A DNA stretch of 64,000 nucleotides from Planctomycetaceae bacterium (GTDB taxonomy: Bacteria; Planctomycetota; Planctomycetia; Planctomycetales; Planctomycetaceae): positions 124,001 through 188,000 of the forward strand of contig JANSXP010000007.1 of NCBI GenBank assembly GCA_024742875.1, given 5' to 3'. The translations under genes and the position numbers were made by a program. This document shows, piece after piece, positions 1 through 64,000 of the stretch (position 1 is its first letter; every line of letters starts with the position of its first letter). Under the pieces are notes generated by a model, which worked only from the letters and a program-made list of their open reading frames with translations, was not told the DNA's origin and ran no database searches.

Positions 1-598
1 TCTGCGAGCGCTGGACAAAGCCCACCTGCGACAGCTGTTTGGTTCCAGTGGCGATCACTTCTGGCAGCTGGCTCGCGGCATTGATGACCGCGCCGTGGTG
101 CCCGACCGGGAGGCAAAATCGATTTCGCACGAAAACACGTTTGCGCAGGACATCACGGACCTGGACGTGCTGCGGGCGTGGCTGCTGGAGCTGACCGAAC
201 TGGTGGCCCGGCGTCTGCGGCGCAATCAGCTGCAGGGACGAACCGTGCACCTGAAGGTCAAGTACAGCAATTTTGATTCGATCACTCGATCCGCCAGTTT
301 GCCGGCGGCCACCAGTACGACCGCCCGACTGTGGGACGCGGTCAGTGAGCTGCTGACCAGTCGACTGCCCGATCGTCCGCTGGTGGTGCGGCTGCTGGGG
401 ATGGGCGTCAGTCAGTTTGAAACCGAATCCACCACGCAGCTGTCGCTGTTTGACGAACCACCCGTTGAAGAGGGCCGCGACAATCGGCTCGATCAGGTGG
501 CCGATCAGATTCGCGATCGTTTCGGGTCAAAGTCCCTGCGGCGGGCGTCCACCGTGGAACATCAAACAGAACACCGGCCACAACCGCGTCCGGAATGA
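1..598 (+). CDS. dinB: Y-family DNA polymerase IV, C-terminal part (5' end outside window)
   Basis: The gene enters from the left edge; the reading frame begins at base 2, about 198 codons are visible, and the stop is at 596-598. The visible part matches the end of the thumb and the little-finger domain of Pol IV-type translesion polymerases, with SISHENTFAQD near the linker and the basic patch RRLRRNQLQGRTVHLKVKY. The catalytic palm lies outside the window. The segment TQLSLFDE near residue 137 of the visible part looks like a beta-clamp binding motif (QLxLF), as expected for an error-prone polymerase recruited to the sliding clamp. A short Arg/Pro-rich tail follows. Family confidence is good; the choice of Pol IV over another Y-family member rests on the little finger and clamp motif. 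Confidence 0.85.
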   Translation, partial: LRALDKAHLRQLFGSSGDHFWQLARGIDDRAVVPDREAKSISHENTFAQDITDLDVLRAWLLELTELVARRLRRNQLQGRTVHLKVKYSNFDSITRSASLPAATSTTARLWDAVSELLTSRLPDRPLVVRLLGMGVSQFETESTTQLSLFDEPPVEEGRDNRLDQVADQIRDRFGSKSLRRASTVEHQTEHRPQPRPE

Positions 599-672
599 CG
601 GGCGATGGCCGGTGAGCATGGACCTGATCGGTGATCTGTGTGACAGGAGTGCCGCCGCTGATCCTCCGTGAC

Positions 673-2907
673 TTATGGCGAATCGACGTCAACCGCCGGG
701 GCCGGGGACTCCTGCGGCCCGGCATCTGCCACGGCCGCCATGGCGATCCACGGGGCAATGACCAGAGCCGTCACAGAGACCAGCTTCAGCAGAATGTTGA
801 GTGCCGGACCGGAGGTGTCTTTGAAGGGATCGCCCACAGTGTCGCCGACCACCGATGCGGCATGCGGCTCGCTGCCTTTGCCGTACTGCTCGCCGCCGAC
901 TTCCACCTTGGATTCGATCATCTTTTTGGCGTTGTCCCACGCCCCGCCGGCGTTGGACTGAAAGATGGCCAGCAGCACGCCGGAAACCGTCACGCCAGCC
1001 AGCAGGCCGCCCAGCATTTCCGCGCCACCCAGAAAGCCGGTCAGAATGGGGGCAACGATGGCCAGCAGGCCCGGCAGCACCATTTCCCGGAGCGAGGCTC
1101 GTGTGGAAATGGCCACACACTTGTCGTACTCGACTTTATCCATGGCATCACTGAGTGTCTGCTGATCGCCTTCCGACCATTCGGACTGCAGCACGCCTTC
1201 GTTGCGGCGACACACGCCCAGTGCGTCTTTCAGTTCGGGAATGTCGGCAAACTGCCGTCGCACTTCCTGAATCATTTTGCGGGCCGCTCGTCCGACCGCC
1301 TGCATGGCCAGCGCGGAAAACAGAAACGGCAGCATGGCACCCAGCAGCAGGCCCGACATCACAATGGGCTGAGCAATGTCGATGGAGGCCACGTTGGCTG
1401 TTTTCATGAATGCAGCAAACAGCGCCAGCGCGGTGAGGGCGGCTGAGCCAATGGCAAACCCCTTGCCGATGGCGGCTGTGGTGTTGCCCACGGCGTCCAG
1501 TTCGTCCGTGCGTTCACGAACTTCCGGTGGCAGTCCTGTCATCTCGGCGATGCCACCCGCGTTGTCAGCGATGGGGCCGTACGCGTCAACAGCCAGCTGG
1601 ATGCCCGTGTTGGACAGCATGCCGACGGCGGCAATGGCAATGCCATACATTCCCGCCAGCTCGTAGGCCCCGAGGATGGCAGCGGCAATCAGAACGATGG
1701 GAATGGCGGTCGACAGCATGCCGACACCCAGACCCGCAATGATGTTGGTCGCCGCACCGGTGACCGACTGCTCCACAATGTCACGCACCGGTTTTTTGCC
1801 GCAGCCGGTGTAGTATTCGGTCACCGCCCCGATGGCCAGACCGCACGCCAGGCCGATGATCGTGGCCATAAATACGCCGCTGCGAGTCATGGACTGACCG
1901 CCGTATTCCCAGGTCTCCGGCAGAATGCCCATGATGATGGCCAGTGAGGCAATCAGCATGAAGCCGGCCGCCACCAGTTCGCCACGGTTCAGTGCCTTCT
2001 GTGGACTGCTGCCGTCATCCGCATGCACAAAGAATGTGCCCACGATGGAAGCCAGCACACCGGCGGACGCCAGAAACAGGGGCAGCAGCACGGCCGACAG
2101 GCCCCCCATGCCGCCTTCCTGAAATTCCTCGACGGTCACATAGGCGGTGCCCAGCACCATCGCACCGATGATGGAACCGACATAACTTTCAAACAGGTCC
2201 GCCCCCATACCGGCCACGTCGCCTACGTTGTCACCGACGTTGTCGGCAATGGTGGCCGGGTTCAGTGGGTGGTCTTCGGGGATGCCGGCTTCCACTTTGC
2301 CGACCAGGTCGGCTCCCACGTCCGCCGCTTTCGTGTAAATGCCGCCGCCCAGACGCGCGAACAGGGCCACCGATGAGGCCCCAAAGGAGAAACCGGTCAA
2401 CACGTTGATCGTGCGATCCAGTGAGGCGCCTTCCACGCCAAATCGCGAGGCGTAATAGATAAACAGGCCGCCCAGTCCAACGACTCCCAGGCCCACGACG
2501 GTCAGACCCATCACGCTGCCGCCGCTAAAGGCCAGCTTGAGTGCCGGGCCAATGCCTAATTGTGCGGCCTGCGCGGTCCGTACATTGGCCTGCGTGGCAA
2601 TTCGCATCCCGAAAAACCCGGCCATGCCGGAGAACAGAGCTCCCGCGGCAAACGACAGAGCGATCAGGGGGTGCGAGTCTTCGCGATAACCAGAGGACAC
2701 CAGCAGCCCGCCGACCACCACCAGAAAGACGAGCAGGATGGAGTATTCGGCTTTCAGAAACGCCATTGATCCTTTGAGGATGCGCGACGCAATCTGTTGC
2801 ATTTGGTCGTTGCCGGAGTCCTGTCCGACCACCCACCAGTAGCGGTAAGCGCTGAATGCCAGTCCGACGGCCCCTAATACCGGCACACAAAACGTAATGT
2901 TAGGCAT
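673..2907 (-). CDS. hppA: Membrane-bound ion-translocating pyrophosphatase, K+-dependent type
   Basis: This 744-residue polytopic protein couples hydrolysis of pyrophosphate to H+ and/or Na+ transport across the membrane. The family signature is present: [19 protein letters not shown] followed by [20 protein letters not shown], carrying the Asp-rich Mg-PPi site. Many hydrophobic segments span the whole length, as in the usual 16-helix enzymes. The segment [19 protein letters not shown] has Ala where K+-independent enzymes carry Lys, which places it in the K+-dependent subfamily. That subfamily includes both H+ and Na+ pumps, and the pumped ion cannot be decided here. The start has GGGA nine bases upstream. 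It is transcribed alone, away from the polymerase gene. Confidence 0.95.
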
Positions 2908-3116
2908 GAAGTCTGTTCCCGGGTTTCCGTTCTTAACAAAGATGCAGTTGCGGGATTCGTATCCCCTGCCCTACTCAATGAATAGACGGATTTCGGAGAC
3001 TTTCTGTGACCTGTTCATTTTTTTTTGAATGGCTGGGAAGTGCCAATCTGATCTTGCAGCGTTTTTGCGATGCTGCTCGCGCCGGGACTGATCGGCGGTT
3101 CCATGTCGCTTGCCGC

Positions 3117-3650
3117 TCAGCGGACAGATTCCAGCCCCAGTGCGCGACGCAACAGACCAATTTGGCCGCCGTGCAACTGCTCGTGCATGGGACAAAACAG
3201 GATGGCGCCCAGTTTCGCCGGATAAACGGCATACGGCATGTCGACCGGGTCCAGCAGCACCTGAGGGTCTGTGTCCGCCAGTTCCCTCATCGCCTGTTCA
3301 TGCACGCGATGCAGACGATCCAGAAATTCGTCGGCGGTGGGCTGCACGGACGGATCTGATTTGGGTTTGCCTCCGCGTCCGTAGGCTTTGCGAAACGTGC
3401 CTGGGATCAGGTCGAGGTCTTCCGGCTCTCGTCCGCGAATGCGAAACATCAGCAGGCCATACTGGCTGACGGCCAGATGGCCAACCTGCCACGCAATGTG
3501 AGTGGGCAGTTCAGCGGGCATCTCAAACCACAGTTCCTGCGGCGTGGCGTCCAGAAGTTCCAGTGTGTAGCGACGCGCAAAATCAATCTGGCCGCGAGCG
3601 GCCTGCAGCATCACGGCCGCTTGATCAACGGACGGGAGTTCGGGGGTCAT
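3117..3650 (-). CDS. DinB-like (DinB_2/YfiT superfamily) four-helix protein
   Basis: The 177-residue soluble protein has the outline of the DinB/YfiT metal-binding four-helix bundle. There is an early His in HIAWQVGHLA and a late HEQLHGGQIGLLRRALG, giving the three-histidine pattern that binds a divalent metal in this superfamily. The family includes thiol transferases and many proteins of unknown reaction, so no substrate is assigned. It is unrelated to the polymerase DinB despite the name. The start has GGA seven bases upstream. A strong terminator separates it from the LRR gene upstream, so it probably has its own promoter between 3651 and 3668 or read-through from that gene. Confidence 0.7.
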   Translation of the reverse strand: MTPELPSVDQAAVMLQAARGQIDFARRYTLELLDATPQELWFEMPAELPTHIAWQVGHLAVSQYGLLMFRIRGREPEDLDLIPGTFRKAYGRGGKPKSDPSVQPTADEFLDRLHRVHEQAMRELADTDPQVLLDPVDMPYAVYPAKLGAILFCPMHEQLHGGQIGLLRRALGLESVR

Positions 3651-3668
3651 CGTGATTCCGTTCGGGCC

Positions 3669-3700
3669 AAAAAAAAGAGGCTCGGGGCGCTGCCCCGAGC
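3669..3700 (-). terminator. Rho-independent terminator of the LRR gene
   Basis: A perfect 9-bp stem (GCTCGGGGC / GCCCCGAGC, 3680-3688 and 3692-3700) with a 3-base loop is followed on the minus strand by eight Ts after a short CTC spacer. It lies just downstream of the LRR gene stop at 3744. Confidence 0.85.
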
Positions 3701-3743
3701 TTGATCAGATGTCAGCAACCGTCGGTCGGCGGCCGTGCAAACA

Positions 3744-4784
3744 CTATTTCTGCAGTTCGGCGGCCTTCTTCTTCAGCTCGACCGCCTTCTTGATGGTGTC
3801 TTCCGACTTCTTTTTGGTGTCGGCCACCTTTTTGGTCGCTGCATCGGCCGCCTTTTTGGCGGCATCCATCGCCTTTTTGGCCGGTTCCACCTTCTTCTTC
3901 GCGGCAGCCTCCGCTTTCTTCGCAGCATCAACGGCCGCCTTACTGTCGGCCGCCGCTTTGTTGGCCGCGTCGACAACGGCTTTGGGGGCGTCCGCGTTGT
4001 TCTTCAGGTCGGCCACGGCTTTGTTGGCTCCAGCCAGTGCTTTTTCAGCCTGTTTCACGCCTGCGGTGGCCTGCTGAACGGCCCCGTTTTCGGCATCAAA
4101 CTTCTGTTTGGCTTCCGCCAGCCTGTCGGCGGCCGCCTTCGCTTCGGCTTCTGTTTTGGGAATCAGGGCGGCCAGTTCTTCCACTTCCTTTGCCGCGTCT
4201 TCAGCGGCCCGCTGTGCTTCCAGAATGGCCTTGGCGCGTTCCCTGGCAAAATCCGGCACGACCTCCAGTTCAGGCAGCGCCTGTTTGAGCGGTTTCTGCC
4301 CGGCTTCGGTGACTTTAGTCTGCCAAACGAACAGCTTCTTCAGGCCTTTCAATGCGGCAATGTCACTGACCGCCGCATCGGACACTGCCGTGCCGTACAC
4401 ATTGAGGTATTCCAGTTTCTGCAGGCCTTTCAGTTGCGCCAGCCCGGCGTCGGTGACTGCCGTTTTCTCCAGATGCAGTCGCGTCAGGTCCTGCAGGCCG
4501 GCCACGTGCGCCAATCCAGCGTCCGTTACCTCGGTGCCTCGCAGGTTGAGTGAGTAAACATTGCCAGCGCCTGCCAGAATTTTGAGCGTTTCGTCGGTCA
4601 CCTTCTTGTCGGACAGGTGGAAGGCGATGGTCAGGCGAGTGTCGTTCTTGGCCAGTTGCATGGCCTGTCCGCCAGCGTCGCGAACAGCTTTGATGAGAGC
4701 CTTGTCGGCTTCCGACAGCTCTTCCTGAGCGAAGGCAGGGCTGACGGCAAAGGCGGTCAGTAGCAGGAAAGAGGCGAGTTTCAT
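3744..4784 (-). CDS. Secreted leucine-rich repeat protein with Lys/Ala-rich coiled-coil tail
   Basis: The 346-residue protein begins with a signal peptide (MKLASFLLLTAFAVSPAFAQ). Residues about 60-175 form cysteine-free LRRs of the type common in planctomycetes (TDAGLAHVAGLQDLTRLHLEKTA and similar units). From about residue 180 the sequence becomes an almost pure Ala/Lys/Glu/Asp helix, with repeated KKA, DAAKK and AAADS blocks to the C-terminus, predicted to be a long single helix or coiled coil. The LRR part probably binds a protein partner outside the cytoplasm; the tail may be a spacer or bind an acidic surface. No enzymatic domain is visible. It is divergent from the Mla operon. Confidence 0.75.
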   Translation of the reverse strand: MKLASFLLLTAFAVSPAFAQEELSEADKALIKAVRDAGGQAMQLAKNDTRLTIAFHLSDKKVTDETLKILAGAGNVYSLNLRGTEVTDAGLAHVAGLQDLTRLHLEKTAVTDAGLAQLKGLQKLEYLNVYGTAVSDAAVSDIAALKGLKKLFVWQTKVTEAGQKPLKQALPELEVVPDFARERAKAILEAQRAAEDAAKEVEELAALIPKTEAEAKAAADRLAEAKQKFDAENGAVQQATAGVKQAEKALAGANKAVADLKNNADAPKAVVDAANKAAADSKAAVDAAKKAEAAAKKKVEPAKKAMDAAKKAADAATKKVADTKKKSEDTIKKAVELKKKAAELQK

Positions 4785-5015
4785 GATCGGGTTGGCTCAC
4801 TTGAAAAAGGGGGCATTGGGGCAGCACAGCCGTCGAGCGTATTCGCAAACGGTCAGCGTTTCAACGATTCCGCCGTCCGCAGCCGTGGCCCGCCCACAGG
4901 AACACGCCTGTGAGGCCGTCTGTGACCTGCCCCACGGACGCCCGCAGGATGGGCCCATAATGCGGGCCTGCGATTGGTCTCGCCCCGTTTTCCCCGCCCG
5001 GCCTACAATCACGCC

Positions 5016-5858
5016 ATGACGTCTTCTGCGCTGCGCGCGCCCATCTCGATGATCGGACAGCTGACACACGGCTTTTTCTCCGCCTTTGGCGGGCTGCTGG
5101 TGTTTGCCTGGGATATGTTAAGGAGCCTGAAACGCGGACTGCCCAGGCGGCACGTGTTGGTACCCATCCTGCATGAAATCGGCGTCCGCAGTGTGCCCGT
5201 GATTCTGGTGACCGGCACTTTCATTGGCATGGTGCTGGCCGTTCAGACATTCACCCAGTTTAAGCAGATGCACATGGAGTCGCGTCTGGGAGCCGTGATC
5301 ACTATGACGCTGGTTTCAGAACTGGGGCCCGTGCTGGCGGCCACGATGCTGGCCGGCCGCGTGGGATCTGCGATGGCAGCTGAACTGGGCACCATGCGGG
5401 TTACCGAACAGGTGCACGCCATCAGTGCGCTGGGCGCGGATCCGGTTGCTTATCTGGTGGTGCCCCGTTTTCTGGCGTGTGTGACTTTGATTCCTCTGCT
5501 GACCGCCATTGCGGATGTCACGGGCATCGTGGCCGGGTGGCTGTTCAGCTGCAAAGTGCTGGGCATCAACAGCTTTGACTACTGGATGTATGCCGAGCAG
5601 TTTGTGACCGGCTGGGACGTCATGGCGGGGCTCGTCAAGAGCCTGTTCTTCGGTTGCGCCATTGCCATTATCGCCTGTCGCCAGGGCTTCCACTGCGGCG
5701 CCGGCTCCGAAGGAGTGGGTCGCGCGGCCACGCAGTCGTTTGTGTATTCCTTCATCGCCATTCTGGGGGTCGACTTTCTGCTGACCGTGGCGCTGAACAC
5801 CACCTACTATCTGATCTGGCCCAATGCCGTTTCGCTGGCCGTCACGGGGGGCTGGTGA
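5016..5858 (+). CDS. mlaE: MlaE-family ABC transporter permease
   Basis: The permease subunit of an MCE-type lipid transporter. About 280 residues with five to six hydrophobic segments carry typical MlaE sequence: [11 protein letters not shown], the conserved [19 protein letters not shown] and [11 protein letters not shown] coupling region, and [14 protein letters not shown] take the ATG at 5016; the frame is open back to 4974 but the extra 14 residues are not MlaE-like. Its TGA overlaps the ATG of the ATPase gene (TGATG at 5856-5860), so the two are translationally coupled. With the next two genes it would move phospholipids between the membranes; direction is not known from sequence. Confidence 0.92.
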
Positions 5859-6661
5859 TGAGCGTACGAAACTCTCAGCCACCCGCTCTGCAGCTGCAGA
5901 ATGTCAGCTGTGTGTTTGGCCGGCAGAAAGTGCTGTGGAATCTGGATCTCACGATTCGCCAGGGAGAGACGGTGGTCATCGTGGGCGAAAGTGGCTGCGG
6001 CAAAAGTGTCACCATGAAGGTGATGATGACGCTGCAGCAGCCCACGTCCGGCCGGCTGCACTGGTTTGGCCAGGATGTGGACGAGCTGTCGGCCGCAAAG
6101 CTGCGACAGCAGCGGCTGCGTCTGGGCTATCTGTTTCAGGGGGCCGCTCTGTTCGACAGTTTGTCCATTTTTGAAAATGTGGCCTTTGGCCTGCGACACA
6201 GCGGCGAAACAGATGAAGCAAAAATCTACGACACAGTGCGCGACCGGCTGGCAGAAGTGGGACTGGCGGCTGACATCATGCCAAAGTTTCCGTCCGAGAT
6301 TTCCGGCGGGATGCAAAAGCGTGTGGGCCTGGCCCGTGCGATGGCACTCGCTCCGGATGTGATGTTCTACGACGAGCCCACCACCGGTCTGGATCCGGTG
6401 AACAGTCGCCGTATTGATGATCTGATCCTGTCGGTGCGGGATCTGCACGGCGTGACGGGCGTGATTGTCACTCATGATCTGCGGACCGTGCAGCGAGTGG
6501 CCGATCGCATTGTGATGCTGTACCCCCGCGCCAAGCTGCAGGACCACGAATCTCAGCTGATTTTCTGCGGTACACTGGAAGAGCTGAAGCAAAACACCGA
6601 CCCCCGCGTGATGGAATACGTGGGTGACGAGCTGACCACGACCCTTCGCCAGTCGGCGTGA
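5858..6661 (+). CDS. mlaF: MlaF-family ABC transporter ATPase
   Basis: The nucleotide-binding subunit, 267 residues. Visible motifs are Walker A GESGCGKS, the Q-loop in YLFQGAALFDSL, the signature SGGMQKRVGLARA, Walker B VMFYDEPTTGLDP and the switch His in VTHDLR. These features, especially the GGMQKRV signature and ALFDSL after the Q-loop, are typical of MlaF. The open frame runs further upstream inside mlaE, but the ATG at 5858 overlapping the mlaE stop is the natural start. It sits between permease and MCE genes in a compact operon. Confidence 0.93.
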   Translation: MSVRNSQPPALQLQNVSCVFGRQKVLWNLDLTIRQGETVVIVGESGCGKSVTMKVMMTLQQPTSGRLHWFGQDVDELSAAKLRQQRLRLGYLFQGAALFDSLSIFENVAFGLRHSGETDEAKIYDTVRDRLAEVGLAADIMPKFPSEISGGMQKRVGLARAMALAPDVMFYDEPTTGLDPVNSRRIDDLILSVRDLHGVTGVIVTHDLRTVQRVADRIVMLYPRAKLQDHESQLIFCGTLEELKQNTDPRVMEYVGDELTTTLRQSA

Positions 6662-6682
6662 ACCGCCTCAAAGGCCACTATC

Positions 6683-7801
6683 ATGGATGATCGAGGACAG
6701 GAATTTCGAGTTGGCATCATGGCGGTCGCCGCCCTGGCGGCCACGGTGTTCATGATCTTTCGTTTTGGCGAAATTGGTAACCGCTGGAAGAGCGGCACCC
6801 GTATCAGCGTGGTGATGGCGGATGCCACCGGGATCAATCCGGAAACGCCCGTGCGGATGAGCGGGATTCGTATCGGTCAGGTGGAATCTCTGCAGCTGAT
6901 TGCCGATGGTCGTGGCGTGCAGATCTCTTTGCTGATTCACGAAGGGTTTACGTTTCGCAAAGAGTCTCGCGCGCAGGTGTCGCGTTCGCTGCTGGGCGAC
7001 GGCGTGCTGGAAATCATACCGGCGACCGCCGGTGAACCGATTGTCAGTGGTGATCGAATCATCGGCCAGCCCACCTCCGATCCCATGCAGGCGGTCGCTC
7101 GACTGGAACAGCGGGTGACCAGCACGCTGGCGTCTTTCGAAACGACGGGCCGCGAGTGGGCGCAGCTGGGCAACAATCTGAATCGCCTGCTGGAAGGTTC
7201 GGGCCGTGACGGTGTGACGACCATCGAGCGCTCGGCGATCGCGCTCGAGCAGTTCACGCAGACCATGAAGACGGCCGAAACCACGCTGGCTTCTGCCGGG
7301 CGCCTGATCGATGACCCCCGCTATCAGCAGCAGCTGCAGGCGACACTGACCGCACTGCCCAACCTCTTGAATGAAACGCGGACGACACTGCGGAACGTCA
7401 ATTCGGTGCTGCAGCAGGTGGACACAACGGTGGGCAATCTGAATGCGGCCACCGCGCCTTTGGCGCAAAACAGCGAGCAGATGGTGGCTCGTCTGGGCGG
7501 CTCTTTGAAGAACATTGAAATGCTGACCGCCGAACTGGCGTCAGTCTCGCAGCTGATGAATGCCAATGACGGCACCGTGAAGAAACTGCTCACGGACCCC
7601 ACGATGTATCGCAATCTGAATGCCACGGCCGGATCGATGGCCGTGCTGCTGGAGAATCTGAAACCCGTTGTGGCCGACCTGCAGGTGTTCAGTGACAAGG
7701 TGGCCCGACACCCGGAACTGCTGGGTGTTCGCGGTGTTGTGCGCGGCAGCAGTGGCACCAAAGACGGTGTGGTTCCGGCCGGCTACCCGCCGCGTCAGTA
7801 G
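6683..7801 (+). CDS. mlaD: MlaD-like MCE domain substrate-binding protein
   Basis: The 372-residue protein starts with a membrane anchor (residues 8-27) followed by an MCE domain (about 35-125), including ATGINPETPVRMSGIRIGQV, the usual MCE lipid-binding core. The rest is a long helical region rich in Gln, Leu and Thr with heptad-like spacing, expected to form the periplasmic helical barrel or needle seen in longer MCE proteins. It is 21 bases downstream of the ATPase, so mlaE-mlaF-mlaD form one operon. No MlaB or MlaC homologue is visible beside it. Confidence 0.9.
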   Translation: MDDRGQEFRVGIMAVAALAATVFMIFRFGEIGNRWKSGTRISVVMADATGINPETPVRMSGIRIGQVESLQLIADGRGVQISLLIHEGFTFRKESRAQVSRSLLGDGVLEIIPATAGEPIVSGDRIIGQPTSDPMQAVARLEQRVTSTLASFETTGREWAQLGNNLNRLLEGSGRDGVTTIERSAIALEQFTQTMKTAETTLASAGRLIDDPRYQQQLQATLTALPNLLNETRTTLRNVNSVLQQVDTTVGNLNAATAPLAQNSEQMVARLGGSLKNIEMLTAELASVSQLMNANDGTVKKLLTDPTMYRNLNATAGSMAVLLENLKPVVADLQVFSDKVARHPELLGVRGVVRGSSGTKDGVVPAGYPPRQ

Positions 7802-8035
7802 CAGCTTGGTCGCAGCACTTCTGTGTGCTGCCTCAATGGTCGGTGGCCTGATGCGATATTCCGCCAGCAGATGGCCCCAGGCACCCTGCAGCCGTCCTGA
7901 GAATTGCCCGTCGTGCGTGTGGCGGACAGTGCGCGTGAGCCACGCCCAGATCGCGAGTCAGTACTGCGTTCGTGCTGCACCGCGTCCGTGCAGCAGCAGG
8001 GTCCGCAGGGTCGCGTGCAGGCTGTCTTTGGACTG

Positions 8036-8437
8036 TCAGAGTCCGTGAACGGCCTGGCTTCGCAGCGAACGTCCCCGCTGCATCACATCGGCCGAATCAT
8101 CAATCGTTTTGGGCTGCAGTCGGAAATCAAATCGGCGATGATCGCGAATATAACGGCCGGCAAAATTGTCGCTGAGAAAATCGAGTGGGAACACTTGATA
8201 CCAGGGCGTTCTCAGACGGACCAGCCGGGTCTGTGTTTCGTAGCCGTCTTTGAGCAGCTGCACCTCCCGCGTGCCATACCAGGTGTAGTCCAGTGACGCG
8301 GGCGTGTAGCCCACATCTTTGCCGTCCACACGCACCAGAGCTCCCTGAGGGCTGGAGTTGATGGTGAGTCGGCGATGGACGCAGCCGGACTGACTGAACA
8401 GAACCAGGCAGAGCAGCAGTGCAGCGAAACGTGGCAT
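8036..8437 (-). CDS. PEGA-domain lipoprotein
   Basis: I place the start at 8437, where MPRFAALLLCLVLFSQSGC gives a signal peptide with a lipobox ending in Cys; the frame extends upstream to 8620 but that part is not signal-like. The mature part begins HRRLTINSSPQGALVRVDGKDVGYTPAS, a clear PEGA domain (beta-rich, found in planctomycete surface proteins and sugar-binding contexts), and continues with YGTREVQLLKDGYETQT. The total is 133 residues. It converges on the mlaD gene across a 234-base gap in which I see no gene. Its function is unknown. Confidence 0.75.
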   Translation of the reverse strand: MPRFAALLLCLVLFSQSGCVHRRLTINSSPQGALVRVDGKDVGYTPASLDYTWYGTREVQLLKDGYETQTRLVRLRTPWYQVFPLDFLSDNFAGRYIRDHRRFDFRLQPKTIDDSADVMQRGRSLRSQAVHGL

Positions 8438-8836
8438 AACGCGACGCAAATCGAAACGGTGGACGGACGTAGACAGGGTGTGAGATCGCACAATGGCAAT
8501 CGCGTGGGGCGGTAGCGTACCCAATTTCGCCGAATTGTCCCAAGAGCAGTTGTCTTTGCCGTAGCGCCGCGCAATTTCGGGCGTTTTACGGAGCTCTGGC
8601 GTGAAATATGCGGAGTGCACACCCGCACATCTTCGATGAATTCCGCAATTGCCTGAGTCGGTTGTCGGAAGATCGAAGTTGTTGGCAGGTTGTCATTTGC
8701 GTTGATCTGATCGCGAATTAGACTGCCCGAGCGCCTTCGTTTGCCCTCCTGCTTCACAAAGCCAGTGGATCTCTCCCCTCCTTTCGCGTTACACGTTCAA
8801 CCCGCGGTATTCTGAAGCAACACACAGCCTGCACCC
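8438..8836. other. Divergent intergenic region
   Basis: About 400 bases separate the PEGA lipoprotein from the PP2C gene. Reading frames through it lack signal-like or domain-like sequence. It must hold the promoters for both divergent genes, but no convincing boxes can be named. Confidence 0.4.
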
Positions 8837-10147
8837 ATGACCGATCAGCCACTGGTTCAATACGCATCACTCACCGATGTGGGTATGCGCCGGGCGGCCA
8901 ATCAGGATTCACTGGCCGTGCGGTTGTGCAGCGAATATACGGAGTGGGAGCAGTGTGGCCATCTGTTTGTGGTGGCGGACGGCATGGGGGGACACTCGGT
9001 TGGTGATCTGGCCAGTCGGATCTCCGTGGAGTCCCTGCCGCAAGCCTACTTCAAAATGGAGGCGGAGTCGATTTCCGAACGGCTTCGCAGTGCGATTCGC
9101 GAAGCCAATCGGGCCATCAACGACAAGGCACGCGAGAACCCTGAATTCGCCGATATGGGGACCACCTGCTCGACGCTGGCACTGTCTCCGTACGGAGCAC
9201 ATGTCGGGCATGTCGGTGACAGCCGCGTGTATCGCGTTCGCAATGGCGAAATTCAGCAGCTCAGTTTTGACCACAGTTTGCAGTGGGAGATGATTCGTCA
9301 GGGCCGGGCGACGATGGAAAACGTCGACCTGCTGCACCCTCGCAACGTCATTACCCGCTGTCTGGGACCCGATTCTGAAGTCACCATCGATGTGGAGGGT
9401 CCATTCCACGTCCAGACGGGGGACTGTTTTGTGATCTGTTCGGATGGCCTCACCGGACACGTTTCGGATACGGAAATCGGTGCGGTGGCCTCCACACTGC
9501 CGCCGGCGGATGCCTCACGTCTGCTGATCAATCTGGCCAACTGTCGTGGCGGGGCCGACAACATCACCGTGGTGATCGCCAAAGTCGACAGCTACCCGCG
9601 ACTGACGGGCACGTTCAAAGACTCTCCACGAAAGGTGGACAGCGGGACCAGCATCAGCAGCAACAAGCCGCATGCACTGATCAGCACACTTTCGCTGAGC
9701 ATCTTCGCTTTCCTGGCAACAATCGGGCTGGCTCTGCTGGCCTGGGGCAATCGCTGGGGCCTGCTGTTCATTTGTCCGGCCCTGATTCTGGGCTTCATTC
9801 GTCTGATAGCCTCCACCCGTCGGCCGGTCGAGTCGGTTGATGAGGCTGATCGCAGTGAAACCACCCAGGTCCCGGATGCCGAACGGCCGGCGGCGCGGTC
9901 ACCGTATCGCACGGAATCGGCCCGCATTGAACGACCGTTCCTCGATTTTCTGGCAGAAGCACAGAGCGAGCTGACGCAGGCCGCCAAAGACAATGGCTGG
10001 GAGGTCAGTATGGATGAACTTGCCGAACTGAATCGACAGGCCGTGAGTGCGGTGGAGAATCGCAAGTCCGCCATTGCCATGCAGCATCGGGCCAGTGCCA
10101 TCGATGGGCTGATGAAGGCCCTGTATTCTCAGACACGACGCCCCTGA
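8837..10147 (+). CDS. PP2C-type Ser/Thr protein phosphatase with C-terminal membrane segments
   Basis: The 436-residue protein has an N-terminal PP2C domain (residues about 5-250) with the metal ligands in order: RAANQDS, VVADGMGGH, HVGDSRVYR, ICSDGLTGHVSD and GGADNITVV. It removes phosphate from Ser/Thr proteins using Mn2+/Mg2+. Two hydrophobic segments at about 276-320 anchor it in the membrane, and a cytosolic tail of about 115 residues follows, with helical low-complexity character. Such phosphatases usually oppose Hanks-type kinases; none is in this window. A histidine kinase follows 91 bases downstream, so the pair may be co-transcribed. Confidence 0.92.
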   Translation: MTDQPLVQYASLTDVGMRRAANQDSLAVRLCSEYTEWEQCGHLFVVADGMGGHSVGDLASRISVESLPQAYFKMEAESISERLRSAIREANRAINDKARENPEFADMGTTCSTLALSPYGAHVGHVGDSRVYRVRNGEIQQLSFDHSLQWEMIRQGRATMENVDLLHPRNVITRCLGPDSEVTIDVEGPFHVQTGDCFVICSDGLTGHVSDTEIGAVASTLPPADASRLLINLANCRGGADNITVVIAKVDSYPRLTGTFKDSPRKVDSGTSISSNKPHALISTLSLSIFAFLATIGLALLAWGNRWGLLFICPALILGFIRLIASTRRPVESVDEADRSETTQVPDAERPAARSPYRTESARIERPFLDFLAEAQSELTQAAKDNGWEVSMDELAELNRQAVSAVENRKSAIAMQHRASAIDGLMKALYSQTRRP

Positions 10148-10238
10148 CCGGCAGAATCTGCAGGTTTCGTCTGTGCGCGCCGGGCCCACTGTTCTATGAT
10201 CCCGGCGTTTCGCGTCTGGCGTAAACAGGGAGGTTTGC

Positions 10239-11873
10239 GTGTTTCTGGTTCGTAGTATCCGACGTCGTCTGGTCACCGGCTATACGATTGCGCTCGGTCT
10301 GCTGCTGTTTTTTGCGTGGGCAGCCGTGGAAGGTCTGCGAGACCATCAGGCGGCCGTGCAGCGACTGCGCAGTGAAGTGGGCGAGCGACCTGACCCGGAT
10401 CAGCTCAAGTCGATGATCTTTCAGATCGAACTGGCGATGCATGAGCCCGCGCAGTGGGCGGTGCCGGCGAGTGCCCGTCTGCAGTTGCGGCGCGTCACGC
10501 AGTCCATTCAGGAGGCCCACCAGGCCGTGGGAGTCTTCTGGCAGCGGAGCGAAGACGCTCCTTCCATTTCTGATCTGGGTGGGCATCCGGGTCTGCGGCA
10601 GGTCGTTTTTGAAGGCACCATGAGACTGGTGCGCTCTGAGTTGAACGCGATGGCCCGCCGGGTGGCGGAAGTGGATCTGTACGGTTCCAGGCCACTGCTG
10701 GTGCCGGAGTCTGACGAGCGACTGTCTGCGGCGGATGCCCGCGTCATGCCGGCGGAACTGGCCGCGCTGAAGGACAGTGTGAACGCCAGTGTGGTGCGGA
10801 TGATTAAGAGCCTGAATCAGCTGCCTGTGGACTCGTATGTGCTGGCCTCGCTGGACGAAGAACTTCGTGCGTCACAAAAGTGGATGCAGCGAATTGTGTA
10901 TGTGTGTCTGGCGTCGATCGTGATTTACGCGCTGACGATCTATTTTGGGTTTCGCTGGATTTCCAACCCACTGCGGGCGCTCGCTCAGGGCGCCTCGCGG
11001 ATTGCCAACGGGGACTTTGATCACCGCCTGCAGCATACCCTGTCGTGGCAGGATGAGTTTTATGACATGACCAGCAATTTCAATCGGATGGCCGATCGCT
11101 TTCGGGACGCCGAGCAGGACCTGGCGCGCAAGGTGGAAGAACGCAGTCGACAGCTGGTGCGCAGCGAACGTCTCGCCTCGGTGGGCTGCCTGTCAGCCGG
11201 CGTGGCGCACGAAATCAACAACCCGCTGTCCGCCATTACCATTGCCGCGCAGTCGCTGCAGTTTCGGCTGATGGATGTTCTGGATCCTGACGACGAAGAC
11301 ACGCAGGTGGCCATGGAGCGTCTGACCATGATTCAGACAGAGTCCAAACGCTGCGGCGAAATCACCCGCCGTCTGCTGAACTTCTCCCGGGACGAGAAGC
11401 AGGAGAAGCTGCCCGATGACCTGACCCGTGTGATCGGTGAAGTGCTGGCTATGGTCCGTCCCATGAGTCGCTACCAGGATCGCACCATTGTGTTCGATCG
11501 GGTCGAGCCTCTGATCATTGAAATCAACGCCTCGCAGATGAAGCAGGTGATGCTCAATCTGATTACCAACGGTCTGCAGGCCACCACATCAGACGGAACC
11601 GTGCAGATCGTCATTCGCGAGCAGACCGACTGGGTGGTCGTGGATGTGATAGATGACGGGGCGGGCATCACACCCGAAGATCGGGAGTTGATGTTTGAGC
11701 CGTTTTATTCCACTAAAGAGACGGGTGAAGGCACGGGCCTGGGACTGAGCATTACTAACACCATTGTGCAGCAGCACAAGGGCACGATTGAGCCATTCAG
11801 CGCAGGTCCCGGCGAGGGCAGCCGCTTCAGTGTGAGGCTGCCACGAAAGCAACCGGCCCCAAAAGCCGCATGA
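10239..11873 (+). CDS. Membrane sensor histidine kinase with HAMP domain
   Basis: The 544-residue kinase starts at a GTG with an AGGGAGG ribosome site five bases upstream. The order is transmembrane helix (about 10-30), an extracytoplasmic sensor region of about 190 residues, second helix (218-236), HAMP (238-292), a short coil, H-box GVAHEINNPLS with the phospho-accepting His near 324, N-box NLITNGLQAT, G1 DDGAGI, F-box FEPFYSTK and G2 GTGLGLSI. This is a complete kinase of the NtrB-like class. No response regulator is adjacent, so the partner must be encoded elsewhere. The sensor region is not recognisable. Confidence 0.93.
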   Translation: MFLVRSIRRRLVTGYTIALGLLLFFAWAAVEGLRDHQAAVQRLRSEVGERPDPDQLKSMIFQIELAMHEPAQWAVPASARLQLRRVTQSIQEAHQAVGVFWQRSEDAPSISDLGGHPGLRQVVFEGTMRLVRSELNAMARRVAEVDLYGSRPLLVPESDERLSAADARVMPAELAALKDSVNASVVRMIKSLNQLPVDSYVLASLDEELRASQKWMQRIVYVCLASIVIYALTIYFGFRWISNPLRALAQGASRIANGDFDHRLQHTLSWQDEFYDMTSNFNRMADRFRDAEQDLARKVEERSRQLVRSERLASVGCLSAGVAHEINNPLSAITIAAQSLQFRLMDVLDPDDEDTQVAMERLTMIQTESKRCGEITRRLLNFSRDEKQEKLPDDLTRVIGEVLAMVRPMSRYQDRTIVFDRVEPLIIEINASQMKQVMLNLITNGLQATTSDGTVQIVIREQTDWVVVDVIDDGAGITPEDRELMFEPFYSTKETGEGTGLGLSITNTIVQQHKGTIEPFSAGPGEGSRFSVRLPRKQPAPKAA

Positions 11874-12072
11874 ACGTCGCGTTTGTGCGTCCGGCGGCGA
11901 TAATCTCTGATCACGGCCGTTTACGGCTGGAAACTTCACGAAACTCGGGCTTATACTGCACGAGGTACCAGCGATCTGCCAGGAGTGGGCAAATCTGTTT
12001 CCCGCCCTGTCAGCGGTCGCGCTCGGTGCTCACCAGGTTATCCGCGAGACCCCTTCTGTAGTTCGTTCCGCT

Positions 12073-12261
12073 ATGTCTCCCATTGCCCAAAACGTTGTCT
12101 ACACGTCTCTTGTGATTGCTGGTCTTGTGGCCCTGGCGGCCATAGCCGATTTCATTTTCGGAGCTCCGTTTGGCGGGCAGACGCTGTTCGACGTCATGGC
12201 CATTCTGGGGGCCGGGCTGATTGGCTTTCTGGGCTTCGACTGCATTAAAAACGCCAACTAA
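12073..12261 (+). CDS. Small two-helix membrane protein
   Basis: The 62-residue hypothetical protein has two hydrophobic segments (about 9-30 and 37-56) separated by FGAPFGGQTLFD and ends IKNAN. The regular membrane topology and the clean stop speak for a real gene, although no strong ribosome site is visible. It may be a small membrane regulator; no function is proposed. Confidence 0.6.
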   Translation: MSPIAQNVVYTSLVIAGLVALAAIADFIFGAPFGGQTLFDVMAILGAGLIGFLGFDCIKNAN

Positions 12262-12686
12262 GCGTTTCCTGTGGGCGATCTGCCGCCCGCGAACGTCTGA
12301 CTTTGCCGGTTATCGGAACACTGTCGGCTGTGTGGATTGTCGTTCTGTAGCGATTCCCGTCCTGCCATTGCTACGACAATCATGAGCCTTAAATGGCACA
12401 GGGTCCGTTCAGATTTCCTGATCGGAACCCACACGCGAGCGTTGTGTTGTGAATGCCCCCGTATTGCTGAGGGTATCTTTGCCAGTTTACGCGACCCGCA
12501 CGACCCACGTGACAAGCTGGACTCATCAATGCCGACTAACACGGTCAACGCCTTCAAGCGGTGCGAAACGCGGCGTCGATAGCCCGCACAGAACACCTGC
12601 GTGTTGCCTGTCGGATTCTTCCGGCGTGTGACACTGTTTCCTCAACCTGCCGGCAACGGAATGCGGGCATCGACAGGAGTGTGGCC
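12262..12686. other. Intergenic region upstream of the Cys-rich gene
   Basis: About 425 bases. Open frames exist on both strands but none has a supported start or domain. It presumably carries the promoter of the Cys-rich protein. Confidence 0.4.
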
Positions 12687-13901
12687 GTGAAATGGAGTTC
12701 GACCGGGCTTGTCGCCATCGTTACGCTGACCCTGATGGGGTCCGCCCAGGCATCGTGGCTGTCATTCAAAGGCAGCTGCAAGAGCGGGCACTGTGGAGAG
12801 TGCAGCACGGGCTGTGAGCCGATTGTTATTCGGCCGACCTGCCGCAAAGTGTTCAACTACCAGCGACAGTGTTCGCTGCAAAGCTGCGGAGAATGCTGCG
12901 ATCGCACGTGTGCTGCGCCGGGAGGATGCGGGCCATGTTCGTCGTGTGCCGACGCGGCCTGTTGTGCGCCGATTGGCTCTGAGCCGGCCTGCCAGGCACC
13001 CTGCGGCACCACTCCCGCGGAAGGAACCTGTTGTGCGCCGCCATCCTGCTCTGTGGATGGCTGCTCGTCGGGCTGTGCGACCGGCTGCACGTGTGGCGAA
13101 GGCTGCCACGATGCGGAAGCCTGTCGGGTCATCGCCGAGTTGATTCATCAGTCACGCACCGGGTGTTATGCGACCATCCGCCGACGCGCGATCCATCGTC
13201 TGGGAGATCATTTCGATGCCTGCTGCCATCCGGAGATCATGAGTGCGTTTGTGTACGCTCTGAACGACAGCGACGAACGAGTGCGTGCCAAGGCGGCTGA
13301 CGAAATCGGCGATCAGGTGCGTCGCAATCGCTGCATTTGCGGACCCAGCGTGATCGCCGCGCTGCAGTGTGCTCTGGCGGACTGTGATCGGATCGTCCGG
13401 CGGGAAGCCGAACAGTCGCTGCGTGCCTGCGGGTATGAAGTCGTCGACAATGCGTGTGGCACCTCCTGCGGTACTTACTGTCCGGCCAGCTCCGGTTATT
13501 CCGGTTCCTACACGATGCCGTCCGCACCGTCTGACGCGACGCCTGCGGCTCCCGCCCCCGCGCCGGCCCCGGAACCGGCTCCTGCACCGGTCAATGATGC
13601 CCCTCCGGAAGTCAGTGACGTCGGACTGAAGCTCAAGAGTGTGTCGTGGCGAAACACGGCCTCTGTGATGACGGATGATCAAGTGCCCCTGATCCCTGCC
13701 CCACAGGACGAGCCGGTGAACAGCCTGAAACCGGCCGATTCGGTTTGGTCCGAGGCCGTGCCCCCGCCAGCCCCCGCAACCGAGCCGGAGGATGTGCCAG
13801 TCGACGGATCGGACGCTCAGCCCCTGCCCACGGCTCCGCCCGCACGTGTGATCCAGACCTCCGCTCTGCAGCCGGTGGAAACGCCGGTTGGCGTCAGGTA
13901 G
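12687..13901 (+). CDS. Secreted cysteine-rich HEAT-repeat protein
   Basis: I chose the GTG at 12687 because AGGAG lies seven bases upstream and the protein then begins with a signal peptide (MKWSSTGLVAIVTLTLMGSAQAS). The 404 residues comprise a Cys-rich zone (about 27-145) with many CC, CGxC and CxC pairs, a HEAT-like helical zone (about 150-245; RRRAIHRLGDHFDAC, RVRAKAADEIGDQV, IVRREAEQSLRACGY), and a Pro/Ala-rich tail with PAPAPAPEPAPAPV. The Cys content suggests dense disulfide bonding or cross-linking outside the cytoplasm, perhaps as part of the proteinaceous planctomycete envelope (inference). A strong terminator follows. Confidence 0.8.
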   Translation: MKWSSTGLVAIVTLTLMGSAQASWLSFKGSCKSGHCGECSTGCEPIVIRPTCRKVFNYQRQCSLQSCGECCDRTCAAPGGCGPCSSCADAACCAPIGSEPACQAPCGTTPAEGTCCAPPSCSVDGCSSGCATGCTCGEGCHDAEACRVIAELIHQSRTGCYATIRRRAIHRLGDHFDACCHPEIMSAFVYALNDSDERVRAKAADEIGDQVRRNRCICGPSVIAALQCALADCDRIVRREAEQSLRACGYEVVDNACGTSCGTYCPASSGYSGSYTMPSAPSDATPAAPAPAPAPEPAPAPVNDAPPEVSDVGLKLKSVSWRNTASVMTDDQVPLIPAPQDEPVNSLKPADSVWSEAVPPPAPATEPEDVPVDGSDAQPLPTAPPARVIQTSALQPVETPVGVR

Positions 13902-13974
13902 CCGGGTCTGCCGCGGCTGGACCCCGAGATGATTGGTGATTCCACTGCTCCCGACTCCATGGAACGATCTTCGA

Positions 13975-14009
13975 AACGACAGCCCAACGCGTGTTTGGCT
14001 GTCGTTTTT
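13975..14009 (+). terminator. Rho-independent terminator after the Cys-rich gene
   Basis: A perfect 10-bp stem (AACGACAGCC 13975-13984 / GGCTGTCGTT 13997-14006) runs into TTTTT. It ends transcription of the gene stopping at 13901. Confidence 0.88.
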
Positions 14010-14167
14010 GCATATGACGATTCCTGTCGATCCCGCGACTTGGTCTTATTGAGTGTGTGCCGACCGGCGTACAAAATGAGAGAGCGGCAGATTGCGGACG
14101 ATCTGCCCCACTCTGACTTCTCTCGTTTCTGACTTCTTTGTTCCCGCTCCCTCCAGTTTGACCGGTG

Positions 14168-16480
14168 ATGACAACCGACACACCCAGGACGTCCCCATTC
14201 ATTCTGCTTCCGATGGTCCTGGCTGCCATTTGGGTGGTGGGCTTCAGTGTGTACTTTTTTTCTTTGGATCTGCCCAACAATACGCGGGATCCCAGCGAGC
14301 CGCTGATGCGAACGGACGTCTGGCGTGTCCTGTTTGTCGAAGCCACGACAGTGTTCAATCCACTGGATTACAGCGTGCCCAATGAAGAGGCTGGCTGGTC
14401 ATACCTGACCGAACGTGGTGTCTTTGGTGCCGTTGCCGCATTACTGCTGGGCTGCGCCTGGGTGTGTGGGGCAGCGGCCCTGAGAGTCCTCAGTCTGCCG
14501 CGCTGCGGGCTGCTGTCCGAACGCATCGTGCTGTACTGCGGCGCTGGGCTGTCCCTGCTGTCATTGTGGACTTTGGTGATCGGACTGGCGGGCATGATGT
14601 CTGTTGCCGCTTTTTTGGCACTGCCTGCTGTCGCGGCCGTCACTGTTGTGATTTCCCGCTTCACCACCGATCGCAGGGCGGTTTGCACCCTCCCGTCCGA
14701 AGACCTGCCGACCGATCGTTTGTCGCGTGGCTGGACGATCGTGCTCTGCCTGATCCTGGTGGCCTTTGGTGTGCACCTGCTGCTGGGAGGCATGACGCCT
14801 CCGCGGGATTTTGACGTGCGGGAGTATCATCTGCAGGGGCCGAAAGAGTGGTTCGAGGCGGGCCGCATGACTCAACTGCAGCACAACGTTTACACCAGCT
14901 TTCCGTTTCTGTCTGAGATGCTCAGCCTGGCGGCCATGATTCTCACGGGAGACTGGTGGCAGGGGGCGATGGCCGGCAAGCTCACGCTGGCCTGTTTTCA
15001 GATTCTGACCACCGTGTGTGTGTATGCGATTGCCCGTCGCTGGGCGGGACGCGGCTGTGGTCTGATTGCCGCGGTGGCGTGTCTGTCCACGCCGTGGGTG
15101 CTGCGGATCTCGCTCATCGCGTATGCCGAAGGGGCGATCAGTTTTTATCTGGCCGCCACCACGATGGCCGCGCTGCTGGTCAATCAGATTGAGACCCCCG
15201 TCGATCGTCGCCGTATGGTGGCCGTCGCCGGTTTTCTGGCCGGCAGTGCGATGGCGTCCAAGTACCCCGGGCTGGTGTCGGTTGTGATCCCGGTGAGCCT
15301 GTATTTTGTGGTGCTGTACGGGCGTCGGCAGACTGTGTCACCGCCATCGGGCTTCGCGCCATCGGTCGCCACCGCACCACGTTCAACTGCCAACTCTGTG
15401 GTACGTTCGCGCCCGACTGAGTTTGTCCTCGCGGCGGGCGTGTTTGTGACGGCGATCACGTTTGCCGTGGGGCCGTGGCTGGCCAAGAACTTTCGCGACA
15501 CCGGGAATCCCGTCTATCCGCTGGGGTATTCGGTGTTCGGGGCTGACGACTGGAGTGCGCAGATGGACGCCAAATGGAAACGCGCCCATAGTCCCGACGA
15601 TCACAGCATAAGTCGCCTGCCGCTGCATTTGCGTGACGTTGCCGCCCGCAGTGACTGGCAAAGCGGTCTGCTGTTTGCGTTGGCGGTTCCCGCTGTGCTG
15701 CTGACCGGGAATCATCGGCAGGTGCGATGGCTGTGGCTGGCGGTGCTGTGGATGCTCGGCACGTGGTGGGCGCTGACGCATCGGATCGATCGTTTCTGGG
15801 TGCCGGTGATTCCGATGCTGGCCGTGCTGGCCGGTATGTCGTGGCGATTATCCGGGCACACCGCCTGGCGGGGTGTGGTGCTGACCGCTGTTTTGATTCA
15901 CTGCACTTACAATTACGGATTCGGTCGCCTGCCGCTGGCAGGCTTCCATGGTGGACTCCGACCACTGTCGCAGTTGCGGCAACTGCCCGTGCGAACTGAT
16001 ATTCGTCAGCTGAATGAAGTGATGACCGACGCCGACCGCCTGCTGCTGGTGGGCGAGGCCGAAGTTTTTGATGCCCGATTTCGGCTCGTCTACAACACCG
16101 TATTTGATGATTCCATTTTCCAGCAGTGGACCAGTTCGGATCTCACCGTGGAGGATGGTGCACAGCCCATGAAATCGGCTGATGAGGTGGCAACCGCCTT
16201 GCGTCAAAACGGCATCACGGGCGTGCTGGTGAACTGGTCAGAAGTGCTCCGATACCGACTCACTTACGGCTTTACCGCCTACGTTCAGCCAGACAAATTC
16301 ACTCAGCTGGTGGATGCGGGCGTGCTGTTGCCGCCCACGGTGCTGCTCGGACGCGAGGCGGCCGGCCTGTCGACGGATGAAAAACGCGAGCTGGAGCGGT
16401 GGCCCGGCTTTCAGGATCTGCTGAGCGGAGATCTGCTGCAGACCGTGGTGCTCTATCGAGTTGCAGACAGTCAACCCTGA
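14168..16480 (+). CDS. Polytopic membrane protein resembling GT39/ArnT glycosyltransferases
   Basis: This protein of about 770 residues has roughly a dozen hydrophobic segments in the first 600 residues and a soluble C-terminal part. Early in the protein, after a membrane segment, lies MTPPRDFDVREYHLQGPKEW, an acidic loop followed by His in the place where PMT/ArnT-type lipid-linked sugar transferases carry their catalytic acidic residues. WLAKNFRDTGNPVYPL is typical of planctomycete proteins in this group. ATG 14168 directly follows an in-frame GTG, and either could start. The substrate is unknown and the family call is moderate, since the sugar donor and acceptor cannot be read. Confidence 0.65.
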   Translation: MTTDTPRTSPFILLPMVLAAIWVVGFSVYFFSLDLPNNTRDPSEPLMRTDVWRVLFVEATTVFNPLDYSVPNEEAGWSYLTERGVFGAVAALLLGCAWVCGAAALRVLSLPRCGLLSERIVLYCGAGLSLLSLWTLVIGLAGMMSVAAFLALPAVAAVTVVISRFTTDRRAVCTLPSEDLPTDRLSRGWTIVLCLILVAFGVHLLLGGMTPPRDFDVREYHLQGPKEWFEAGRMTQLQHNVYTSFPFLSEMLSLAAMILTGDWWQGAMAGKLTLACFQILTTVCVYAIARRWAGRGCGLIAAVACLSTPWVLRISLIAYAEGAISFYLAATTMAALLVNQIETPVDRRRMVAVAGFLAGSAMASKYPGLVSVVIPVSLYFVVLYGRRQTVSPPSGFAPSVATAPRSTANSVVRSRPTEFVLAAGVFVTAITFAVGPWLAKNFRDTGNPVYPLGYSVFGADDWSAQMDAKWKRAHSPDDHSISRLPLHLRDVAARSDWQSGLLFALAVPAVLLTGNHRQVRWLWLAVLWMLGTWWALTHRIDRFWVPVIPMLAVLAGMSWRLSGHTAWRGVVLTAVLIHCTYNYGFGRLPLAGFHGGLRPLSQLRQLPVRTDIRQLNEVMTDADRLLLVGEAEVFDARFRLVYNTVFDDSIFQQWTSSDLTVEDGAQPMKSADEVATALRQNGITGVLVNWSEVLRYRLTYGFTAYVQPDKFTQLVDAGVLLPPTVLLGREAAGLSTDEKRELERWPGFQDLLSGDLLQTVVLYRVADSQP

Positions 16481-16577
16481 CGAGGGCCCTCACCACCGTG
16501 GGCCGTCTGGGTTGTTTTGTGAGAATGACTGTTCAGAATGAGTGGTCACTCACGCCACTTCGACAAAGGCCCGTTTC

Positions 16578-17333
16578 ATGAAGACATCACGACGAATTCT
16601 GCTGGGAAGCCTGTGTCTGCTGCTGACAGCGGGCACCACCCGGGCTGCCGACAAACAGTTTCGAGTCCTGTTCAACGGACAGGATCTGAGCGGCTGGAAA
16701 CACTCCGGCAACTGGAAGGTGGAAGACGGCGTCATCACCCGCAGCGGTCGTGGCGGCAGTCTGGTGTTTATCGAACAGAACATCCCGGACGATTTTGAGC
16801 TGCAGTTTGAATGGAAAGTGGCCAAAGGCAGCAACAGTGGGGTCTACTATCGCCCCGGACAGTATGAGTATCAGATTCTCGACAACGACGTTCATGCCGA
16901 CGGGAAGAACCCCCGCACCAGTGCGGCGTCTTTGTACTTTTGCATGCAGCCGTCAGAAGACGCCACCCGTCCGGTGGGTGAATGGAACAAAGGTCGCATT
17001 GTCTGCAAAGGCAGCGTGATTCAGCACTGGCTCAACGACGTCAAAGTGATCGACTTTGACTACACCGATCCACGCTGGGAATTCAATGTGACGATGCTGA
17101 AGCTGCGCGGCGCTGATCTGTCAAAACGCGGCGCACGGCTGTCACTGCAGGATCACGGTGACCCGGTGTGGTACCGCAATCTTAAACTGCGGTCGATTCC
17201 GGCTGGTGAAGAGATTGGCCACACGGATGTCCAGCCGGCCCAGATCTCTGCCGAGATTCTGGCAAAGGAACAAGCCAAACTGGACGGCATCGTGCAGCGC
17301 CGCAACAAAAACAAACAGCCGGCAAAGAAGTAA
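16578..17333 (+). CDS. Secreted DUF1080 (3-keto-disaccharide hydrolase-like) protein
   Basis: The start is placed at the ATG of MKTSRRILLGSLCLLLTAGT, a signal peptide cleaved after TRA or AA; upstream in-frame residues are not signal-like. The 251-residue protein has the DUF1080 jelly-roll hallmarks: FRVLFNGQDLSGWKH, FELQFEWKV, SNSGVYYRPGQYEYQILDN, WNKGRIVCKGSVIQHWLND and GDPVWYRNLKLR. Some family members hydrolyse glycosidic bonds of 3-keto sugars, and this one probably binds or cleaves carbohydrate in the periplasm. The C-terminus is Lys/Gln-rich. It converges on the PhoH gene with only 35 bases between. Confidence 0.88.
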   Translation: MKTSRRILLGSLCLLLTAGTTRAADKQFRVLFNGQDLSGWKHSGNWKVEDGVITRSGRGGSLVFIEQNIPDDFELQFEWKVAKGSNSGVYYRPGQYEYQILDNDVHADGKNPRTSAASLYFCMQPSEDATRPVGEWNKGRIVCKGSVIQHWLNDVKVIDFDYTDPRWEFNVTMLKLRGADLSKRGARLSLQDHGDPVWYRNLKLRSIPAGEEIGHTDVQPAQISAEILAKEQAKLDGIVQRRNKNKQPAKK

Positions 17334-17368
17334 TTGCCGGTTGATTGTTTGAGTCGTCTGTCGGTGCG

Positions 17369-18775
17369 TTACAGCAGATTGCTGGCCACTTCCGACAGCT
17401 CGCTGCGCACACCCTTTTCCAGTGTGACATGAGCGTGCAGATGCTGGCCCTTCATGCGATTGATGACGTAGGCCAGGCCGTTGGACGTGGAATCCAGATA
17501 TGGGTGATCGATCTGCTGCAGGTCGCCGGAGAGCACCACTTTGGTGCCTTCGCCTGCGCGAGTGATGATGGTTTTGACTTCGTGTGGCGTGAGGTTCTGT
17601 GCTTCGTCCACAATGAAGTAGGTGTGCTGCAGGCTGCGGCCGCGGATATAGGCCAGCGGAGTGATCTGCAGTCGTTCGGCCTCGAGCATCTCGGCGATCA
17701 GGGATCGTGAATCCGGATTTTCGTGTTTGAGGACCGACAGGTTGTCAAACAGCGGCTGCATGTATGGTTCGATCTTGGCACTGGCATCGCCAGGCAAAAA
17801 TCCCAGGTCACGGTTGCTCAGTGGGACGATGGGTCGCGCCAGCAGCACCTGCCGAAATCTCTGCTCACATTCCAGTGCGGCGGCCAGGGACAGCAGCGTC
17901 TTGCCGGAACCCGCTTTGCCGGAGATGGTCATCAAACGGATCCGCGGGTCTGTCAGAGCGTTCAAAGCGAACGACTGTTCTGCGTTGCGGGGCCGAATGC
18001 CAAAGCAACTGGTGCGGGTGATGCAGCGATAGGCATTGTCCTGGCCATTGTAGGTTGCCAGCACAGATCGGGATCCGTTGCGAAGGATGAAGTTTTCGTT
18101 GCTGATGGGGGCTTCCAGCGGCAGTTCGTTCCCGCTGATCTCTCCGGTGTCATACAGCGTGGCGATGGCGTCGGAGGGAACATCGTCCACTGTTCGCCTG
18201 CCCGTATACAAATCGTCCAGGTGACGAATCTTGTCGTTGTTGTAGTCCTGGGCCACCAGGCCAAAAGACTTTGCTTTCAGCCGCAGGTTGGTGTCCTTGG
18301 TGACCAGCACCACGTCCGTCTCAGGGTACAGCTCCGAGGTGGCCAGCGCCGTCTTCAGGATGCGATGATCGGCCGTGTCAGACAGCAGCGTGTTGTCCGC
18401 GCGACGGAAAGGCAGGCTCAGCAGCACGCGAACGTGGCCCAGATCAGGACCCAGTTCGGCGCCTTCATCAGACATCACATCGCCCGCCAGTTCATCCAGC
18501 GAACGCAGGAAGTGGCGGGCCTGAAAGTGGATATCGCTGTCACCCTTTTTGAATCGATCCAGTTCTTCGAGAACCGTAATCGGCAGAGCGATGTTGTGCT
18601 CGTGAAATTTGAACAGACACTGCGCGTCGTGGAGAATGACGTTGGTGTCGAGCACGAACAGCTTCGTTGCTGTGGAGGAGGTTGCCTGCGCCCCATCTGC
18701 TGTCGCTTCCTGCTGTTCACGATCTTTCATTAAGACGGAGTCGTCTGAACTTTGCGTCCCTGCAGAGTCAATCAT
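17369..18775 (-). CDS. PIN domain-PhoH ATPase fusion
   Basis: The 468-residue protein has an N-terminal PIN nuclease-like domain (about 38-190; [35 protein letters not shown] with conserved Asp residues) and a C-terminal PhoH ATPase domain (about 250-468; Walker A GKAGSGKT, Walker [36 protein letters not shown]). This PhoH2-type architecture is linked to RNA unwinding and cleavage. Both halves look intact. AGGA lies seven bases upstream of the ATG at 18775. It is a single gene transcribed leftward. Confidence 0.93.
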
Positions 18776-18947
18776 GCCAGTTCCTGGCTAAAGGATAGGT
18801 TGTCATGGATCGCATGAATTCTACCTTGGCTTCGTTCGCCTTCACAAGGTGTTCCTCAAGTCCGGCAAAGCCTCGGCGGGATTGATGAACTTTCTGCGAA
18901 AAGTCAGGCTGTCTCAGAGATGATTGGTCAAAACTCTGGCCGGGACC

Positions 18948-19757
18948 TCAAACCAGCAGTTCGCCCCGCACGACGGTAATGGCATTTCCCTGCAGCAGGA
19001 CGCGGTCTTCGTTCAGTGCCATCGTGACCAGGCCGCCGCGGGCAGATGCCTGATAGCCCCGCAGGTCTGTGCGACCCAGTTGCCCGGCCCAGTAGACGGC
19101 CAGGCAGCAGTGCGCAGAGCCGGTGACGGGATCCTCATCAACACCGGCCGCCGGGCCAAAAAAACGAGATACGAAATCACAGTCCGCGCTGGCATCAGCG
19201 ACTGCCGTGACGATCACACCGCGGCACTCGCATTCCAGCAGCCGGCGAAAGTCCACGTCCAGATCACGGATCTGTGCTTCGCGATCGAGCACAACGAAGT
19301 AGTCAAACCGGCTGCGGCCCACAAATTGAGCCGCTACCGGTTCATTGTTGTGTTGAAAGCTCTCCACCAGTCCGGCGGGAGCGTCACACGCATTTGGTGG
19401 AGTGGCGGGAAAATCGAGCTGAATCCTGTCACTGATCCGTGTCACCGGGAGATCGCCACTGCGGGATTCAAACACGATCTGCGGGGTGGTCACTCCGATT
19501 TCTGTCCACAGAACATGGGCAGTGGCTACGGTCGCATGTCCGCACAGGTCCACTTCCAGCCCCGGAGTAAACCATCGCAGTGCATAGCGGTTATCACTTT
19601 GATGTCGTACGAAGGCGGTTTCCGACAGATTGTTTTCTGCCGCCACATGCTGCATCCATTCGGTGGGGCGATCCTCATCCATGATGACCACGGCGGCCGG
19701 ATTGCCGCGAAACGGTTCAGACGTGAAGGCGTCAACCTGATAAATCGGAAACGGCAT
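18948..19757 (-). CDS. PhzF-family isomerase
   Basis: The 269-residue protein matches the PhzF/YddE family from the first residue: PIYQVDAFTSEPFRGNPAAVV, the catalytic Glu context NNLSETAFV, FTPGLEVDLCGHATVATAHV and the late DPVTGSAHCCLAVYW. PhzF enzymes catalyse isomerisations on small hydroxy-acids, but most members outside phenazine clusters have no known substrate. No phenazine genes are nearby, so it is called by fold only. The length is normal. Confidence 0.92.
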   Translation of the reverse strand: MPFPIYQVDAFTSEPFRGNPAAVVIMDEDRPTEWMQHVAAENNLSETAFVRHQSDNRYALRWFTPGLEVDLCGHATVATAHVLWTEIGVTTPQIVFESRSGDLPVTRISDRIQLDFPATPPNACDAPAGLVESFQHNNEPVAAQFVGRSRFDYFVVLDREAQIRDLDVDFRRLLECECRGVIVTAVADASADCDFVSRFFGPAAGVDEDPVTGSAHCCLAVYWAGQLGRTDLRGYQASARGGLVTMALNEDRVLLQGNAITVVRGELLV

Positions 19758-19932
19758 GTCCAGATCCAGAGGGGGCTATGAGACCGAAGGGAATTGAGAC
19801 CGGGTTGCAATTGGACCGTCTGCAGACGTGTGCACCGCGGCGAGCTTGTTCACTGTGACGGCTGGGACAAAAATAGGAACCACGGCGAGAGAATTCGTTC
19901 GCAGTGAAATCAGAAAAAGGAACAATCAACAG

Positions 19933-20136
19933 ATGTCAGACGTCAAAATCGTGGTTCGCGACAACGGACCGTTTCTGGTGACCGGACCGGTCACTGTGGA
20001 AGATGCCGATGGCAAGTCCTTTGACCTGGGCGGGAAAGAGACCATCGCCCTGTGCCGTTGCGGCGCGTCAAAGAATCGTCCGTTCTGTGACGGAGAGCAT
20101 AATCGCTGTGGATTTGAGTCGGCCGAACGCGCCTAG
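19933..20136 (+). CDS. CDGSH iron-sulfur domain protein
   Basis: The 67-residue protein contains CRCGASKNRPFCDGEH, the three-Cys one-His motif that binds a redox-active [2Fe-2S] cluster in CDGSH/mitoNEET-like proteins. The frame is open upstream to 19828, but the ATG at 19933 is preceded by an AAAAAGG ribosome site and gives the compact length expected. The N-terminal half (KIVVRDNGPFLVTGPVTVED) is the usual beta extension of bacterial single-CDGSH proteins. The stop lies inside a small tandem repeat. Confidence 0.93.
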   Translation: MSDVKIVVRDNGPFLVTGPVTVEDADGKSFDLGGKETIALCRCGASKNRPFCDGEHNRCGFESAERA

Positions 20137-20159
20137 TGCGACTAGTGCGACTAGTGCGC
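20133..20159. repeat. Three tandem 9-bp units at the end of the CDGSH gene
   Basis: CTAGTGCGA is repeated at 20133 and 20142, and a third unit CTAGTGCGC begins at 20151. The first unit supplies the stop codon. A sequence GCCGAACGCGC flanks the array on both sides (about 20122 and 20158), so a small segmental duplication is likely. Confidence 0.75.
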
Positions 20160-20223
20160 CGAACGCGCTCAGCGTGAACGCGGACCCGCTCTGACTGAGC
20201 GAACAGCACAGATCGGCCCATGC

Positions 20224-20275
20224 AAAAAAGCACAACCGGATTCGGACTCCTTCCGAATCACTCGTTGTGCTTTTT
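20224..20275. terminator. Bidirectional terminator between convergent genes
   Basis: A long stem (AAAAAGCACAAC, 2-base bulge, GATTCGGA / TCCGAATC, 4-base bulge, GTTGTGCTTTTT) has an A-run on the left and a T-run on the right, so it can terminate the CDGSH gene and the leftward Trp-rich repeat gene. Confidence 0.88.
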
Positions 20276-20376
20276 CGCGGCAAAGTTTGTTCAGGTCAGT
20301 CCATCTGGCCCAGTGTTTGGCCCCGGTCTTTGGTCTGGCTGTTGTATGGCGACCAGAGGTTCCCCGCTGGCGTCAG

Positions 20377-21243
20377 TTAGGCGGGAACAGGCTCAGAAAA
20401 CAGTTCCGCCAGGGCCTGCTGAGTGGAACCGTGATAGTGAGTCACAAACAGGCCGGAGCCTTCGTTCTTGTAAAAGTCGTCGCGACGCAGCTTTCGCCAG
20501 TCTCGGGCCGTGCGGAAGCCCAGCTGTTCACCGAGCCACAGCAGGTAGTTGCGTCGATTTTCGGCCGATCGCCAGTAGCTTTGAGGAACACTGGTGAAAC
20601 GCCATGCCTTCCAGGCGAACTCCGGCTTGTAGTCGATCAGCAGAGCCTGGACTGAGCCGTTGAACTGATTGTTCAACAGACCACCGCCGTGGTGCTCAAA
20701 GAAGTCGGCTCCCGTCACGGCGTACCAGTCTTCCGTGGATTCAAACCCGAGTTCCTGACCGAGCCAGCTCATGAACCAGCAGCGGTTCTCCCGGTTCTTC
20801 CAGAAGCCGTTGGGCGCTCCGCCAAACAGCCATGGCTTCCAGTCATAGTCGGGCAGGTAATCCGTCATGGCGGCGAGGACGGAGGAACCGTATTCGTTTC
20901 GCAGCAGGCCGCCGCCGTGGTTTCTCTGAAAGTGATGCTTTCGCACGCTGTACCAGTCCTCGGCTCGCATGAAGCCGCACTGTTCGCCCAGCCAGGAGAT
21001 GTAGGCCACTCGATTCTGACGATCGTCCCAGTAGCCATTCGGAACGCGACTGCCCAGCCATGGCTGTTCCCGCAGGGACAGTGAGGGGCGTGTCAGTTGA
21101 GAGACAGGTTCCGGCTGAGTGGGAGCAACGGACTGTGCTGGCTGCGCGGGAATTGGGCGGACGGCCACCAGATCGTGCAGACCGGGAGTTTTCAGCGCGG
21201 GAGTGGTGGGTTCGTAATTGATTCTGACTGATGCCTGTCGCAT
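20377..21243 (-). CDS. Protein with three tandem Trp-rich repeats of unknown function
   Basis: I use the ATG at 21243, which has GGAAG eight bases upstream; the open frame continues to 21561 without convincing sequence. The 288-residue protein has about 65 variable N-terminal residues and then three repeats of about 70 residues. Each follows the pattern PWxF/L..PNGYW...NR..Y..WLGEQLGF....DWY.V....F....GGGLL.....GSV.ALL.DY.P...W, with invariant Trp, Tyr, Asn-Arg and Gly-Gly-Gly positions. The third repeat is the most degenerate (DWRKL, GSGLF). No signal peptide or membrane segment is seen. I do not recognise a named family with confidence; a binding module is the likeliest role. Confidence 0.75.
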   Translation of the reverse strand: MRQASVRINYEPTTPALKTPGLHDLVAVRPIPAQPAQSVAPTQPEPVSQLTRPSLSLREQPWLGSRVPNGYWDDRQNRVAYISWLGEQCGFMRAEDWYSVRKHHFQRNHGGGLLRNEYGSSVLAAMTDYLPDYDWKPWLFGGAPNGFWKNRENRCWFMSWLGQELGFESTEDWYAVTGADFFEHHGGGLLNNQFNGSVQALLIDYKPEFAWKAWRFTSVPQSYWRSAENRRNYLLWLGEQLGFRTARDWRKLRRDDFYKNEGSGLFVTHYHGSTQQALAELFSEPVPA

Positions 21244-21643
21244 TGCTTCTTCCGAAGGAATCGAGTTGAGAGGGAGGCGGGTAGGATGCCAGGACGGCGG
21301 CTTCCCTCGAAGTGTTGCTCTCACCTGTGAGTGAACGATGAGCACTGTATGAGTGTTCGTGTCCGCCCAATGATTGGCCGACGGAAGGGGCAGAAGCAGA
21401 TCCCAGGCCAATTCGCCAGAAATTTGCAAACTCCCAAAATCGTGGGGATTGCCGCCGCTTTCCGAGCCCGTTTTGAGGCCGTTTTTCATTCGCGCGCACA
21501 AATGATGGGCAGACCGCCAATGAAGCGAGCATCTCGGCGAGAAACAGGGCAGCAGGACCACACGTGGTAATTTGCAGTTCGCGGTTTCCCCAGACTGAGG
21601 AAATCAACACACGGCGGCCGATCGGGATTTGTGTGTGTCGCCC
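21244..21643. other. Intergenic region
   Basis: About 400 bases between two leftward genes. The right part is an open frame continuous with the Trp-rich repeat gene, without ribosome site or domain; the promoter of that gene should lie here. Confidence 0.35.
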
Positions 21644-22342
21644 CTATTTGGGCTTATCGCCTCGAGCCGCTTTGCGTCCGCGAGCCGCATCGACTTCCTC
21701 CGCCTGTCCCCAGCGATACAGGCACAGACCGAGCACGCCGCCGACCACCGTCGCGGACAGTACGGCAGATGGGGTGGAAGAAAAGGTGGAATTCTGCGTG
21801 GCCGCCTGAGTCGTGAGGACCAGCCCAATTACAGAGATCGACAGCGCGACAGAGTCCGACAGGATTTCACGCACATTCATGCTGCCTTTGGACAGCACGA
21901 CCACCTTGCCAAAGACCAGTTGCAGCAGATAGCTCACGGAACCGGCCACCATCAACATGAAGGCCACCCAGTAGAATCCGGGGAACGCCAGAGAGTCCGC
22001 TACCAGGTAGATGGGTTTGAGCACACCGGCCGACACCTCCTGAGCGGCTTCGGTTTTGTCGAGCGTGTCTGCCAGTTCGCCGACTTTCTCTTTCGTCTGC
22101 GAGGCCAGTTCCCTGGCCTGATTGCCTACATCATCCAGCGACGCGGCATCGCCGGGGCCGCCGTCTGTCGCAGGAGTGTCTGCCGCCGGTGTGTCCGTTG
22201 AAGAAACGTCTGTCGGCGGATCGGTGCTGGGTGTTACCGCGTTGTCGGCTTCGGCAGCGGGCGGAAGTTCCTGGGCATAGCCGACCGTGGCCGAAAATTG
22301 TGCCAGCAGCAGTGCCATCGCCAGAGTGTTGATCAGCTTCAT
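21644..22342 (-). CDS. Exported membrane protein, hypothetical
   Basis: The start is taken at 22342, giving a signal peptide (MKLINTLAMALLLAQFSATVGYAQ) with a GAAAGGG ribosome site. The 232 residues then comprise an acidic Thr/Pro/Asp-rich stretch (about 27-75), a helical stretch (about 76-110; QARELASQTKEKVGELADTL) and three hydrophobic segments (about 120-210), ending with a basic tail (ARGRKAARGDKPK). It could be a membrane-anchored scaffold; no family is recognised. Confidence 0.65.
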   Translation of the reverse strand: MKLINTLAMALLLAQFSATVGYAQELPPAAEADNAVTPSTDPPTDVSSTDTPAADTPATDGGPGDAASLDDVGNQARELASQTKEKVGELADTLDKTEAAQEVSAGVLKPIYLVADSLAFPGFYWVAFMLMVAGSVSYLLQLVFGKVVVLSKGSMNVREILSDSVALSISVIGLVLTTQAATQNSTFSSTPSAVLSATVVGGVLGLCLYRWGQAEEVDAARGRKAARGDKPK

Positions 22343-22534
22343 CGTTCGCCCTTTCTGCAGTTGTGAATACGTCATTCTGAGGAGTACGCCATTCTGATTT
22401 GGACTGGTACCCGCAGCATCCAGAATCTCGCACGTCATCATGAGTGATTCGCCGCGGCCTGGGAAATCCAGGCCGGAATTTGTCACCGCGACGGGACTGA
22501 AGTGGTCTCAGCGTGGCCCGCTGCCGGTCGCCCC

Positions 22535-25318
22535 TCAAGCCATATCGGCCGAGACAATCTGACCGCCCTGCCTGCCGGGACCGGGGCCGATTTCCAGTCG
22601 GTAATCGGCCTGCTTCAGCACACGCTGGTTGTGTTCAATGATGACAACGGAGTGTCCAATTTCCACAAGGTGATTGAGGCACTTCATCAGGGCGTCGATA
22701 TCCCGCAGGTGCAGTCCTGTCGACGGTTCGTCCAGCAGGAACAGGGTCCCCTGCCCTTCAGGTTTGGTCCGCACGGGCGCGTCATCGTCCAGCGGGACTC
22801 CGGCCAGCAGCGAGGCAATACGGACCCGCTGCGATTCGCCGCCGGACAGTGTGGCCACCGGCTGTCCCAGTCGAAGATAGGCCAGGCCCGCCTGTCGCAG
22901 AGCGTTCAGTCGCTGCTGGATCCGCTGCTGACCGCTGAAAAAGACAAAGGCGTCTTCCACCGTCATGTTGAGAATGTCGTGGATGGACCGATCCCGATAG
23001 CGGACTTCGAGCACGTCCGGTCGAAAGCGGCGCCCCTGACAGGCTTCGCAGGTGGTACGAATGTCGGCCAGAAACTGCATTTCCACCGTCACCTGCCCCA
23101 CGCCTTCACAGACTTCGCAGCGTCCGCCTCGCGAGGAGTTAAAGCTGAACATGCCGGGCTTGAAGTTGCGTTTCCTGGCTTCGTGTGTGGCGGCCATCAA
23201 TTTGCGAATGTCGTCGAAAACCCCCACGATGGTGACGGGAATGCTGCGCCGTGAACGTGGCAGCGGGCTTTGATCCAGCAGGCAGACTTCCGCCAGCTGC
23301 TCGCAGCCATCGACACTCGCCTCGCTGTCGATGGCGTCCACCGTTCCGACCTGTCCCAGCCGGCGACAGATTGCCGGATACAGAGCGTCCACAATGAGAC
23401 TGCTCTTGCCACCGCCACTGACCCCCGTAACGGCACAAATGACGTTCAGTGGCAAACGCCCGGACAGATGCCTGATGTTGTGGCAGTTCACATCCCGAAA
23501 CGTCAGCCAGGCGGCCGGTGTTCGCTGAGCGGTCTGACGATCGGCGTCTGACTCCAGCAGGCAAACGGCCGTGGCAGAGGATTGCGCCTGCAGCCGTTCC
23601 GGTGGGCCCTGAAAGACCACCTCCCCGCCGCGGTCACCCGCGTCGGGGCCGATTTCAATGACTTCATCGGCCGATTGAATAAACTGTGGATCATGTTCCA
23701 CCACCACGACCGTGTTGCCATGACGCGTCAGCGTGTGGCAGGCTTCGATGACCTGCCGCGTGTTCTGCGCACTCAGACCACTGGTGGGTTCGTCCAGCAC
23801 ATACAGAGTGTTGATCAGACCCGAACCCAGCACAGAGGTCAGGACCACACGCTGTGCTTCACCGGCTGACAGAGTCTTCATCGACCGATCCGTACTCAGG
23901 TAGCCCAGGCCGCAGGCCGTCAGAAACTCAAGCCGCGTCTGCAACTGCCCGATGGGAACCGCCAGTGCGGCCCGCATGTCATCCGGCAGGCTGTCGATCG
24001 CCTGTCGCATGTGTTCCTGCAGATCACCAGTTTCCAGCTGCGTCGCTTCGTACAACGTCAGGCCATTGAGTGTGAGCCTGCCGCACTCGCCCTTCAGTCG
24101 GCTGCCACCGCAGTCCGGACACGGCAGCCATGATCGCCAGCGATTCAGGAAGACAGAGACGCCGGGCTTGTAGCGGTTTTTGACCAGCCAGCGGTGAAAG
24201 CCCCTCAGGCCCCCAAACATCTGTTCGGGGACGCCATCGTGAATCAGGCGACGATGGTGCCCGGTGAGCTCGGCAAAGGGGACATTCGTGGGAATGCCAC
24301 AGCCTGGGGCCAGCGCCAGCAGCTCTTGCTGCTCGTGCACATAAGCGGGCGTGGTCCACGGCTGGATGGCCCCCTGGGCGAGAGTAAGCTGGTCGTCGGG
24401 AACCACCTTCTCGAACCGCATTCCCGAAATCTGCCCCGTGCCCTCACACGTCGGGCAGGCGCCAACCGGCGACAGAAAATTGAGGCTTTCCGCAGAAGCG
24501 GTCGCAAACTGACGCTGGCACGACGGACACGTCGGCTGTCGGCTGATCGTCTGTTGCTGCCACGGTCTGCCGTCCACCATCACGGCGGCCGCTGTTTCCG
24601 CGTCGGATTCCATCAGCACCTCACAGCAGCCGTCATTCACGGCAAACAGCTGTTCGATGCTTTCGGATAAACGAGAGTGGCTGTCCTCGCTGACACGAAT
24701 ACGATCGGCGATGACAGTGACCTTCGTTTCGATCGTCCCGTCACCATCGGCTGCTGTCTGGCGGTCGACCAGCTGTTCCAGCGGCACCGTGTTTCCGTCA
24801 AAGATGCCGCGGGCGTAGCCCAGTGACAGCATTTCGGCCCCGCGACCCGCCGGCACGGAAAACGTCAGCATGCCCCGCTGACCGGCGTGCAGCTGCAGCA
24901 GAAAATCGGCCGCTGTGTCGGGACTGAACTGCTTTGTGCGAGTGTCGCAGTCCGGGCAGCGCACCGTGCCCGCCCGGGCAAACAGAGTGCGGAGATAGTC
25001 CAGTGTTTCGGTGCGTGTGCCCACCGTGCTGCGGCTGCTCTGACTGCGGGCGTTCTGGCGGATGGCGATCGCCGGTGGAATGCCTTCAATGCGGTCGGCG
25101 GCCGGTCGTTCAATGCGGTCAAGAAACTGCCGCGCGTAGGGAGAGAAGGTCTCGACGTAGCGACGCTGGCCTTCGGCAAACAGTGTGTCAAAAGCGAGGC
25201 TGCTCTTGCCCGAACCACTCACGCCGCAGATCACCGTGAGGATCCCGCGGCGGATCCTCACGTCTACACCCTTGAGGTTGTTGACACGCACCCCTTCCAG
25301 TTCGATGAAATCAGACAT
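22535..25318 (-). CDS. UvrA-like tandem ABC ATPase
   Basis: The 927-residue protein is built like excinuclease subunit A: first Walker A CGVSGSGKSS (residues 31-40), AEGQRRYVETFSPYARQFL, zinc-binding pairs CPSC/CPTC, first signature LSAGEAQRV and Walker B LYVLDEPTSGL, second Walker A GVSGGGKSS, third zinc module CEVC/CEAC, second signature LSGGESQRV, and Walker B LFLLDEPSTGL. It would scan DNA for bulky damage or act in a related resistance role. Length is close to canonical UvrA, but divergence such as Ala in the first signature suggests a paralogue and not the housekeeping UvrA. Its ATG overlaps the stop of the phosphoesterase gene. Confidence 0.85.
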   Translation of the reverse strand: MSDFIELEGVRVNNLKGVDVRIRRGILTVICGVSGSGKSSLAFDTLFAEGQRRYVETFSPYARQFLDRIERPAADRIEGIPPAIAIRQNARSQSSRSTVGTRTETLDYLRTLFARAGTVRCPDCDTRTKQFSPDTAADFLLQLHAGQRGMLTFSVPAGRGAEMLSLGYARGIFDGNTVPLEQLVDRQTAADGDGTIETKVTVIADRIRVSEDSHSRLSESIEQLFAVNDGCCEVLMESDAETAAAVMVDGRPWQQQTISRQPTCPSCQRQFATASAESLNFLSPVGACPTCEGTGQISGMRFEKVVPDDQLTLAQGAIQPWTTPAYVHEQQELLALAPGCGIPTNVPFAELTGHHRRLIHDGVPEQMFGGLRGFHRWLVKNRYKPGVSVFLNRWRSWLPCPDCGGSRLKGECGRLTLNGLTLYEATQLETGDLQEHMRQAIDSLPDDMRAALAVPIGQLQTRLEFLTACGLGYLSTDRSMKTLSAGEAQRVVLTSVLGSGLINTLYVLDEPTSGLSAQNTRQVIEACHTLTRHGNTVVVVEHDPQFIQSADEVIEIGPDAGDRGGEVVFQGPPERLQAQSSATAVCLLESDADRQTAQRTPAAWLTFRDVNCHNIRHLSGRLPLNVICAVTGVSGGGKSSLIVDALYPAICRRLGQVGTVDAIDSEASVDGCEQLAEVCLLDQSPLPRSRRSIPVTIVGVFDDIRKLMAATHEARKRNFKPGMFSFNSSRGGRCEVCEGVGQVTVEMQFLADIRTTCEACQGRRFRPDVLEVRYRDRSIHDILNMTVEDAFVFFSGQQRIQQRLNALRQAGLAYLRLGQPVATLSGGESQRVRIASLLAGVPLDDDAPVRTKPEGQGTLFLLDEPSTGLHLRDIDALMKCLNHLVEIGHSVVIIEHNQRVLKQADYRLEIGPGPGRQGGQIVSADMA

Positions 25319-26106
25319 CAGTCGTTGACCGGCGCGTACGGGATGGTCGGCAGGCGGACCACGTGTGTCTGATAGCCGTCCGGCTGCAGTTCGATCACCC
25401 GATAGCCGGGTGCGGCCGTGGCGAAACGGGGCGTTGTGCCCTGCGGGTCAAACTGAATGCCGGTGGATGGCGTGGTGAAGATGCGGGCGGAGCCCAGATC
25501 AAAGGTGAATTCATGATGCACATGACCGCAGCACGCCAGGCGGATGCGTTCGTCTGCAGAAATCACAGTCTGCAGCGTTTCACGGTTAGCCAGACCGATG
25601 GCGTCCATCCACACGCTGCCGACATCCACCGGTGGGTGGTGGAAGAACAGACCCACGTGGCTCGCCCCGCTTTCGGCAAGCCGGTTGGTGAGCCACGCGA
25701 TCTGATCGTCACTGATGTGTCCGGCCACTTCACCGGGCACATGCGTGTCCAGTCCGATCAGACGCCAGTTGTCGATGTCGCTGCAGAACGTCAGTCGGTC
25801 GGAACCGTTCGCATGACGCGAGACCGCGGACAGCCCTTCCTGCATCAGCCTGCGTTCATCGTGGTTACCTGGTACATGCAGCAGTTGGTCTGCCCACACC
25901 GACAGAATGTCCCGCACGGCCGCGTAGCTTTCGGGCTGCTCATCATGCGTATGATCGCCCGTGATGATGACGCGATCGAATGCTGGTTCCGTGGCCAGAA
26001 CATGATCCACCACCTGCTGCAGCAGTTCACGCGTGGGAATGCCCTTCAGCCGCTCTCCGGCGGAGGCAAACACATGCAGGTCGGTCAGTTGCAGAATTCT
26101 CGCCAT
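25318..26106 (-). CDS. Calcineurin-like phosphoesterase, CpdA-type
   Basis: The start is placed at 26106 (MARILQLTDLHV); upstream in-frame codons are not conserved-looking. The 262-residue protein carries the class III phosphodiesterase motifs in order: TDLH, ITGDHTHDE, HVPGNHDE, FFHHPP and CGHVHHEF. This arrangement is typical of cyclic-nucleotide phosphodiesterases related to CpdA. The motif residues are complete for a di-metal centre. The stop overlaps the start of the UvrA-like gene by one base (TGATG), so translation is coupled. It lies 85 bases after galT. Confidence 0.88.
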   Translation of the reverse strand: MARILQLTDLHVFASAGERLKGIPTRELLQQVVDHVLATEPAFDRVIITGDHTHDEQPESYAAVRDILSVWADQLLHVPGNHDERRLMQEGLSAVSRHANGSDRLTFCSDIDNWRLIGLDTHVPGEVAGHISDDQIAWLTNRLAESGASHVGLFFHHPPVDVGSVWMDAIGLANRETLQTVISADERIRLACCGHVHHEFTFDLGSARIFTTPSTGIQFDPQGTTPRFATAAPGYRVIELQPDGYQTHVVRLPTIPYAPVND

Positions 26107-26191
26107 CGTCTTCGTCCTCACTTCGGCGGCAGTGTAGACAATGGCTGTGTGAGATTCGATGCTGGGGATTTTGAGCTTCTTCGCCACGCCC

Positions 26192-27307
26192 TTATGACGG
26201 GTGCCAGTGATATCCCACCGGTGTCACGTCATTGTCGATCGGTGACTGACCGTCGCGCGGTGCAGCAACCACCTGCTCCCAGACGATTGTCTCACGAAAC
26301 CGGGCTGCGGCGGTCTCCGGGGTGACAGTGACAATGTGTACGCCGGTCATCAGTTCAAAGCCGGCAATGCGGCCAGGCCGCGGCAGAATGTCGAGCATCC
26401 ACGGAAACGTGCTGCCGATGCCCACGCTGGGCAGCGTCAGTGTCAGATTAAAGTCCACCTGCCCTGCCAGCTTTGGCAGCGCCACACAAATCGATTTGAG
26501 TCGGGCGGCCAGTTGCTTCAGTTGAGCGACGGACAGCCGTTCGAAACATGCGGGCGTCTCTGGCCCGGGGCACACGCGGGTGTGCCACGAGAATCGGCCG
26601 GCAAACGGGCACACAATGAGCCACTTGGCAGAGGCCTCCAGCAGTCGTGTCTCGGCTTGCAACTCCGCGTTTTTCCACTGCAAAAAGACACGGTTTTCGC
26701 CACTGTCTGTCAGCGGCGCCCGCCACAGCGGCATCCCGGCCGTTTCATCTGCCAGGGCAGTGGCCACAATCTGGGAATGGCTGTGCGGCAGCGAGGCGCC
26801 CGCCATTACGCCCTGATTGCGGAAGATCCGAATATGGGGGAAGCGTCCGTCAGCATGCAGCTGCAGCACGCGAAGTTGCCAGGCCAGCAGAACGCGCGTG
26901 AGCTGAGTGACGGACAGCTGTTGCAGCTGTGTCAGAAAGTCGGCGCACTCCACCACCACATCGTGCTGGCCGATCAGTGGTTCCCAATGGGCGCTCTGCG
27001 GTGGTGGCTTGTCGGAGTCCCCTGTCGCCTGAACGACGGCCGGATAACGGTTGGGGACGACACGCACGAGCCAGCCTCGCATATTAGGCCGTGTGTCCGT
27101 CTGCCGCAGTGCCAGTCGTTCGTCGGGCGTGTGAGATTCCTGTCCTTCCAGAAAAGGATCGGCCGCCGCACCGCTGTCCGGTTTTGCGGCCGCGTCAGAC
27201 GTCATCCCGTCCTGCAGGGGAACAGGCCGCTGCTCGCGTGCAGCCGCCATGATGACCGGACGTCCTGTCAGTATGTCGAGTCGCGTGTGACTATCGGGCA
27301 CCGTCAT
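26192..27307 (-). CDS. galT: Galactose-1-phosphate uridylyltransferase-like protein (HIT superfamily)
   Basis: The 371-residue protein follows the GalT layout: TRLDILTGRPVIMAAAREQRP, VPNRYPAV, GQHDVVVE and the active-site GASLPHSHSQ, which gives the H-x-H-x-Q triad of nucleotidyltransferases of this family. GalT moves UMP between UDP-glucose and galactose-1-phosphate. In the N-terminal motif that is normally CPFC, this protein reads DPFLEG, so both zinc-binding cysteines are missing. It may therefore be a GalT-like enzyme with another sugar-phosphate acceptor. It starts two bases after the lipoprotein stop and is likely the second gene of a leftward operon. Confidence 0.82.
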   Translation of the reverse strand: MTVPDSHTRLDILTGRPVIMAAAREQRPVPLQDGMTSDAAAKPDSGAAADPFLEGQESHTPDERLALRQTDTRPNMRGWLVRVVPNRYPAVVQATGDSDKPPPQSAHWEPLIGQHDVVVECADFLTQLQQLSVTQLTRVLLAWQLRVLQLHADGRFPHIRIFRNQGVMAGASLPHSHSQIVATALADETAGMPLWRAPLTDSGENRVFLQWKNAELQAETRLLEASAKWLIVCPFAGRFSWHTRVCPGPETPACFERLSVAQLKQLAARLKSICVALPKLAGQVDFNLTLTLPSVGIGSTFPWMLDILPRPGRIAGFELMTGVHIVTVTPETAAARFRETIVWEQVVAAPRDGQSPIDNDVTPVGYHWHPS

Positions 27308-27309
27308 GC

Positions 27310-27672
27310 TTAGTAAACGGCGGCCGGTCGCTGCAGCCCGCCCTGCGGGTATCCTGGCGGAATATTCTCCGGCGAATAGGGGGTGCCGTACAGCAGTCTC
27401 TGCTCGGCCGCTTTGCGCGGTGCCGTACGGGGACGATCGTAACCCCTTGGCCTGGAACTCACTTCCGGACCAATGTCCGGATCTGGAAACGGGTCCTGTT
27501 GTTCGTAGGCACGGGCTTCTGACGTGGGGTGGTACGTCCAGTAGCTGGGGAGTCGTGTGAACATCGGATTCACGCAGCCAGACAGACTACCGCACATCAT
27601 GAGCAATATGATGATGCGATGTGGCGGGAATGCGGATGCAGCAGACGTGATGCGGGTGGATGATGGGCCCAT
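27310..27672 (-). CDS. Small lipoprotein, hypothetical
   Basis: The 120-residue protein has a long basic n-region, a short hydrophobic core (RIIILLMMCGSLSGC) and a lipobox ending LSGC, followed by a Pro/Tyr/Arg-rich tail (PSYWTYHPTS, RPRGYDRPR, GYPQGG). Starts at 27672 or at the inner Met near 27600 are both possible; the longer one gives a more normal n-region. No domain is recognised. The stop lies two bases before the galT start. Confidence 0.6.
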   Translation of the reverse strand: MGPSSTRITSAASAFPPHRIIILLMMCGSLSGCVNPMFTRLPSYWTYHPTSEARAYEQQDPFPDPDIGPEVSSRPRGYDRPRTAPRKAAEQRLLYGTPYSPENIPPGYPQGGLQRPAAVY

Positions 27673-28377
27673 GGCACGAATCGCTGGATGGCAACCAGAA
27701 AGCGAATGCTGAGGTTGTCAGGGAGAGAGGGAGAGGAGAGTGCCGGTGACTGTACGTCGAAAGGACAAAACACAGCAAGAGAGATTCGGCAAAGATTGCC
27801 GGGCCGCACGGCGGATCCGCAACAAAATTTTATTCCAGGGCCTGGCTCTTTGACACGATCCCACAATGTTTCTATTTTCCGCCCTCCTGAATTCACGAGC
27901 TGAATGGAAGTCGGCTTGTCAGGACCTGTTAACTCAGGCGGCCAGGGACGGCCCCTTTTTTCTGCGCTGCTCCTCACCTGACCGCGAATGCAGCGATCAC
28001 CCTGCTGCAGAGTATGTCGCCTCCGCTGGGACCGCCCACTGACTGGGATCGGGACTCGGACTGGGATCGGGACTCCGATGGCGACCGCCTCCGATAGTCG
28101 CCTGCCTGATGCTCTTATGCGAGCCGTTTCCCCTTGGACGTTCCGCCCTCACCGCCCTCACCGCGTTTCCCTCAATACCGACGCACATGCATGGTCAGGC
28201 CGGGCGTGACAATGGGCCAGCCGCATTAAGCGGCCCGTCTTTGCATCGGCACCGATCGTGCGGAGTTTTGTCAGTGACGTTCTGCTTCGTCTGATCACGC
28301 CTGCCACCTTTGCGAATGTCGACGTGTTCCGGTACCGTGGCGGTCAAGATTGACGTTCAGAATTGCGGAGATTCCCT
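27673..28377. other. Gene-poor divergent region
   Basis: About 700 bases without a supported gene. It includes an 18-bp unit repeated twice (28039-28056 and 28057-28074), a GC-rich pyrimidine tract and a weak hairpin near 28217-28238. It must contain the divergent promoters for the lipoprotein and ThuA genes. Confidence 0.4.
28039..28074. repeat. Two tandem 18-bp units
   Basis: GACTGGGATCGGGACTCG is followed directly by the same unit with one change at its last base. No coding frame depends on it. Confidence 0.7.
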
Positions 28378-29256
28378 ATGCATCACATGAAACCATTCGC
28401 TTTCCTGCTGACCCTGTGTTTGATGACGGCCGCAGTGGCCCGAGAGCCCATGAAAGCGCTGATTGTGGACGGCCAGAACAATCACAAAGTCTGGCCGGAG
28501 ACTACCAAACGAATGAAGTCGTACCTGGAAGAAACGGGCCTGTTTACCGTGGATGTGGCGACTGCCGCACCAAAGGGGACGGATCCTGACTTCAAACCCA
28601 ATTTCAGCGACTACGCCGTGGTGGTGAGTAACTTTGGTCACGGTGCGGCCGCCTGGCCGGAAGAAACGCAAAAGGCGTTTGAAGAATATGTCGCCGGTGG
28701 CGGCGGTTTTGTCGTCGTGCACGCCGCCGACAATTCGTTTCCGGAATGGCCCGCCTACAACGAGATGATTGGCCTGGGGGGCTGGGGGGGGCGCAATGAG
28801 AAAAGCGGGCCTTACGTCTACACTAACGACAAAGGCGATGTGATTCGTGACACCTCACCGGGACGTGGCGGAAGCCATGGCAAGCAGTGGGAGTTTCCGG
28901 TTGTGATTCGCGACAAAGATCATCCGATCACCGCCGGTATGCCGCTGGAATGGAAGCACGCGCAGGACGAACTGTACGATCGTCTCCGCGGGCCCGCCGT
29001 CAACATGCAGATTCTGGCGACGGCCGAGTCACAGTCGACGATGCGGCATGAGCCCATGATCTTCACCATCGCCTATGAAAAAGGGCGCGTTTTTCACACG
29101 CCCATGGGACACGCGGAATACAGCGTGGAGTGTGTGGGATTCATTGCCACATTCCAGCGCGGTACGGAATGGGCGGCCACTGGCAAAGTGACGCAAAAGC
29201 TGCCCGACGATTTCCCCACAGCCGACAAAGCCAGCAGTCGTAAATTCCAGGAGTAA
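28378..29256 (+). CDS. Secreted ThuA-domain protein
   Basis: The 292-residue protein begins with a signal peptide (MKPFAFLLTLCLMTAAVA); the ATG at 28378 has GGAG eight bases upstream, three codons before the inner Met. The ThuA fold, related to class I glutamine amidotransferases, is visible as ALIVDGQNNHKVWPET, YAVVVSNFGHG, FEEYVAGGGGFVVVHAADNS and the C-terminal FTIAYEKGRVFHTPMGH. ThuA-like proteins are linked to sugar use and are abundant in planctomycetes. The Cys nucleophile of true amidotransferases is absent, as is normal for this group. A terminator follows. Confidence 0.9.
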   Translation: MHHMKPFAFLLTLCLMTAAVAREPMKALIVDGQNNHKVWPETTKRMKSYLEETGLFTVDVATAAPKGTDPDFKPNFSDYAVVVSNFGHGAAAWPEETQKAFEEYVAGGGGFVVVHAADNSFPEWPAYNEMIGLGGWGGRNEKSGPYVYTNDKGDVIRDTSPGRGGSHGKQWEFPVVIRDKDHPITAGMPLEWKHAQDELYDRLRGPAVNMQILATAESQSTMRHEPMIFTIAYEKGRVFHTPMGHAEYSVECVGFIATFQRGTEWAATGKVTQKLPDDFPTADKASSRKFQE

Positions 29257-29277
29257 CAGTACGACATTGTCCTTTCG

Positions 29278-29310
29278 CAGCCCGATCGATGTCGTTTGAT
29301 CGGGCTGTTT
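29278..29310 (+). terminator. Terminator after the ThuA gene
   Basis: A perfect 10-bp stem (CAGCCCGATC / GATCGGGCTG) with a 10-base loop and a short TTT follows the ThuA stop at 29256. Confidence 0.75.
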
Positions 29311-29350
29311 GCGTTGGTACCTGCTGTCTTCTCCATTCAAAGGGGTCTGT

Positions 29351-31663
29351 ATGGACCTGTCCCGTCGCGTGATGCACCCGCTGTGGTTGTGTGCTCTGCT
29401 GTCTGTCTGTGGACTGGCGGTTGGCGCGAGTCCTGCAAACGGGCAGGACAGCCGTCCGCGTTCCGCTGATGACCTGGCGGCGGCCGACGCGCAGCCGCGA
29501 ACGGTCGTTCGCCGAGACGAATGGGGAGTCGCCCATATTCATGGCCGCACACATGCGGACGCTTTTTTTGGCATGGGCTATGTGCAGGCCGAAGACTACT
29601 TCTGGCAGCTGGAAGACACGTGCATTCAGTCGCTGGGCCGTTACGCGGAAGTGACTGGTGAAGAAGGACTGGCATCAGACATTCTCAATCGCAGTTTCGA
29701 GATTGTGCCCAGGGCCAGGGCCGATTTTCGGAAGATGAAGCCCGCCTATCAGAAGATGGCAACCGCTTTTGTTGACGGCATCAACCACTATCTGCAGACG
29801 CATCCTCAGGAATCACGTCGACTGATCAAACGCTTTGAGCCGTGGCACGTGCTGGCGATGGATCGCTTCGTGATTCTGAATTTTGTGTATGGTCAGATCC
29901 ACGTGGGTAAACCGCAGCCGCGTTCCGCAGACGACGTTGCGACTTTGCTTCAGACAAGTCAGTGGGCCGCGTGGAATTATTCTCCCGTGGCGTCCACAGG
30001 CTTTGAACGCGAAGTGCGTGAAGCGGTTGGCTCCAATGCCTGGGCAGTCGCGGGCAGCAAAACGGCGTCTGGCAAGCCCATGCTGTTCATCAACCCTCAT
30101 CAGCCGTGGTATGGCATGGGACAGTTCTACGAAGTTCACATGGCCAGCGACGAAGGGCTGAACTTTACGGGTGCCTGTTTCTTTGGCAATCCGTTTCCGA
30201 CCATCGGCCACAACGAGCACCTGGGCTGGACTTACACGGTCAACAATCCGGACATCGGTGATGCCTGGCACGTCACGTTTGATCATCCGACTGATCCGCT
30301 GAAATATCGGTACGACGGTGGCTATCGCACTGCCGAGCAGTGGCAGGAGACGATTCTCGTTAAACAGGGACGAAAGACGGTTCCCCAGCAGGTCACGTTT
30401 CGTCGCACGCATCATGGCCCCATCGTGCGGGCCGATGGCGAAAACCGATTTCTCGCCGCGCAGGTGGCCGGTCTTTACGATCTGGACCGCGTGGATCAGG
30501 CCTGGGGAATGGTGCTGTCAAAAAACTTTGCGCAGTGGAAGAGGGCTTTCAGCCACTGCGCGATCCCAATGTTTAATGTGGTTTACGCGGACCGCGAGGA
30601 CAACATCTTCTACGCATACAACGGAGCGATTCCGATTCGTGATCCGTCGTTCAACTGGCGAAAGCCGGTCGACGGCAGCGACCCCAGCGCCGACTGGCAG
30701 GGCATTCATCCGTTCGCCGATCTGCCCCAGCTGCTCAATCCGAAATGCGGCTATGTCCAAAGCTGCAACTCAACGCCCTTTACGACCACGCATGATGAAA
30801 ACCCGGATCGCCGCCGTTTTCCCAACTATATGATCGAAGACGCCGATGTTGATATGCGCCGCTCAAAACTGTCGCGGCAGTTGCTCAGCGAGGCACAGGG
30901 TGTCACCTACGATCATTGGCAGAAGCTGGCCTATGACACACGATTGTACTGGCCGATGACCGAGATCCCCCAACTGACGGCCGACTTTGAACGCCTGCAG
31001 ACCAGTGATCCTGAGCTTGCGGCCCGGGTTGCGCCCTACTTTGCTCATTTGCAGGACTGGGATTTTCGCGCGTCGATTGAATCCACGCAGACGACGCTGG
31101 CTGTCGCGTGGTACGAACAGCTGTATGGGTTTGGCTACCCGGCGGAAACGCTGAAGCCCCCCTATCGCGGCGACAAACGCACCTGGTTTCAGGCGCTGGA
31201 TGCCGCCGCCGAAAAACTCAAGGGGCTGTACGACACCTGGCAGCATCCCTGGGGGGAAGCGCACCGACTGCAGCGTGTTGGCAATCAGCCCGATGTGAAG
31301 CACGCGGGCGTGGGCCTCAATCCGCTGTTTGACAGTCTGCCGTGCCCCGGTACACCCGGACCTTTGGGCATCGTGTTTACCGTCTACTCCACTCCCGAAA
31401 TCCCGTTTCTGCGGAGCCAGCGATTTGCCGTCGTGGGCGCTTCCTACATGGCGGTGGTGGACTTTGCCGACAACATACGGGCTCACAGCGTGATGCCGTT
31501 TGGGGCCAGTGGGCGGCGCCGATCGCCCCATTTTTTTGATCAGGCCAGGCTGTACTCCACTCGCCGCTTCAAACCTGCCTGGTATTGGCCCGCCGCCCTC
31601 CGCGAACACACGGTGAAGGAACAACAGCTCCACTGGGCTCCCACGTTGAAGCCCACCAAATAG
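29351..31663 (+). CDS. Penicillin acylase-family Ntn-hydrolase, exported
   Basis: The start at 29351 gives a signal peptide (MDLSRRVMHPLWLCALLSVCGLAVGASPA) and has AAAGGGG upstream. The 770-residue precursor has the family order: alpha chain start VRRDEWGVAHIHGRTHADAFFGMGYVQAEDYFWQLE, then the processing site SNAWAVAGSKTASGKPMLFINPHQ, whose Ser would become the N-terminal nucleophile after self-cleavage, and beta-chain elements IGHNEHLGWTYTVNNPD and TFRRTHHGPIVR. Such enzymes hydrolyse amides, including acyl-homoserine lactones, cyclic lipopeptides and penicillins; the substrate here is unknown. Confidence 0.93.
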   Translation: MDLSRRVMHPLWLCALLSVCGLAVGASPANGQDSRPRSADDLAAADAQPRTVVRRDEWGVAHIHGRTHADAFFGMGYVQAEDYFWQLEDTCIQSLGRYAEVTGEEGLASDILNRSFEIVPRARADFRKMKPAYQKMATAFVDGINHYLQTHPQESRRLIKRFEPWHVLAMDRFVILNFVYGQIHVGKPQPRSADDVATLLQTSQWAAWNYSPVASTGFEREVREAVGSNAWAVAGSKTASGKPMLFINPHQPWYGMGQFYEVHMASDEGLNFTGACFFGNPFPTIGHNEHLGWTYTVNNPDIGDAWHVTFDHPTDPLKYRYDGGYRTAEQWQETILVKQGRKTVPQQVTFRRTHHGPIVRADGENRFLAAQVAGLYDLDRVDQAWGMVLSKNFAQWKRAFSHCAIPMFNVVYADREDNIFYAYNGAIPIRDPSFNWRKPVDGSDPSADWQGIHPFADLPQLLNPKCGYVQSCNSTPFTTTHDENPDRRRFPNYMIEDADVDMRRSKLSRQLLSEAQGVTYDHWQKLAYDTRLYWPMTEIPQLTADFERLQTSDPELAARVAPYFAHLQDWDFRASIESTQTTLAVAWYEQLYGFGYPAETLKPPYRGDKRTWFQALDAAAEKLKGLYDTWQHPWGEAHRLQRVGNQPDVKHAGVGLNPLFDSLPCPGTPGPLGIVFTVYSTPEIPFLRSQRFAVVGASYMAVVDFADNIRAHSVMPFGASGRRRSPHFFDQARLYSTRRFKPAWYWPAALREHTVKEQQLHWAPTLKPTK

Positions 31664-31666
31664 CGC

Positions 31667-31710
31667 AAAAAAAGACGGCCGCCACAGGTTTCCCTGTCGC
31701 GGCCGCTGTC
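31667..31710 (-). terminator. Terminator of the sigma factor gene
   Basis: A GC-rich stem of about 15 bp with one or two mismatches (GACAGCGGCCGCGACAGG on the minus strand, loop GAAA) is followed by seven Ts on the minus strand. It lies between the convergent acylase and sigma factor genes. Confidence 0.8.
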
Positions 31711-31755
31711 CGAAGCTCGACCCGCGCTGCCGTCCCTCAACGGTCATGCGGCGGC

Positions 31756-32322
31756 TTAGCCGGCAAAGCCCGTCAGGGCATCACGCAGTCGGTGTCGAGC
31801 CGTGTGCAGTCGACGCTTGATCGTTCCGATCGGGCTGTCGAAAGCCACACTCATTTCTTTCAGAGACTGGCCATCAAAGTAGAAGGCCATCAGCGTCTTG
31901 CGGTCCAGATCACCGAGGCGATCCAGTCCGCTGCGAAGCTGCTCTGCTTCTTCCATCTGCATCAGTTCCGCAGCCGGAGTATCCAGCGTCTCCTGCAGCA
32001 CCTCAAAGGTGGTGGGTTCGCAGGCGGTCTCCGGTGGTCGGCGGACAGCTCGATTGATGGACAGTCGAGCGGCAATCTGGCACAGCCAGCCAGCGAACGC
32101 CGCTGGTTCCTTCAACTGTTCCAGCTTTCGAAAAGCACGCAGGAAAACTTCCTGAGTGACCTCGTCCGCTTCGGCCGTGTTTCGCAGTCGCTGCATCACG
32201 ATGCCGTAGACGCGAGAATGGAACTGAGTGATCAATTCGCCAAAAGCGTCCCGGTCGCCCTGCTGAGCGCGAACGACCGTATCACGTAAAGTGTCATTAG
32301 TCATCAAGGTATCAGTGGACAT
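31756..32322 (-). CDS. ECF RNA polymerase sigma factor
   Basis: The protein of about 188 residues has region 2 (FHSRVYGIVMQRLRNTAEADEVTQEVFLRAFRKL) and region 4 with the helix-turn-helix EMSVAFDSPIGTIKRRLHTARHRL, joined by a Thr/Glu-rich linker. It directs RNA polymerase to a small regulon. Possible starts are 32340, 32322 and 32304; 32322 is chosen because GGAG lies upstream, though 12 bases away. No anti-sigma gene is adjacent, since the next gene is the acylase on the other strand. A long non-coding stretch lies upstream. Confidence 0.9.
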   Translation of the reverse strand: MSTDTLMTNDTLRDTVVRAQQGDRDAFGELITQFHSRVYGIVMQRLRNTAEADEVTQEVFLRAFRKLEQLKEPAAFAGWLCQIAARLSINRAVRRPPETACEPTTFEVLQETLDTPAAELMQMEEAEQLRSGLDRLGDLDRKTLMAFYFDGQSLKEMSVAFDSPIGTIKRRLHTARHRLRDALTGFAG

Positions 32323-32635
32323 GATTGGATCAGACTCCATGTCTGGTGGACGCACAGTGGGCGTCCGGAGGGAAAACCGTGTGAGGGAGTCTTTGCGTGA
32401 AATCCGTAAGGATGAGTCACGCAAAGAAACAAGGGCTTCGCAAACCAGGCTGATGACGGCAGATCCACAGGGAAACGCGAAAGGCGAGACCTGTGTGAAA
32501 TGCAGTCCAACCAGAACGGGGCGACAAAACGGATTTGTTCCGTTTCGGCGGCCAGCCTGGTCCGAGCGGCAGAAGCGATTCAGATTTCGTCGGGCTTGAC
32601 AGATGTCAAAACTGACGGGGGCTGAGTCGTTTGCT
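32323..32635. other. Intergenic region upstream of the sigma factor gene
   Basis: About 310 bases with no supported gene. It should contain the sigma factor promoter. Confidence 0.35.
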
Positions 32636-32935
32636 TCAGCTCAGGCTAAACCTGCATCCGAGGGCCGTTGTCAGCAGCGAGGCGGAGCGTTGCCATGGCG
32701 TTTGCCATGACGAATCGCTCGAATAGCTCTCGGGATGCATCGGGTGCATTCCTCCTGCCAACGGCATCTCGCGGGCGCTTATACGTTTCGCCGCCGCGCG
32801 TTTGTCGGATAGCCGATCTGCGAAGTCGGGACGACAGGCAGAACAACCACCGAACTCGACGCCACAGACGATCACGTTGCCGTTGCCGGTTGTGATATTG
32901 GTGGTCAGAGTATTCTGGGTGTTTGTAAGCAGCAT
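32636..32935 (-). CDS. Possible small protein, hypothetical
   Basis: A 99-residue frame starts at an ATG with an AGGAAGG ribosome site six bases upstream, the only good start signal in this gene-poor stretch. It begins MLLTNTQNTLTTNITTGNGN, has three Cys (VCGVEFGGCSAC) and a Met/His/Ser-rich centre. No signal peptide, membrane segment or known domain is seen. It may be a real short gene or a remnant. Confidence 0.35.
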   Translation of the reverse strand: MLLTNTQNTLTTNITTGNGNVIVCGVEFGGCSACRPDFADRLSDKRAAAKRISAREMPLAGGMHPMHPESYSSDSSWQTPWQRSASLLTTALGCRFSLS

Positions 32936-33748
32936 TGTTCTGCCTTCCTGTCTTTGTGTCCCGAACCCCTCGAGGGGTTTCTCGGTCCATGTCACAGCGT
33001 CGCACACAACCGCGACGCAGAGGGGCGAACGACTGTCGCTCGCCGGAGTACCCGTTTGGAAAACGAGGCTGGGTCATGCCTCGGGCCAACATGGCCAATA
33101 ATGATTCTCGGGGCCTTAAGGACCCTTACGCCCGCTATGACATCATGAACGTCCGGGGAGTTCGCTTTAGTTTATCCAGAATTGAGATTTTTGAACGAAA
33201 CTAATTGTCCATTTTCTTAAGTTGCTTTTCAGTAAGGGTTTGTGGTCACGCGCGGGTTCGCTCAAAACTCTGGCGAATGCCCGAAAATCCGGGTGCCGAG
33301 CGAAAATCCGGGCGGAACCCTGAACCGGTCCATTCCTGAGAACCTCGTTCCGACACGTGAGCCCATCACATGCCCTCTGCCGTTTCTCCTGTCCCACGCT
33401 GAACCGGTCGGCGTCGCCGGGTGTCCGGCCAGATCTGTGGCAATGGTCGGTCGTTCCTGCGGCAGCTTCGCAGATGCGGGGGCAACGTTGTGGGGGCGAT
33501 GGGGACGGATTGGGGAGCGATGGCTGCCTGTTGGGCGTCCACTGCTGCCGACTCTGCGGGCGTGAGCAGCGATGGCACAGCGACTCTGATGCGTGACCGA
33601 TTCACGATCATGATCTGCCCGTTGGATCAGTGATCGTTGCTGTGCAGGGCGGTCGAGTGTCCGAACCCAACTGCTAAAATCGGGGTCTGCGTGGCTTGGA
33701 AACCCGGATTCGCAGCGATAGACTCTGCACCCGCCGTATTCCGGCCAT
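32936..33748. other. Gene-poor region before tRNA-Lys
   Basis: About 810 bases without a supported gene. The part at 33170-33240 is AT-rich compared with its surroundings. A 12-base sequence CGAAAATCCGGG occurs twice (near 33281 and 33302), and an inverted repeat CGAGGC/GCCTCG lies near 33064-33083. No RNA family is recognised. Confidence 0.4.
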
Positions 33749-33821
<73 letters not shown>

Positions 33822-33825
33822 CTGC

Positions 33826-33859
33826 AAAAAGCCTGCTCAATCGTGAGCGGGCTTTTTTT
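33826..33859. terminator. Terminator after tRNA-Lys
   Basis: A stem of 9 bp (GCCTGCTCA / TGAGCGGGC, one G-T pair) is flanked by AAAAA on the left and TTTTTTT on the right, so it can serve the tRNA and the small leftward gene that stops at 33866. Confidence 0.88.
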
Positions 33860-33865
33860 GTGACC

Positions 33866-34159
33866 TCAGCCGGTGACCTCAGTTTGCGCTTCAGGAGGAC
33901 TCACCAGGGTCGAAAGTCGGTCTGCTGCTGTCGTCACTGAACCAATCGCATAGACGCTGGCGCCGATGGCAGCCAAACTCCCGAGTAGCAGAATGCCAAC
34001 GCTCATCAACAGCAAATGCGATACTCCAGCGTTGGCGATCAATCGCGCGAACGACATAGACTCCCAGGTGGACCATTTCAGGCTATAGTAAGCAGGCATG
34101 AAGTAGGAACACACGTGGGCAACGATGGCGGGGCTGATCAGATTCTTGCGGGCGTTCAT
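33866..34159 (-). CDS. Small membrane protein, hypothetical
   Basis: The 97-residue protein is taken from the ATG at 34159, which has AAGGA five bases upstream; the frame continues to 34222 without a better start. One clear hydrophobic segment (about 48-72; HLLLMSVGILLLGSLAAIGASVYAI) follows an N-terminal part with weaker hydrophobicity (IVAHVCSYFMPAYYSL). The tail is short and acidic. No family is recognised. It lies between tRNA-Lys and the toxin/immunity locus. Confidence 0.5.
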   Translation of the reverse strand: MNARKNLISPAIVAHVCSYFMPAYYSLKWSTWESMSFARLIANAGVSHLLLMSVGILLLGSLAAIGASVYAIGSVTTAADRLSTLVSPPEAQTEVTG

Positions 34160-34614
34160 TGGGTCCTTCGTTTCAAAGGGAAGTTTGGCGCCTTGGTGTC
34201 GAAACAGTGGTCGTGGCTTCACATTTCACTTCGATGGAAGTCATTCCTCAGCAGGAGACTCAGTGACTGGGCGAATGAATGTGGAACCTGCGGAAAACGT
34301 ATCCCATTCCTGCGTTGGTGTCGGTATCTCGTCGTCGCGATTCCTGGAGACGTGGTGAGAGTCCGTATGTCGGCAAGAATTGGCCCGAAGTGGCGGGAGT
34401 TGAATTCCTGCAAAATGTGTGTGCCATGGTTATCCGGCGGTGGTGATAACCTGCAGATCGCCTATTTGTCTCAGTGACATTAAGGTCACATAGCAGAGGG
34501 TCGGGAGTCTTTTCCGGCCCATCGACGATCAACAGTTAATGGCCGTCCATCCGAAAAGGACTCCCGACCCCTTTTAGGTCTACTCGTATTCCCCGATGCT
34601 GGTGTTCCGCGTGT
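34160..34614. other. Intergenic region with a long inverted repeat
   Basis: About 455 bases downstream of the last immunity-like gene. The only structure seen is the inverted repeat at 34498-34570. Confidence 0.4.
34498..34570. repeat. Long inverted repeat (20-bp arms)
   Basis: Left arm GGGTCGGGAGTCTTTTCCGG (34498-34517) and right arm CCGAAAAGGACTCCCGACCC (34551-34570) are nearly perfect reverse complements: the outer 12 bases are exact and the inner part differs only by the place of one C. The 33-base centre is unpaired. T's follow the right arm, so it could work as a terminator, but the length and symmetry also fit the ends of a small palindromic mobile element. Confidence 0.7.
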
Positions 34615-35319
34615 TCAAACCGATTCCCACAGGTGTCGATCAAAAACTCGACTTGCAAGGATCTGAATCGCTATGGCGAGTGAAAAATTCTTATAAGGAT
34701 CTGGTTCCGTTGAACGCTGCGACATCAACCATGAAGCGAGTTGATGAGTTGCAATCTTATAGCTCTGGAGCTCTAGTTCTTCTTCGGAATCGCTCATCTT
34801 TGGGAATGACAACAGGGCCGATCGCCGCATCTTCCTTGAGAACTCAATCTGGTCGTCGGTTAACTGGGATTCTAGTTCCTGCAGTATGCGGGTCGGAGTT
34901 CCTGACAATAGACTGTCCGCGTCTGCGCTGCGAATGATCTCCCACGCGTCCTTAGCCGTAACCTGTAGCTCGTCTTGATCAACCTCAGTGAGACGAGCCA
35001 CGGATGACTTCACCGCGGATTCAAACTCTACGATTTCTTTTGGTAGCTTGAAGAGTCGGCCGCTGAAAGCTGATTCATCTTTAAACGACCCCCTCCATTG
35101 ATTGCCGCCCGGAACTACTGATTGTCGTATCACAATTAAAGCCAGATCTTTCAGGCATCGAATTTGAATCTGTGAAAAGACCTGCGGACCAATGACCTCG
35201 CTGGCCATCCGCTGACCATACCCGAGAATGAAATGCCCGTTACCGTCTGTGCCTCTGTAGGTCTGGCGCAGAAGGCTGTTCTCCAAAGCGGATCGAATTA
35301 AGTTTTCGACAGATCTCAT
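34615..35319 (-). CDS. Putative immunity protein 1 of the HINT toxin
   Basis: I start this 234-residue protein at the ATG at 35319, whose ATGA overlaps the stop of the HINT toxin gene; the frame continues to 35349. It is soluble, helical in appearance and belongs to no family I know. It resembles the second putative immunity gene at 36534: both contain a G-N-x-W-R motif (VPGGNQWRG / VPTGNTWRQ), a YKxAT block (LQSYKIAT / LASYKSAT) and a common C-terminus (IQILASRVFDRHLW / IQIMASQLFAPHLW). Position directly after a toxin tip is the usual place of the cognate immunity gene. The role is inferred from context. Confidence 0.72.
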   Translation of the reverse strand: MRSVENLIRSALENSLLRQTYRGTDGNGHFILGYGQRMASEVIGPQVFSQIQIRCLKDLALIVIRQSVVPGGNQWRGSFKDESAFSGRLFKLPKEIVEFESAVKSSVARLTEVDQDELQVTAKDAWEIIRSADADSLLSGTPTRILQELESQLTDDQIEFSRKMRRSALLSFPKMSDSEEELELQSYKIATHQLASWLMSQRSTEPDPYKNFSLAIAIQILASRVFDRHLWESV

Positions 35320-36446
35320 TTTAAAGTTCCTGGGCACACGTGGAACCACTGCACCATTTGCTTTCCGAATTCTTTTCTCAGGTCCATTATTAGCTCAGTA
35401 TATTGAGCCCCTTCTCCTTCAATTGGCAATACGTCTGCCGTAACAATCCTGATACGGTCAATCTTTCCTCTTCTCAGCAAGTCGGCATCCATTGCCAACT
35501 GCCTCATCTTATGGTCAAACCGCTCCCAACCATCATCAGAGGCTCTGAAGTCTGAATTGAAATCAAACTTCGTTATCTCGTACGATGTCGTTTTATCCAA
35601 ACCATCGAGAATACGCGTGAAACTCCAAGCTGTCTCGCGAACTTGGCGAAACGCTGCCCCCTTTGGCACGCCAAAAAAATCAAGAACTCTTGACTCATAC
35701 CACTGCCACCCAAAATCTGTATTGCCGTTATGTACGAGTGTTCCATGGAGTCCAACACGATAGGTGTGAGTCCCGTGGACTTCGATATTGAGAACCGTGC
35801 CGGCGGAATTCAGATATTGTATTCTTGCGACGTGGGTAACACCGTTCGACGTGTCTACTGATTTGCCCGGATGTAGGCTGTCGGCTCGGGCGAATTCGCG
35901 TTGATCTTCACTCCAAAATGGATGATTGCCCGTGCATCGAATCGGCTCGGGCTCGCCTTCGATTGTGAGTTCCACTCCCCCTTCAGCTTGATGCTGAAAG
36001 GTGCCAGTGATCACCTGGCCTTCGCCGTCGGGAATCTCCGGGCACGGTTCGATGGAGTGAACGCGAGCGTTGCCGTCGATGCCGCATTCCGGCACGGTGA
36101 TGTACACGTGGCCGTCAACCACTGCCTTTTCGCGTTCGATCCACTCCATGGGTCTCAGTAGAGTGATGTGCGAAAGGGTGCCGTTCTTTTTGGGTGAGGT
36201 CAGCGTCAGCTTTCGCCACTCGGATGGAATGACTTCCGTGCCAAACTGATCATCGAACTCCCCGTTGGGCGAGTCAGCCCGGACTCGCATGCCGACTTCA
36301 AGGTCCTCAATCGGCGTGAGAACAGTTTTCGATTTCGTTCCCGTTGCTGGCGATGGAACGTCGAGCTGTGGAGTGATCTCGGCCGCATCAGCTGTTGGCG
36401 TTAGAGCAATCGGCTGCTGGTCCAACCACCGAGCCGTACTGAACAC
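35316..36446 (-). CDS. HINT-domain polymorphic toxin-like protein
   Basis: The 376-residue frame starts at GTG 36446. Residues about 32-240 form a HINT (intein/hedgehog-like) domain: TVLTPIEDLEVGMRV, block B-like CTGNHPFWSED and the terminal EVHGTHTYRVGLHGTLVHN, whose His-Asn is the usual junction to the toxin tip. The usual catalytic Cys at the start of the domain is absent; Ser32 is the only nucleophile near that place. Residues 241-376 are a C-terminal tip of unknown activity, related to the orphan tip at 37292 (FDFNxDFR, RIxTADxLP, GxGAxYT, CP near the end). No secretion or repeat region precedes the HINT, so delivery is unknown. Confidence 0.78.
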   Translation of the reverse strand: MFSTARWLDQQPIALTPTADAAEITPQLDVPSPATGTKSKTVLTPIEDLEVGMRVRADSPNGEFDDQFGTEVIPSEWRKLTLTSPKKNGTLSHITLLRPMEWIEREKAVVDGHVYITVPECGIDGNARVHSIEPCPEIPDGEGQVITGTFQHQAEGGVELTIEGEPEPIRCTGNHPFWSEDQREFARADSLHPGKSVDTSNGVTHVARIQYLNSAGTVLNIEVHGTHTYRVGLHGTLVHNGNTDFGWQWYESRVLDFFGVPKGAAFRQVRETAWSFTRILDGLDKTTSYEITKFDFNSDFRASDDGWERFDHKMRQLAMDADLLRRGKIDRIRIVTADVLPIEGEGAQYTELIMDLRKEFGKQMVQWFHVCPGTLK

Positions 36447-36533
36447 GCACAGGCCAAAGCAGGCAGCAATGACCCAGTTCGCAGGATGACAGATTACGAT
36501 TTACGCCCATATCAACTCTGCGCACATTCGAAG

Positions 36534-37289
36534 TCATTTTGGCAACAATGTCTCTCCGTTCCAAAGATGAGGCGCGAACAGTTGGCTTGCCATGATTTGA
36601 ATGCAAACAGCGAGATCAGGCGTTTGGTCCGGGATCAGTTTTGGTGAAAATGCCCCAGACATGCCATTTTCGTGGGTGCTCACAATAATTGCAGTTGCGC
36701 TTTTGTAAGATGCCAGCATTCGATCTTCATCAGCCGCATGACACGGAAGGTTTACCAAGCTCATTTGTGTCATCAGTCTCGCGGATTCGCGTGTGGTCGG
36801 GGACAGTTCTGCCCGGATCTGTTCAAGCATGAGATCCGGTCTGCAAGGATACAATGCACTGTATGGCGCGAGGTACATTGCTGCCCGAGAGCGCGCCGCC
36901 TCGGTGTCAGATTGTAAGGTGCTCGCGTCGAGCGTACTTGTCTCAAAAAGCGAGTCAATTTGATCCATAAGCGTCCCTATCGCTTTATTCCAGGAAGGAC
37001 AAGTGTTTGTAATCAGGGGAGCATGAGCCTCTTCTGTCACTGGGATTTGCTTCACCATTTGCCTCCACGTATTCCCAGTAGGCACTGCGGACAATCGCAA
37101 AAAAAGCTGAAGTGAATTCTGTCGACGAACCACAGTCACGAATTCAAAGATATTAGAAACTGCCCCTCGTCTGACAAAGCCGACAGATCCTTTAAGGAAT
37201 CCCCACATCTGCCCGTCGTGCGATAAAACAAATCCTCGAGAGTAAAGCTGGGCGGCACATTCTTGGTAAAGACTCTTACTATCGACCAT
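36534..37289 (-). CDS. Putative immunity protein 2 (paralogue of the gene at 34615)
   Basis: The 251-residue soluble protein is started at the ATG at 37289, two bases after the stop of the orphan toxin tip; the frame continues to 37316 inside that gene. It shares with the 34615 product the GNxWR, SYKxAT and C-terminal IQIxAS motifs and overall size, but is otherwise well diverged, as expected for immunity proteins matched to different tips. No membrane segment or known domain is seen. The immunity role is inferred from its position right behind a toxin tip. Confidence 0.7.
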   Translation of the reverse strand: MVDSKSLYQECAAQLYSRGFVLSHDGQMWGFLKGSVGFVRRGAVSNIFEFVTVVRRQNSLQLFLRLSAVPTGNTWRQMVKQIPVTEEAHAPLITNTCPSWNKAIGTLMDQIDSLFETSTLDASTLQSDTEAARSRAAMYLAPYSALYPCRPDLMLEQIRAELSPTTRESARLMTQMSLVNLPCHAADEDRMLASYKSATAIIVSTHENGMSGAFSPKLIPDQTPDLAVCIQIMASQLFAPHLWNGETLLPK

Positions 37290-37291
37290 TT

Positions 37292-37621
37292 CTACATCCC
37301 AAGTCCTCGGGGACAAAGATTGGTGTGCTTGATGAGGTGTCCAACATCAGGGTCATCCATAAACTCCCTAGGCTTCCGTGTGTATTCTGCGCCGTGCCCT
37401 GACTCCGGAAGCGGATCGGCCGTGATGATACGTACGCCTTCCAAATGCCCCTGCTTCAATAACCAAAAATCTTTCTCTAATTGAATCAACTTGTTCTCGA
37501 ACATTTCAATCGCTGACTTGTATTTGCTCCTACGAAAGTCGGCATTGAAGTCGAAAATTGTTGTTTCAAATCCGATGCCATTATGGAAGCCGTCGAGTTT
37601 TCGCTTCCCACACTGTGTCAT
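37292..37621 (-). CDS. Orphan toxin C-terminal tip
   Basis: The 109-residue protein aligns with the last 100 residues of the HINT protein: LDG, FDFNADFR, FxxKxxQLxxD, LLxxG, VRIITADPLP, GHGAEYT and a CP-x-x-L end. It has no HINT, signal or repeat region, and an in-frame stop lies only five codons upstream of the ATG, so it is a free-standing tip. Such orphan modules can recombine with a full-length toxin. Its partner, the immunity-like gene, starts two bases after the stop. The start may be a relic of a longer gene. The enzymatic activity of the tip is not known. Confidence 0.68.
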   Translation of the reverse strand: MTQCGKRKLDGFHNGIGFETTIFDFNADFRRSKYKSAIEMFENKLIQLEKDFWLLKQGHLEGVRIITADPLPESGHGAEYTRKPREFMDDPDVGHLIKHTNLCPRGLGM

Positions 37622-37804
37622 GAATTCGACCGTTCAGTGTTTCTGTTTTATCGCGCTACAGCGCGGGCAGGTTCATGGTACGTCATTTGCCGTTGAAAGT
37701 GACAAAACTCCATGGCTGCCAGATTCCATCGTTCGCCAACGTCGCCAGTTCGCCAACACCATTGGCAAGGCTTTGCCATTTGCAGTCCAACTGCCGGGCA
37801 GCAG

Positions 37805-39616
37805 TTACTGTGCCTCGGTTCTTTGGCGTATTCTGCTGAGTGCCTGACTGCTTGATTGTCGAAAGCTGCCGATCTTCGACTTTGTCAGTTCTTCCAGCAG
37901 GGGAACGCTGTTTGATGTGCCTGTCTGTCCCAGCGCATGAATCAGGAGCGGTATGGTTCGCTTCTGTCTCTGGTCGCCTTTTTCCAGCTTGTTCAGTTTG
38001 ACCTTGAGACGCCCCTGGAAGTTTGGTTCGATGGCCTCGCCGATTCGGTCCAGGCCGCTGGCCGGTCCCCCATTGTTGATGACCGCGTTCACAATCGTCT
38101 CGTAGGTTTCGGGCTGATTCATGGCAATCAGCGCCGGAAGGAGGCCTTTGAACTTGCTGATCACCTTAACCTTGCCCGGGGCCGGCAAGCCAATGGCCAG
38201 GGCCGACTGGCGACCGCCCAGAAACTCGGCCAGCTCTAAACTCGCCGGCGAATCGGACTGCGCAGTGGGGCGAATGTCCTCCTGCAGCTGTTTGGCAAGG
38301 TGTCGATCGAGTGCCTGGAGAAACTCTGAGGTAACTCGCTCCCGAGTGATTTCCTGTCTGTGTTTTTCCACCACCGACCAGAGTGAGTCAATGGCTGACT
38401 CCGGATGAGAATTCAGCAGCGAAAGACCGGCCTGAGAGAATCCCAGCAGACTCGTCTCGTTGAACTTCATGGTCAGATCGCGGTAGCCGCTTTCCTTAAG
38501 AAGTACCACTTTCCAGAGAAACTCCTGAGCTTCTACAGAATCCGCATGCCCCAGCATTTGCAGCTCTAAAGGGGGCAGCTTGCCTTCTCTGGCAAGTCTC
38601 AGGGCCACCTCGGCGTTGCTTACGTCGGGAACCCTGGGCGCTGCAGGTGAGTGGATGGGGCCTCCGAATGACAGCTGGGGGGGCTCCGCTCCGTGTTTCG
38701 TCGTCACAAGTTTGGCCAGAAGCTCCGAGTTGTCCGGAGGCTGCGCAAGCATCTTGATCGCTGTTCCAGCAACCCAGTCCATCTTGTCCAGTTGCTCGGG
38801 TGTCAGGTCTTGCCCCGCCCGTACGATGGCGTCGGAAATGAGTTTCTTTAATGTCGCGTCGTTGCTGGTCTGTGCCGCATAGTCATTGAGGATGATGGTG
38901 AGCCGTTCAAATTGCCTGGCGTCGTTCGTGCGCAGCAGCCTGTCTGCCAGCTGCCGTGATATCTCATCAGCATGGACACCATGGAAAAGCAGAGCGCTCT
39001 TGATTTCCCCATGGGCTCTGCCCGTCGGGGCATGTTCGGGCAGTTCGGCGATCAGTATCGGCACCGGGTTGGGCAGGCTCGACATTGCCTTCACCGTGGT
39101 CCACTCGTTGCCGGGCATCGACTTGATGAGTTGAGAAAAGCGGGGGTGATCTTCGGTGTCAAACCAAATGGAAAACACGCCCATGCTGTCGCTCAGGCGG
39201 GAAGGGTCGGTTGCCAGCAGATCCCATAGCTTCTGCTGCACAACAGCCTTCCGGTTGGCGTTGAAGTGAGAGCGATCGGCCAGAAATTGCAAAGCACTCT
39301 CCGGCCTGTTGCCATTGAGTGCGGCTAACGCTTCTTCGATGTTTTCAAAGCCGGGTTCGTGCCCAAATTCATCGAGCAATGCTTCCGCGTCATGCAAATC
39401 CGCTGCGGCCTGCGCGCGGTATTGCTCTTGGCGACGGGCATCCGCCTGAGATGACATCAACGAGATCGACAGCAGGACGCCCACACTGCCAATAACACTC
39501 ATCATGCCCAGGAAGGGATTGTCCAGCCACGATCCCGCGACCGGCGTTTCGTCATGCCAGTCGTCAATCGGAAGGAATGATCGAGTGGACGTCTTTGTTT
39601 TGTTCTTTGTTGCCAC
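37805..39616 (-). CDS. HEAT-like helical protein with N-terminal membrane anchor
   Basis: I use the GTG at 39616, with GGAG five bases upstream, giving 603 residues. A hydrophobic segment lies at about 35-55 (NPFLGMMSVIGSVGVLLSISLM), then a long helical domain without obvious catalytic motifs. The last part contains a HEAT-type unit (IPLLIHALGQTGTSNSVPLLEELT). Topology is probably a short cytosolic N-terminus and a large extracytoplasmic domain. It is 26 bases after the zinc-ribbon gene and should be in one operon with it. Function unknown. Confidence 0.72.
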   Translation of the reverse strand: MATKNKTKTSTRSFLPIDDWHDETPVAGSWLDNPFLGMMSVIGSVGVLLSISLMSSQADARRQEQYRAQAAADLHDAEALLDEFGHEPGFENIEEALAALNGNRPESALQFLADRSHFNANRKAVVQQKLWDLLATDPSRLSDSMGVFSIWFDTEDHPRFSQLIKSMPGNEWTTVKAMSSLPNPVPILIAELPEHAPTGRAHGEIKSALLFHGVHADEISRQLADRLLRTNDARQFERLTIILNDYAAQTSNDATLKKLISDAIVRAGQDLTPEQLDKMDWVAGTAIKMLAQPPDNSELLAKLVTTKHGAEPPQLSFGGPIHSPAAPRVPDVSNAEVALRLAREGKLPPLELQMLGHADSVEAQEFLWKVVLLKESGYRDLTMKFNETSLLGFSQAGLSLLNSHPESAIDSLWSVVEKHRQEITRERVTSEFLQALDRHLAKQLQEDIRPTAQSDSPASLELAEFLGGRQSALAIGLPAPGKVKVISKFKGLLPALIAMNQPETYETIVNAVINNGGPASGLDRIGEAIEPNFQGRLKVKLNKLEKGDQRQKRTIPLLIHALGQTGTSNSVPLLEELTKSKIGSFRQSSSQALSRIRQRTEAQ

Positions 39617-39641
39617 GACGACTCCAAACGTTTGCTGCACA

Positions 39642-40496
39642 TCAACGAAGGCTGTCTTCTATTGCCAGACGATATCGTCTCTGTTTCTCGGTGACGGACT
39701 TGATCACTTTGATCAGAAAGAAACCAGCCATCATTCTCAGGCTGGCAATCACCATCAGGACAATCCAGTCCCGCCCAACCAGCACGCTGGAGCCTGGCTG
39801 CAGATAGAAGGCCCGTTCCAGGAGAGTACTTCCGATCACCAGAGTCCACCAGACGTAGACCATATATCCGACATTCGCTTTGCTGCGTGATTGAATCTCG
39901 TGCAGCGCTCGCATGGGAAAAAAGAAGTTCAACAGCGGCACAAAATAGTACACGCAGCTTCCCAGTGGCGAATACTTCAGGGGACGTTTGCAGACCAGAC
40001 TCAGATTCGCATTCGCCCGGTACTTCCAGCGCAGATGAAAAATGCCGGTCACCACCAGCATGACCAGTCCGAGGACGAGCGTGACTGATTCCGATGTCCT
40101 GACGAGATCAGAGGGACGCCTGTTTTGATAAAGTCGCCAAAAGATAAAGATTCGGCTGGCCAGCACCAGCAGGATGATTCGGAGTGACCACACCAGAACG
40201 GCAGCTCGTGATGTCAGTGTTTCAACGGCAGCCGTGAACTCATCGGGCAGGCCCGAACCATCCGAGGCCGCGGAGCCACCAGCAGTCGGCGAATCGGCCT
40301 GCCTGGATTTCGCAGAGGAACTGCGTGATTCGGGTGTCGTGTTTTCGGGCTCAACCGACTGTTCAGGAATCCTGATTCGACTTCCGCACGCGGGACACTT
40401 CCCGGTTTTCCCGCGCATCGAGTCGGGAATGAGAATCACTTTCGAGCAGTCCGGGCACTTGATTCGCAGTTTGTTGTCGGGATTCGGCGAGCTCAT
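39642..40496 (-). CDS. Zinc-ribbon membrane protein with DUF4328-like domain
   Basis: The 284-residue protein starts with a zinc ribbon (CPDC...CPAC, about residues 14-37; KCPDCSKVILIPDSMRGKTGKCPACGSRIRIPE), followed by a Ser-rich linker and six or so hydrophobic segments from about 97. The segment SPLGSCVYYFVPLLNFFFPMRALHEI has the Pro and Glu pattern of DUF4328-like membrane domains. Zinc-ribbon plus membrane domain proteins are very common in planctomycetes. Function unknown. The HEAT-like gene follows. Confidence 0.75.
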   Translation of the reverse strand: MSSPNPDNKLRIKCPDCSKVILIPDSMRGKTGKCPACGSRIRIPEQSVEPENTTPESRSSSAKSRQADSPTAGGSAASDGSGLPDEFTAAVETLTSRAAVLVWSLRIILLVLASRIFIFWRLYQNRRPSDLVRTSESVTLVLGLVMLVVTGIFHLRWKYRANANLSLVCKRPLKYSPLGSCVYYFVPLLNFFFPMRALHEIQSRSKANVGYMVYVWWTLVIGSTLLERAFYLQPGSSVLVGRDWIVLMVIASLRMMAGFFLIKVIKSVTEKQRRYRLAIEDSLR

Positions 40497-40771
40497 TCGG
40501 TGGTATCAGAATCTTTGCGCAAAAGCAGAGGGGTCTCAGAGGATGCGGCCCGTTAGTAGAACCAGATTGGCAGCAGTTTGACAGACTGGTTCACCACACA
40601 ACGGTCCAGGACCACATCGTGACGCTGGCTGACTGCGATGAACGAAGCCGATCGGGAGACTCAATTTCCACTCAGAAAACAGGGGCAACTCTCTGACCTT
40701 CGTATCTCCGCCAGGTGGAAGCCACTCCGAAGTCAGATTGCGGGAATCGTCACGCCCATTGCGAGCGACGA

Positions 40772-43030
40772 TTAAAGATTGGGCAACTGTGGGCGTGGTG
40801 GTGGCGGAGTGGGTGGTCCACCGCGAGGCACGTTTTTCGGACGTGGAATGAACCTTTGATTCACCGACAGGCCAAAGCTGTCTCGCAGCTCGCGTTCGGC
40901 CATCACCTGCCAGGCGGTGCCACGATTCTGGTCGATGCACCGCTGCAGGAGGCGTCTTGCCACCGCCAGACGCTCTCCGGACGCGGGCCCACCCTGCAGC
41001 ACACGAGACTGCGAGAAGCTGACATAGTTGGTGTCCGCATTCAGATCCTGCAGATGATTCAGCGTGCCCGTGGCGACTACAAGATATTCACGCAGACGCA
41101 CGCTCATCGCCAGCAGACGGCCCATGTTCAGATCGGTCCACGCCCGCCATCTGGGTGATTCTTCCTGGCGGTAGAGTTGTTCCAGCAGAGACTCATCCAG
41201 TTCTGTTTCCAGCTGATCGAGCTGCACTTCGTCGGCTTCCAGTTCGGCGATTTTCTTCAGCTCTTCGGCCGAGTTCCGGTTGGGACGCTGCTCGTTCACT
41301 GACTCGTCGTCGGATGACGACTCTTCCGTCGATTCTTTGTCCCGCTGTTTCGTTTGTGGTCTGCCGCGGCGAAAGCGGGACGACTGCTGATCGGGCTCGA
41401 ATCCCGTCATCGCCGATGCCAAAAGAAACGGCTGCAGCGCCCGTTCGATCCGCATGGCATCGGCCCACGCCTGTCGTATTTCCCGACTGAGCATCGGCAC
41501 CAGGCGACTACGGACATACTCGTTGTGCGTCTGTCCGCCAAAACCTGGGCCAAACGCCATGTCGGGCTGTGTCTGGGCCAGCATGCCACCGGACCAGGTG
41601 ACGCCGGACGAGGCCAGAACAATTTGTCGCAAGGGCTGCCGCTGCAGTCGCTGCTGAATTTCCAGGGCCGAGTAATAGTCGGGCTGATAGTCTTTGATTT
41701 CTTCCAGAGAAAACGGAGCCCGGTCCCCCGGCCGATCGTACATCAGATAACGGCCGCCCGTTTCCCGCGAGAGGCGTGTTAGCGCATACGGGCTGAATCC
41801 CGACAGCATGGACTGCAGGTTGCTGCCGCCGTGCCAGCGGGGCGAAGTGCCCTGAAACGGCCCTCGAAATGACTCATCGTGGGTCCGTGGTACACCCCGA
41901 TACCAGTAACCCAGGGAGAGCTTCTGCGGAAACGCAGAATCCGGACCGCGGTTGACCGGCAGGTAGTAGGTCTGGTCGTTGGCCGGGTGCCGGTAGGCCG
42001 TGTATCCGGTTTCGGCTCCCAGCACGGCCGAAGGGCCGATGATGTCGACGCGGACATTGGCCCTCACGCACATCGCGATCGTGTTTTCCAGCCGCAGATA
42101 ATCATCGCCCGATTCGTCGGTCCACAGAACGAGCAGCTTCTGTCGTTCCTTTCCGGCACGCCTGGGAAACAGGCGATTGATACACCACTCGACAGATTCA
42201 AACGTGCGTTCCACGCCGGAAGGATCGGCGGGAAGCTTGTAGATGGTGTTGGCCACGAGGCGCCCCTTCACGGTGGGCTTGAGCAGCAGTGTGACGTCGT
42301 CGCCAAATGCCACGACGGCGTGCTGCATTCTGCTGTCGCCATCTGCCTCGATTTGCTCCAGCGTGTTGAGCAGGCCCTGGGCCAGCACTTTGATGTCCTG
42401 CTGCATGCTGAGTGACTGGTCGAGCAGCCAGACGACGATCGCATCGCCGTCTTCCGCAATGGACAGCAGGTCGCCTTCCAGTGTGCTGGCAATTCCGACA
42501 GCGCTTTCTGCCTCCTCAACGCGTGTTGTGCCGCGATGGTCATGGATGGCCATCGCCCGTACGCCCAAATTCAGGTCCTGAAGCATTTCTTCGTCGCTGA
42601 GACTTCTGAGAGGATTCTCGGCACTGTGTCGGGCGCGAACGGTCTCTGGCATCACGGGAGACTCCGTGGGACGGGAGAACTCTTTTGGCAGCGTTGACGG
42701 GACCGCCGTTGCAGCGGTTGTTGACACGGGCGTGGCAGAATTCGCGGCCGCATCGACCGTCATCTCCTGGGAAAACTCCGTCATGGCAGCGTCCGTCTTT
42801 GGGGCGAGGACGGCTTCAATGGCGACGGTGCGGGTCCCCTGCGTCAGCATCGGCAGCACCCAGGACCCCATCGCCAACACAAGGAGCAAATGGACACTGA
42901 GAGAAATGGCGTACGGCCTGAGCCGACCGCCCGACATCCACGTCGGCACAGACAGCGTGCGCAGCCAGCCGGCAAAACGTGCTGGCATGGAGTCTGTGGT
43001 CGTATCCTCCGGTATGGCACTATCAGGCAT
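40772..43030 (-). CDS. Membrane-anchored vWA-domain protein
   Basis: The 752-residue protein has a single membrane helix near residues 41-62 (YAISLSVHLLLVLAMGSWVLP), a linker, and a von Willebrand A domain (about 190-380) beginning VVWLLDQSLSM, which carries the DxSxS metal-ion-dependent adhesion site. A charged Glu/Arg-rich region (about 540-620) and a Pro-rich tail (GGPPTPPPPRPQLP) follow. The short cytosolic N-terminus with one helix recalls TonB-like anchoring. It probably works in a surface or envelope complex. It stands alone. Confidence 0.82.
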   Translation of the reverse strand: MPDSAIPEDTTTDSMPARFAGWLRTLSVPTWMSGGRLRPYAISLSVHLLLVLAMGSWVLPMLTQGTRTVAIEAVLAPKTDAAMTEFSQEMTVDAAANSATPVSTTAATAVPSTLPKEFSRPTESPVMPETVRARHSAENPLRSLSDEEMLQDLNLGVRAMAIHDHRGTTRVEEAESAVGIASTLEGDLLSIAEDGDAIVVWLLDQSLSMQQDIKVLAQGLLNTLEQIEADGDSRMQHAVVAFGDDVTLLLKPTVKGRLVANTIYKLPADPSGVERTFESVEWCINRLFPRRAGKERQKLLVLWTDESGDDYLRLENTIAMCVRANVRVDIIGPSAVLGAETGYTAYRHPANDQTYYLPVNRGPDSAFPQKLSLGYWYRGVPRTHDESFRGPFQGTSPRWHGGSNLQSMLSGFSPYALTRLSRETGGRYLMYDRPGDRAPFSLEEIKDYQPDYYSALEIQQRLQRQPLRQIVLASSGVTWSGGMLAQTQPDMAFGPGFGGQTHNEYVRSRLVPMLSREIRQAWADAMRIERALQPFLLASAMTGFEPDQQSSRFRRGRPQTKQRDKESTEESSSDDESVNEQRPNRNSAEELKKIAELEADEVQLDQLETELDESLLEQLYRQEESPRWRAWTDLNMGRLLAMSVRLREYLVVATGTLNHLQDLNADTNYVSFSQSRVLQGGPASGERLAVARRLLQRCIDQNRGTAWQVMAERELRDSFGLSVNQRFIPRPKNVPRGGPPTPPPPRPQLPNL

Positions 43031-43532
43031 GGCACTCTCCGAATCTCTGATCCCACGAACCGCCTGGAGATGGGAGACTCATTGTTCACGTCTCCCGCTG
43101 CTTCCGCTCCACCAATGTTAGCGACGATCGACCCATTGTCGCGAGCAGATTCCGCCTCGCAAACGAATGCCGCCGATCGGGCGGTCATCACGGATGTACA
43201 CATTTTCGTGGGTGTGAAAAATTGTATGGGCTCCCACAGTTCGGCCGCCGGCCTGTTGTGCATTGGAATGCAAAAATGTGCGACACCTCTGATTTCTTTC
43301 AGGGACACAGACCCTGGCTTTACAAAAGGACTGTTCAGCGTGCATGGCACAGGTGGGACTACGAGTACGTTCCGGCAGGATCTGCCGCTGCTGACTCTGC
43401 AGGCTCCCGAGTGACTGCTCGACTGGGCAAGCTGACGTGAGTGTGTCGATTTTGCTGCGTTCGCGCGGCGATCCGATCCGATAGTCAGAGTACTGGCGGA
43501 ATTTACTCAAGCAGCAGGACCGGAACGACAAG
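43031..43532. other. Divergent intergenic region
   Basis: About 500 bases between the vWA gene and the porin gene. The only long frame here is antisense Ser-rich sequence running into the porin gene; I see no gene. Confidence 0.4.
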
Positions 43533-45101
43533 GTGACCTCGCCACGAGTCGCGATCCTTCGAATGGCTGTCGTTGCGCAGGCCCTGTGGAGCCTGCCGGC
43601 TTTACCCTGCGCTGTGGGGCAGCCGACCGACGATACCGGACGCGTGACGATTCCGCTGCTGAACGAGCAGGAAGACCTGCCCATCCTCCAGTCACCTGAC
43701 GAACGACCGGAGCCCTCGCTGTCGCCAGAGCAACCTGCAGACGCACCCGTTGCGGACAGGGTCCCCGCCGATTCGCCGACAGCTTCCGCACAGGACTCGG
43801 CTGTTCGCGTGCAGCTGGAAAGTGTGTTTGATCGGCTGGCCGCACTGGAGGCCAGCAGCGAAGTGCTCAGCACGCTGGAGACGCAGTTTCTGGAAACGCC
43901 CTCCAGTGATGCCCAGCGGTCCACGACCGGGCGGCTGCATCTGGATTACTGGGCGTTCCCGCGAGATTCTGCGGGCATCAACACCATTGAAGGCGGCATG
44001 CCTTCAAGAACACCGCAGGACCGCTTTGAGCTGCGAAGAATTCGTATTGGTATTCGCGGTGCCGTGCCGCCGGAAAATGTTACGTATCAGCTGGACCTCG
44101 AGTTTTCCGGTGTGGACCAGGTGCAGGTTCGCGACGCATGGATTGGCCTGGGCGGCGTACCGTTGTTCGACACCATTCGCATTGGCAATCAGAAGCGGCC
44201 CTATGGTCTTGACCAGCTCAACAGCAGTAACTTCACCGTTTTCATTGAACGACCGCTGGCCATCGAAGCGGTGAATGATCCCAACCGCCGGCTCGGCGTG
44301 CAGGCATTTGGCGCCACCGACGACAGTCGCTGGAACTGGCGGTACGGCGTGTTTCACCAGCAGACGATCGAAGACACGGGTTTAATTTCCAACGACAAGT
44401 ATCAGCCGGAAATCGCCGGGCGACTGGCGACCACACCGTGGTTCGAATCGGATGGTGCCCGTCATAACTATCTGCATCTGGGCGTGGCCAACAGCTTTGC
44501 GTTTCCCGCGCGGGATGCAGTTGGCAGCACGGCCCGGTTTCGCGCGCGGCCCGAAGCACGCACGGTGGAACGCTGGCTGGACACCGGAAACATCACGGGA
44601 GCGGATTCCTACCAGCTGCTGATTGCTGAGTCCGTGCTGAATGTGGGTCCCGTGCAGTTTGGCGGCGAGTATGTGGCCAGCTGGGTGCAGCGGGAAACAG
44701 CCTTTGGTCCGTCGCTGTTTTTTCAGGGCGGGTACGTGTACGCCTCGTATTTTCTGACGGGCGAAAGCCTGCCGTGGAACCGCACGCTGGGCATCCTTGG
44801 ACGCGTGGAGCCCGCCCGCCCATTCATACATGCCGGCGGCAGTCGGGCGGACTGCGTCAACGAGACGGGGTGGGGCGCCTGGCAGGTGGCCGGAAGACTG
44901 TCGGCGACGGACTTCAATGATGACAACATCAGCGGGGGGCGCGGCCGCAGCGCCACACTGGCGTTGAACTGGTACTGGAATTCTCACACGCGTCTGCAGT
45001 TCAACTATATCTTTGGGCAGATCGAGGACCGCGAGACAGGAGGCAGTCTGGTCTCAGGAGACTATCAGATTGCCGGCACACGACTGATGATCGACTACTA
45101 G
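43533..45101 (+). CDS. Phosphate-selective porin-like outer membrane protein (OprO/OprP type)
   Basis: The 522-residue protein starts at GTG 43533 (an ATG at 43563 is an alternative) with a signal peptide-like N-terminus, then a long Pro/Glu-rich linker and a short coiled-coil stretch (RVQLESVFDRLAALEASSEVLSTL). From about residue 135 alternating hydrophobic strands begin, with typical porin O/P sequence: RFELRRIRIGIRGAVPPENVTYQLDLEFSG, DAWIGLGG and FDTIRIGNQKRPYGLDQLNSS. The C-terminus ends in an aromatic residue (LMIDY), typical of outer-membrane barrels. It would admit anions or small solutes; phosphate specificity is a family label only. Confidence 0.85.
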   Translation: MTSPRVAILRMAVVAQALWSLPALPCAVGQPTDDTGRVTIPLLNEQEDLPILQSPDERPEPSLSPEQPADAPVADRVPADSPTASAQDSAVRVQLESVFDRLAALEASSEVLSTLETQFLETPSSDAQRSTTGRLHLDYWAFPRDSAGINTIEGGMPSRTPQDRFELRRIRIGIRGAVPPENVTYQLDLEFSGVDQVQVRDAWIGLGGVPLFDTIRIGNQKRPYGLDQLNSSNFTVFIERPLAIEAVNDPNRRLGVQAFGATDDSRWNWRYGVFHQQTIEDTGLISNDKYQPEIAGRLATTPWFESDGARHNYLHLGVANSFAFPARDAVGSTARFRARPEARTVERWLDTGNITGADSYQLLIAESVLNVGPVQFGGEYVASWVQRETAFGPSLFFQGGYVYASYFLTGESLPWNRTLGILGRVEPARPFIHAGGSRADCVNETGWGAWQVAGRLSATDFNDDNISGGRGRSATLALNWYWNSHTRLQFNYIFGQIEDRETGGSLVSGDYQIAGTRLMIDY

Positions 45102-45560
45102 CAGGTCGCCGTGGCACTGCGGCAGTGTGATCACCCGGACTCTCGCTGACATTCCTCCCCAACTGCTGGTGACCAGTGGTCCTTGCCCACGTCTGCGGAG
45201 CATCGAGCACGGTGGCACGCAGTAAGGCTGTTCGGCCATGCCCGTCAGCATGAGTCCGCTCCCCTCTGCAGAGGAGCCGGACAGACCAGCAGGACGTTCC
45301 CCGTCGACTTTCGGCAGTTTCTGCCGGACGAAGGGGCGAGCATGAGTGCTGTTCATGCGTTGCTCATCAACTAAGGGGGCGACCTCACGTGAGTAACCCG
45401 ACCAGCTGGCACAACGGGCGGACGAGACGCGCGAGTCGGCAAATTCTTCTGCTTTGCGGCCTGCACTGACGCGAATCCGGCCGATCAACGAGTTGAGGGA
45501 CGGAAATCTGCCGCAGGAGTGGCAGACCCCAACAGAAAACGTTGAAAACAGGAGTCAACG
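45102..45560. other. Intergenic region
   Basis: About 460 bases between two outer-membrane protein genes on the same strand. No supported gene or structure is seen. Confidence 0.4.
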
Positions 45561-46793
45561 ATGGGCCATTTGACGCCAGCTGTGCGCACTGTTTTGTTCG
45601 CTGCCAGCCTGCTGCTGACAGCGACTCCCACTTTCGCTCAGGAATTTCACGAGGTTCGGCCCGAGCCGCCTCCCGTGCCCGTTGTGGAAAGCCCGCTGGC
45701 CAGTGGCGAGAGCCTGTCCGAGATACTGGATCGGCTGCAGCAGCTGGAAGACCAGAACAACAGGCTGCAGTTGCGACTGAACAGTCTGGCGCAGACACAA
45801 CAGCAGCCAATCGTGCGACGCCAGATCACCCGGCATGTGAATTCCGCCGGTAACGCGGGCGTGTTTGGGCAGGTGGACTATCTGCGGTGGGCCTATCGGC
45901 AGCCGGGGCTGGAGTACGGGATCTCGGATATCGGCGGTGTCCAGGATCGCGGAGCCGTTGGCAGTGTGCTGGGGATTGATGGCGAATATGACAACGGGGT
46001 TCGCGCGGTGATCGGCTACCGTTTTGATCGCAGCGACTGCAACTGTTTGTTCGATCGCCCCGAACTGCTGTTTCGCTATACGCAGTTTGGCACGGAGCTG
46101 GAAGACATCACGATTGGGCCGCTGCGGGCGTCTTTCATTTCCAGCGACAACTCGGAAAACAACGACAGCGACGATGGGTTCAACGACATCACGCCCGATG
46201 ATCGCGCCACGTCCGCCACGGCACGCGTGACGTTCGATTACGATGTCTATGACATTGAAATGGCTCAGGCGTTTGAACTGTCCCCCACACTCACTCTGCG
46301 TGTCAGCGGTGGTGCGCGTGCGGCCGTGCTGAATGAGTTTTTCTCCGTGACTTATGCGGGCGGCGATTTTCAAACGGCCTACAATGCGTTTCGAGCGTGG
46401 GATTACAGCGGCGCCGGCATGACGTTTGGCGGTGACCTGAACTGGCACGCCACCAAACGCTTCAACGTGACGTTCGGAGCACGATCCGGTGTGCTGCTGG
46501 GGCGCTATGAGTCACGTCATTTCTTCCCCGATGACGAACCGGGTGTGCCCACGGACGTGCGACATGGTGAGACACGTGTGAATCCGTTTGTGGAAGTTTC
46601 CGCCGGTGTGCTTTACGAACGGCCGATTGGACGATCGGTGCTGACGGTGGGAGCCGGATACGAGATTGTGAACTGGTTCAATATGGCGGACAACCGGACG
46701 TTTTCCGATTCGCACATGGAAGGGCAGAACATCAATTCCATTCGTGACCTGAGTCTGGACGGGATGTACGCTCGGATCGGGATCAACTACTAG
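45561..46793 (+). CDS. Outer membrane beta-barrel protein (Lpg1974/BBP7-like)
   Basis: The 410-residue protein has a signal peptide (RTVLFAASLLLTATPTFAQ), a Pro-rich linker, a short coiled-coil (LSEILDRLQQLEDQNNRLQLRLNSL) and a beta-barrel (about 95-410) with alternating strands: GQVDYLRWAYRQPGLEYG, NGVRAVIGYRFD, LRVSGGARAAVLN, RSVLTVGAGYEIVNWFN and the terminal MYARIGINY ending in an aromatic. This fits pore-forming outer membrane proteins of the type found in planctomycetes. A terminator follows. Confidence 0.8.
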   Translation: MGHLTPAVRTVLFAASLLLTATPTFAQEFHEVRPEPPPVPVVESPLASGESLSEILDRLQQLEDQNNRLQLRLNSLAQTQQQPIVRRQITRHVNSAGNAGVFGQVDYLRWAYRQPGLEYGISDIGGVQDRGAVGSVLGIDGEYDNGVRAVIGYRFDRSDCNCLFDRPELLFRYTQFGTELEDITIGPLRASFISSDNSENNDSDDGFNDITPDDRATSATARVTFDYDVYDIEMAQAFELSPTLTLRVSGGARAAVLNEFFSVTYAGGDFQTAYNAFRAWDYSGAGMTFGGDLNWHATKRFNVTFGARSGVLLGRYESRHFFPDDEPGVPTDVRHGETRVNPFVEVSAGVLYERPIGRSVLTVGAGYEIVNWFNMADNRTFSDSHMEGQNINSIRDLSLDGMYARIGINY

Positions 46794-46838
46794 ACCCGGT
46801 TGATCTTACGGTTGCACGCAGCGTCATATAATTGAACA

Positions 46839-46870
46839 GCCGAACGCCTGCTGGGCGTTCGGCAATTTTG
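46839..46870 (+). terminator. Terminator after the beta-barrel gene
   Basis: A perfect 10-bp stem (GCCGAACGCC / GGCGTTCGGC) with a 5-base loop is followed by AATTTTG. It lies between the convergent barrel and thermonuclease genes. Confidence 0.72.
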
Positions 46871-46892
46871 CGGAAAGGAGACGCACGCTTAC

Positions 46893-47588
46893 CTAGCGGT
46901 AGCGGTCACGTTCGACTTTGGACAGCTTCCGCCAGTTCCATGGAGCCACTGGTCGGTGACTGCCGCCCCACAAACCTCGCAGTTGTGAGCGAGCCCGCTG
47001 TTCGGCGGCCGCGATGTCGGTGCGATCTGCAGCATACTGTTTGTAGTGCCACGCCAGGCCCGCTTCGACCAGTGCGACATTGAGCGTGACGTCGCTGCCA
47101 TCGTACACTTCCGCCACACTGCGTCCGTAGCGGTCTCGATCGGTTTCCACCACACGAACCATGCGACCGCCGACTCGGTCTGAAACGAACTTCTTCGCGT
47201 TGGCTCCGAAGGGCTGTCCGGTTTCCGGACAGTCGACCGCGTTGAGTCTCAAACGCACCTTGCGGTTGGCGGATGTGAGCACATCGATTGTGTCGCCGTC
47301 ACTGACACCCACGACCTTCCCCTGCCACGAGCTGGCCGGTGCTTCCAAGGTCTCGCCACCGGCTGGCGGGTTCCTCGGCTGGGCGCCGGGGGCGGGTTCC
47401 GACGACGTCAGGCGTTCGTTGGTCGAGCGTCCTGGCTGTTCTGTGGAGACGTCAGTCTGCGTCTGGAATCGCCGATCGTCCTCTCGCTGTCGCTCAGAGA
47501 TGACAGGAGGGAGAACAAACAGCAGCCAGCCGATCAGCACACTCAGGATGCCGAGGATACCGCGGATGTCGTTTTTGCTGTTGGCCAT
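46893..47588 (-). CDS. Thermonuclease (staphylococcal nuclease-like), membrane-anchored
   Basis: The 231-residue protein has an N-terminal hydrophobic anchor (about 10-30), a Pro/Glu/Thr-rich linker and an SNase domain (about 88-215): GKVVGVSDGDTIDVL, the active-site Arg and Glu in VRLRLNAVDCPETGQPFG, and the second Arg in DRYGRSVAEVY. These match Arg35, Glu43 and Arg87 of the classical enzyme, with the calcium Asp in SDGDT. It would cleave DNA or RNA outside the cytoplasm. It starts well and appears intact. Confidence 0.92.
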   Translation of the reverse strand: MANSKNDIRGILGILSVLIGWLLFVLPPVISERQREDDRRFQTQTDVSTEQPGRSTNERLTSSEPAPGAQPRNPPAGGETLEAPASSWQGKVVGVSDGDTIDVLTSANRKVRLRLNAVDCPETGQPFGANAKKFVSDRVGGRMVRVVETDRDRYGRSVAEVYDGSDVTLNVALVEAGLAWHYKQYAADRTDIAAAEQRARSQLRGLWGGSHRPVAPWNWRKLSKVERDRYR

Positions 47589-48052
47589 CCTTGACCTTCA
47601 ATGTTGGGGTTCTGTCGTGGCGTAGAGTATATGCGGAGAATCCCTTTTCCGCAGCGGCAGTTTTTCGTGGATACCCAGAGCTGGAGCTGCGGTTTTCGTG
47701 GTTCCCCGCCCCGCTGCTGCGGCCACGGATTCGCCGCTGCCCCCGATCGATTTGCTCTCGCGTTTCGCCCCGCGCTGGACCGCTGTGAGGGGCCACGCTG
47801 CAAATGTGAAGACAGACGGAGCGTCAAAGTTCTGCTCCTCGGACTGCTGTGCCCCCCGGGAAGCTGATCATCGAAGACACGGCGGGGCGTGTTCTCAGTG
47901 GGGACGATGTGCTCGAACTCCTGGCCGCCTGTGGCTGGAGCAGTGCCGACACCGCGGCCGATCATCCGACAAATTGAGCGTGACGGTGTCGCCGGGCGTG
48001 ACCAGCAGTTAATCTGCCACCCTGCACTTCTTTCCTCCCGGTGACACTGCCC
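47589..48052. other. Divergent intergenic region
   Basis: About 460 bases between the thermonuclease and the SGNH hydrolase gene. Short frames occur on both strands but none has a start signal or domain. Confidence 0.4.
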
Positions 48053-49183
48053 ATGACGATCTGGTTGCGCCTGACCCCCATTGTGCTGTTGACCTGCTGC
48101 GTGGCTCAGGAAAATGGTCCCATTGGTCGCCTCGATCCGGAAATGGCGGCGGCCGACAATGCGGCCGACGGACTGGACTGGCACGATGTTTCCAAGTGGG
48201 GTGCGGAGGGCCGCATTCTGCCCAGTGCAAAACGGCTGCGATGGTTTGACCGCCTGCCAGCGGACGCTGAAGGAAAAGTCACGAAGGCTGTATGGTCACT
48301 CAGTCGTCACTCGGCCGGAATGATGGTCCGGTTTCGCACCGATGCGACCGCCATTCATGTGCATTACAAATTACTCAAAGGCAGTCTGGCGATGTCCCAC
48401 ATGCCGGCCACCGGCGTCAGTGGAGTCGATCTGTATGCCCGAGACGACACGGGCCGCTGGCGGTGGGTGCAGGTCGCGCGGCCTTCGTCTCAGGAAGTCA
48501 AAGTCCAGCTGGTCAGGGGGCTGGCATCGGGCACACGGGAATACGCCGCCTATCTGCCGCTGTACAACGGCGTCGAGTTTCTGAACATTGGCGTGCCGTC
48601 CGGCAGCACCTTTGAAGGACAGAGGCCGCGTCAGCAACCCATTGTGTTTTATGGGACGAGTATCACGCACGGCGCGTGTGCCAGTCGACCGGGGATGGTG
48701 CACACGGCCATACTGGGGCGGCGATTTGACAGCCCGGTGATCAACCTGGGATTCTCCGGCAATGGCCGCATGCATCAGGAAGTCGGCGACTATCTGACAC
48801 AGGTCGACGCGGCCGCTTATGTGATTGACTGTCTGCCCAATATGAATGCCGCCATGGTGCAGCAGCGGTGTGTGCCGCTGATTAAACAACTGCGGGAGAA
48901 AAAACGGGACACGCCCATCGTTCTGGTGGAAGACCGCCGCAACACCAACAGCTGGATTCTGCCCGCGCGAGACGCGCACCATACGGCCAATCATGCGGCA
49001 CTGCGGGCCGCGTTTGAGAAGTTGCAGGCAGACGGCATTGGGAATCTCTACTACATCGAAGGGGACGCGCTGTACGGCACCGATGGGGATGGGGCGACGG
49101 ATGGCTCTCACGCCAGTGATTTGGGGTTCTACCGCCAGGCGAACGTGTTTGAGCCCGTTCTTCGTCAGGCACTCAATCGCTGA
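48053..49183 (+). CDS. Secreted SGNH/GDSL hydrolase
   Basis: The 376-residue protein begins with a signal sequence ending near TCCVAQ (ATG 48053; an in-frame GTG lies four codons upstream). A beta-rich N-terminal domain (about 45-180; HDVSKWGAEGR, WSLSRHSAGMMVRFRTDATAIHVHY) precedes the SGNH domain, with catalytic Ser in FYGTSITHG, Gly/Asn blocks NLGFSGNG and DCLPNMN, and Asp-His in TDGSHASDLGF. This two-domain form is typical of carbohydrate ester hydrolases. The likely substrate is an acylated polysaccharide (inference). Confidence 0.9.
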   Translation: MTIWLRLTPIVLLTCCVAQENGPIGRLDPEMAAADNAADGLDWHDVSKWGAEGRILPSAKRLRWFDRLPADAEGKVTKAVWSLSRHSAGMMVRFRTDATAIHVHYKLLKGSLAMSHMPATGVSGVDLYARDDTGRWRWVQVARPSSQEVKVQLVRGLASGTREYAAYLPLYNGVEFLNIGVPSGSTFEGQRPRQQPIVFYGTSITHGACASRPGMVHTAILGRRFDSPVINLGFSGNGRMHQEVGDYLTQVDAAAYVIDCLPNMNAAMVQQRCVPLIKQLREKKRDTPIVLVEDRRNTNSWILPARDAHHTANHAALRAAFEKLQADGIGNLYYIEGDALYGTDGDGATDGSHASDLGFYRQANVFEPVLRQALNR

Positions 49184-49421
49184 TCCGGTGCGCGCCGTCT
49201 TGATCGCTGCTCATGGCCGCGTCGCCGGACGTTCGCAACTGTGGTCGTTGCCACGATACGGCGCGAATCAGCAGCCTGGATTGACGACGAAATGCCGAAT
49301 GGGCGTGGTCACGGCCACTCCCTGACCATTCTCGGCGCACTCGCCATCCGCCCACACTTGATGTTCGTGGACTGTTGCGACAGAGTAGGAAGCACAACTG
49401 AACGAGAACGGGAGCTGCGTG

Positions 49422-50288
49422 ATGACACTTCGCACCATCATTTTGTCCGCGTGTTTTGGACTGCTGTTGCCGACCGCCGTTGAAGCGAACGATGTTCGCG
49501 TGATGAGCTTCAACATTCGTTATGGCACCGCGCGCGACGGCGACAACATCTGGGACAATCGTAGAGAGTTTGTCGTCGACACGATTCGAGCGTTTGGCCC
49601 CGATTTGCTTGGTACGCAGGAGACGCTCAAGTTTCAGCGCGATTACCTCGCCGCTGCACTGCCGGACTACGAGTGCCTTGGCGTGGGGCGGGATGATGGC
49701 AAGGATCGGGGGGAAATGATGGCCGTGTATTTTCGTCGTGATCGCTTCGAAAAGGTCGATCAGGGACACTTCTGGCTCAGCGAAACACCGGATGTCGCAG
49801 GCAGTCGCAGCTGGGACAGTTCTTTGCCACGGATGGCCACGTGGCTGCGGCTGAAAGATGTCCGCCATCCGAATGCCGCGGACATTGTATTCATCAATAC
49901 GCATTTTGATCATCGCGGCGCTGTGGCCCGCAAAAACTCGGCCGCATTGCTGCGGCAGCGGGCAGCAAAGCTGTCCGACTGTCGTGTGATCATTACCGGA
50001 GACTTCAACGCGGCAGTCGACAGTCCTCCCTACCGGGCACTGTTTGCTGACGAAGGCAAGCTACCGTCTCCGGTGATGGATTCTCGCGCCGTGCTGCATG
50101 CGGCCAGCCCTGATGATGGAACGTTTTCCGGCTTTCAGCAGGCCAGCACAAAAGGAGCCCGCATCGACTGGATTGCCGTGACGCGTGACTGGGTCGTAAA
50201 GGCGGCTGAGATTGATCGGACTTCGCGAAAGGGGCGGACTCCGTCGGACCATTTTCCCGTCACCGCGATTTTGGAGACAGTCGACTGA
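49422..50288 (+). CDS. Endonuclease/exonuclease/phosphatase family protein, exported
   Basis: The 288-residue protein has a signal peptide (TLRTIILSACFGLLLPTAVEA) and an EEP domain with all key motifs: VRVMSFNIRYG, LGTQE (catalytic Glu), FINTHFDHRG, IITGDFNA and the terminal SDHFPV Asp-His pair. ATG 49422 has GGGAG seven bases upstream. Related proteins hydrolyse phosphodiesters or phosphate esters of nucleic acids, lipids or inositols; the substrate here is open, but export speaks against a DNA-repair role. It converges on the UnbV-type gene. Confidence 0.9.
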   Translation: MTLRTIILSACFGLLLPTAVEANDVRVMSFNIRYGTARDGDNIWDNRREFVVDTIRAFGPDLLGTQETLKFQRDYLAAALPDYECLGVGRDDGKDRGEMMAVYFRRDRFEKVDQGHFWLSETPDVAGSRSWDSSLPRMATWLRLKDVRHPNAADIVFINTHFDHRGAVARKNSAALLRQRAAKLSDCRVIITGDFNAAVDSPPYRALFADEGKLPSPVMDSRAVLHAASPDDGTFSGFQQASTKGARIDWIAVTRDWVVKAAEIDRTSRKGRTPSDHFPVTAILETVD

Positions 50289-50310
50289 CAGTCGACTGAC
50301 GGTCGACTGT
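50276..50310. repeat. Three GTCGACTG units between convergent genes
   Basis: The palindrome GTCGAC occurs three times about 11 bases apart (ACAGTCGACTG, ACAGTCGACTG, ACGGTCGACTG) across the stop of the phosphatase-family gene. It can fold into alternative hairpins but has no T-run. Confidence 0.65.
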
Positions 50311-50313
50311 CGC

Positions 50314-51399
50314 TCACTGGACGACGATCCGGGCGGGGGTGCGCGAATCTTTCGGCTCGATCACCGTGTACTGTCTGTCTGTTGCCAGGTTTTCAAACGT
50401 CGACTGCCGACCGGACGGCCAGGTGATCTGAACCCGCTCTGCCACCTCGTGCCTGGCCGTGCCAAAGATCAGGACGCGCTCGTTGGATGCCATATAGCCA
50501 TCTCCGGCGACCAGCTGCCGGTATTGCGCCTGGCCATTCAGGTGGACGCTCACCTGGGAGCCAATGGCGTCTCTCGCGGACTGCGTGCCCACAAGGCGAA
50601 TTTGCAGGCTTCGGCCGGCACCATGTGTTGTATTGGTGGCCAGTCGGGCGTGTGAGGTGAGTGTCGAAACCGCGAAGTCCGGTCGCCCGTCTGTATTCCA
50701 GTCCAGGCGGACCACGCTGCGGCCGACCAGAGTCTGTGCGAAGAAGTCGCCCGTCTCCCGTGCCTGATGCAGATCGAACGTCCGTTCTGCCGTGCTGCGA
50801 AACAACTGAGGTGGCATGGCGTAGCCTCCTTCGTGTTCCGGATGGGCGTCGACATGCCCGTTCACCACAACCAGATCCTCACGGCCGTTGTTGTTGGCGT
50901 CCAGGAACTGCGTGCCCCAGCCCACCCATGCCACGCTCGCGCCGCGCAGTCCGCTGCTGCGTGTGGTATCAAGAAACAGACGCCCCGGATTCTGGGTGTA
51001 AAGAGTGTTGGGTTCATCCCGGAAGTTGGTCACAAACAGGTCGGCGGCCGTGTCCAGACGGCCCGTTTCGAAGGCCGCTCTGGCCTGCAGATGCAGCAAC
51101 GCGTCCGGGGCAGACACTTCGGAAACAGTGAAGCCTTCCAGCAGCTGATAGCTGTCTGCGAAGCGTTGCTGCTCCAGCAGTGCCTCGGCTCTGAGCAGCA
51201 TTGTCCGCTCTGCCTCCGATCCGGAGACCGGAAGAGCGTCAGTAAGTGCGACGACCGCCTCCCAGTCCTGCTGCAGAGCGGCCCTGCGAATGGCATCCGG
51301 AGAGACCGACCCGGAACGAGCAATCCACGCATATGTCAACAGGCCGATCAGCAGTCCGCTGACCAGGGCCGTGTGAAGAACCCTGCTTTGCGATCTCAT
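50314..51399 (-). CDS. Shortened CRTAC1/UnbV-type protein
   Basis: The 361-residue protein starts at ATG 51399 with a membrane segment (residues about 8-26), followed by a TPR-like helical part to about residue 120 (ALQQDWEAVVALTDAL, LQARAAFETGRLDTAADLF). It passes directly into the second half of an FG-GAP/VCBS domain (DLFVTNFRDEPNTLY, GWGTQFLDANNNGREDLVVVNGHVD) and ends with the ASPIC/UnbV domain (about 320-350; RVQITWPSGRQSTFENL). Full-length relatives have a longer FG-GAP array between the TPR and UnbV parts; here the array seems cut. It may be an adhesin-like extracytoplasmic protein. Confidence 0.78.
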   Translation of the reverse strand: MRSQSRVLHTALVSGLLIGLLTYAWIARSGSVSPDAIRRAALQQDWEAVVALTDALPVSGSEAERTMLLRAEALLEQQRFADSYQLLEGFTVSEVSAPDALLHLQARAAFETGRLDTAADLFVTNFRDEPNTLYTQNPGRLFLDTTRSSGLRGASVAWVGWGTQFLDANNNGREDLVVVNGHVDAHPEHEGGYAMPPQLFRSTAERTFDLHQARETGDFFAQTLVGRSVVRLDWNTDGRPDFAVSTLTSHARLATNTTHGAGRSLQIRLVGTQSARDAIGSQVSVHLNGQAQYRQLVAGDGYMASNERVLIFGTARHEVAERVQITWPSGRQSTFENLATDRQYTVIEPKDSRTPARIVVQ

Positions 51400-51734
51400 C
51401 TGCCTGCCCACTTAACAATGGTCGTGCTGTTAATGTCCGAATCTTAAACGGCCGTCATCTATTCGCATTTCCTCACGACCGCCATTCACTTTTTCTTAAA
51501 CACAAAGAAGTTCTCTTCATGTTTGCGCTGTGCGATTTGTGTGCGGGGAATGTTGTTTGTTGACGCGTGATGAAGATTGTTCGTTCAACAATAACATTGT
51601 GAATTAGCCGTTCACTTGATCACCCTGCCGTTGCCCAACGCGAAGGCAAACGTTGAAGTGCCGCCCGTGAGGCAGAAGCCGTTCTGCTGTTTTGATAGTC
51701 CACGCTGGCGGCTCTCAACAGGTTGCAGGTGAAG
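51400..51734. promoter_or_regulatory. AT-rich divergent control region
   Basis: About 330 bases, AT-rich compared with its surroundings, between two divergent genes. Two overlapping inverted repeats are visible: ATTGTT-5-AACAAT at 51576-51592 and ACAAT-3-ATTGT at 51588-51600. They are candidate operator sites for a regulator; the promoter boxes are not clear enough to name. Confidence 0.4.
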
Positions 51735-52691
51735 ATGAAATCTCTTCGGTCCGTCATCTATGTGTTTGGCACTGTTGCCATTGTGGCCACTCTGTATGCG
51801 GCCGGTCTGTTCCCGACCGGTTTGAGTGCCAGTGAAAAACTGGCGGCCACCTGGGCGGAGGATTTCGGCTGTCGCGCGAAAAGCAACGCCGCCGGTGAGG
51901 TGGTCCAGCTGAAGATTGGCAGCCCGCAGTTTGGCGATGCCGACTGTCGAAAGCTGTCCTGCATGCTGCAGCTGGAGTCGCTCGATCTGTCCGGCACCGG
52001 GATTACCGATGACGGCCTGGCCGAGCTGGCAAAGCTGCCGGCGCTGACGACCCTTAAACTTGCGGGGACGGCCGTGACCGATCAGGGGCTGGCCGTTCTG
52101 GCGACCGCTTCTGCTCTCCGGGAGCTGTCGCTGACACGCTGTTCTTTAAAACAACTGACCGTTGCCGGCGTTGGACAACTGACGTCGCTGAAGTCACTCA
52201 ATCTGATGGACACGCCCTTGGGAGATGATTCGGGCGAAGCGCTGGCGCGACTGGTCAACCTCGAGCAGCTGTACATCGGCCGCACGAGAATCTCATCCGA
52301 CATTCTTTCCTGGTTAACAGATCTGCCGAACATCCAGCTGCTGAATGTGGCGGGAGTCGCAGTGAATGAAGCCTCTGATATGCGGGCGCTGGGGCGTCTG
52401 CCCACCCTCGAACTGCTTTATCTGGACCGTGCCGAACTGAATGACGCCGCCTTTGGCGAACTGACGTCCGCGTTGAAAGGCAACGAGGACTGCCGCGTGT
52501 CGGCCATCTTTCTGGAAGGCTGTGACATCACAGATGCGTCGCGCGAATCACTGCTGGAACTGGTGCAGCTGCCAGCTTTGGGAAAGCTGCGTCTGACAGG
52601 CACACAGGTGTCGCGCGACGTGTTCAACGAGCTGGTGAAGGCGGCTCCTGAGATTTCCTATGCACACGGCAGCGGCCAGTCTGAGGACTGA
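51735..52691 (+). CDS. Leucine-rich repeat protein, membrane-anchored
   Basis: The 318-residue protein is started at ATG 51735 (AGG six bases upstream); TTG and GTG triplets lie just before. A hydrophobic segment at residues about 8-24 ([19 protein letters not shown]) is followed by at least nine LRRs ([52 protein letters not shown] and so on) ending with [17 protein letters not shown]. The repeats are the cysteine-free kind seen in the 3744 protein. It is probably an extracytoplasmic binding protein of unknown ligand. Confidence 0.8.
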
Positions 52692-52795
52692 CGGCCGCTC
52701 TGCCTGCGTGAAATATGTGTACACACAAACTGGAAAGAGCGCTGCTGTGACAGACGCTCTGACGTTCTCTTGTTTCCATCTTCGGAGAAACTGAC

Positions 52796-53869
52796 GTGAA
52801 AGACATGAAGCCGAGAGTCCTGCGACAGCGGGGTTTTACTCTCATTGAACTGCTGGTGGTGATTGCCATCATCGCCATCCTGATTTCGCTGCTGCTGCCG
52901 GCCGTGCAGCAGGCTCGAGAGGCGGCCCGACGCACGCAGTGCAAGAACAATCTGAAGCAGATTGGCATTGCCCTGCACAACTATCACGACATTCACAACA
53001 TGTTTCCCTGCGGTCTGTCCGGCTCAGTGGATGACAACTTTGGCTTTGACGACGACGGTTACGCGTGGGGCGTCATGCTGCTGCCGATGATCGAGCAGCA
53101 GAACCTTTACAATCAGCTGCCCATGACGGCGGGCGCCAACTGGGCGGGTACGCATACGGGAACGGACGAGAACGGTGGCATCGGTTTTGTGGCGGGTGCG
53201 GCCAACTACGGTGTACATCGCGATTACTATGCCAACTTCAGTGAACCCATTCCTGGTGCGGACACCGTGCTCAAGGCCTATCGCTGCCCCTCGTCCGCTT
53301 TGCCGGATCGCATTCCCCCGATCTACAGCAACGGTGGCCTGTCCTATGACTATGCGACCAATAAGCCGCACTGCGTAGGTTTTGGCGTGACTGACTACAA
53401 GATGTCGGGTGGATTTGGTGACCGTGGTTTTGGTGCCAAATCCCGCGACCTGTTCTTTGCCGGCCGAAACTTCAACACGCGAATTCGTGACATCACAGAT
53501 GGCACCAGTAACACCATCGCGATTGCGGAATCCGCCTACGCAGGTCGCAGCCTGAACGAAATGCCAGCGTGGATCAGCGGTGTCAACAGCGACGAAAACA
53601 GCCTGATCAAAACGCAGTATCCCTCTACCATCAATGCTCAGACCACGCCACAGAATCAGCCGGCCGCTACGGACGATGACAGCCCGTTCAGCTGGCACGT
53701 GGGTGGTGCCCAGTTCCTGTTTGCGGACGGATCTGTGACCTTCCTGAGTGAGAATCTGGATACCGGATACATCACAGAACCGATTGGTGATCCCTGGGCC
53801 GTAGACGGTGTCTTTGAGGCACTCGGTACAGCTGACGACGGCCTGCCCATCAGCGGCGACTCTTTCTAA
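52796..53869 (+). CDS. DUF1559 type IV pilin-like protein
   Basis: The 357-residue protein starts at GTG 52796 (GGAGA eight bases upstream). It has a type III signal, [35 protein letters not shown], with the cleavage Gly before Phe and Glu at position 5 of the mature protein. Next come the DUF1559 landmarks [17 protein letters not shown] and the late H-x9-DG element [15 protein letters not shown]. Such proteins are the most numerous pseudopilin-like proteins in planctomycetes. It may form part of a pilus or secretion pseudopilus. A terminator follows the stop. Confidence 0.94.
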
Positions 53870-53883
53870 ACGCCCGATCCATA

Positions 53884-53935
53884 CGAATCACCCCGCACAC
53901 CTTCGTACGGGGTGATTCGTTCCTTCTTTTGACAA
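53884..53935 (+). terminator. Terminator after the DUF1559 gene
   Basis: A perfect 12-bp stem (CGAATCACCCCG 53884-53895 / CGGGGTGATTCG 53908-53919) is followed by the T-rich TTCCTTCTTTT. Confidence 0.82.
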
Positions 53936-53965
53936 CGTATTTGCCGCTGCGAAAGACGCGATGCT

Positions 53966-54415
53966 ATGAAAATTCGAGCGACACTGAGCTCTTTGTGCCT
54001 TGTGACTTTTCTGCTGACCGCTTCCGGTTGCGGCAGTTCCGATGCGACGGCGCCGGTCACAGGCATCGTGACCCTGGACGGCAACCCCGTGTTTCCGGCA
54101 CGCGTCACCTTTACTCCCAAAGCGCAGGGCGGCTCCACAGATGCGGGAGTGGCCTCATCGGCCAGCACAGAACCGGATGGATCGTACTCCATCGACGCGG
54201 CACAGATTGGTGAGAACATCGTGGGTGTGATGGTGCTGCCAACAGATGAAGACAGTGAAGAAGCCGAAGACAACGAGCGACCACCGGTGGCCGGAAAGCC
54301 GGAAAAATCCATGTACACCGTGGAGTCGGGCGGCAGCCGGATCGACATTCGACTCACCACACCGCCGGCACCTGGCGGCAAGGGCCGCCGCAGAGGTGAT
54401 GATGAGGATGACTAG
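53966..54415 (+). CDS. Lipoprotein with carboxypeptidase regulatory-like fold
   Basis: The 149-residue protein has a lipobox (LLTASGC) after a signal peptide, then APVTGIVTLDGNPVFPARVTFTPK and PDGSYSIDAAQIGENIVGV, typical of the small beta-sandwich lipoproteins in planctomycete genomes that resemble carboxypeptidase regulatory domains. The end is acidic and basic in blocks (GGKGRRRGDDEDD). It often accompanies DUF1559 pilin-like genes, as here. Its function is unknown. Confidence 0.78.
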   Translation: MKIRATLSSLCLVTFLLTASGCGSSDATAPVTGIVTLDGNPVFPARVTFTPKAQGGSTDAGVASSASTEPDGSYSIDAAQIGENIVGVMVLPTDEDSEEAEDNERPPVAGKPEKSMYTVESGGSRIDIRLTTPPAPGGKGRRRGDDEDD

Positions 54416-54549
54416 TGTCCACAGAACATTGCACGCCGGGTCACCGAAAGAACGGTGCTTTGCCTGCGGTGGCACGTGACATGACGATGTCGTCCCGCTG
54501 TGCTCAGTCGATCTTTGACCGGAGCCGGTTGCCAGGACAATGAGGAGTG

Positions 54550-56148
54550 ATGGGCGTTTACAGTCGTTTTCTGCAGCATTCCGCCGCGCACCTGACCCGA
54601 CCGGTCGACGGTGCGTTTTTGGCGTTTTTTCGCTTCGCGGTGGGGGCCGCGTTTCTGTTCAGCTGCCTGTCGTACCTGACAACCGGCTGGGTGGAATACT
54701 TCTATGTCTCGCCGGCGTTCCACTTTAAGTATTTCGGATTTGAGTGGGTCCGTGTTCTGCCCGGAAACGGCATGCGGTGGCTGTTTCAGGCGCTTTGGGT
54801 GTGTGCCGTGCTGGTGGCGACCGGCACCTGTTATTGGATCAGTTCACTGCTGCTGGCGGTCGGCTACACGTATGTATTTCTGATTGACAAGTCGCAATAC
54901 CAGAATCACTACTACCTGCTGATGCTGACGGCCTGGTTGCTGGTGTTTGTCCCGGCTCAGCGCGTGTTCTCTGTTGATCGCTGGTGGGCCAGTCGTCGCG
55001 TCGGACAAAAGAAGGGACAGGGTGTGACTGTGCCTGGCTGGTGTCTGTGGCTGGTTCGATTTCAGGTGGCGCTGCCCTATTTCTTCGGCGGCATTGCCAA
55101 ACTCAACAGTGACTGGATTTATGGGCAGCCGATGCGGATGAAGCTGTCCAATTCCACCTGGTACCCCGTCATCGGCACCTTCTTCACGGAAGAATGGTGC
55201 GTGCAGATGTTCGTTTGGGGGGGCCTGCTGTTCGACCTTTTGGTGGTGCCGCTGCTGCTGTGGAAACGCACGCGGCTGGCTGCTTTCTTCGTTTCGCTCA
55301 GCTTTCACCTGATGAACGCCACGCTGTTCAGCATTGGCGTCTTTCCGTGGTTCATGATTCTGGCTACCACGGTCTTTTTCGAACCCGACTGGCCCCGGCT
55401 GTTCCGACGTCGCGTGTTACGAGGCCGCCCCCGCAGCGCCGCTGGGGCGGACGTAAGTCGTGACACGCCGCGCTGGCTGGTGGTGGGACTGATCGGATAT
55501 GTCGCCGTGCAGTTGCTGTTGCCATGGCGCCATCTGTTTTATCCGGGCAATGTGAGCTGGACCGAAGAGGGACACTTTTTTGCCTGGCACATGAAACTGC
55601 GCGACAAAAAAACCGTGTGCAAATTTCGCTGGCGGGATCCTCAGACTGACGAAATCGGGGATATCAACATTCTGCAGTTCATCACACAGCAGCAGGCGTC
55701 ACACGCGACCGGTGACCCGGAGATGATTGTGCAGTTTTGTCGGTTCTTAAAGCAGCAGATCAGCCGTCAGCGTGGTCGAGAGTGTGAGATCTACGCGCTC
55801 AACCTGACGTCCCTGAACGGCCGCAGACCACAGCCTTTGGTGAACCCCACCATGGATCTGGGCAGTGTGCCTCACGGCGTGTCATTGCCGGATTCCGTGT
55901 GCATGGCGCTGTCAGAGCCACTGCGCCCCTACAATCCCTGGCGTGTGCCGCGGGAAGAGTGGGTCCACCACATCGAAGTCGAGAACCACGAGTTCTGGTT
56001 TGGCGTCAAAGCCGCTGGTCGAGATCGTTCCACATGGCAGGTGCCCCGCCTGGTGTCACCCGAGCGGGAAGCTCAGAGCGGACGCCAACATTCAGGCACA
56101 AAGATGCGAGCCAGTCGCCGGTTGCTGGCCAGCGGAGGTGTTCGATGA
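54550..56148 (+). CDS. HTTM/vitamin K-dependent carboxylase-like protein 1
   Basis: The 532-residue polytopic protein has the HTTM fold of gamma-glutamyl carboxylase relatives. The diagnostic segments are DKSQYQNHYYL, whose His (about 120) matches the catalytic His of GGCX, and LPYFFGGIAKLNSDWIYG, whose Lys (about 184) matches the GGCX base Lys218. A soluble C-terminal part follows with TEEGHFFAWHMKLRDKK. It could carboxylate or oxygenate a substrate with a quinol; the bacterial reaction is unknown. The ATG at 54550 has an AGGAG only two bases away, so an upstream GTG may also be used. The stop overlaps the next gene (ATGA). Confidence 0.85.
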   Translation: MGVYSRFLQHSAAHLTRPVDGAFLAFFRFAVGAAFLFSCLSYLTTGWVEYFYVSPAFHFKYFGFEWVRVLPGNGMRWLFQALWVCAVLVATGTCYWISSLLLAVGYTYVFLIDKSQYQNHYYLLMLTAWLLVFVPAQRVFSVDRWWASRRVGQKKGQGVTVPGWCLWLVRFQVALPYFFGGIAKLNSDWIYGQPMRMKLSNSTWYPVIGTFFTEEWCVQMFVWGGLLFDLLVVPLLLWKRTRLAAFFVSLSFHLMNATLFSIGVFPWFMILATTVFFEPDWPRLFRRRVLRGRPRSAAGADVSRDTPRWLVVGLIGYVAVQLLLPWRHLFYPGNVSWTEEGHFFAWHMKLRDKKTVCKFRWRDPQTDEIGDINILQFITQQQASHATGDPEMIVQFCRFLKQQISRQRGRECEIYALNLTSLNGRRPQPLVNPTMDLGSVPHGVSLPDSVCMALSEPLRPYNPWRVPREEWVHHIEVENHEFWFGVKAAGRDRSTWQVPRLVSPEREAQSGRQHSGTKMRASRRLLASGGVR

Positions 56149-57671
56149 CAACCGGCACCATTCGCGTGGAACGCTTTATCAATGCTGCCTGGAAGTCAGT
56201 GGACGGTGCTTCGCTGGCTGCGTTTCGCGTCGTGTTTGGCCTCGGTGTGGCCGTCTATGCGATCAAGTCGCTGCTGCGTGGTGAAGTGCGGATGATCTTT
56301 GTCGAGCCGCAGTACCACTTCTCCTATTGGGGGTTTGAGTGGGTGAAGCCATGGCCTGGCAACGGCATGTATCTGCATTTTGCGGCGCTGGCTCTGAGTG
56401 GTCTGCTGGTGGCGGCCGGCATTGCTTATCGCGTCACCAGCGTTGTGATGGCGCTGTTGTTTTCCTTCATTTTTTTGAGCGATCGCACGGCCTATCTGAA
56501 CCACTACTATCTGATGGTCCTGCTGTGCTGGATGATGACCGTGATTCCGGCAGACCGCGTGTTGGCGGTGGATCAGTTGGGCGGTCGTGTCGGCAATCAG
56601 TGGGCGGGAACGCAGGATCGGCACAGCACCGAAAGCGTTCCCGCGTGGGCCCTGTGGCTGGTTCGCTTTCATATAGCCCTGCCCTATTTTTTTGGCGGGG
56701 TGGCCAAGCTGAGCGCCGACTGGCTGCAGGGACAGCCAATGCGGATGACACTCATGCAGCAGCCCGCCGTGGCGGACCTGGCGGAGATCGTGGGTGCGGA
56801 CTTTGTTGTCTACCTGTTCTCGATCGGAGGCATGCTGTTTGACCTGTCCGTGGTGCCCCTGCTGCTGTGGCGGCCAACTCGCAAACTGGCTTTCTGTCTG
56901 GTGCTGGGATTTCATTTGACCAATGCGTTTGTGTTTCCCATCGGCGTTTTTCCCTGGCTGATGATCGGCGCCACAACCATATTTTTTGAGCCGGACTGGC
57001 CGCGGCGTCTGCTGCGGACTGAGCCGATCGGTGCCGCCGCGAAGCCCGTTCGTGTTTCCCGTCGTCAGCGTACCGTGCTTATGGTCGTCTGTGGCTATGT
57101 GGTTTTTCATTGTGTGTTGCCGCTGCGTCACCTGGCCACGGCCAGTGATCCCAACTGGACGGAACGCGGTCACTTTTTCGCCTGGCACATGATGCTGCGA
57201 GGCAAACGCTGCGGACTGCGGATGTATTTGACCAGCCCCGAAACCGGGCAGACGCAGCCCGTCAATCTGCGGCGGTATGTGACTGAATATCAGTTTCCCA
57301 AAGTTGGTCGCGATCCGGAGCACATGCGGCAGCTGGCTCACATGATCGCCGACACGATCGAGAAAAAAACGGGCCTGCGCATGCAGGTCCGGGCGTTCGC
57401 GCTGGTTTCACTGAATGGGCGTCGCGCTGAACTGCTGGTGGATCCGACGGTGGATCTGGCACAGCGGCCAGCCACGTGGACGAGGCCCGCATGGATCAAC
57501 GAGTTGACAGAACCTGTGCGGCGAGAGCACTGGGACGTGCCACTGCTGGAATGGGAACAGGCGCTCGGACTGGATGCCGAAGCCATCATTCGTCAGTGGA
57601 ACCAGTCCGGACCCGCCCAGGTGAAGTCAGTGGGATCAGTCGCCGGGCAACCCGGTGGCCGGACTTTGTAA
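56145..57671 (+). CDS. HTTM/vitamin K-dependent carboxylase-like protein 2
   Basis: The 508-residue protein is a paralogue of the preceding gene, starting at the ATG at 56145 that overlaps its TGA (56146-56148); GGAGG is upstream. Both key segments recur: RTAYLNHYYL (His about 120) and LPYFFGGVAKLSADWLQG (Lys about 188), plus WTERGHFFAWHMMLRGKR in the soluble half. The two proteins are diverged over their lengths but keep the same architecture, so they could form a heterodimer. The frame upstream of this ATG is open only because it runs inside the first gene. Confidence 0.85.
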   Translation: MTTGTIRVERFINAAWKSVDGASLAAFRVVFGLGVAVYAIKSLLRGEVRMIFVEPQYHFSYWGFEWVKPWPGNGMYLHFAALALSGLLVAAGIAYRVTSVVMALLFSFIFLSDRTAYLNHYYLMVLLCWMMTVIPADRVLAVDQLGGRVGNQWAGTQDRHSTESVPAWALWLVRFHIALPYFFGGVAKLSADWLQGQPMRMTLMQQPAVADLAEIVGADFVVYLFSIGGMLFDLSVVPLLLWRPTRKLAFCLVLGFHLTNAFVFPIGVFPWLMIGATTIFFEPDWPRRLLRTEPIGAAAKPVRVSRRQRTVLMVVCGYVVFHCVLPLRHLATASDPNWTERGHFFAWHMMLRGKRCGLRMYLTSPETGQTQPVNLRRYVTEYQFPKVGRDPEHMRQLAHMIADTIEKKTGLRMQVRAFALVSLNGRRAELLVDPTVDLAQRPATWTRPAWINELTEPVRREHWDVPLLEWEQALGLDAEAIIRQWNQSGPAQVKSVGSVAGQPGGRTL

Positions 57672-57710
57672 CAGGGCGCCACAGGCGCACACTCTTTCAA
57701 GGCTTTCATC

Positions 57711-59201
57711 GTGGACAGTTGCTGGTACTACTATCTGTTTGGGGAACAGTTCGGTCCGGTGACGCGGCAGCAGCTGATCGAGCTTGCCGATGACGGCACC
57801 CTGTCGGCAACGGACAGGGTGCGGCACGCCAGTGGCGAGGTCTTGCAGGAGGTCCAGTCGGTGCTTGGCATCGACCGCCGTGAACGGACACCCGCACGAA
57901 GCACGGCTCCAGTGGCCTCACCACTGACCATGATGGCGGATTCGTCCGGCACAGTGGGTCAGAACGACCTGGGGCCCAGTATCGATGATTTTGTCATCGA
58001 AAAAACGTCCGACGACTCCCGCATCAGCCCCGCACTTTCACCGCCTTCGCAGTCTCCACTGCGGTCGTCCACACCGATGCAAAGAGAGCCGGCCACCGAA
58101 GAAGCGTTCTATCTGCGGTCCAGTGAGACGACCATTGGCCCGCTGACTCTGGACGCGCTGTGCCGCATGGCGGATGCCGGCAAGGTGGCGTCCGCAGATT
58201 ACATTCGTCGCGCGAGTGAATCCGGCTGGCATCCGGCCAGTGAGGTGCCGGAAGTGATGGCGGCTGTCCTCATGCAGGAGGCAAGCCGGCCGACAAAACG
58301 CAATCGCTCCCGTGATTCGGACGTACGTCGCCGCAGCAACAGCGGGCCGGGAGGCTCAGGCGTTCGTCCTCGGAAAGGTGGAAACGGGAAAAAGAAGCCA
58401 CGCACGCGCGATGAAAAACTGCAGGGCATCTTTGACGAGGTCTTTCAACAGGAGAAAGCGTCATCCGAAAAACGCGTCGCACCGTCGCCGTCAGTCGCAT
58501 CCCGTGCGGCGACTGAAGCGTCCACCGCCCCTGATCCCTCAACCATTTCGCAGACGCCATCGCCGGCTGACCTGACGGCAAACGCAGACATGGCCAGCGA
58601 CTCTGCCACGATGGCGGCGATGTCAGAGGCCGCGCTCGGCGGGTCGCCCGGGTTGAATTCACCCGGTATGGGAGGCCAGAGCATCGGGGCGGAAATGCCG
58701 TCCGCAGCCAGCAGTGGCCTCTACCGCGGTGGGGCTGCCGGCGCGATGGGCACGCAGCCGCCCGTGAAGCCATGGACTCCGCCGAAGAAAAAGAAATCGG
58801 GCGGCGGTATGGACCCCGATCTTTTGAGAAAGCTGGGCATCGGTGCAGGTGTCGTGGTCGCGCTGCTGCTGATCCCCGTGATCTGGTCGATACTGCCCGG
58901 ATCTCGCTCCGCGCCAGACAGCGGCACTGTCAAACCCGCCCTGATGGCCATGGTGGGGCGCTACGAGGCGGCCGCCGCGTCACCGGATTCATGGAAGGCG
59001 TTTCAGGAGCAAGTGCGGCCGCAGGCGGGGGCCTGGGTGAAGCAGTATCGCGCGGTCGGCCAGCGTACACCGGAACAGCTCAAGCTGCAGGAAGCCGCCA
59101 CACAACTGGTTCAACTGGTGAACTCCAAACACGACGACAAACAGAAACACGAGCAGTTTCTGGAAAAGATCAACGAGCAGCTCGGTGGTGTGGCGGGCTA
59201 G
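57711..59201 (+). CDS. GYF-domain (DUF4339) membrane protein
   Basis: The 496-residue protein starts at GTG 57711. Residues about 4-50 (WYYYLFGEQFGPVTRQQLIELADDGTL) and about 128-183 (AFYLRSSETTIGPLTLDALCRMADAGKV) are two GYF_2/DUF4339 domains. A basic, Lys/Arg-rich linker (RKGGNGKKKPRTRDEKLQG) and a Ser/Ala-rich stretch lead to one membrane helix (about 375-395; LGIGAGVVVALLLIPVIWSIL) and a helical C-terminal part. GYF_2 domains in planctomycetes are usually attached to membrane proteins of unknown function. It follows the HTTM pair by 39 bases and is likely in the same operon. Confidence 0.8.
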   Translation: MDSCWYYYLFGEQFGPVTRQQLIELADDGTLSATDRVRHASGEVLQEVQSVLGIDRRERTPARSTAPVASPLTMMADSSGTVGQNDLGPSIDDFVIEKTSDDSRISPALSPPSQSPLRSSTPMQREPATEEAFYLRSSETTIGPLTLDALCRMADAGKVASADYIRRASESGWHPASEVPEVMAAVLMQEASRPTKRNRSRDSDVRRRSNSGPGGSGVRPRKGGNGKKKPRTRDEKLQGIFDEVFQQEKASSEKRVAPSPSVASRAATEASTAPDPSTISQTPSPADLTANADMASDSATMAAMSEAALGGSPGLNSPGMGGQSIGAEMPSAASSGLYRGGAAGAMGTQPPVKPWTPPKKKKSGGGMDPDLLRKLGIGAGVVVALLLIPVIWSILPGSRSAPDSGTVKPALMAMVGRYEAAAASPDSWKAFQEQVRPQAGAWVKQYRAVGQRTPEQLKLQEAATQLVQLVNSKHDDKQKHEQFLEKINEQLGGVAG

Positions 59202-59406
59202 CCATCTGCTCTTTGACCTGACGGGCACCAGGTGTGTGCAGTGGTCCCTCGGCCGCAAGTCACCCCCTCCGCCCTGCGATCTTCATCTGTCGCCATCGCG
59301 GCGATACGGCGGCCGGCTCGCTGACTGGCGTGCAGCCCGTCTGCAACTGCCGGACGCCCACTTCGGTTTCCATTCTCTATTCTCCAACTCGTCCGAGGAA
59401 TCTGTC

Positions 59407-60933
59407 ATGCGTCCGTTTTTCTTATGTCTTGTGGCCGCCGTGCTGGCCTGCCCGGTGACCGCTCACGATGACTCTGAGAATCACGATCACCCTCCCCTGG
59501 CCGATGAGGTCGACGTGTACCGTCCGTCTCTGCGACCGGATCGCATCGTGCTCTCATGGCAGCGTGACCCGGCCACCACGCAGTCGGTGACCTGGCGGAC
59601 GTCCGTGGCCGTCACCCGTCCGCTGGCGGAGATTGCCATCGCCGGATCAGGGCCCGAATTCGTGTCTGCGGCGAAGCAGCTGGAAGGCACGGCCGAGCCG
59701 CTGCTGACCAACCTCGGTCCTGCGCATTTTCATACGGTCGAATTTACCGATCTCACTCCGTCCACAAAGTATGCGTACCGTGTGGGTGATGGTGTCAACT
59801 GGAGTGAATGGTTTCACTTCACCGCGGCCAGTGACAAAAGTGAGCCGTTTTCCTTTGTCTATTTTGGGGACGCCCAGAACGATGTGCGGTCGATGTGGTC
59901 CCGCGTGATTCGTGAAGCCTACGGTGACGCGCCCGACCTGAGTTTCTTTCTGCACGCTGGCGATCTGATCAATCGAGCCGAATCTGATGGAGAGTGGGGG
60001 CAGTGGTTTGCTGCCGGCAAATGGCTCAACGCCATGGTGCCCAGCGTCGCCGTGCCGGGCAATCATGAGCAGGCCCGGACGCTCGACGGCCGTAAGCTGT
60101 CGCATCACTGGCGGCCGCAGTTTGCCTTTCCCACCAACGGCCCGGAAGGTCTGGAGGAATCGTGTTACACGCTCGTGTATCAGGGCGTGCGTTTCATCGG
60201 CATGAACTCCAATGAGCGGCAGGACGAGCAGGCGGTGTGGCTGGAGCAGGTGCTGTCAGAAAACCAGTGCCCGTGGGTGATCTGTACGTTCCACCACCCC
60301 ATTTTCTCCACCGGCCGCGATCGTGACAACGCTGAACTGCGGTCGCTGTGGAAGCCCATTATCGACAAATATCATGTGGACCTTGTGCTGCAGGGGCACG
60401 ACCACACCTACGGCCGCACGGGCCTGGAGACGCCGCTGGCTGGCGATGTGGCGGCCAACGAGCCCACTGGCGTGAATAAGCGCGACCAGTCCACCGGCAC
60501 CGTCTATGTGGTGTCCGTCAGTGGTCCCAAAATGTACACGCTGCAGCGCTACGAGTTTATGAAGCGTCAGGCGGAAAACACGCAGCTGTATCAGATCATT
60601 CATGTGGACGGTGACGAACTGCGGTACGAGGCACGCACGGCCATCGGCGAGTTGTACGATGCGTTCACACTCAAAAAGCGGGAAGGACAGATCAATCAGC
60701 TGATTGAACAGATTCCCCCAACCCCGGAACGCGTGAAAACGGCCAAGACGGCGGCCAGTGAGGCCAACCGCTTCATCAAAAAGCTGATGGCCGAAAATGA
60801 CGTCAACAAAGACGCTCGTCTGACGCGGGAAGAAGTTCCTCCGCAGTACCGCGATCAGTTTGGCACCGTGGATGCCAACAAAGACGGCAGCGTCACACTC
60901 GCAGAGCTGCGACAGGCCCTGGGGAGTCGCTGA
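59407..60933 (+). CDS. Purple acid phosphatase-like metallophosphoesterase with EF-hands
   Basis: The start is placed at 59407, giving a signal peptide (MRPFFLCLVAAVLACPVTAHD) in a 508-residue protein. An N-terminal fibronectin-like domain (about 38-140) precedes the phosphoesterase domain with YFGDAQND, FLHAGDLIN, VPGNHEQ, TFHHPIFS and QGHDHTYGR. The motif GDLIN lacks the Tyr of true purple acid phosphatases, so the charge-transfer ligand is missing. The C-terminus carries two EF-hand loops (DVNKDARLTREE, DANKDGSVTLAEL), suggesting calcium control. The protein should act in the periplasm or outside. Confidence 0.85.
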   Translation: MRPFFLCLVAAVLACPVTAHDDSENHDHPPLADEVDVYRPSLRPDRIVLSWQRDPATTQSVTWRTSVAVTRPLAEIAIAGSGPEFVSAAKQLEGTAEPLLTNLGPAHFHTVEFTDLTPSTKYAYRVGDGVNWSEWFHFTAASDKSEPFSFVYFGDAQNDVRSMWSRVIREAYGDAPDLSFFLHAGDLINRAESDGEWGQWFAAGKWLNAMVPSVAVPGNHEQARTLDGRKLSHHWRPQFAFPTNGPEGLEESCYTLVYQGVRFIGMNSNERQDEQAVWLEQVLSENQCPWVICTFHHPIFSTGRDRDNAELRSLWKPIIDKYHVDLVLQGHDHTYGRTGLETPLAGDVAANEPTGVNKRDQSTGTVYVVSVSGPKMYTLQRYEFMKRQAENTQLYQIIHVDGDELRYEARTAIGELYDAFTLKKREGQINQLIEQIPPTPERVKTAKTAASEANRFIKKLMAENDVNKDARLTREEVPPQYRDQFGTVDANKDGSVTLAELRQALGSR

Positions 60934-60979
60934 AATGCGGCCGGCTGCCGGAATCGGGCATGATGTGATTTGGTCAGAC

Positions 60980-63058
60980 TTAGTGAATCAGCTGAAACTC
61001 ACTGCTGTTCAGATAGGCCCACATCATGTCTTCCACGGCCACTGGCAGGGCATTGCCGCCGCCCGGCTGGCTGGAAAGCTGACGAACGCGGCTCTTGAAG
61101 GCCGCCGCTTCTCGCTCGGTGGACTCGCGTGTCAGCATGGCCAGTGCCACCCGATCGAGCGTTTTGCTGACGGCCGGGCGACGTGACGTGCCAAGAATTG
61201 ACTGAGTCGCCTGCCGTATGGCGGCCGTCACCTCGTCACCGTTCATCATCACCAGTGCCTGCGCGATAGTGCCGTCAAACTCCATCGACTCGTCATTCTC
61301 ATCGGTATCAAACGAGCGGGTGAACTGGCTGATCCATTCGCGTCGGTGCTGAGAGTATTCTGACGCATCGGGAATCGGCTGTCCGGCGGCGGAGCGGATG
61401 GCCACGCGAATGCTCTCATACACCTGCTCGGGAGACATGCGGCGGACATACACACGACTGAACAGCGGAATCTCACCGCGATCTGGCTGGTCGATGTCAT
61501 TGGCAATCGTCAGGTCGCTGCTGAGCCGCCAGGCGCGACTGGCGCCAATCCAGACCATCAGGCGCTTGACGTCATAGTCAGACTTCACAAACGCTTCGGT
61601 CAGCATGTCGAGAAGTTCCGGGTGACTGACGGTCGCATGAGCTCCCATGTCATCGACCTGCGGCGTGAAGCCGTAGCCGAAAAAGTGGGCCCACATGCGG
61701 TTGACCATCGATCGGGCCACACGATGTGACGAGTCCTTTGCCAGCAGACGCGCGAGTGTCTGACGACGGTTCTCGCCACTGTCGCGTTCAATTTTCGTGC
61801 CGTCGTACTCCGGCAGAACGGCCTTTTGCAGCCCGCTGCGGGTGGAGAAGTACGTCATGCGGTCCTTGTCATGGGGTTTGTCCTGCAGCGTCCACGCCAG
61901 TCTGCGAACGCCCGTGTTGCCGGCGGCCGCCAGGGGCACCGACTTCTGCTGGGCATCTTTGAAGAACGCGTTTAATGCCCAGTACTCTTCCTGCAGATAG
62001 CCTTTGGTAAACGGATGATCGTGGCACTGCACGCAGCTGATCTGCTCGCCCAGAAACAGGCGGGCCGTCACGGCGGTGGCCGGCGTGGCTTCGTTGTTCA
62101 AATGTGCCAGCAGAAAATTGGTGGCCCCGTTTTCGTCGTTGCGACCGGAGGCGGAAATCAGCTCATCGACGGTCTGCATCCATGGCCTGTTTTCCTCGAA
62201 CATGTCCACGAGGTACTCGTACAGCTTCTCGCGATTCACGCCCCGTTTTTCGGTTCGCCCAATCAGCAGGTTGGTCCAGACCACGGCCAGATAAGAGGAC
62301 CGCTCTGAGTCGTCTGACATTTTCGCAATCAGCGCGTCATATTTCCGAGGACCGCCGTCGGTCAGAAAACTCTCGGACTCCTGCAGCGTGGGGATGCGGC
62401 CGGTGAATGTCAGATACACGCGGCGCAGCCACTCATAGTCCGACGCGGTGGGTGACGGCTGGATTCCCTGGTCATCCCATGCGGTCGCCAGAAAATCATC
62501 CAGACGACCGGTGACATCCTCATTGGTGAACTTCGCTGGCAGGTACTCCACCGGCTGTGGCCCGTTTTCCGCGACCACAGTTGGGCCCGGCTGGCGCTCC
62601 GTGGGCAGCTGATTTCGCATTTCCAAAGGAGCGACGGGAGCGAGTGTGTCTTCAGACTCACCATCGCTCTCCGTGTCGGGGTCACTGGCTGTTCCCGGGG
62701 ACAGCACAAAATTGGCCGCGCCGCCCGGCTGCTGCAGCTGCGAGACAACGACTGCGCACAACACAATCGCAGCCGCAGCCGCCAGCGTGGCCGTCAGTCG
62801 GCGTGCGGATGGCCTGTTTGCCGATGGGGCCGAAGATCGGGCCACAGAAGCGGCCGGTTCCACGAGGTCGGTGCTGCGGGAAACAGACAGGCCGGCATCC
62901 CAGTGCAGCTGAGCGTGGATCACGCTGTAGTCAACGTAATCATCAACCAGCTGCGGGTTTGATCGCAGCAGTTCATTCAGGCGGCCGTTCTGATCGACGG
63001 TCAGTCGATCTTCCACCTGCAGGTTCAGCAGCTGAAACAGTTCTTCACGGGGATTCAT
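60980..63058 (-). CDS. DUF1549/DUF1553 protein with anti-sigma-like N-terminus
   Basis: The 692-residue protein starts at ATG 63058 (GAGGG nine bases upstream), two bases after the sigma factor stop. Residues 1-50 (ELFQLLNLQVEDRLTVDQNGRLNELLRSNPQLVDDYVDYSVIHAQLHWD) resemble the N-terminal helices of planctomycete anti-sigma/FecR-like proteins. A membrane helix (about 87-104) follows, then DUF1549 (LRRVYLTFTGRIPTLQES, CVQCHDHPF) and DUF1553 (SMVNRMWAHFFGYGFTPQVDDMG, YVRRMSPEQVYESIR). DUF1549/1553 proteins usually pair with DUF1501 proteins, as here. The fusion suggests the sigma factor is held by its own operon partner. Confidence 0.88.
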   Translation of the reverse strand: MNPREELFQLLNLQVEDRLTVDQNGRLNELLRSNPQLVDDYVDYSVIHAQLHWDAGLSVSRSTDLVEPAASVARSSAPSANRPSARRLTATLAAAAAIVLCAVVVSQLQQPGGAANFVLSPGTASDPDTESDGESEDTLAPVAPLEMRNQLPTERQPGPTVVAENGPQPVEYLPAKFTNEDVTGRLDDFLATAWDDQGIQPSPTASDYEWLRRVYLTFTGRIPTLQESESFLTDGGPRKYDALIAKMSDDSERSSYLAVVWTNLLIGRTEKRGVNREKLYEYLVDMFEENRPWMQTVDELISASGRNDENGATNFLLAHLNNEATPATAVTARLFLGEQISCVQCHDHPFTKGYLQEEYWALNAFFKDAQQKSVPLAAAGNTGVRRLAWTLQDKPHDKDRMTYFSTRSGLQKAVLPEYDGTKIERDSGENRRQTLARLLAKDSSHRVARSMVNRMWAHFFGYGFTPQVDDMGAHATVSHPELLDMLTEAFVKSDYDVKRLMVWIGASRAWRLSSDLTIANDIDQPDRGEIPLFSRVYVRRMSPEQVYESIRVAIRSAAGQPIPDASEYSQHRREWISQFTRSFDTDENDESMEFDGTIAQALVMMNGDEVTAAIRQATQSILGTSRRPAVSKTLDRVALAMLTRESTEREAAAFKSRVRQLSSQPGGGNALPVAVEDMMWAYLNSSEFQLIH

Positions 63059-63060
63059 GG

Positions 63061-63606
63061 TTATCGTCCCTCTTCCGGAAGCTGCAAACGCACACACTCC
63101 ATCAGAGCGCGGCGAATGCGGCCCAGTGACTGGTACACGGAGTTGGCGGGGCGTCCCAGCATTTCCGCCACTTTGTCTCCGTTGACTCCCGGTGAGTATC
63201 GCATTTTGATCAGTTCTTTATCGCGCGGCTTCAGCTTCTCAACACACTGCGCCAGTGCTTCCTGGCGGGCCAGAGTCTGTTCGCTCACCGCCTCAGTTCG
63301 GTCGGCCACAATTTCCAGAATGTCGTCTTCCAGAAAGACCAGTTTACGACCGCGATTGCGACGAAAGCGGAAGACTTCCAGGCGGGCGATGGCCCGTCCC
63401 CAGGCCAGAAAATTGGTGCCTTCTTCAAACTGCTGAAACTTGGACCAGATGACCAGGTTGGTTTCCTGCAGCACTTCGTCCGCGTCAGCCGGATTGCCCA
63501 CCAGTGGCAGCAGATACAGGAACAGCGGACGCTGCGCCTGCGTGAAGGACCGAATGAATTCTTCACTCGGTCGCACCACCTGCTCTTCACCGGAAGGTTT
63601 CGTCAT
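63061..63606 (-). CDS. ECF RNA polymerase sigma factor
   Basis: The 181-residue protein has region 2 (RPLFLYLLPLVGNPADADEVLQETNLVIWSKFQQF, FLAWGRAIARLEVFRFRRNRGRK) and region 4 (LKPRDKELIKMRYSPGVNGDKVAEMLGRPANSVYQSLGRIRRALMECV), the Rhodopirellula/Gemmata-type ECF seen in many planctomycete operons. ATG 63606 is preferred over the TTG three bases before it; AGGA lies ten bases upstream. It is directly followed, with a 2-base gap, by the DUF1549 gene. Confidence 0.93.
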   Translation of the reverse strand: MTKPSGEEQVVRPSEEFIRSFTQAQRPLFLYLLPLVGNPADADEVLQETNLVIWSKFQQFEEGTNFLAWGRAIARLEVFRFRRNRGRKLVFLEDDILEIVADRTEAVSEQTLARQEALAQCVEKLKPRDKELIKMRYSPGVNGDKVAEMLGRPANSVYQSLGRIRRALMECVRLQLPEEGR

Positions 63607-63627
63607 CAACCGTCATTCCTGCGAGAC

Positions 63628-63661
63628 AAAAACAGGCTCCAGCCGTAATGGCTGGAGCCTG
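63628..63661 (-). terminator. Terminator of the DUF1501 gene
   Basis: A perfect 12-bp stem (CAGGCTCCAGCC / GGCTGGAGCCTG) with a 5-base loop is followed on the minus strand by TTTTT. It separates the DUF1501 gene from the sigma factor gene. Confidence 0.9.
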
Positions 63662-63712
63662 AGCCCATTCACAACAGAATCAATCCGCCGCCATGCCGGG
63701 CGAAACGCGGGT

Positions 63713-64000
63713 TTAGCCGATCAGTTCTTTGATCGGCGTGCCGCCGTTGGCCAGCTTCATCGGACGGCCACGCTTGGACGTGTGAACCGTATTCAGAGGA
63801 ATGCCCATCGCGTAAGCCACGGTGGCCCAGATGTCGCCTGGCTGATACGCCTTGCTGTTGTCAGCCACACGGTTGCCGTCCGCATTGGTGGCACCGATGG
63901 CCTGACCATTTTTCAGGCCACCACCACCGATCATGGTCGACCAGCTGGCCGCCCAGTGGTCGCGGCCCACGTTTTGGTTGATGCGAGGTGTGCGACCGAA
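63713..64000 (-). CDS. DUF1501 protein, C-terminal part (5' end outside window)
   Basis: The frame continues beyond the right edge. The visible 95 residues read [21 protein letters not shown] and then the C-terminal DUF1501 end ([29 protein letters not shown]). DUF1501 proteins are sulfatase-fold secreted proteins that are nearly always encoded next to DUF1549/DUF1553 proteins in planctomycetes. The start and catalytic part lie outside the window. Confidence 0.88.

Follow-up and report, generated by a model that had tools for sequence, protein, structure and literature searches.

The window analysed here, a 64,000-nucleotide stretch of a Planctomycetaceae genome, carries two adjacent genes whose products are full-length VKGC/GGCX-type proteins, and both are best read as active menaquinol-dependent carboxylases. 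In humans, the enzyme of this kind, gamma-glutamyl carboxylase (GGCX), activates clotting proteins with the help of vitamin K. Each of the two VKGC probably works alone, and a VKGC-linked DUF1559 protein encoded upstream is the most likely cognate substrate, with Glu267 as the candidate Gla, a reading to which we give about an even chance. More tentatively, planctomycetes may use menaquinol-driven VKGC to carboxylate a dedicated subfamily of DUF1559 surface proteins, making a calcium-binding Gla site. If true, this would amount to vitamin K-dependent carboxylation of surface proteins in bacteria, with substrates of their own. The new element is the tie between the upstream DUF1559 subfamily and VKGC, together with its proposal as substrate; with a co-occurring dedicated neighbour and a specific candidate Glu, the bacterial use of VKGC chemistry becomes directly testable. 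Bacterial VKGC homologues are widespread (at least 562 relatives), and the titles and opening lines of abstracts of the open-licence papers searched name no bacterial VKGC substrate.

Two Adjacent VKGC-Type Genes

Both ORFs were recovered, joined at GGAGGTGTTCGATGAC by an ATGA overlap, as the initial annotation had described for the two paralogues (Table 1). Copy 1 starts at either GTG 54547 or ATG 54550, which gives 533 or 532 residues, while copy 2 has 508 residues from its ATG, the longest in-frame ORF beginning at 55899. In Pfam, the HTTM domain is matched at 272 bits by copy 1 and 247 bits by copy 2, and VKGC_lumenal_dom (PF22777) at 127 and 113 bits, respectively (cut-off 27.7 for each); NCBIfam gave zero matches for the five proteins scanned. 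In a PDB sequence search (E up to 0.001), human GGCX was the top match of copy 1 (E 3.7e-40) and copy 2 (E 9e-33), the sole other match being an antibody sequence hit by copy 1 only (E 4.6e-4). The copies are 40.0% identical to each other and 28.3% (copy 1) and 25.3% (copy 2) identical to human GGCX, a likeness that, judged by sequence, lies far beyond chance. A promoter scan returned 2 sites vs 1.9 expected, and terminator-like sites numbered 16 vs 7.2 expected.

Table 1. Features of the window, with codons of interest and the basis of each assignment.
Feature	Position	Strand	Basis
LRR protein; 4/70 loci, the window among them, have a similar ORF near VKGC	51723..52691	+	Pfam, locus comparison
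DUF1559/SBP_bac_10 (PF07596) pilin-like protein, VKGC-linked subfamily; proposed substrate	52796..53869	+	Pfam, subfamily profile and tree, model
Codon Glu267 (SDE motif; counted from GTG 52796), candidate carboxylated Glu	53594..53596	+	Motif alignment
Small lipoprotein-like protein, encoded between the DUF1559 gene and VKGC copy 1; rival substrate	53966..54415	+	ORF; similar genes recur in cassette
VKGC copy 1 (HTTM + VKGC lumenal domain)	54550..56148	+	ORF, Pfam, PDB match, residue alignment, model
Codon His120 of copy 1 (human His160)	54907..54909	+	Alignment to GGCX
Codon Lys184 of copy 1 (human Lys218)	55099..55101	+	Alignment to GGCX
VKGC copy 2 (HTTM + VKGC lumenal domain)	56145..57671	+	ORF, Pfam, PDB match, residue alignment
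Codon His120 of copy 2 (human His160)	56502..56504	+	Alignment; position hand-counted from translation
Codon Lys188 of copy 2 (human Lys218)	56706..56708	+	Alignment; position hand-counted from translation
GYF_2-domain protein, adjoins copy 2	57711..59201	+	Pfam, locus comparison
Purple-acid-phosphatase-like metallophosphoesterase, weak C-terminal EF-hand matches; frequent neighbour	59407..60933	+	Pfam, loci; ORF 59185-60933, start inferred by hand from signal-peptide-like N-terminus

Active Site and Fold

In the PDB alignments, with the human numbering checked, human His160 pairs with the His of NHYYL, and Lys218 with the Lys of GG(I/V)AKL. This correspondence, put forward in the initial annotation, is supported by sequence alignment and by whole-length superposition of the copy 1 model (pLDDT 90.2) on GGCX (Z 34.5 over 468 residues). 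Both copies retain the two residues, as had been claimed, and so do nearly all aligned relatives. In human numbering, Lys218, Phe286 and Trp399 are conserved in 74/74 aligned bacterial VKGC and His160, Asn159, Trp223 and Phe299 in 73/74, while Asn290 (69), Gly259 (69) and Met401 (68) are less fixed. The alignment comprised 74 of the 78 VKGC ORFs from fetched loci, namely those covering at least 330 profile positions, both window copies included; a 136-residue fragment of the disrupted gene at L063 and three fragments from L114 were left out, and the 378-residue L063 fragment was kept.

Residue roles were taken from the paper on the GGCX cryo-EM structure (PMC12589487). Of the vitamin K pocket and tunnel residues of that structure, His160, Phe286, Phe294, Phe299, Trp223, Met401, Gly258, Gly259 and Asn290 are kept in both copies, and V210 (Pro), A214 (Gly), V254 (Met/Leu) and V255 (Phe) are changed. 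On the substrate side, position 217 is Ala in 67/74 bacterial VKGC and Lys in none, position 99 is Cys in 0/74, and position 395, a Tyr in human, is His in 48/74; the marks of the animal GGCX subgroup, Lys217 and the C99-C450 disulfide, were not found in the aligned window copies.

A Pilin-Like Neighbour as Candidate Substrate

The upstream DUF1559 protein matches both the PF07596 profile and the N-terminal methylation motif in Pfam, and the ten entries shown by a fold search with its model are all pilins or pseudopilins, at weak similarity (best Z 4.4). The locus comparison covered 70 loci (69 fetched stretches and the window); VKGC places outside this set include G040, G205, G280, G188, G389, G420 and G422. 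A DUF1559 gene lies within 1 kb of VKGC at 24/44 loci of the window's class, vs about 2.4% expected from the density of the 63 DUF1559 matches in the window genome, and none lies within 3 kb at the 26 fetched loci outside the class. Blastopirellula marina DSM 3645 and Thalassoglobus neptunius KOR42 are among the organisms with a DUF1559 gene of the VKGC-linked group beside VKGC.

The linked proteins are distinguished by DDDG, SDE and DDD motifs and by Lys202, all largely missing in the 44 aligned DUF1559 paralogues of the window genome, which come from 40 fetched stretches and make up a part of the 63 matches. In particular, the subfamily-specific acidic positions are Asp85-87, Asp266-Glu267 and Asp293-295. 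Among eight proteins outside the motif definition (seven VKGC-adjacent and one orphan from a VKGC-positive genome), Asp86, Lys202, Asp294 and Asp295 are each present in 8/8 and Glu267 in 6/8, the other two having Gln; of the 21 discovery members, two have Gln and two more another non-Glu residue at this position. Glu267 is the only subfamily-specific Glu, and the overall Glu content is no higher than in the background (3.3% vs 3.6%). Human Gla domains contain several Glu. In trees of 71 of the 77 DUF1559 matches (250-520 residues), a 21-row VKGC-linked group received a support of 95 in a quick run and moderate support (75/88, 73% of bootstraps), the preferred figure, in a careful one; 6/27 DUF1559 proteins from VKGC loci fall outside it.

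A subfamily profile, applied in each genome to the top five candidates of a first look, gave 374-506 bits at 16 places in 13 genomes, every one VKGC-positive, the next best score being 298 bits; 14 of these places are profile seeds, and the other two are a near-copy in G045 and an orphan in G291. High scores thus occur in 13/44 VKGC-positive (E up to 0.001; 43 above the curated cut-off) vs 0/348 VKGC-negative genomes of the phylum (Fisher p 7.7e-14), and within the window's family in 10/13 vs 0/20 (p 3e-6). One seed, the L065 ORF, is truncated at the N-terminus and reaches 274.7 bits, a background-level score. A second set of 80 loci added seven DUF1559 proteins at 339-487 bits; that of L182 and two L195 pieces reached at most 218 bits, and the remaining matches repeat loci of the first set. 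Since the subfamily was found only in VKGC-carrying genomes among those searched, the DUF1559 protein is a likely candidate target. Other VKGC enzymes would need other substrates, because 31/44 VKGC-positive genomes are without high subfamily matches and 26/26 loci outside the class are without a DUF1559 neighbour.

Quinone Supply and Proposed Mechanism

The bacterium had been described as being without the vitamin K cycle, a statement that needs qualifying, as its genome holds two PF02621 menaquinone-biosynthesis matches and one VKOR match. The latter lies in a 623-residue ORF that, by eye, resembles a VKOR-thioredoxin fusion, a type that serves disulfide formation. Across the phylum, VKOR occurs in 23/44 VKGC-positive vs 57/348 VKGC-negative genomes (p 5e-7); within the window's family the association is gone (6/13 vs 9/20, p 1.0), and VKOR co-occurrence was dropped as evidence.

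By analogy with the chemistry of human GGCX, the Lys218 equivalent would take a proton from menaquinol, and O2 would then yield a strong base and the epoxide. The base would strip the gamma-proton from a Glu near the His160 equivalent, to which CO2 would add. The lumenal domain is predicted to lie on the periplasmic side, and the substrate would be the DUF1559 protein encoded two genes upstream, whose Asp85-87, Asp266-Glu267 and Asp293-295 may make up a Ca2+ site in which position 267 is a Gla. The two copies would stem from an older duplication and may split work between different substrates.

Alternative Explanations

The ATGA overlap, the catalytic residues kept in both copies and the presence of both orthologues in G270 could speak for an obligate heterodimer, as the initial annotation had suggested. 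This is very improbable, as 65 of the 70 loci have no pair (some of them ending near a contig end) and the G408 pair belongs to a separate duplication in the VKGC tree (71/75 rows); a further pair in G270 has one copy interrupted by a transposase-like ORF. The presumed constant pairing in relatives fared no better: adjacent VKGC ORFs occur at 5/70 loci, and an intact pair at 1/80 in the second set, apparently the G408 locus again, which rules out universal tandem pairing. Judged by the tree, tandem copies arose more than once. The GYF protein, proposed as a partner, was matched in the window and one same-genus locus only (2/70), and is ruled out as a conserved partner.

The enzymes may also be active on another target. 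That the substrate is the small lipoprotein, the DUF1559 protein being merely a usual neighbour, is unlikely: similar lipoproteins do occur at 18/70 loci, a median of 124 bases from VKGC (the window's own, without any Pfam match, falls outside their group), and the acidic stretch DSEEAED(N/E)ERPP is common to the window and L062 orthologues, but 17 linked lipoproteins do not clearly exceed 12 background ones in acidity (p 0.18 and 0.054, some ORFs having doubtful upstream extensions), and in several a CxC replaces the stretch, which is little conserved in the alignment. Alternatively, menaquinol could be oxidised for a target other than protein Glu, such as a small molecule or lipid, or in a redox role, as has reportedly been proposed for the Leptospira homologue; the vitamin K pocket is conserved and the human substrate-coupling residues are not. 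We give this reading a low probability too, given that the Glu-binding Asn159 and His160 persist in 73/74 bacterial VKGC, the lumenal domain is retained and a specific protein neighbour co-occurs. Finally, the linkage could reflect a mobile or operon block inherited together, without an enzyme-substrate relation, and the distribution is indeed patchy (2/8 genomes of the window's genus are VKGC-positive). This is quite unlikely, as both the side of VKGC (upstream or downstream) and the strand on which the linked DUF1559 genes are found differ between genera, yet the genes form one subfamily with special residues, and one VKGC-positive genome has an orphan copy on a contig that shows no VKGC match.

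Comparison with Known Systems

HTTM proteins without the lumenal domain, of the SdpB type, share the HTTM domain with the two copies. Two genes of this type in the window genome, without a lumenal-domain match in the profile search, retain Lys where human GGCX has Lys218 and carry no His where it has His160. The Leptospira VKGC is likewise a bacterial homologue. Both window copies differ from human GGCX in being without Lys217 and Cys99, in having His for Tyr395 and in length (508-533 vs 758 residues), so that most of the GGCX C-terminal part is absent. They share with it the HTTM transmembrane domain joined to a lumenal domain, the residues Lys218, His160, Asn159, Phe286, Phe294, Phe299, Trp223 and Trp399, as well as Gly258, Gly259, Asn290 and Met401, and, in the copy 1 model, the fold over about 470 residues.

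Identity, fold and pairing of the carboxylase-like genes

The initial annotation described two adjoining VKGC genes sharing an ATGA, and this is confirmed by the ORF coordinates and the junction sequence, in which a GGAGG lies closely 5' of the ATG of copy 2. Both Pfam domains are matched well over the cut-off in either copy, and the PDB match by sequence is human GGCX (best E 3.7e-40 for copy 1, 9e-33 for copy 2), with a single antibody sequence also matched in the copy 1 search (E 4.6e-4). In the 8.18-Mb assembly HTTM is matched at four places and the lumenal domain in these copies alone. Two HTTM proteins without a lumenal-domain match (L003 and L004, contigs 28 and 152 of the window's genome) carry a lysine at the Lys218 position and no His160 equivalent, so this lysine alone is not diagnostic. 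Since a genome-contig scan confirmed at least 562 bacterial VKGC relatives, with many phyla represented among the 80 matches listed, and a review already ties bacterial HTTM to vitamin K-dependent carboxylation (PMC5343777), the window enzymes belong to a family that is already known.

Structural likeness to GGCX holds for the model of copy 1. Its AlphaFold2 model, built on 50 window and locus sequences (mean pLDDT 90.2, pTM 0.87), retrieved 16 chains with Foldseek at E ≤ 0.001, GGCX without exception, and VIA-align placed it on 9wfc with Z 34.5 and rmsd 3.2 over 468 residues, the first unrelated chain scoring Z 5.3.

Features of the window and of the fetched loci
Feature	Position	Strand	Description
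VKGC copy 1	54550-56148	+	HTTM and VKGC lumenal domain
VKGC copy 2	56145-57671	+	HTTM and VKGC lumenal domain; ATGA common to both copies
L063	10009-12799		second tandem locus in G270
L069	7726-9564		VKGC with Gly at His160 position
L066	11075-12598		divergent DUF1559
L104	10012-11319		divergent DUF1559
L251	3108-4142		orphan VKGC-type DUF1559
L254	5151-7022		623-aa ORF with VKOR match

A possible heterodimer had also been envisaged, together with a check on whether both genes are always paired. Side-by-side VKGC genes occur in 5 of the 70 fetched loci (window, L062, L063, L065, L066), some loci ending near contig ends, and an intact pair in 1 of 80 genome_contigs loci, apparently L065 again; pairing is thus not constant. 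In a quick-method tree, window copies 1 and 2 group with the respective copies of L062 (support 100 each), both L065 copies are sisters (support 100), and copy 2 clusters with non-tandem enzymes from other genera (support 92). The L065 pair is, judged by this tree, a separate duplication. Given the rarity of pairs, this separate duplication and the non-tandem kin of copy 2, a heterodimer is unnecessary. In L063, from the window's genus, an ORF with a match to DDE_Tnp_1 transposases interrupts one VKGC copy.

A DUF1559 subfamily linked to VKGC

Among 697 ORFs clustered within 6 kb of VKGC in the 70 loci, DUF1559 is the commonest recurrent neighbour (24 loci), lying on the VKGC strand in 21 of 26 ORFs and upstream in 22 of 26; a small lipoprotein (18 loci, leaving aside the one in the window) and a purple-acid-phosphatase-like protein (12 loci) follow. 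DUF1559 is found within 1 kb of VKGC in 20/38 loci of the window's family, 4/6 of a second family of the same class and 0/26 from the phylum outside that class. The 63 DUF1559 matches in the window's 8.18 Mb give about 2.4% expected per locus, a rough figure since other genomes may be denser and loci are non-independent. The same-genus locus L062 retains LRR-like ORFs, DUF1559, lipoprotein, both VKGC and phosphatase. The GYF protein, suggested earlier as a partner, is matched solely in the window and L062 among the 70 loci, which does not support it as a conserved partner. Lipoproteins of seven loci (L087, L089, L098, L100, L101, L111, L124) show a CxC motif replacing the acidic stretch of the window and L062 orthologues, and window positions 52400-61000 hold 16 terminator-like sites (7.2 expected by shuffling), many within genes.

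In particular, 21 of 27 DUF1559 proteins from VKGC loci form one group separate from 44 window-genome paralogues (support 95 in a quick tree; 75/88 in a careful tree, where 73% of bootstraps recover the group). Numbered from the GTG at 52796, the group is marked by Asp86 (76% versus 5% in paralogues), Lys202 (71% versus 0%), Asp266 (76% versus 14%), Glu267 (81% versus 2%), and Asp294 and Asp295 (90% versus 5% and 2%); Glu267 is the single group-conserved Glu column (at least 60%) nearly missing from paralogues. Asp86, Lys202, Asp294 and Asp295 each recur in 8/8 proteins outside the motif-discovery set, and Glu267 in 6/8, with Gln in the other two; since seven came from VKGC-found loci as high scorers (the eighth being an orphan from a VKGC-positive genome), this set tests the residues, not the linkage.

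A profile from 16 linked proteins was run on 392 genomes of the phylum, with the top five first-look candidates of each genome scored. It gave 16 places at 374-506 bits, followed by a gap down to 298 bits; 14 were profile seeds and thus score high by construction, the remaining two being a G045 near-copy and the G291 orphan. These places fall in 13 genomes, all VKGC-positive, and none in the 348 VKGC-negative ones (Fisher p 7.7e-14); within the window's family the subfamily occurs in 10/13 VKGC-positive versus 0/20 VKGC-negative genomes (p 3e-6), both p values being optimistic owing to relatedness of genomes. Fifteen of the 16 lie a few kb or less from a VKGC match. In agreement with this, the window's DUF1559 protein alone, run against 58 relatives, scored 581 bits in same-genus, VKGC-positive G270 and at most 156 bits in the six same-genus VKGC-negative genomes. 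As 31 of 44 VKGC-positive genomes are without the subfamily at this score level, it is a partner of one VKGC branch, not all. The orphan (L251, G291 contig 13) comes from a VKGC-positive genome and has no VKGC match on its own contig, which makes it a useful test case for action in trans. A divergent DUF1559 pair (L104 and L066; 114 and 107 bits), whose members group together in the tree and lie next to a separate VKGC branch, is perhaps a second partner type.

The window DUF1559 model suggests a weak likeness to pilins (best Z 4.4, PilA4; PulG Z 3.8). In Rhodopirellula baltica, 74 DUF1559 genes are reported, termed a solute-binding family (PMC2754498).

Cofactor supply

Menaquinol is probably available to the organism, because its genome holds two PF02621 (VitK2_biosynth) matches, which we take to be of MqnA/MqnD type. 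The genome's one VKOR match lies in an ORF (L254, contig 135) that by eye looks like a VKOR-thioredoxin fusion and contains a repeated EFGAP stretch. VKOR does not track VKGC in the window's family (6/13 VKGC-positive versus 9/20 VKGC-negative genomes).

Active site and proposed function

Planctomycete loci supplied 74 bacterial VKGC sequences, both window copies among them. In their numbering-checked alignment with human GGCX 54-519, the catalytic-type residues claimed initially are indeed retained in both window copies: Lys218 is Lys in 74/74 and His160 is His in 73/74. Phe286 and Trp399 are kept in 74/74, Asn159, Trp223 and Phe299 in 73/74, Asn290 and Gly259 in 69/74, and Met401 in 68/74. 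The sole His160 exception (L069) keeps the Lys218 equivalent. Human Lys217 is Lys in 0/74 and Ala in 67/74, Cys99 is Cys in 0/74, Leu394 becomes Gly in 67/74, Tyr395 His in 48/74 and His404 Arg in 55/74; tunnel residues V210, A214, V254 and V255 are changed in both window copies. Residue roles, Trp399 excepted, come from a 2025 GGCX cryo-EM paper, according to which Lys218 acts in catalysis and Lys217 binds the substrate (PMC12589487). Since the former is retained and the latter, among others, is changed, these enzymes appear to preserve the chemistry and to have a remodelled substrate side. Four VKGC proteins of 611-773 aa (L127-L130), with the profile match split in two stretches, are perhaps a subtype with an insert.

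Alongside the observed family, residues, fold and linkage, the best-supported reading, in which we infer catalysis, membrane side, substrate and calcium role, is an active menaquinol-dependent carboxylase with the linked DUF1559 as dedicated substrate. VKGC would carboxylate this protein using menaquinol, with Glu267 as the candidate target; this residue belongs to a set of three acidic motifs with a possible calcium-binding role. In the open-licence literature, no paper combining DUF1559 with a carboxylase was found, nor, in its listings, any bacterial VKGC substrate; published work on Leptospira VKGC reportedly exists. Compared with human GGCX, the window copies share the catalytic Lys and His, whereas Lys217 and Cys99 are absent from them.
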